Made by a program: the position numbers and the translations under genes. From a virus, in IMG/VR virus record IMGVR_UViG_3300027896_000288, positions 1-20,018 of that record: 20,018 bases of DNA. One strand, given 5' to 3'. Shown here in pieces: positions 1-20,018 of this stretch. The first letter of the stretch is position 1. Each line of letters begins with the position of its first letter. The notes below the pieces were generated by a model. That model was not told the origin of the DNA. It saw only the letters and a list, made by a program, of their open reading frames with translations, and made no database searches.

Positions 1-192
1 GCGATTGGGTTATTGAAAACCGGCGCACCCAAAGTATTGGGAACGGTTAAACATACTGATGCTGTTACGCAGTTACAGACCCTTAACCCGGCATTGACAC
101 AGGTACAGGCAGTTAGCCAAGTTGACAGGGCTGTCGGTAGCCTTCCTAACGTGGGGGCCTTAACTCAACTTACTTGCCCCCCAGGGGTATAA
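1..192 (+). CDS. C-terminal end of an unknown phage protein (5' truncated)
   Basis: An open frame enters from the left edge and stops with TAA at 190-192, leaving 63 residues. The visible part is rich in Leu, Val, Thr and Gln, with a short alternation of Leu-Thr-Gln and Val-Gln motifs, and shows no membrane segment or recognised catalytic motif. It ends 49 bases before a lysis-type gene group, so by position it is probably the last gene of a tail or other structural module. The family is not recognisable from this fragment. Confidence 0.55.
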   Translation, partial: AIGLLKTGAPKVLGTVKHTDAVTQLQTLNPALTQVQAVSQVDRAVGSLPNVGALTQLTCPPGV

Positions 193-241
193 ACCTTTAA
201 CCCGCCTGCACCCTACGGCGGTATGTGAGGGGGATAATACT

Positions 242-481
242 GTGGAAGCTCAATTTGTGCCGTGGAACTGGTTAGTGCCGATTCTGGTATCTTGTTTGAT
301 TCTAATTATTAGCTATATCATTCAGGGCATGAGAACTGATATAGCTTGTTTACAAAAGGAAAAATTAGACAAGGTGGAGTATATCAGAGAACACGCCTTG
401 CTTCGAGCAGAGATTAAAACCATTGGTGATAAACTTGACGATCTCAAAGACCTCATTCTTAAACGGGGGTGTAATGATTAA
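242..481 (+). CDS. small membrane protein with coiled-coil tail, possible holin/XhlA-like lysis protein
   Basis: This 79-residue protein has one strong hydrophobic segment at about residues 9-29. A charged, helix-forming tail follows, with Lys, Glu, Leu and Ile in coiled-coil spacing. The start is GTG at 242, supported by a GAGGGGGAT ribosome binding site about six bases upstream. One N-terminal or central membrane helix plus a short amphipathic region is the layout of XhlA-like proteins and some holins. The next two genes are a second small membrane protein and an endolysin, which supports a lysis role. The lysis assignment is an inference from position and topology; the sequence itself shows only a small membrane protein. 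Confidence 0.7.
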   Translation: MEAQFVPWNWLVPILVSCLILIISYIIQGMRTDIACLQKEKLDKVEYIREHALLRAEIKTIGDKLDDLKDLILKRGCND

Positions 482-755
482 GCGATTATCGGCTATCCTT
501 GGGCTTATCTTGGCCTGTGCCGGGATTTTAGGGCTGGCCTATACCTTAGACAGCCATTGGGCCAAAGCCTCGGACGTGGCCCTTATAGCGCAACGCTTGG
601 ACGAAAAAATAGCCTCAGACCGGGCCGATAGGGTACAGGAAAAGATTTGGAAGATCAAGGATCGTTATGAAGGCAAGGCTATGCCAACTCTTGATCTTCA
701 ACTTTACCGTGATTTGACCAAGGAATTGACTGAAATCCAGAAGAGGAAGAAATGA
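474..755 (+). CDS. small N-terminally anchored membrane protein, possible holin or inner-membrane spanin
   Basis: The frame is open further upstream, but ATG 474 is preferred: a GGGGGT run precedes it and it overlaps the previous stop by eight bases, typical of translational coupling. That gives 93 residues. There are basic residues at the start, a membrane helix at about residues 5-24, then a charged helical domain rich in Lys, Asp, Glu and Arg. This fits an inner-membrane spanin subunit or a holin-like protein. A Cys lies in the hydrophobic stretch, but the preceding residues do not form a good lipobox and the segment continues beyond it, so a lipoprotein is less likely. It is coupled to the endolysin by an ATGA overlap. 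Confidence 0.7.
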   Translation: MIKRLSAILGLILACAGILGLAYTLDSHWAKASDVALIAQRLDEKIASDRADRVQEKIWKIKDRYEGKAMPTLDLQLYRDLTKELTEIQKRKK

Positions 756-1213
756 CCCGACCTTTTGCCAACCTAACAGACGATCAACTCCTTGCTCTCT
801 GTATTTTCGCCGAGGCCCGGGGTGAACCCGAGGCTGGCCGGATAGCCGTGGGTTCTGTCGTTTTGAATCGGGTCGCCTATGGCCTTATTCACAAAACCTG
901 GGCCATGTACTACGGATATTCAATCCAGACCGTGATCCTTGCTCCCCTGCAATTCTCATGGGTTAATGAAGGCCCTGATCCTAACCATCTGGGGGCCGTG
1001 GAGATAGCCAAAGACTTCCAAGAAGCCTTGACCGTGTCCTTTGAGGGTGATATGGCCCTATGGACTTGTTGTGAAATAGCCGAAAACCTCATTTCCGGGT
1101 CGATTGGAAAGAACACAGCGGCTATGTATTACCACGACATAAGCGTCAATCCACCTTGGGCTAAAGGGAAAACTCCGACCCTTACCATTGGAAAACTGAT
1201 CTTTTATCTATAA
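752..1213 (+). CDS. endolysin, SleB/CwlJ-type cell wall hydrolase (Hydrolase_2 family)
   Basis: The 153-residue protein carries the family signature near its start: a helix ending in AEARGE (E21 is the likely catalytic Glu), followed by GRIAVGSVVLNRV at residues 29-41. A later SIQTVILAPLQFS motif is typical of the substrate-facing part of the fold. SleB-type enzymes are lytic transglycosylases that cut the glycan strands of peptidoglycan. There is no signal peptide, so export would depend on the membrane proteins encoded just upstream. The length matches a single catalytic domain without a cell-wall-binding module. The ATGA overlap at 752-755 couples it to the preceding gene. An intrinsic terminator follows about 165 bases after its stop, making it the last gene of the late operon. 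Confidence 0.9.
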   Translation: MTRPFANLTDDQLLALCIFAEARGEPEAGRIAVGSVVLNRVAYGLIHKTWAMYYGYSIQTVILAPLQFSWVNEGPDPNHLGAVEIAKDFQEALTVSFEGDMALWTCCEIAENLISGSIGKNTAAMYYHDISVNPPWAKGKTPTLTIGKLIFYL

Positions 1214-1376
1214 AGGCAGGGCTGGATCTAACTGTCCAGGGTTCAGTCCGGGCTACGGCCCAGAAATGGATAGATAGGGTGGTCATTCAGCCGGTAATGG
1301 GTAGCGTGTGGCGCTTTGGGCGTTAGGCTGGTCATGCTGCCAACCATCTTTACAAGGGCCGGGGTGTCTCTCGACC
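1214..1376. other. intergenic stretch without a recognised gene
   Basis: No open frame with a ribosome binding site is visible between the endolysin stop and the terminator. One part near 1240-1262 has a faint resemblance to a tRNA T-arm, but the loop lacks the conserved A and no acceptor stem matches. The stretch is fairly GC-rich with several short self-complementary pieces, so a small RNA at the end of the late transcript cannot be excluded. Confidence 0.4.
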
Positions 1377-1408
1377 GGGGGAGGGGTAAGAGACTCTCCC
1401 CTTTTTTT
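1377..1408 (+). terminator. intrinsic terminator of the lysis/late operon
   Basis: GGGGAG at 1378-1383 can pair with CTCCCC at 1396-1401, directly followed by seven T at 1402-1408. It lies between the endolysin and a strong promoter, so it separates the late transcript from the early one. Confidence 0.8.
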
Positions 1409-1427
1409 ATTGCCGTTCACTTTTTTA

Positions 1428-1456
1428 TTGACAAACCAGATTGACCGTGAAATAAT
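1428..1456 (+). promoter_or_regulatory. strong sigma70-type promoter of the early region
   Basis: A perfect -35 box TTGACA at 1428-1433 is followed by exactly 17 bases and a -10 box AATAAT (five of six consensus bases) at 1451-1456. Transcription would begin near 1463. It sits just after the late terminator and is the only strong promoter seen before the long run of tightly packed genes that starts at 1555. Confidence 0.8.
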
Positions 1457-1462
1457 ACCTAA

Positions 1463-1554
1463 AATTAGACAAGGCGGGCTCGCCACCCTTCACCCCGGTT
1501 GACCATCGCTTCCGGGGGCCTTGTCGAAAAAAACCCTTACGGTGGAGGTATACC
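1463..1554 (+). promoter_or_regulatory. structured 5' leader with a possible Shine-Dalgarno-sequestering element
   Basis: The leader contains GACAAGGC (1468-1475) complementary to GCCTTGTC (1518-1525), and directly inside it CCCCGG (1493-1498) complementary to CCGGGG (1512-1517). CCTTCACC at 1487-1494 can pair over all eight positions (one G-U) with GGTGGAGG at 1541-1548, the ribosome binding site of the next gene. The sequestering pairing overlaps and crosses the hairpin, so the two folds should exclude each other. The ligand or trigger is unknown. The fold is inferred from complementarity only. Confidence 0.5.
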
Positions 1555-1950
1555 ATGACAGAATCTAATAAGGCTCATTCGGAAACGGGTGGGCCTTTTT
1601 TATTGGTGAAAGACATATTGGTAAACGATATTGAATATCAAAAAGCAATGGCATATTTAACGAAGCGATGGGAGTTAAAATTAAAAAAATGGAGGACTTT
1701 TGATGCTAAAAGAAAAGTCTATTTTATGTATAATAAAGGACTTGTAAAAATTGGCTCATCTATTGATCCAGAAGATAGACTAAGAGAATTTAAAACAGCA
1801 GAACCAGATATAATTTTACTATTTTCCCGTCATGGGGGTTCCCCCTTAGAATCTATTTTACATAAAGAATTTAAGGAAGACAGAATAAAAGGGGAATGGT
1901 TTATTGATAGTGAACGTTTAAGAAATAGAATAATCGAATTAGGAGGATAA
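1555..1950 (+). CDS. T5orf172/MUG113-type GIY-YIG-like nuclease domain protein
   Basis: The 131-residue protein has a C-terminal half (about residues 54-127) with the pattern of the T5orf172/MUG113 group: VYFMYNKGLVKIGSS, then an Asp-Pro-x-x-Arg-Leu turn, an ILHKEF helix and a GEWF motif. These domains are distant relatives of GIY-YIG nucleases and are common in phages; many have no proven activity. The N-terminal 50 residues are a charged helical region of unknown role. The start ATG at 1555 has a GGAGG six bases upstream. It is the first gene after the early promoter and leader, and the methyltransferase starts on the base after its stop. The gene is clearly more A+T-rich than the lysis genes before it. 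Confidence 0.8.
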   Translation: MTESNKAHSETGGPFLLVKDILVNDIEYQKAMAYLTKRWELKLKKWRTFDAKRKVYFMYNKGLVKIGSSIDPEDRLREFKTAEPDIILLFSRHGGSPLESILHKEFKEDRIKGEWFIDSERLRNRIIELGG

Positions 1951-3015
1951 ATGGAAACAAAGTCTCTAACGATTTTAAATAATGCAACTCGAATGTTGGC
2001 CGAGGTTAAAAGTATAGATGACGCCAAACAAGTTATGGATATAGCTGCCGCTGCTAAAGTTTATGCCAGAAAGCATGGACTTGGTAAAGAAGCCGTAGGT
2101 TATGCCCGTGAAATTGAAATAGGTGCAGAAATTAAGTTGGGAGAAATCCTGGCCCAAATGGATATGAATAAAGGGATGGCTGGCAGTATTGTCTCCGGTG
2201 CTATAAGGGAACCAGTGAAAGATACAACCCCAACATTAAAAGAAATAGGCATTACTAAAAAAGAATCCTCTGAGGCTCAGGCGCTTGCTTCTCTTTCCGA
2301 TGAAGTAAAAATAAAGGTGCAAAAGGGACAAAAAACCAAAAAATCTGCTATGGTAGAAGTAAAGACTAAAAAAAGAAACGATAGACTGGCAGAGCGTGAG
2401 CAAAAATCAATGGCCGAAAAGTCCTCGAAGAGTAAGTTTGAATTATTTAATTCTTCAGTAGAAAGTCTTGACCTTCCTGAAAATTCTATTGATGTAATTA
2501 TTTGCGATCCTCCCTATGGGAAAGAATATCTATCGGTATATAAAAGTCTTTCCTTGTTGGCCTCAAAAGTATTAAAAACCGGGGGCCCCTGTTTGGTAAT
2601 GACCGGACAATCTCATCTGGAAGAGGTTTTAAGAAACTTATCAATGAACCTTACCTATCAATGGACACTTGCCTATTTAACTCCCGGTTCATCGGTTCAA
2701 GTGTTTGGAAGAAAAATAAAATCAAACTGGAAACCAATTATATTTCTCACTAATGGTAAAAACGACTGGGAACACGTTGACGATGTTGTCCGAAGTGATA
2801 GCGAAGATAAAAGATTCCATGAATGGGGCCAGTCCATTTCGGGTATGATCTCAATCATTGAAAGATTCACAGTAAAAAATCAAATCGTGTTAGACCCATT
2901 TTGCGGTGGAGGTTCAACGGGTGTGGCCTGTCTCCTAACAGATAGATTATTTGTTGGCTCCGATGTTTCAAACGAGGAAATAGAAAAGACAAAGAAAAGG
3001 CTTGTTTCTTTATGA
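1951..3015 (+). CDS. DNA methyltransferase (N6-adenine/N4-cytosine type) with N-terminal helical domain
   Basis: The 354-residue protein has two parts. Residues 1-160 are helical and charged, with a segment around 95-110 (LKEIGITKKESSEAQALASL) of a kind often found in phage and plasmid DNA-handling proteins. Residues 160-354 form the methyltransferase: catalytic motif IV is DPPYG at 186-190 and the AdoMet-binding motif I is DPFCGGGSTG at 315-324. Motif IV comes before motif I, the order of the beta-type permuted class. The enzyme probably methylates adenine N6 or cytosine N4 in DNA, either to protect phage DNA from host restriction or as part of a restriction-modification unit. ATG 1951 follows the preceding stop directly, with TAGGAGG upstream, and its own stop overlaps the next start (ATGA). 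Confidence 0.9.
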   Translation: METKSLTILNNATRMLAEVKSIDDAKQVMDIAAAAKVYARKHGLGKEAVGYAREIEIGAEIKLGEILAQMDMNKGMAGSIVSGAIREPVKDTTPTLKEIGITKKESSEAQALASLSDEVKIKVQKGQKTKKSAMVEVKTKKRNDRLAEREQKSMAEKSSKSKFELFNSSVESLDLPENSIDVIICDPPYGKEYLSVYKSLSLLASKVLKTGGPCLVMTGQSHLEEVLRNLSMNLTYQWTLAYLTPGSSVQVFGRKIKSNWKPIIFLTNGKNDWEHVDDVVRSDSEDKRFHEWGQSISGMISIIERFTVKNQIVLDPFCGGGSTGVACLLTDRLFVGSDVSNEEIEKTKKRLVSL

Positions 3016-3389
3016 GTTTAAAAGAAAGATATGGAACAAGGGACTTAACTTATAGCTCCTGGCATAGAACCTTACCCAATCATGTTACCTATATTGATGT
3101 TGATTGTTGTGAATACTGCAATTTTTGTAAATCTCCCTTAGCCTTAATAGAAACGGCGATAGATGTCGGCCAGCAATTTAAAGCAACAACCATTATGAAA
3201 AAATTGGCAGAGAAAATGAACATTGAAGCCTATGTCGTTTTATATAAATTAGACCAAGAAAAGAAGATACTGTTTTTCAATGTTAAACAGATACATCCTA
3301 AGTACAGTAATTTTATAAAGATGGATATTTTATCTTGGAGTAAAAAACTGATTAGCTTGCACGATAATTGTCCATGTAAAGAAAGTTAA
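3012..3389 (+). CDS. Cys-containing phage protein, possibly a divergent PD-(D/E)XK-like nuclease
   Basis: The 125-residue protein begins with an ATGA overlap to the methyltransferase. Visible motifs are SSWHR (15-19), YIDVD (27-31), a C33-x2-C36-x2-C39 cluster that could bind zinc, and a hydrophobic strand ending in LALIET (43-48). An Asp strand followed by a strand ending in Glu resembles the spacing of a PD-(D/E)XK nuclease core, but the Lys expected two residues after Glu47 is Ala. It is therefore either a degenerate relative or an unrelated fold. Coupling to the methyltransferase makes a role in DNA recognition or cleavage attractive but unproven. No confident family assignment was possible. 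Confidence 0.7.
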   Translation: MSLKERYGTRDLTYSSWHRTLPNHVTYIDVDCCEYCNFCKSPLALIETAIDVGQQFKATTIMKKLAEKMNIEAYVVLYKLDQEKKILFFNVKQIHPKYSNFIKMDILSWSKKLISLHDNCPCKES

Positions 3390-3505
3390 AATCCTATGAA
3401 AATAATAGCAAATAGCCAAAAAAACGAGTTTGGATGCACTTTTCTGCCAAAAACAGTCCCATATCCGGTTTGACCTATGAAAAGACAGGTGGTAAGGTAG
3501 GAGCC

Positions 3506-3706
3506 ATGAAATCAAAGCCATTCAAAAAGGGGGATCGAGTCTGGTATTATGGTTGTCCTGGCCGACTTATTGACCTCCCTACCGATGATTTCGGGGAATT
3601 TAAGATTTGGATACGGGAATTGTACTCAGATAAGCCCAGGATCGTCTATTGTGCCGATTATGAGATAACCCATAGGGTAAAGGCCCGGAAGCCAGCACGT
3701 GGCTAA
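3506..3706 (+). CDS. small beta-rich protein of unknown function
   Basis: The 66-residue protein starts at ATG 3506, chosen over an upstream in-frame ATG at 3434 because GGTAGGAG lies just before it. It has a GDRVWYYG turn and several predicted strands, which resemble small SH3-like or KOW-like barrels. It contains two Cys and several Trp and Tyr, and no catalytic motif is visible. It opens a series of very small genes, each with its own strong ribosome binding site. Confidence 0.6.
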   Translation: MKSKPFKKGDRVWYYGCPGRLIDLPTDDFGEFKIWIRELYSDKPRIVYCADYEITHRVKARKPARG

Positions 3707-3744
3707 CCAGGAAGCCGAGCGGCCTATTAAAAGGAGGATTTAAC

Positions 3745-3825
3745 ATGAACCTATCAGCCCACGGCCTTGTTTTTCTATTTTTCCTAACCATCGCCCTGCT
3801 GTTCGGGCTGGCGTTTTGGTTGTAA
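3745..3825 (+). CDS. 26-residue single-pass membrane peptide
   Basis: The frame encodes 26 residues, almost all hydrophobic from residue 8 on (HGLVFLFFLTIALLFGLAFW), so it is one membrane helix. The ribosome binding site AAGGAGG at 3731-3737 is close to perfect and well spaced from ATG 3745. The stop overlaps the AAGGAGG of the next gene, so it sits naturally in the operon. Function is unknown; tiny phage membrane peptides of this kind often affect host envelope processes or superinfection. Confidence 0.6.
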   Translation: MNLSAHGLVFLFFLTIALLFGLAFWL

Positions 3826-3834
3826 GGAGGTCAA

Positions 3835-4008
3835 ATGAAAGAATTACTAATTATGCGGGAAGGTAAAACCGATAGAGATCATCAATCTGGTTCTTGGGGG
3901 AATCGGTTTGAAAACCGAGCCAAGCGGGTGTCCTGGCAAAAGGGAGAATTAAAAAGTGGCTTTCCCAAGGAAACCTGTAACGGGAAAAGAAACCGGATTA
4001 ATAGATAA
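3835..4008 (+). CDS. 57-residue basic hypothetical protein
   Basis: ATG 3835 is preceded by a perfect AAGGAGG at 3824-3830. The product is rich in Lys, Arg, Asn and Gly, with a WGNRFENRAKR stretch and no clear fold. The next gene follows after nine bases that contain another AAGGAGG. The case for a real gene rests on the ribosome binding sites on both sides and the operon spacing, not on similarity. Confidence 0.5.
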   Translation: MKELLIMREGKTDRDHQSGSWGNRFENRAKRVSWQKGELKSGFPKETCNGKRNRINR

Positions 4009-4017
4009 GGAGGCACC

Positions 4018-4215
4018 ATGAGCGAACCGGACGAATATGATGAGATTCTCAGACAGGAAACAATCACAATAGCGATGTATAAATTTATGAAACTCTGCCG
4101 ACAGAAGGACAAGGAGATAGCCGAACTCAAGGAAACCATATCATTTTATAAACAGGCTAACGAGAAAAACATCAGCATCTTAATGGATGGGATGCCAAAG
4201 AAGGAGACCCCATGA
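4018..4215 (+). CDS. small coiled-coil protein
   Basis: The 65-residue acidic-to-mixed-charge protein starts with MSEPDEYDEIL and continues as a single long helix with heptad-like spacing at about residues 15-50 (QKDKEIAELKETISFYKQ). TAAGGAGG at 4005-4012 supports ATG 4018. The last codons overlap the following gene by ATGA. Function unknown. Confidence 0.65.
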   Translation: MSEPDEYDEILRQETITIAMYKFMKLCRQKDKEIAELKETISFYKQANEKNISILMDGMPKKETP

Positions 4216-4397
4216 ACATCTTACGTTTGATCTTATGGATTTTTTTTGGTGGAGGCCTGATCCTCTTGACCGCCGTGAATATCGCTTGCCGATTGTCTAA
4301 GTGGAGGAATCGGCCCAACACCTATAAATTTAAAAGTGAAATATCAAACAAGACCTTTCGGAATTATCAAGGGTCAACCAATGGGTATGTAAAATGA
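4212..4397 (+). CDS. small single-pass membrane protein
   Basis: The 61-residue protein has a hydrophobic segment at about residues 4-25 followed by a basic tail, so the tail is predicted to stay in the cytoplasm (positive-inside rule). It overlaps both neighbours by ATGA, the downstream one being the radical SAM gene. This suggests balanced co-translation, and possibly a partner or anchor for that enzyme. No family is recognised. Confidence 0.65.
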   Translation: MNILRLILWIFFGGGLILLTAVNIACRLSKWRNRPNTYKFKSEISNKTFRNYQGSTNGYVK

Positions 4398-5197
4398 TAA
4401 GGGTTTTCCCTTCTAAAACAAAATGGACTCCAACTGATAACTTAGCCTTTATCGGTGATCCCCCACTATTTCGACCTCCCGACCTATGGCCGGTCTTAGT
4501 GTCTGTCTGTTTTACCTGGGACATAGAGGAAGGAAAAAGACTTAAATCTGCATGGTCTCAATATTATAAAAAAGTTTATTTGGGAGGACCAGCCCTTAAC
4601 GATCCGGGAAATGAATTTATACCGGGAACCTTTTTAAAAGAAGGGGTAACTATTACAAGCCGGGGTTGTATTAGGGATTGCCCTTTTTGTTTCGTCCCGA
4701 GGAGAGAGGGAAAAATCAGGGAATATCCAATTAAAGATGGTTGGATATTACAAGACAATAATATCCTCGCTTGTTCAAAAGAACATCAAATTAAAGTCTT
4801 TGAAATGCTCCAACGACAGAAAAAAGCCATTGATTTTAATGGTGGCCTTGATCCTCGCCTTTTGACTGATTGGCATATTAAAGAATTTGAAAAGTTAAAA
4901 GTTCACCACTTTTGGTTTTCCTGTGATTTCCCCGGAGCTGAAAAATTCTTAAAAAAAACATCTGAATTAATGGCCGATTATCCTTATTGGAAAAAACGGA
5001 GTTATGTCTTGATCGGCTTCAATAGAGAAACAATTAAAGAAGCCGAAAGGCGATTGAATACTGTTTTTGAAATGGGATTTTTGCCCTTTGCTCAACTCTA
5101 TAATGGAATCAATAAAACTAAATGGTCAAAAGAATGGGATGCACTTCAAAGAAAGTGGTGCAGACCGGCGGCGTATAGAAAGGAATCTAAAAAATGA
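4394..5197 (+). CDS. radical SAM enzyme
   Basis: The 267-residue protein has the [4Fe-4S]-binding motif C92-x3-C96-x2-C99 in the context TSRGCIRDCPFCFVP, the hallmark of radical S-adenosylmethionine enzymes. These reduce AdoMet to a 5'-deoxyadenosyl radical that attacks an unreactive bond in a substrate. The RGC...CPFC context and the preceding YLGGPA segment resemble enzymes related to the B12-binding radical SAM group, but there is no full cobalamin domain ahead of the cluster. The chain is short, so it is mainly the core barrel. Later motifs (FNGGLDPRLLTDWH near 149-162 and a YVLIGF strand near 205-210) fit the barrel. The substrate is unknown: a modified base, a tRNA or a small molecule are all possible. 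It is ATGA-coupled to a membrane protein upstream and to the Ala-rich gene downstream. Confidence 0.85.
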   Translation: MIRVFPSKTKWTPTDNLAFIGDPPLFRPPDLWPVLVSVCFTWDIEEGKRLKSAWSQYYKKVYLGGPALNDPGNEFIPGTFLKEGVTITSRGCIRDCPFCFVPRREGKIREYPIKDGWILQDNNILACSKEHQIKVFEMLQRQKKAIDFNGGLDPRLLTDWHIKEFEKLKVHHFWFSCDFPGAEKFLKKTSELMADYPYWKKRSYVLIGFNRETIKEAERRLNTVFEMGFLPFAQLYNGINKTKWSKEWDALQRKWCRPAAYRKESKK

Positions 5198-5271
5198 AAC
5201 TCGCAACCAACAAAGAAGAAGTACCGGAAACCGAACCTGTCAAGTTTCAACTTAAAGAGAAATCTAAAATT
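5194..5271 (+). repeat. copy 1 of a duplicated gene start
   Basis: The first 26 codons of the Ala-rich gene match the first 27 codons of the gene at 5916. The best part is 5233-5271 against 5958-5996, with 34 of 39 bases identical by eye. The encoded EPVK-x-QLKEK-x-KI is shared. Confidence 0.8.
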
Positions 5272-5919
5272 GAAACTTTTAAATGGGAGGATGAAAGGAT
5301 GAATATAACACTTAAAAAGTTAGAGGAATTAAATGCCTGTCAAGAGGCCAGAAAGGCTTTCCCTAAAAAATGGGGGAAAGAAGTTGATAGCCTAACTCTT
5401 TTAAAATCTCTTCGAGACAGAAATAATTATATTTGGGCTAATTGGCTCATCGTGCGAATTATGACTCGGAAACAATATTTATCCTACGCTATCTTTTCTG
5501 CTGAACAAGTTTTAGATATTTACGAAAAAAAATATCCAAATGAAAAGCGGCCAAGATTAGCTATTGAAGCGGCCAAAAAAGTTTTAGAACAAAATACCAA
5601 GGAAAACAAAGATGCCGCCTATGCCTCCGCCTCTGCCGCCGATGCCGCCGCCTATGCCGCCTATGCCGCCGCCTATGCCGCCTATGCCGCCGCCTCTGCC
5701 GCCTATGCCTCCGCCTCTGCCGCCGCCTATGCCTCCGACTATGCCGCCGCCTATGCCTCCGCCTCTGCCGCCGCCTATGCCTCCGATGCCGCCGCCTCTG
5801 CCGCCTATGCCTCCGCCTCTGCCGCCGATGCCGCCGCCTATGCCGCCTATGCCGCCCGAAAAAAAATGCAACTTAAAATATTAAATTACGGAATTAGATT
5901 ATTGGAGGTCAAGATATGA
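5194..5919 (+). CDS. Ala/Tyr/Ser/Asp-repeat protein with a conserved helical domain (resembles phage 'putative immunity protein' type)
   Basis: The 241-residue protein has four parts: an N-terminal 26-residue segment nearly duplicated in the next gene; a conserved helical domain at about 36-138 (RNNYIWANWLIVRIMTRKQ, IEAAKKVLEQ); a low-complexity tract at about 140-221 built only of Ala, Tyr, Ser and Asp; and a short basic end. The helical domain followed by an Ala-rich helix resembles phage proteins that databases often label as putative immunity proteins, though their function is not established. A second possible start at ATG 5299 has GGGAGG eight bases upstream and would produce exactly the conserved part, without the duplicated segment. 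ATG 5194 is ATGA-coupled to the radical SAM gene. All Ala codons in the tract are GCC, unlike the AT-rich surroundings. Confidence 0.75.
   Translation: MKLATNKEEVPETEPVKFQLKEKSKIETFKWEDERMNITLKKLEELNACQEARKAFPKKWGKEVDSLTLLKSLRDRNNYIWANWLIVRIMTRKQYLSYAIFSAEQVLDIYEKKYPNEKRPRLAIEAAKKVLEQNTKENKDAAYASASAADAAAYAAYAAAYAAYAAASAAYASASAAAYASDYAAAYASASAAAYASDAAASAAYASASAADAAAYAAYAARKKMQLKILNYGIRLLEVKI
5611..5856 (+). repeat. GCC-rich in-frame codon repeat with a 57-bp perfect direct repeat at its ends
   Basis: About 82 consecutive codons use only GCC, TAT, TCC/TCT and GAT/GAC. The segment 5614-5670 is repeated without mismatch at 5800-5856, 186 bp (62 codons) later. Recombination between the copies would remove or add whole codons and keep the frame. 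The low complexity also leaves long open frames on both strands, which are artefacts. Confidence 0.9.
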
Positions 5920-5996
5920 ATATCGCACCAAATAAAAAGGGTGAAACTCAAGATGTCGAACCTGTCAAAATTCAACTTAAAGAGAAGTTTAAAATC
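5916..5996 (+). repeat. copy 2 of a duplicated gene start
   Basis: Partner of the copy at 5194-5271. The two copies bracket the conserved and repetitive parts of the Ala-rich gene. Confidence 0.8.
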
Positions 5997-6203
5997 GTTT
6001 GGGAAAAGGTAAGGCCATTTATCCCCGGCGTGGCCCTGATGCTGGCCTGCTGGCTTTTATTTCACATGGGATATTGGACAGCAACGGAACGGGAAAGGAC
6101 CGGCCATGCCGCCTTTGTCCAGCAAGCCGTGGATTCTCAAGCCCTAAGTTGGGATGGGAAGAAATACCAAATCCAAGAGAAGCAGGCGTTTGAAAGGAAA
6201 TAG
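5916..6203 (+). CDS. single-pass membrane protein with cytoplasmic N-terminal segment
   Basis: The 95-residue protein has a charged N-terminal 33 residues, a hydrophobic helix at about 36-54 (IPGVALMLACWLLFHMGYW) and a polar C-terminal 40 residues. The start is supported by GGAGGT at 5904-5909 and an ATGA overlap with the preceding gene. The first 27 residues are a diverged copy of the start of the upstream Ala-rich protein. Function unknown; it could be an envelope-located accessory protein. Confidence 0.7.
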   Translation: MNIAPNKKGETQDVEPVKIQLKEKFKIVWEKVRPFIPGVALMLACWLLFHMGYWTATERERTGHAAFVQQAVDSQALSWDGKKYQIQEKQAFERK

Positions 6204-6205
6204 CC

Positions 6206-6529
6206 ATGACCTTAGACGAACAGATTATCAACGGTATCCTGTCAATCCGTAAAAGCGAAGCGGAGGCAATCCACACGAAGGAGATCAGGGAGAAGGTCGG
6301 GTTATCGGGGGGCAGGATCAGGACGGCGGCCCACGCCCTCAGAATGGCCGGGATACCTATTTGCTCCTCAAGGAGAGGTTATTGGATGGGGGTTACCCGG
6401 GAGGATCAGCACAGATCGAACTTGAACCTTTTACGACCTGCCCTTGAAATGCTCCGGGTCTATCGGCGGCAGGAAGGAATACCGGCGGCTGAACTGGCCG
6501 GACAATTAAGAATGGAATTGGAGGGATGA
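6206..6529 (+). CDS. winged helix-turn-helix DNA-binding protein
   Basis: The 107-residue protein shows a winged-helix pattern at about residues 20-63: a helix (IHTKEIREKVGL), a turn, a recognition helix (GGRIRTAAHALRMAG), and a wing ending in IPICSSRRGYWMG. This is the arrangement found in many small phage regulators and replication-linked HTH proteins. The C-terminal part is helical and Arg-rich. It starts two bases after the previous stop, with AAAGGAAA upstream. It may regulate the early operon, but no operator can be assigned to it. Confidence 0.75.
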   Translation: MTLDEQIINGILSIRKSEAEAIHTKEIREKVGLSGGRIRTAAHALRMAGIPICSSRRGYWMGVTREDQHRSNLNLLRPALEMLRVYRRQEGIPAAELAGQLRMELEG

Positions 6530-6532
6530 TTT

Positions 6533-6784
6533 ATGGTAACAGTCAGATTTCCGAACGGGCAAACGGTTCAATATAATAATGCAAATTTTCTTGAAAGATA
6601 TGATCGTTATACACTTTTAAGAACTAAACAAGATGGGGCTTTAGTGGCCCAGGCTTTCCAACCTTGCATTATCGAATTTCAATCTCCCTGCCGTGTCTAT
6701 AATGCCCTTACAAACGAACCAGATGAAAAGATTTTAAAGGAATTGAAATCAATCAATCGCAGGCTAAAGAAATTGGAGGGATGA
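6533..6784 (+). CDS. hypothetical protein, small beta domain plus helical tail
   Basis: The 83-residue protein begins with a strand-turn-strand motif (VTVRFPNGQTVQYNNANF), has a compact beta-rich middle with two Cys, and ends in a charged helix (EKILKELKSINRRLKKLEG). GGAGGGATG lies ahead of ATG 6533. The last four bases overlap the next gene. No family or function is recognised. Confidence 0.65.
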   Translation: MVTVRFPNGQTVQYNNANFLERYDRYTLLRTKQDGALVAQAFQPCIIEFQSPCRVYNALTNEPDEKILKELKSINRRLKKLEG

Positions 6785-6972
6785 TGTATTTCGTTATGAA
6801 AGATCCCAACGAGAATCAAAGATTTCTCGTCCACGATAATAAAGAGATGGCCCAAGATGAATTAATAGATTTAAAAAGGCGATATCCCAAAAAAGAATTT
6901 GTACTTTTTGAAGCCACAGAAACCGCCGAAATCAGAGAAGGCGTTGTTTTTGTAAAAGACATGGAGGACTAA
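6781..6972 (+). CDS. hypothetical small phage protein
   Basis: The 63-residue protein has a YFVMKDPNENQRFLVHDN beginning, a helix (EMAQDELIDLKRRYP) and a C-terminal strand. It looks like a small alpha/beta fold with no catalytic motif. ATGA overlap upstream and TAATG overlap downstream place it in a run of translationally coupled genes. Confidence 0.6.
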   Translation: MMYFVMKDPNENQRFLVHDNKEMAQDELIDLKRRYPKKEFVLFEATETAEIREGVVFVKDMED

Positions 6973-7157
6973 TGGACGGACTAAAATTGCACCAAGGAAA
7001 CGGCCAAATCGAAACGGCCAGCGTTACCGACAAGAGGGAACGGGAGGAATCAAAGGAGTACAACCTATTTGCCAATCCTGATTATCTCATGGGTCTGGCC
7101 GCCGATAGGGTGAGGGATGAGATTGATAGGATATTGGAAGAAAAGGGGGACGAATGA
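6972..7157 (+). CDS. hypothetical small acidic protein
   Basis: The 61-residue, strongly charged protein has a polar, probably disordered first half and a C-terminal amphipathic helix (LAADRVRDEIDRILEEKG). It is joined by TAATG to the gene before and by ATGA to the gene after. No family is recognised. Confidence 0.6.
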   Translation: MDGLKLHQGNGQIETASVTDKREREESKEYNLFANPDYLMGLAADRVRDEIDRILEEKGDE

Positions 7158-7354
7158 AAAGCAAAAAAATAGAAATTTTAGAAATGATCGTAAAAGACAT
7201 GGAAGATGATGCAAAAAACTTCGATGGAAGACCATTTAACGGAAAAATAGTTGCCGAGTATTTTGGTAATCAAGGAGCAGCAATAGTAGCATTGGCAAAA
7301 ATTTTAAAATCAATTTTGACGGATGATTCCACAAAGATAGCCGAGAAACCTTAA
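7154..7354 (+). CDS. hypothetical helical protein
   Basis: The 66-residue protein is mostly helical, with an N-terminal Lys/Glu-rich helix (KKIEILEMIVKDMEDDAKNF) and a second helix (NQGAAIVALAKILKSIL). The ATGA start couples it to the preceding gene. AT-rich codon use resembles the accessory genes upstream more than the recombination genes downstream. Confidence 0.6.
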   Translation: MKSKKIEILEMIVKDMEDDAKNFDGRPFNGKIVAEYFGNQGAAIVALAKILKSILTDDSTKIAEKP

Positions 7355-7387
7355 TAGCATAAACGAGGCCCTTGATCTGGTCGAACT

Positions 7388-7540
7388 ATGAAGCGTCAAT
7401 CCCGTTTTTACATTATCGAACAGCTTAAACTACTTGCCTATGGCTATACCCTGGAAGAGTTTTTACGGCTGGTCATGGAAGCGGTGAATAAACCAAAAAA
7501 GGAGGAAGGACATGGAGAATCAGGAAACGTATCAGGTTGA
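7388..7540 (+). CDS. 50-residue hypothetical protein overlapping the next gene
   Basis: The frame from ATG 7388 encodes a basic start and a long amphipathic helix (FYIIEQLKLLAYGYTLEEFL). Its last 29 bases overlap the next gene, whose AAGGAGGAA ribosome binding site lies inside it. There is no convincing ribosome binding site before ATG 7388, so the start is uncertain. The amino-acid content looks coding, but no family is recognised. Confidence 0.45.
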   Translation: MKRQSRFYIIEQLKLLAYGYTLEEFLRLVMEAVNKPKKEEGHGESGNVSG

Positions 7541-8378
7541 AAAAACCACAGGAGAAATTTTCGGGGATGATCGGCTGATAGCCATAGCCGAACAAGCCGA
7601 GAAACGAATTGATGCAGTTATTAAAATTAAAAAGGTGGCCTTGAAAGTCACCAATGTCAACGATTGGGTGGACCAGGCCGGGAAACCCTATCTTATGGCT
7701 TCCGGGGCTGAAAAGATTGCCAACCTTTTTAATATCTCCTGGCAGATTAATGAGCCAACAATGGATCAGGAGGAAGATGGAACGATAACCTATACCTATC
7801 AGGGCCGCTTTTCTTTGGGTGGCCGGTCTATTGATGTTGAGGGATCACGGTCAAGCCGGGATGAATTTTTCAAGAAATACATTTGGAAGGACGGGAATAA
7901 GGTAGGGGAAAAACCCCTTGACCGCCGTGACCTGAAAATGGCCGCCTTAACCAACCTTCTCGGTAATGGGATCACTCGGATCTTAGGGATACGAAACCTT
8001 ACCTATCAAGACCTTTTTGAGTTTGCTGAGATTGCCCAGGGAGATGTTAAGGGTGTCGAGTACAAGGAAAAGGGTAAATCCAAGCCCCCCATAACCCAAC
8101 CGACCAGGGCCAGCGAGAAGAAAACGGAAACCGGAAAAGAAAGTAATGTTGAAACAAGCCTAAGAGTGGCACTAAAAGAATTAGAAGAAATCACTGGCCT
8201 TTTTGAACCTGACCTTCTCATAAAATATTCGTTCTTTATTGATAAGGACAAGAAGGAACATTCAGTTGATAAATTGGATGACCTTCTTAAAAGTGAAAAA
8301 TGGGCCGGGTCCACTTTGGCGAGAATAAGGGCGGCTATTCAAGAATTTAAAAATGAACCGGGAAGCCAACAAGGATAA
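7512..8378 (+). CDS. putative phage recombination protein (single-strand annealing type)
   Basis: The 288-residue protein has a conserved N-terminal domain, about residues 1-175. Motifs include VALKVTNVNDWVDQAGKPY, LMASGAEKIANLFNISW and GNGITRILGIRNLTYQDL. A charged linker follows at about 176-215, then a C-terminal helical domain. I associate this pattern with phage proteins encoded next to RecB-like exonucleases, which act as annealing or ssDNA-binding partners. Here the next gene is such an exonuclease, linked by TAATG. The annealing role is inferred from the neighbour and overall look, not from a motif. The start has AAGGAGGAAGG upstream. Confidence 0.6.
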   Translation: MENQETYQVEKTTGEIFGDDRLIAIAEQAEKRIDAVIKIKKVALKVTNVNDWVDQAGKPYLMASGAEKIANLFNISWQINEPTMDQEEDGTITYTYQGRFSLGGRSIDVEGSRSSRDEFFKKYIWKDGNKVGEKPLDRRDLKMAALTNLLGNGITRILGIRNLTYQDLFEFAEIAQGDVKGVEYKEKGKSKPPITQPTRASEKKTETGKESNVETSLRVALKELEEITGLFEPDLLIKYSFFIDKDKKEHSVDKLDDLLKSEKWAGSTLARIRAAIQEFKNEPGSQQG

Positions 8379-8974
8379 TGTTCGAGCGAATAGACTCTCA
8401 CTTAGAATTTGACCGGGAGCTTCATCGTTTCAAGCTGGATGGCCGGCCAGTCCCGTCATTCACCCAATGTTTGAAAGCCGCCGGGTTGATTGATGATCGA
8501 TTTTTCACGGACTATGCAAGAGATAGAGGGTCGTCTATCCATGAAGCAACCCGTTTCTATGATGAAAACGATTTGGATGCCGCCTATCTTGAAGGATGTC
8601 AAACAGGATACCTTGAGGCGTGGGATTTATTTAAAAGGGAAACAGGATTTAAAGCTAAAAAAATAGAAGTACCTGTTTATTCTATATCCCTCCAAATTGC
8701 CGGAATCCCTGACCGGGTAGGCCCGTTTGGTGGGGACGATTATCAATCGGTAGTTGAAATTAAGACCGGGGAACTTTACCCCGTTACCGGCATCCAGCTT
8801 TCTATGCAACAAGCCTGTATTGATCCACCGCCGAAACGTCGAATAGGAGTCCGTCTATTTGAAGATGGACACTATGAATGGAAAGAATTTAAAGATCGTA
8901 ACGATTGGCAGATTGCTAAAGCTGCTATATCAATAACTCATTGGTTACGAGCAAAGACGAAAGGAGAATTATGA
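8378..8974 (+). CDS. PD-(D/E)XK exonuclease, RecB/Cas4-like
   Basis: The 198-residue protein has the features of the phage RecB-like nuclease group. These are a GSSIHEATRFYD motif with His55, IAGIPDRVG with D112, and VVEIKTG with E127 and K129, followed by a helix with Gln140 (IQLSMQQ). H, D, E-x-K and Q are the metal-binding and catalytic positions of the fold. Such enzymes resect DNA ends to give single strands for annealing, and the preceding gene probably supplies the annealing function. The start overlaps the upstream stop (TAATG), and the stop overlaps the next start (ATGA). Confidence 0.85.
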   Translation: MFERIDSHLEFDRELHRFKLDGRPVPSFTQCLKAAGLIDDRFFTDYARDRGSSIHEATRFYDENDLDAAYLEGCQTGYLEAWDLFKRETGFKAKKIEVPVYSISLQIAGIPDRVGPFGGDDYQSVVEIKTGELYPVTGIQLSMQQACIDPPPKRRIGVRLFEDGHYEWKEFKDRNDWQIAKAAISITHWLRAKTKGEL

Positions 8975-9159
8975 AAAGACTCTATCACACACGGAAGCAA
9001 TGGGAATCTCGCCTGAATGACATTGGGATGCCAAGTAATGAGCATCCTTCGTGTGGGGGAAGAGTTCCCTGGTCATACCTTACTAAATATGGAACGTGGC
9101 TAAGAAAAAATGATCTCGCTTCCTTTGAGGCAGGATACCAAAAATGGATCAGACCTTGA
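8971..9159 (+). CDS. hypothetical small phage protein
   Basis: ATG 8971 is chosen over an upstream in-frame start because AAAGGAGAA precedes it and it forms an ATGA overlap with the exonuclease stop. The 62-residue product is basic and rich in Trp, Tyr and Arg (KRLYHTRKQWESRL, SYLTKYGTWLRKND). Fixed position after the nuclease suggests a part in recombination, but no domain is recognised. Confidence 0.6.
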   Translation: MKRLYHTRKQWESRLNDIGMPSNEHPSCGGRVPWSYLTKYGTWLRKNDLASFEAGYQKWIRP

Positions 9160-9211
9160 AGATAAAATATTTGAACTTAACGAAACGATTGATAAATTAC
9201 AGGAGGAATAA
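9110..9211 (+). CDS. possible 33-residue coiled-coil peptide overlapping its upstream neighbour
   Basis: In the +1 frame relative to the gene before it, ATG 9110 opens 33 codons ending in a TAATG overlap with the next gene. The second half (SDLEDKIFELNETIDKLQEE) is a clear amphipathic helix and covers the short gap between the two genes. There is no good ribosome binding site. It could be an independent peptide, the product of a frameshift from the upstream gene, or chance. Confidence 0.35.
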   Translation: MISLPLRQDTKNGSDLEDKIFELNETIDKLQEE

Positions 9212-9867
9212 TGACCCTATCATTAGCACCAGAACCAGATATCACCTTAGAGGAAAAGGCCCTGTCCATACCGGATCAGGTCAAAACTCTTTTTATCACA
9301 AATCCCGAATCCTATATTCTTATGGCCGAATTAAGGGAAAGGATTAAGGCCCTCAGAAAAGAAGTTGCCGACACTTTCGATAAACCCATAAACGACGCTT
9401 ATCTGCACCATAAGGATCTGATCGCCAGAAAAGAAAAACACGACCTACCTTTAAGGACAGGAGAAATTGAAGCTAAAAGGCGGCTTGAAGCCTACGATGC
9501 CGAGCAAAAACGGATTGCCGATGCTGAGGCGGCTCGGTTAAGGGAAATCGAACGCAAGGCAGAGGAAGAAAGAATTATGCAGGAGGCCCTACAAGCCGAA
9601 CAGGAAGGCGATCACGAAACGGCTGAGGCAATCATTCAAGAGGAAGTTTATGTCCCGCCCGTGACCGTAGTAAAGGCCACACCAAAGGTGTCGGGGGTCG
9701 TGTTCAGAACCTATTGGAAATGGCGGGTCAAAAAATTGGCTCTCATTCCCCGGCAGTATCTTATTCCAAATGAAGTTTTAATTAATAGTCTCGTAACTCA
9801 TAATAAAAACAAGGAGCAGTCTGAGCAAATGATCCCAGGTATCGAGGTCTGGTCCGAGAGATCATAA
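9211..9867 (+). CDS. coiled-coil phage protein of the recombination region
   Basis: The 218-residue protein contains a long charged helix at about residues 38-140, including RRLEAYDAEQKRIADAEAAR and REIERKAEEE. A beta-rich C-terminal part follows, ending in IPGIEVWSE. Proteins with this architecture are frequent beside phage annealing proteins and exonucleases, and have been proposed as nuclease or recombination accessory factors. AGGAGGAATA lies directly before ATG 9211. There is no catalytic motif, and the role is inferred from position only. Confidence 0.7.
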   Translation: MTLSLAPEPDITLEEKALSIPDQVKTLFITNPESYILMAELRERIKALRKEVADTFDKPINDAYLHHKDLIARKEKHDLPLRTGEIEAKRRLEAYDAEQKRIADAEAARLREIERKAEEERIMQEALQAEQEGDHETAEAIIQEEVYVPPVTVVKATPKVSGVVFRTYWKWRVKKLALIPRQYLIPNEVLINSLVTHNKNKEQSEQMIPGIEVWSERS

Positions 9868-9884
9868 ATCCAAGGAGGGAAGGG

Positions 9885-10109
9885 ATGGAAAAGTTTTGGT
9901 TAATTTGGAACGAGAGAGGCAATCCCCCACAACAAAAACATTTTAGCCAATTATTAGCAAGATCAGAAGCGGAAGGATTGGCAAGAAATAATCCGAGTCA
10001 AACCTTTCATGTTCTGGAATTGGTCGGATCATGCAGGGTTGTCGATATTCAATGGATCAATTATTACGAGGGGCAACCTAACACAGATAGTAGTGATTTA
10101 CCATATTAA
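9885..10109 (+). CDS. hypothetical protein
   Basis: The 74-residue protein begins MEKFWLIWNERGNPP, followed by a helix with SEAEGLARNN and a beta segment (FHVLELVGSCRVV). This pattern is common in small phage proteins with a single alpha/beta unit. The ribosome binding site AAGGAGG at 9872-9878 is strong. The next gene has its own AAGGAGG. Function unknown. Confidence 0.65.
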   Translation: MEKFWLIWNERGNPPQQKHFSQLLARSEAEGLARNNPSQTFHVLELVGSCRVVDIQWINYYEGQPNTDSSDLPY

Positions 10110-10118
10110 GGAGGTAAC

Positions 10119-10523
10119 ATGACTATTGATGAATTCATCGGGAGATGCTTAGACACCGAGAAATATCATTGGAAGCAAGAAAACGTACCCACAAAAAAGA
10201 CTATTAAAAAATGGAAGAAGGAACTGGATGCGCTCGAACCGCAATACATGGAATCAATCCTATGGCTATTTGGGGAGGGAATTATTTGCAAGGGATGGCC
10301 TCATAACTTTCCGGGGCATATAAAGTTTCTACAATACATCTGCCTGAACGTTTGGGCTCACCTTCAGCCCATCCCCCTGACGGAGCCGATACAGGCAGAG
10401 AAAGGCGAGGGGCCTCAAATGGGTACCTATAAGAAGGCCACGGAGCCGAAAAGGTCATGGTGGGAGAGGCTTGTTGAAAAACATTTTACAATAGACCGAC
10501 TTCCAGCTCATCGGATAAGGTAA
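10119..10523 (+). CDS. hypothetical protein
   Basis: The 134-residue protein is helical in its first 80 residues (MTIDEFIGRCLDTEKYHW, KKWKKELDALEPQYMESILW) with a basic, Trp-containing tail. AAGGAGGTAAC sits in front of ATG 10119. Its position between the recombination genes and RusA suggests a DNA-metabolism accessory, but no domain can be named. Confidence 0.6.
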   Translation: MTIDEFIGRCLDTEKYHWKQENVPTKKTIKKWKKELDALEPQYMESILWLFGEGIICKGWPHNFPGHIKFLQYICLNVWAHLQPIPLTEPIQAEKGEGPQMGTYKKATEPKRSWWERLVEKHFTIDRLPAHRIR

Positions 10524-10537
10524 GGAAACAATCATCG

Positions 10538-10551
10538 CCGGGTTTACCCGG
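10538..10551. other. short inverted repeat between genes
   Basis: CCGGG (10538-10542) and CCCGG (10547-10551) can form a five-base-pair stem with a TTTA loop. A second pairing, GTGGGA at 10597-10602 with TCCCAC at 10620-10625, lies further on in the same 120-base gap. No T-run follows either one, so they are not terminators. Confidence 0.35.
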
Positions 10552-10645
10552 TATGCCGGAATGGGGGTTCTCAACCGCTTATCGAAAGGGATTAAAGTGG
10601 GAACCTGGTTTTCTCACGCTCCCACACCGATTGGGAAGGAGAGAA

Positions 10646-10927
10646 ATGGGTAAGAAAATAACCCTTATTTTACCGTTCAGACTCCCGACTTGGAATCAAC
10701 TATTAGCCATGAACAGATGGGAAAGGGCAAAGGTACGCCATTGGATACACGAGCAAACATTACGGTGTTGTCGAGGACACGGAGAGAGGCCGACCCCGAT
10801 GGAAGAAGTATTAAGGCTGTCGTTGACGGACTTGTCATTGCAGGAGTATTACAAGATGATTCAGCCAAATTCATCAAAAAAGTATCTCAGGAGCAAGAGC
10901 TTACAAAAGAGACTGAGGAAACAATAA
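10646..10927 (+). CDS. RusA-like gene, frame with the N-terminal part (frameshifted)
   Basis: ATG 10646 has AAGGAGAG just upstream; the frame is open from further upstream, but that part looks untranslated. The first 36 residues contain ITLILPFRLPTWNQLLAMNR and an Arg/Lys-rich helix, matching the beginning of RusA-type Holliday junction resolvases. After about position 10753 the protein in this frame loses all resemblance (Cys, Arg and Lys-rich sequence), while the -1 frame picks up the conserved RusA C-terminal half. The intact protein would therefore need a -1 shift between about 10730 and 10760. Confidence 0.55.
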   Translation: MGKKITLILPFRLPTWNQLLAMNRWERAKVRHWIHEQTLRCCRGHGERPTPMEEVLRLSLTDLSLQEYYKMIQPNSSKKYLRSKSLQKRLRKQ

Positions 10928-10947
10928 TTACCCTTGAGTGGGAATAA
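10690..10947 (+). CDS. rusA: RusA-like Holliday junction resolvase, frame with the C-terminal part (frameshifted)
   Basis: This frame is open from 10654; the first possible start is TTG 10690, without a good ribosome binding site. Its C-terminal half has the RusA signature: DPDGRSIKAVVDGL, then AGVLQDDSAKFI, corresponding to the D-x-D-N-x-x-K-x-x-x-D and DD-x-x metal-binding region. RusA cuts four-way junctions during recombination or before packaging. Note G where the family normally has Asn. Joined to the upstream frame, the protein would be close to 100 residues, somewhat shorter than the usual 120. Either a base is missing from the sequence, the gene is broken, or a ribosomal -1 shift makes the full protein. 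Confidence 0.6.
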   Translation: MESTISHEQMGKGKGTPLDTRANITVLSRTRREADPDGRSIKAVVDGLVIAGVLQDDSAKFIKKVSQEQELTKETEETIITLEWE

Positions 10948-11002
10948 CCAGCCGTGACCGGGGGAGAGTTGAGGAGAGATCTCAAAGTCCCAAAGAAATA
11001 GG

Positions 11003-11030
11003 TTGACATTGGGGAAAATAGGTGTATGGT
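11003..11030 (+). promoter_or_regulatory. sigma70-type promoter of the replication/packaging operon
   Basis: TTGACA at 11003-11008 is a perfect -35 box; after 16 bases comes TATGGT (four of six consensus bases) at 11025-11030. It lies in a 245-base gap without a gene, and transcription would begin near 11037, giving a leader of about 155 bases. Confidence 0.7.
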
Positions 11031-11036
11031 GAAGAT

Positions 11037-11192
11037 GTCGAATCGAGGATTCTGTTGTGAGATTATCAACCTTAAAAATTAATCAGGCTCGGTCGTTGAC
11101 CGGGGAATTATCAGCCTCCAATTTTCGGGGTCCGAAGCGGTCTCATAGCCCCTCGGTTCGACAATCCCGGGAAAAGGAGGCTGTATAATTTT
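11037..11192 (+). promoter_or_regulatory. riboswitch-like 5' leader able to hide the Shine-Dalgarno sequence
   Basis: CAGCCTCC at 11112-11119 is perfectly complementary to GGAGGCTG at 11176-11183, the ribosome binding site of the replication gene. The helix can continue through CGGGG (11126-11130) with TCCCG (11165-11169). In the alternative, AGGCT (11085-11089) pairs with AGCCT (11113-11117), stacked on CGGTC/GACCG (11090-11094 with 11098-11102, loop GTT), which would leave the ribosome binding site free. A small hairpin GAATC/GATTC occupies 11040-11052. The two main folds exclude each other, as in translational switches. Trigger unknown. Confidence 0.6.
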
Positions 11193-11936
11193 ATGGGTAA
11201 GAACCCTGCATTTCAATTCTATCCTTCTGATTGGTCCCGAGACCTCGAAGAGCACCCCCTTGAAATTGAAGGAGCCTGGATAAGGATTTGCTGTAAATTA
11301 TGGTGGGAAGAAAATCGAGGATCGGCTACCAAAACCTTGACGCAATGGTCCCGCGTACTGCGTGTCGGGGAGAAAAAAAGTTTTACAATTATAGGGTATT
11401 TGCTTAAACAAAAAATAGCAGACGTGCTTATCCAAAATGAAAGCATAACCATAACATCAAGAAGGATGATTAAAGACGAACATATAAGAAAAATAAGGGC
11501 TTCGGCTGGAAGTATGGGTGGAAACCCAGCCCTCAAAACACAATCAGAAAGTAGTGGTTTGGTTAAGCAAAGTTTGGTTAAGCAAAAACCAACCCCTTCT
11601 TCTTCTTCTTCTTCTTCTTCTTCAAAGAAAAAACCATATACGGTCGATTTTGAAACTTTTTATAAAGCATATCCAAAAAAGAAAGCCCCCGATTCAGCGT
11701 GGAAATCATGGAAAAAAAGGAATGGAGATAGACCGCCCATTGAGGTTATTCTTAGGGCAATAGAAATTCAGAAAGAGTCAAACCAATGGAAAAAAGACGG
11801 AGGCCAGTATATACCACACCCGGCAACTTGGTTAAATCAAGGCCGGTGGGATGATGAAGTCGAAATAGAGGTCTTAGACAAAATAGAACAGGAATATAAG
11901 GAGAAATATGGACACTTACCCGGACAACTGGCCTAA
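11193..11936 (+). CDS. phage replication initiation protein (DUF1376-like N-terminus, helicase-loader-like C-terminus)
   Basis: The 247-residue protein has an N-terminal domain, about residues 1-105, starting PAFQFYPSDWSRDLEEHPLE. The AFQFYPSDW and EGAWIRICC motifs are typical of DUF1376-type and related phage replication proteins. A linker of nine Ser follows at about 136-144. The C-terminal domain has FETFYKAYPKKK, AWKSWKK, IPHPATWLNQGRW and DDE, seen in phage O-like or DnaT-like proteins that recruit the helicase. A helicase gene lies just downstream, consistent with an origin-binding protein and loader acting on it. GGAGG lies about 12 bases before ATG 11193, a slightly long spacing, and is the target of the leader pairing. 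Confidence 0.75.
   Translation: MGKNPAFQFYPSDWSRDLEEHPLEIEGAWIRICCKLWWEENRGSATKTLTQWSRVLRVGEKKSFTIIGYLLKQKIADVLIQNESITITSRRMIKDEHIRKIRASAGSMGGNPALKTQSESSGLVKQSLVKQKPTPSSSSSSSSSKKKPYTVDFETFYKAYPKKKAPDSAWKSWKKRNGDRPPIEVILRAIEIQKESNQWKKDGGQYIPHPATWLNQGRWDDEVEIEVLDKIEQEYKEKYGHLPGQLA
11597..11623 (+). repeat. (TTC)9 microsatellite coding for a poly-Ser linker
   Basis: Nine uninterrupted TTC units run through the replication gene and are read as nine Ser codons. Length changes would be in whole codons, so they would change linker length without breaking the frame. Confidence 0.9.
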
Positions 11937-12144
11937 AGGATTACCAGAAACAATACCCGAAGTTCAATCCCAAAGAGATTGGCTTAAAGATCAACTCCTT
12001 GAAATGCAGGAGGACCAAGCCCTTTATTCACAACTCAAAGACGATTTAACCGGCAAAGATGTTGATACAGATATTCTTTTGGAAGAAATACAGTCGTTAC
12101 AACTTGAAATTATTAATATTATTGGGAAGGAATTAATTAAATGA
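11908..12144 (+). CDS. small acidic helical protein between initiator and helicase genes
   Basis: The 78-residue acidic protein starts 29 bases before the end of the preceding gene, with AAGGAG at 11898-11903. It has a Pro-rich beginning and long helices (EVQSQRDWLKDQLLEMQEDQ, ILLEEIQSLQLEIINIIGKE). It is ATGA-coupled to the helicase, and its position suggests a helicase or initiator partner. No family is recognised. Confidence 0.65.
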   Translation: MDTYPDNWPKGLPETIPEVQSQRDWLKDQLLEMQEDQALYSQLKDDLTGKDVDTDILLEEIQSLQLEIINIIGKELIK

Positions 12145-12926
12145 ATCAAGACGATCTTAAGGAATACGCAGGAGACGACAGAATAATATCAGCCTTTGAA
12201 TTTCTCGCGAATCAAAAAGAACAACCCCACACAACCCCTTATTGTTCACTTATTCCAAGACTTGACAATCTTATCGAAGGTTTCCAACCGGGGGAGCTTA
12301 TCACGATCTCGGGACCAACCAAAAACGGGAAGACCTTACTTGGTCAGACTATAACAAAAAACTTTTATCATCAACAAATTATCTCCCTTTGGTTTTCCTT
12401 TGAGGTCCCAGCCAAGCAATTCATATCCCAATTTGGAAAGGACCTGCCCCTAATCTATATGCCTGCCATTCTTAAGGCCGCTTCTTTACCATGGCTTAAA
12501 GAACGTATCCTTGAGGCTAAGGCAAAGTATAATATCAAGGCAATCTTTATAGACCATCTTCATTTTCTATTCGACCTCATGGCTTCAAAGAATACCAGCC
12601 TCCAAATAGGTCAGGTTATCCGTACCCTTAAATCAATAGCCATAGAGCAGGAGCTTGTTATCTTCCTTATGGCTCATACTCAAAAAGGTGATGGCGATTC
12701 ATACTCCCATATTCGAGATTCATCCTTTGTCTCTCAAGAATCAGATAGCGTTCTCTTGGTTAAGCGCAGCCCAAACACAAAGAAGAAAACAGAAGGATTT
12801 GTAATTGTTGAGTTTCACCGTAGAACCGGAGTATTAAGAGAGATAGTTCCTATAATAAAAATAGGTAATTTTTTTGAAGAGTTGAGCGCAGATCAACCGG
12901 ATCAAGACTATCACGATAGATTTTAA
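12141..12926 (+). CDS. DnaB-like replicative helicase / RecA-fold ATPase
   Basis: The 261-residue protein has a Walker A motif GPTKNGKT at residues 58-65 and a Walker B-type strand ending in IFIDH (Asp138). Later motifs (VIFLMAHTQKG near 173-183, ESDSVLLVKR near 200-209) fit the DnaB C-terminal ATPase. A short N-terminal region ending in a LIEGFQPGELITISG strand is typical of DnaB and KaiC relatives. The usual DnaB N-terminal domain is missing, so it corresponds to the motor domain only, as in several phage helicases. It would unwind DNA at the fork after loading by the upstream initiator. It is coupled to the preceding gene by ATGA. Confidence 0.85.
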   Translation: MNQDDLKEYAGDDRIISAFEFLANQKEQPHTTPYCSLIPRLDNLIEGFQPGELITISGPTKNGKTLLGQTITKNFYHQQIISLWFSFEVPAKQFISQFGKDLPLIYMPAILKAASLPWLKERILEAKAKYNIKAIFIDHLHFLFDLMASKNTSLQIGQVIRTLKSIAIEQELVIFLMAHTQKGDGDSYSHIRDSSFVSQESDSVLLVKRSPNTKKKTEGFVIVEFHRRTGVLREIVPIIKIGNFFEELSADQPDQDYHDRF

Positions 12927-12955
12927 GGAATGGGATAAGGCATTTCCGAGGGAAA

Positions 12956-13477
12956 ATGGCTAAACACGCAGGCGGCAGACCGACAAAGTACAAAAAACGA
13001 TATTGCCAGGATATTATTGACTGGTTTTCAGAAGAAGCAACCCGGGTAGGAAAGAAAACCTATACAACCAAATCTGGAACGGTCATTGAAGAAGAAATTG
13101 AGCTTGCCAATAAACTGCCACTTTTTGAACTATTCGCCCATTCGATAGGTGTAACCTGTGAGACTTTAGTTAATTGGTCAAAAGAACATCCTGAGTTTTT
13201 TACCGCATATTCCCACGCAAAGGAATTACAGAAGGCTTTTCTTATAGAAAATGGGACGAAGGGTCTTTACAACCCTCAATTTACCATATTTGTAGCCAAA
13301 AACGTGACCGATATGAGGGATAAGACCCAAATGGAGTTTCCAGACAAGGACGGCAAGCCTCAATCGATTGGACTGCTTGGTAACCAAGAAATGGCCACTC
13401 GTCTCATGTTTCTGGTTGAAACAATCAAAAGGCAGAAATTAATCGAGGGGCCAAAAGAGGAAGAAAATGATACATAG
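12956..13477 (+). CDS. terminase small subunit
   Basis: The 173-residue protein starts with a basic GGRPTKYKKRY segment. A helix-turn-helix-like region follows (LPLFELFAHSIGVTCETLVNWSKEHPEF), then the conserved NGTKGLYNPQFTIFVAKN and the VTDMRDK motif. This pattern is characteristic of terminase small subunits that recognise the packaging start site. The large subunit follows 66 bases downstream. GAGGGAAA lies before ATG 12956. Confidence 0.85.
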   Translation: MAKHAGGRPTKYKKRYCQDIIDWFSEEATRVGKKTYTTKSGTVIEEEIELANKLPLFELFAHSIGVTCETLVNWSKEHPEFFTAYSHAKELQKAFLIENGTKGLYNPQFTIFVAKNVTDMRDKTQMEFPDKDGKPQSIGLLGNQEMATRLMFLVETIKRQKLIEGPKEEENDT

Positions 13478-13543
13478 TAACACCTTAACCCTATTGAGAA
13501 CGTTGATCCTGGTGGAAGTGTGGAGGCCGTTTTTGAGGTAAAT

Positions 13544-15007
13544 ATGCCAAAAAACCCAATAAATCTATTGTCTTCACTTTATCCCGAAGGATCCTCACTT
13601 CAAGATATTCAGTCTATTTTAAAGCAGGCCACGCCAACCCAACTTAAAGAACTCAACATCATACTCCAAAACTATATGCCCTCCTGGATTCCCAGGCCTG
13701 ACCAGGCGTCGCTTTGGTTTTACCTCACAGGTGGAGGCCTGCGGGCCGTCGAGGTCGCTCACCGGCGCTGGGGGAAGGATGATGTCGCCCTTCACTTTAC
13801 CTGCCAAGCCGCCCATGAGCGGGTGGGGAACTACTGGCACATGCTCCCAAAGTATGACCAGGCTCGAAAGGTTCTCTGGGAAGCCATTAACCCATGGACC
13901 GGGAAGCGCCGGATTGACGAGGTTTTCCCCTTGGAGATCCGGGCCAAGACCAAAGAACAGGAGATGTTGATTGAGTTTAAGTGTGGATCGATATGGCAGT
14001 TGATCGGTTCAGACAACTACAACACGGTCGTGGGGGCTCCGCCGATTGGGATTGTCTTCTCTGAATGGGCCATCGCTAACCCCTTGGCCTGGGCCTATCT
14101 GTCACCGATCCTTGAGGAGAATGGCGGGTGGGCCTTGTTTATCTATACGCCTCGCGGGACAAACCACGGCAAGACCATATTCGACCACGCCCAGGTTGCC
14201 CCGGGGTGGTTCGGGCAGATCATCACGGCCGACCAAACACCGGTCTTTACTCAAAAGCAACTGGCCACTATCCGGGCGGACCTCAATGCAATCTACGGCA
14301 CGGACACCGGAGAGGCCCTTTATCAACAAGAGTATCAATGCTCCTGGCAGGGTGCAATCTTGGGAGCCTACTACGCTAAACAGATATTTGCGGCCCGCGA
14401 ACAGGGCAGGATTACCGATGTGCCCTATCAGCCCGGCCATGAGGTTCATACCTTTTGGGATCTCGGGGTCGATGATTCCATGGCTATCTGGTTCGTTCAA
14501 ACCGCCGGTCAGACCTTTAGGTTCATTGATTATTATGAAAATTCAGGGTATGGTCTCGAACATTACGCCCGGATCTTAAAAGAGAAATCCTATGTCTATG
14601 GTAATCATTTTATGCCCCACGATGCCGACATAAGGGAGCAGACCTCACCCGGGGAGATCGCCTTGAGCCGGAAGGAGGTCGCCGAAAACTTAGGGATCAA
14701 ACCGATTATCGTTGTCCCGAGAGCGCAGAATATCGATATGATTATTCAGGTTCATATCCCGGCGGTCCGGAACCTCCTGGCTATTTCCTGGTTTGATAAG
14801 ACCAAGTGCGCTGTTGGACTGAGCGCCCTGGAGGGATACGCCACAGAGTACGACGAGGAAAAGAAGAAGCTTGGTAACCGGCCAGCCCACTCGTGGCACT
14901 CTCACGGGGCCGATAGTATGAGAACCGGGGCCGTGGGGTTCGTTGAGCCGGTCAAGAAGAAAAAAAACTGGAGAGGGGAGGATCGAGGATCATGGATAAG
15001 CCATTAA
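13544..15007 (+). CDS. terL: terminase large subunit
   Basis: ATG 13544 is chosen because GAGGT is five bases upstream; GTG 13520 is a possible earlier start adding eight residues. The 487-residue protein has an unusual Walker A region, HRRWGKDD at 73-80. A Walker B-type strand ends in VFSE with Glu174, and an ATP-coupling-like YTPRG lies at 201-205. The C-terminal nuclease has acidic residues in FWDLG (Asp306), PHD (Asp360) and HGADS (Asp457). TerL pumps DNA into the procapsid through the portal and cuts the concatemer. Its last 16 bases overlap the next small gene. Codon use here is GC-richer than in the early genes. Confidence 0.92.
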   Translation: MPKNPINLLSSLYPEGSSLQDIQSILKQATPTQLKELNIILQNYMPSWIPRPDQASLWFYLTGGGLRAVEVAHRRWGKDDVALHFTCQAAHERVGNYWHMLPKYDQARKVLWEAINPWTGKRRIDEVFPLEIRAKTKEQEMLIEFKCGSIWQLIGSDNYNTVVGAPPIGIVFSEWAIANPLAWAYLSPILEENGGWALFIYTPRGTNHGKTIFDHAQVAPGWFGQIITADQTPVFTQKQLATIRADLNAIYGTDTGEALYQQEYQCSWQGAILGAYYAKQIFAAREQGRITDVPYQPGHEVHTFWDLGVDDSMAIWFVQTAGQTFRFIDYYENSGYGLEHYARILKEKSYVYGNHFMPHDADIREQTSPGEIALSRKEVAENLGIKPIIVVPRAQNIDMIIQVHIPAVRNLLAISWFDKTKCAVGLSALEGYATEYDEEKKKLGNRPAHSWHSHGADSMRTGAVGFVEPVKKKKNWRGEDRGSWISH

Positions 15008-15165
15008 GACGATGGAAAGAGCGCAGGGTGATGATGAAGGCCGCTCCTGTGGGCACACGACACTGGTTCAACCTAATGCGTTGGATAAAGGGAAAATACT
15101 ATAAAAGACCTGATCATCCTCATTGGAAGCACGTCGAGGAGATTACAAGAGGTAAGGGATTATGA
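14992..15165 (+). CDS. 57-residue basic protein between terminase and HTH gene
   Basis: ATG 14992 lies inside the end of the terminase gene, preceded by GAGGAT, and the frame ends in an ATGA overlap with the HTH gene. The product is strongly basic and rich in Arg, Lys, His and Trp (PLRRWKERRV, HWFNLMRWIKGKYYK), so it may bind nucleic acid. No family is recognised, but overlaps at both ends support a real gene. Confidence 0.55.
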   Translation: MDKPLRRWKERRVMMKAAPVGTRHWFNLMRWIKGKYYKRPDHPHWKHVEEITRGKGL

Positions 15166-15359
15166 CCTCCCTCCCTAACCGCCCCCACTTAAAAATCAAA
15201 GAGGTTGCTGCCTATTACGGCGTCTGCACCAAGACCATCCGAAGATGGGGTAAGGCCGGGGAATTGGAGATCTGGACGGTCGGAGGATCAAAGCGGGTGA
15301 CCAGAGAATCGGTCGAGGTAAGAGATCAAATGGCCAGCATGCTCGCGAGGAAAGGATAA
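15162..15359 (+). CDS. small MerR/excisionase-type HTH DNA-binding protein
   Basis: The 65-residue protein is essentially one winged helix domain. LKIKEVAAYYGVCTKTIRRW at 10-29 has the HTH_17/excisionase pattern, followed by a GKAGELEI turn and a basic GSKRVTRE wing. Proteins of this kind regulate transcription or bend DNA in recombination. With no integrase in the window and a set of 10-bp direct repeats eight bases downstream of its stop, a regulatory role at that site is the more likely one. Confidence 0.8.
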   Translation: MTSLPNRPHLKIKEVAAYYGVCTKTIRRWGKAGELEIWTVGGSKRVTRESVEVRDQMASMLARKG

Positions 15360-15367
15360 TTTTATAT

Positions 15368-15391
15368 GACAATGGCGGACAATGGCGGACA
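15368..15391 (+). repeat. 10-bp direct repeats upstream of a promoter, possible operator
   Basis: GACAATGGCG occurs twice in tandem at 15368-15387, followed by GACA at 15388-15391 as a partial third unit. The 10-bp period would place the copies on one face of the DNA helix. The block ends 17 bases before a -35 box and begins eight bases after the HTH gene. Confidence 0.6.
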
Positions 15392-15408
15392 TTCAATTAA
15401 AAAACTAA

Positions 15409-15438
15409 TTGACTTTTATGTTTTGCCTTCTGTATCCT
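15409..15438 (+). promoter_or_regulatory. candidate promoter for the late-control region
   Basis: TTGACT at 15409-15414 (five of six -35 bases), an 18-base spacer, and TATCCT at 15433-15438 (four of six -10 bases). It is weaker than the promoters at 1428 and 11003, as expected for an activated promoter, and lies in a gap without a larger gene. Confidence 0.45.
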
Positions 15439-15448
15439 AAGAGGCAAC

Positions 15449-15535
15449 ATGAGTGATTCCGAAAAGGAAAAGATCATTGAAGTCCTTAAAATTTTAGAGA
15501 GGTTGAAGCGTGCACTCTTAGAATTAACCAAATAA
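15449..15535 (+). CDS. 28-residue helical peptide
   Basis: ATG 15449 with AAGAGG at 15439-15444 opens 28 codons for a single amphipathic helix (EKEKIIEVLKILERLKRALL) with leucine-zipper-like spacing. It lies between a candidate promoter and a strong terminator. Because the promoter start would be near 15445, the transcript has almost no leader before the start, which weakens the call. Confidence 0.4.
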   Translation: MSDSEKEKIIEVLKILERLKRALLELTK

Positions 15536-15566
15536 TCGCCTAAACCTCAATTTGTAAATCAGGACA

Positions 15567-15600
15567 AAGGCCCTTGCGAGAAATCGCTTGGGCCTTTTTT
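15567..15600 (+). terminator. very strong intrinsic terminator directly before the portal operon
   Basis: AAGGCCC (15567-15573) pairs with GGGCCTT (15590-15596). Inside, separated by TT on both sides, GCGA pairs with TCGC around a GAAA tetraloop. Six T follow at 15595-15600. The next gene's ribosome binding site GGAGG begins at 15606, so expression of the following genes requires read-through or antitermination, as no promoter is visible between. Confidence 0.85.
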
Positions 15601-15617
15601 ATTTTGGAGGGACCAGG

Positions 15618-16244
15618 ATGGCACACCTTAACTATCTCGGAGGATTGCATAAGGAATTCGGCCACGTCAAGGTTATGGGCGATGAAGACGCCCACTATGA
15701 ACCGGCCATTTACATCATCAACGAGACCGCCCCGAGGTTTAAGGACCAGTCTTTCATTATTCCCCTGTCGTGCATGTGGAAGTATTGCGAACCCTGGTGG
15801 ACCATGAGCGCCGACGAGATGGACATGCAGGAGATGATTGAGACGACCAAGCAGGTTCTAACCGAAAAACATATTATTCTTGCCGGGTTTGGTGGTTTGA
15901 TCACCCAAGAGAAAATGCACGACGTCAACGTCAAGCTGGCCGCCCTGGCCTTCTCCTACGCCCTAAACAAAAGCAATCATATCCTCCGTCAGACCGGCTT
16001 CAGCCTGGCTATCTGTATGCAGATGTTTGATATCGAACCAACTCCCCAGGCCGCAGCCCAGCTTCTTCTTTTTATCCAAGACGGGCTTGATCAACTCAAG
16101 AATATGCCGCTCCATATCCCCGAGAAAGAATGGGTGATCGGAGAGGCCAAGCTGTCTGATGGCGGTGTACCTATTGGCAAACAGCCCATGACCCTAAGCG
16201 AAAGCGATCTATATGCTGATTCGGACAACGGGACAAGGCACTAA
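15618..16244 (+). CDS. hypothetical phage protein upstream of the portal gene
   Basis: ATG 15618 has GGAGG at 15606-15610; an upstream in-frame ATG at 15588 lies inside the terminator hairpin and is rejected. The 208-residue protein has an alpha/beta beginning (AHLNYLGGLHKEFGHVKVM), a Met- and Cys-rich middle (PLSCMWKYCEPWW) and helical later parts, with no membrane segment. It overlaps the portal gene by 32 bases, suggesting a virion or assembly role. No family can be named. Confidence 0.65.
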   Translation: MAHLNYLGGLHKEFGHVKVMGDEDAHYEPAIYIINETAPRFKDQSFIIPLSCMWKYCEPWWTMSADEMDMQEMIETTKQVLTEKHIILAGFGGLITQEKMHDVNVKLAALAFSYALNKSNHILRQTGFSLAICMQMFDIEPTPQAAAQLLLFIQDGLDQLKNMPLHIPEKEWVIGEAKLSDGGVPIGKQPMTLSESDLYADSDNGTRH

Positions 16245-18441
16245 AGACGACGGGTTAAACCCGACCATACTCCTGGCCCATGGTAACGAACTCGACGACC
16301 CGAAGTGGAAGAAGCGCCTTGACGCACTTATGACCTTTCGTCGGCAGGCCCGTATTGCCCAGGTGGATAACCGCCGGGAGATGGCCGTTGACGAAGATTT
16401 TTACGATAACATCCAATTAGACCCTGAAGATCTATCTGTCCTGCTTAAACGAAAACAACCCATCCTTACCTTCAACGTGATTAAAGACGTTATCAACTGG
16501 ATCCTTGGGACCGAGAAGAAAGCCCGGATTGACTATGATATCAGACCCCGGAGGAAACAGGACGTATCCGAAGCCAAGGCCAAAACCAAACTCTTTAAGT
16601 ATGATTCCGATATCAACCATGCAGGGTTTGCGAGGTCCGCCGCCTTTGCAGACTGTATTAAGGCCGGTGTCGGTTGGTTGGAGATTGGGGCTCGAAATCA
16701 TCCAGATTCACCCATATACATCCGACCTGAGAAGTGGAGGAATGTTTGGTTTGACCATCTTTCGACCGACCTCATGCGCCGGGACGCCCGCTTTGTGATC
16801 CGCGAGAAGTGGATTGACCTTGATGTGGCCATGGAATTATTTCCCGATCGTGAAGATAAGCTCAAGATGATCGCGGAGAATGTCAATAGCCTTTACCCCT
16901 ACCTGCCCGATGAATTCATTATTTCCGATGCCGCCGCTGAATTTGATACCGAGATTGACGGTATGTTCGGGTCAAGAAACGATTCCTTTAGGGAGCGGGT
17001 CAGGATAACCGAGTGTCAATATCGCATCCCCGGGAAGGTCCCGATTCTTCGGATGGTGGACGAGAAGACCCCCTTTGGATGCCTGGACGGGACGATTTAC
17101 CGCAAAGGAACTCCCGACCACGACTATCTGGTCAGGGGTGGATACTTTGAGACTCAGGAATGTTTAACCATGGTGGTCAGATTCGCCCAGCACATTGGAA
17201 GTCTTTACCTTAAGGATTGTCTTTCTCCCTATAATCACTTTGAATTTTCCCTCGTTCCTATGTGGTGTTATGTCCGGCAGCGGGACAATATGCCCTATGG
17301 GGTTATCCGTGATATCAGGGACCCACAGATAGACCTCAATAAGCGCCGGTCAAGGTCCCTCTTCCTTTTGAGCGCCAACCAGATCAAGGCCGAGAAGGGC
17401 GCCGTGGACGATAAGCAGGAGGCCATCGACGAGGCTAACCGACCGGACGGGTATGTCGAATACAATAAGGGCACGATGCTTGAGATTGTCCGCAACCTTG
17501 ACCTTGGGACCGCCCATCTTCAGATGGCCCAAGACGACGAGCGCTTCATAGGCCGGATTGCTGGATACACGGACCCCGAGTTGGCACAATCTAAAAAAGA
17601 ACTTTCAGGAAAGGCCATAGGCCTGCTTCAAGGTAATACCCAAATAGCAGGCGGTGTTTATTGGGATAATTACTATTATAACTTCCAATTAGCTGGTGAC
17701 ATTTTATTGTCTGTCCAAGAACAGTTTTATGATCAACCGATGGAAATTCAGATAAGCGGAGACACCAGCAAGGAAGAGTTTGTCGGAATCAATCAGAGAC
17801 AGGAGGACGGATCAATCCTTAACCCTATCACCAGGTCAAAGGGGCGCTTTATTGTCGGCAAACAGGATTACCGCGAATCTATCCGGATGGCCATGACCGA
17901 AACCCTCCTTGGCTTTATCACCAGCATATCCAAGACTTCTCCCCAGGTGGCCCTGGCCATGCTTGACCTGGCCGTGGAGCTCATGGACGACCTGCCCAAT
18001 AAGGCCGAAATGGTGTCCAGGATCAGGAAGATCAATAAGCAGCACGCTCCCGAGGACGAAATGAAACCGGAAGAGAAACAGGCCTTCGAGGATGCGGTAA
18101 AGGCAGACCAGCAGAAACAGCAAATGATCGAGCAACTTCAATTCGCCATGGGTCAGGCCAAGCTTAAGGCCGAACAGGGAAAGGCCGACAGCGCCACCAT
18201 GAAGGCCCTGAAAGATAAGGTTGATGCCTATGTCAAGGAGCTTGAAGGATTCTTGAAAGCCCTGGAAGTGGCCACGGCTATTCAGATTAATCCTCAGATC
18301 GTCGGGGCTGCTGACACGATCATCGCCGAATCAAAGGTTATCGCCGGAGGTAACGGGGATGCAAATAAGGCACAGCCCCAGGGTCAGCAAGGTCCACCGG
18401 CCGGACAAAGGCAACTAACCCAAGGTGGGCCAGCCCAATGA
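16213..18441 (+). CDS. portal protein, P22-like
   Basis: The 742-residue protein matches the P22-like portal pattern. An early segment (KQPILTFNVIKDVINWILGTEKKARIDYDIRP, about 76-107) is followed by DADINHAGF-like and GVGWLEIG motifs near 130-160, a conserved stem-forming middle, and a long charged helical tail. The end is Gln, Gly and Pro-rich. Twelve copies form the ring at the capsid vertex through which terminase pumps DNA. The length is close to that of P22 Gp1. It begins inside the previous gene, with a poor ribosome binding site, so it probably relies on coupling. It overlaps the glycosyltransferase gene by ATGA. Confidence 0.88.
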   Translation: MLIRTTGQGTKDDGLNPTILLAHGNELDDPKWKKRLDALMTFRRQARIAQVDNRREMAVDEDFYDNIQLDPEDLSVLLKRKQPILTFNVIKDVINWILGTEKKARIDYDIRPRRKQDVSEAKAKTKLFKYDSDINHAGFARSAAFADCIKAGVGWLEIGARNHPDSPIYIRPEKWRNVWFDHLSTDLMRRDARFVIREKWIDLDVAMELFPDREDKLKMIAENVNSLYPYLPDEFIISDAAAEFDTEIDGMFGSRNDSFRERVRITECQYRIPGKVPILRMVDEKTPFGCLDGTIYRKGTPDHDYLVRGGYFETQECLTMVVRFAQHIGSLYLKDCLSPYNHFEFSLVPMWCYVRQRDNMPYGVIRDIRDPQIDLNKRRSRSLFLLSANQIKAEKGAVDDKQEAIDEANRPDGYVEYNKGTMLEIVRNLDLGTAHLQMAQDDERFIGRIAGYTDPELAQSKKELSGKAIGLLQGNTQIAGGVYWDNYYYNFQLAGDILLSVQEQFYDQPMEIQISGDTSKEEFVGINQRQEDGSILNPITRSKGRFIVGKQDYRESIRMAMTETLLGFITSISKTSPQVALAMLDLAVELMDDLPNKAEMVSRIRKINKQHAPEDEMKPEEKQAFEDAVKADQQKQQMIEQLQFAMGQAKLKAEQGKADSATMKALKDKVDAYVKELEGFLKALEVATAIQINPQIVGAADTIIAESKVIAGGNGDANKAQPQGQQGPPAGQRQLTQGGPAQ

Positions 18442-19496
18442 GTTACGTCCTTATAAACCAGGCAGGCAAGAAGTTAAAGATCGGCGAGAAGACCGCTTGG
18501 GGTTTCTTTGGAGCGACGAAAGACACTAAAAAGATCATGTGTCTGCCGGTGAGCAACGAGATAGACGCCTCAAGTGAGACGGTTTCCAATGTCTATGAGA
18601 TAACACAGGTGTTTAAAAAGAAGAAGATCGCTGGTACCTGCGTGATCCGTATGGGTGGAATCGGTGATTTGATTATGGTGGCTTCAGGAATAAGGCAGAT
18701 GGACGGCCCGGTGACAATGGCCACCCTGCCCGAGAACGTGCCCTTTATGAAGTCCATGAATGTTGGCCGGGTGATTTCGATTGAAGACCTCGGAAGATAT
18801 AACTTCGATAAGGTTATTGACCTGCGCTTCGCCGTAGAACCAAAGAAACTTGGAGCAACCTGTAAGGGAACGTGGGCGGATTATACCCTTGACGATCGCT
18901 CAGATGCCTTTGATAAATTACTCGGTGTCTATCCGGGAAAGAAAGACTTCCATGTACCGGTTAAAAAGAGCGCTGTTTCAAAGATGAAGAAAATTGCTGA
19001 TCAGGACTTTATTGCGATCAATGCTTCGATAGGCGCCGCCGCAAGATCGATTCATCCCAAATATATCGGGCCGCTTTGTAAATTAATTAATAAACAGAGA
19101 GGCTTTCCGGTGGTCTTGTTCGGGATTTCTCAACCATGGAATCAAGAGCTTAAGGAAATCAAGAGGCCCGGCGTTACGAACATGATTGACCAGACGAACC
19201 TGGATGAAATGATAGCCCTCTGCTCCCTGGCAAGTTTGGTCATAACTCCAGATACCGGGTCCCTTCATGTGGCCGCTGCGCTCGGTAAGCCGACGCTGGC
19301 CCTATTCGGGAATATTAATCCCAGGACCAGGGTCTCTTACTACCCGACCGTGAAGTCTCTATATCCCCAGGGTGAACTCCCCTGTATCCCATGTTGGGAC
19401 CTCCATCCGTGTTCTGTGGAGCCTAAGCAGGGAGTTAGGTGTATGCGCTTACTTCATCCTACAAGAATCATAGAAGCTGTAAGGGAAATGTTATGA
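18438..19496 (+). CDS. GT9-family glycosyltransferase (heptosyltransferase-like)
   Basis: The 352-residue protein shows both halves of the GT-B fold. The N-terminal part has VIRMGGIGDLIM at residues 69-80. The C-terminal part has the family signature PDTGSLHVAAALGKP at 271-285 followed by LALFGNINP. GT9 enzymes transfer heptose or a related sugar from an ADP or other nucleotide donor, usually to lipopolysaccharide. C316-x2-C319-x5-C325-x9-C335 near the end is the Cys cluster often seen in this group. It is ATGA-coupled to the portal gene upstream and to a second glycosyltransferase downstream, which is unusual. Confidence 0.88.
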   Translation: MSYVLINQAGKKLKIGEKTAWGFFGATKDTKKIMCLPVSNEIDASSETVSNVYEITQVFKKKKIAGTCVIRMGGIGDLIMVASGIRQMDGPVTMATLPENVPFMKSMNVGRVISIEDLGRYNFDKVIDLRFAVEPKKLGATCKGTWADYTLDDRSDAFDKLLGVYPGKKDFHVPVKKSAVSKMKKIADQDFIAINASIGAAARSIHPKYIGPLCKLINKQRGFPVVLFGISQPWNQELKEIKRPGVTNMIDQTNLDEMIALCSLASLVITPDTGSLHVAAALGKPTLALFGNINPRTRVSYYPTVKSLYPQGELPCIPCWDLHPCSVEPKQGVRCMRLLHPTRIIEAVREML

Positions 19497-20018
19497 ATCC
19501 AAAATGTTTAGCTTGTGGGAAAGAAATAGAGATTAGACCATATCGAATAAGCCGGTCCTTACCTCCCCCAAAGTACTGTGTTGGACATAATATGATAGGT
19601 AAAAAGTGGGGAGAAAATGACACAGAACGGGTTGAGAAGTATAAAAAAAGGATGACCAATAAATCTAATCCGTTGTTAAATATCGTCGCCGTCATGGTCG
19701 TAAAGGATGATGCCTTTTATGTGGACATGGCTATCAAGAGCGTACTGCCCTACGTTAAAGCTGTTTATATCCAGGACCAGATGTCAAGGGACGGAACCTA
19801 TGAGGAGATTCTAAAATTACAGCAATATGAAGAACAAGGCCAAAAGATTTTTGTTGATCGGATAGATACCGGTAACAAGGAAAGATTCGAGCCGGACTAT
19901 AATGAACCTATGTGGAGAACCTTTGCCTTAAAGAGAGCGGAGGCGGTCTTTGACCCAGAGTGGATACTCAAAATCGATGCCGACGATTGCTTCACGCCGT
20001 ACTTCTTTGAGCGCCTCA
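19493..20018 (+). CDS. GT2-like glycosyltransferase with N-terminal zinc-finger motif (3' truncated)
   Basis: About 175 residues are present before the window ends. C5-x2-C8-x20-C29-x2-H32 could bind zinc. The glycosyltransferase part begins at about residue 63 with IVAVMVVKDDAFYVDMAIKS, continues with an RDGTYEE turn, and reaches the DxD-type motif DADD at 162-165, which would hold the metal and nucleotide sugar. This is the GT-A fold of family 2. The start overlaps the GT9 stop (ATGA). Acceptor unknown. Confidence 0.8.
   Translation, partial: MNPKCLACGKEIEIRPYRISRSLPPPKYCVGHNMIGKKWGENDTERVEKYKKRMTNKSNPLLNIVAVMVVKDDAFYVDMAIKSVLPYVKAVYIQDQMSRDGTYEEILKLQQYEEQGQKIFVDRIDTGNKERFEPDYNEPMWRTFALKRAEAVFDPEWILKIDADDCFTPYFFERL

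Follow-up and report, generated by a model that had tools for sequence, protein, structure and literature searches.

The phages in which RNA-based immunity is understood are, to our knowledge, few, for example P4 and P1/P7. In P4, processing of the replication-gene leader yields the CI RNA, which pairs with seqA and seqC and halts expression of the replication genes (PMC4825925). The C4 RNA of P1/P7 is a processed, leader-type RNA with three stems, in which the a' and b' loops set the target specificity (PMC5320573); in P1 it regulates the antirepressor, not a replication initiator (PMC8546580). The precursors of C4 RNAs are substrates of RNase P (PMC11143913 and PMC5320573).

Here we describe the leader of a phage replication initiator gene, at 11037-11192, which we regard with moderate confidence as a candidate phage self-antisense immunity RNA, probably an autogenous antisense switch of the P4 CI/P1 C4 kind. 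It lies in the IMG/VR virus record IMGVR_UViG_3300027896_000288, whose 20,018 bases are referred to as the window. The record encodes a P22-type portal and a DnaB-type helicase and contains terminase genes; since it is a fragment, a repressor or integrase may lie elsewhere. The features of the region are collected in Table 1; transcription would start at about 11037, behind the promoter-like sequence.

Table 1. Position and basis of the features in and around the initiator leader.
Feature	Coordinates	Strand	Basis or remark
Promoter-like TTGACA-16-TATGGT	11003..11030	+	consensus scan 10/12, consensus match only; predicted start ~11037
b1 target, leader 5' end	11036..11048	+	13/13 pairs with b', G-U counted
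Fold B, whole-leader hairpin of nascent transcript	11037..11162	+	-49.5 kcal/mol, z -4.6
a1 target	11054..11064	+	11/11 pairs with a', G-U counted
Inner end of fold B, AGGCT arm plus hairpin CGGTC-GTT-GACCG	11085..11102	+	folding
Fold A, C4/CI-like hairpin burying RBS	11105..11191	+	z -5.0 for 11104-11191; RBS unpaired 0.001
Anti-RBS arm CAGCCTCC of closing stem	11112..11119	+	sequence, exact complement of RBS
a' loop segment GGTCTCATAGC	11139..11149	+	folding, complementarity to a1
b' segment CCTCGGTTCGACA	11151..11163	+	3' half unpaired in fold A; complementary to b1
RBS GGAGGCTG in 3' arm of closing stem	11176..11183	+	sequence; GGAGG to ATG spacing 12 nt
Replication initiation/primosomal protein	11193..11936	+	PHROG 9474, 270 and 9327; directly behind leader
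Short DnaB-type helicase	12141..12926	+	PF03796; downstream of initiator, same direction

Several neighbouring sequences deserve a remark of their own. Just 5' of the leader a RusA-like reading (10553-10947, the likeness being judged by eye) seems to be divided between the frames 10553-10927 and 10690-10947, which a frameshift or an assembly error might explain; the 10690 frame had no match in Pfam. The initiator gene contains a (TTC)n tract at 11595-11623, read as a run of serines between the N- and C-terminal parts, which is a possible slippage site. Farther away, the protein encoded at 5194-5919 matches a PHROG of unknown function and carries a long Ala/Tyr/Ser repeat tract, with MPP and GGI repeats in the overlapping frames.

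Two competing folds of the leader

The leader is an unusually clear two-state element. At equilibrium the full leader is modelled as hairpin A, in which the ribosome binding site (RBS) is paired with a probability near 1; this bears out the original prediction of two competing folds, one of them hiding the RBS. The pairings on which that prediction was built are indeed present: the anti-RBS arm is an exact complement of the RBS, and CGGGG (11126-11130) pairs with TCCCG (11165-11169), with one G-U, as part of a 10-pair helix (11122-11131/11164-11173). Altogether the closing stem consists of 8 + 10 pairs flanking an AA/AA internal loop (11112-11131/11164-11183). The accompanying argument, that a perfect eight-base complement is unlikely to arise by chance in a leader of this size, holds for an upstream complement of this particular 8-nt RBS, which appears in 0.13% of dinucleotide shuffles, but not for a perfect 8-bp complement of any kind, which appears in 18.5% of dinucleotide shuffles of the leader. 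As for the fold as a whole, none of 1000 dinucleotide shuffles of 11104-11191 matched it, and the minus strand of the same segment also folds well (z -4.1). Nowhere else in the 20 kb is the fold residual as strong as in the leader region, and the folding of its upstream part is extreme among the 32 gene starts of the window (z -3.9); the sequence just upstream of the leader is ordinary (z -0.5). The distance between RBS and ATG is long, and this counts against reading the leader as an antisense switch.

The competitor of A is larger than originally supposed. Enclosing a perfect CGGTC-GTT-GACCG hairpin (11090-11102), AGGCT (11085-11089) is able to pair with AGCCT (11113-11117), and this element does form in the alternative fold; it makes up no more than the inner end of fold B, a hairpin of 126 nt that begins at the predicted transcription start. 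None of 1000 dinucleotide shuffles of 11037-11163 reached the stability of B, and the fold is favoured on the plus strand (z -2.4 on the minus strand). In the model, transcripts that end between 11162 and about 11186 fold into B, and A becomes the lower in energy only once 11187-11192 has been added and the transcript reaches 11190-11192, so that B is formed first during transcription and ties up the arm that masks the RBS. A path search from B to A finds a barrier of about 33 kcal/mol. Blocking 11037-11064 in the model removes B and leaves only fold A, with the RBS buried. When the anti-RBS arm is blocked instead, as a model of the B-like state, the RBS is unpaired with a probability of about 0.30, and is thus not fully free, because the coding region pairs with it.

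The largest element was absent from the original prediction: 11036-11048 pairs with 11151-11163, and 11054-11064 with 11139-11149. With G-U pairs counted, the leader's 5' end (11036-11064) is complementary to 24 of the 25 nt that form the interior of hairpin A (11139-11163). Of the 3,997 windows into which the 20 kb was tiled, the one that best matches 11139-11163 is this 5' end (-33.1 kcal/mol, z -5.1), and the duplex (-33 kcal/mol) was equalled in none of 5000 shuffles; the 13-pair helix taken alone is not very rare, as a run of that length is found in 32 of 1000 shuffles. Fold A shows a CTCATA loop within 11139-11149 and an unpaired TTCGACA at 11157-11163. The two-state leader is real, but larger and different in kind from what had been proposed. 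Since the interior of hairpin A is complementary to the 5' end of its own transcript, as in the P4 CI RNA, the sequence points to RNA as the trigger.

According to the mechanism that we favour, the nascent transcript would fold first into B, its 5' end pairing with 11139-11163; this would sequester the anti-RBS arm, and the initiator would be translated. Leader RNA in fold A, coming from earlier transcripts or from a resident prophage, would display a' and b', and these would bind the 5' end (11036-11064) of new transcripts. With its 5' end so occupied, a new transcript could not form B and would fold into A, whereby the initiator RBS would be buried and phage replication stopped. Such an RNA would act in trans and would undergo processing, and its role may be either immunity or copy control.

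Comparison with C4 and int-alpA RNAs

The leader of P4 was used as a control for the comparison with known families. It is recognized by the Rfam model for C4 (RF01695) with 74.9 bits and by isrK with 60.8, and gives a near-threshold match to c4-a1b1; the upstream targets that match a' and b' in P4 stand in b1-a1 order, the same as in the window. In the window, neither C4 nor int-alpA (RF02996) has a match at the gathering score or at E values up to 10, and the window matches no Rfam family of any kind. Weak matches to mir-942, mir-7445, sn2317, dauA and BYDV_5_UTR fall far below the gathering scores and were discarded, and a tRNA reading of the TTCGA stretch and the 72-nt span was rejected, since ARAGORN finds no tRNA.

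In layout, the leader resembles the P4 CI RNA. The window also has a replication-gene leader, a long closing stem (17 pairs in the C4 model), an a' segment in a hairpin loop, an unpaired b' segment before the 3' arm, and upstream b1-a1 targets that pair with b' and a' along their whole length. The differences from P4 are that the antisense stretches are 24 nt in the window versus 7-8 nt in P4, that the RBS sits inside the closing stem, and that the tetraloop hairpin which follows the 5' arm in C4 is absent from the best fold of the window; the bases TTCGG-GGT-CCGAA could form a small hairpin, though in competition with the closing stem. Moreover, a tiled complementarity search of the record revealed no strong site for a' or b' that could serve as a second, downstream target pair near the RBS. 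Unlike P1/P7 C4, the hairpin of the window does not begin with the GG that has been described for processing by RNase P. In its proposed function the leader is like C4/CI, but it is not assigned to C4, because there is no match to the model, no tetraloop hairpin in the best fold and no downstream target pair.

Rfam places int-alpA RNAs upstream of initiator homologues in three loci, L299 (2404-2472), L306 (1971-2038) and L292, and the 12-mer AAGCGGTCTCAT of L299 and L292 is common to positions 11135-11146 of the window. The arrangement of stems differs from that of the window, in which the int-alpA model finds no match. Loop and downstream target change together between L299 and L306, suggesting that the int-alpA RNA may also be self-antisense.

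Other possible ways of switching the leader

The order of folding, B and then A, could also be explained without any RNA acting in trans, if B briefly permitted translation of each new transcript and A, being lower in energy once 11187-11192 has been made, then closed the RBS. The leader of the MS2 maturation gene embodies this idea of a brief translation window that is closed by refolding. Nevertheless, the barrier between B and A appears too high for an unaided timer, and we consider a purely cis-acting kinetic switch unlikely.

The original prediction had left the trigger to a metabolite, temperature or a phage protein, and a protein, metabolite or ion that favours one fold would be in keeping with the bistable architecture, which resembles that of riboswitches. 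No Rfam riboswitch family was matched, however; the model keeps the RBS paired at all temperatures between 20 and 75 C, contrary to a thermometer, which would open it on moderate warming; and the leaders of related initiators retain the layout and not the sequence, unlike a ligand pocket. A switch of this type therefore seems quite unlikely.

In the attenuators of pT181 and pIP501, which are also located in replication-initiator leaders, the attenuator hairpin has a competitor in a 5' arm, and the antisense RNA is made from the opposite strand. The leader of the window likewise has a 5' arm competing against a hairpin, and a minus-strand promoter-like sequence, TTGAAA-17-TAAAAT at 11216-11188, might provide an opposite-strand RNA that blocks fold B. 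This promoter is not convincing: such minus-strand sites occur at chance level over 3 kb, there is none in L235, L233 or L238, and the -35 element falls in codons of the initiator, so that plasmid-like control of this kind is improbable. Finally, a static hairpin, be it a weak terminator, a constitutive damper of the RBS or an inverted repeat that acts as DNA close to an origin, would agree with A being the equilibrium structure and with the good folding of its minus strand, but is very improbable given that B is independently far beyond chance and more so on the transcribed strand, and that the tail TATAATTTTATG is a poor U-tract, for which reason burial of the RBS is also favoured over termination.

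Leaders of related initiators

We return to the self-antisense switch and its possible occurrence in other phages. No leader that could be aligned with that of the window, and hence be examined for covariation, was found in phages, plasmids or the fetched loci, and only leaders of related initiators were compared. Single-protein scans with the initiator or the helicase found nothing, and an exact-pattern scan for CAGCCTCC...GGAGGCTG gave 106 matches, about the number expected by chance, in none of which the leader was similar. When conserved motifs were used for the scan, many viral contigs proved to encode initiators whose N-terminal domain is related. The 27 initiator leaders with long gaps have a median z of -3.0 (67% below -2), versus -0.3 (11% below -2) for 66 control leaders; the p-value of this difference, 1.4e-4, is optimistic because some leaders are related.

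Two leaders of related initiators repeat both the layout and the folding order of the window. In L235, whose initiator is 48% identical, b1-a1 (GGCACAGAGG, GCGTGA) is antisense to a hairpin loop followed by TTTTCTTTT (z -4.5). In L321, TGCGAGGC..TTGGAT is antisense to ATCCA..GCCTCGCA in a hairpin, the 3' arm of which holds AGGGAGG adjoining the ATG (z -2.1). Only these two leaders and the window convincingly pass a shuffle test for upstream complementarity; L381 passes it too, but by way of a palindromic GC repeat. The P4 control scores only z -0.9, as its short targets of 7-8 nt are invisible to the test, and a negative result in the other leaders therefore says little. L233 and L238 suggest the same plan, short of significance. 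A possible RBS can be recognized at the 3' arm in L253, L258 and L286, and a U-tract at the 3' arm in L258, L323 and L333; the hairpins of several relatives look like terminators, unlike that of the window. Target and loop change together between L258/L309 and L289, as they do between L299 and L306; such joint changes may be taken as support for self-antisense pairing, but not as proof (the sequences are few and were chosen by eye). The element is not universal, since four of the seven closest initiators (L234, L236, L237, L239) are without such a leader, mostly because the gene directly follows its neighbour.

Two further observations concern the initiators themselves. In L233, the closest but one, the stretch 1823-1850 offers only ATA/ATC, and no in-frame ATG, GTG or TTG, before the conserved start GKNPAFQFYP, reflecting an unusual start codon or a sequence error. 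In L165 (1034-2892) the closest relative of the helicase (61%) stands behind an initiator whose N-terminal domain is unrelated; its leader was set aside as not comparable, and the arrangement suggests that N-terminus and leader are exchanged as a module.

It is possible, though we advance this only tentatively, that in many tailed phages the leaders of initiators of this family belong to an unrecognised, fast-evolving class of self-antisense RNAs, which would serve as phage-specific immunity or copy-control RNAs; in one form, represented by the window, L321 and probably others, the RBS lies within the closing stem, and the transcript would be either message or regulator. If this is true, RNA-based immunity would be common in those replication leaders of tailed phages that have no recognised regulator, and a comparison of loops with targets would allow one to predict which phages exclude each other. 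The form with the RBS in the stem would be simple in design, since the transcript would be repressed and the regulator produced in a single event.
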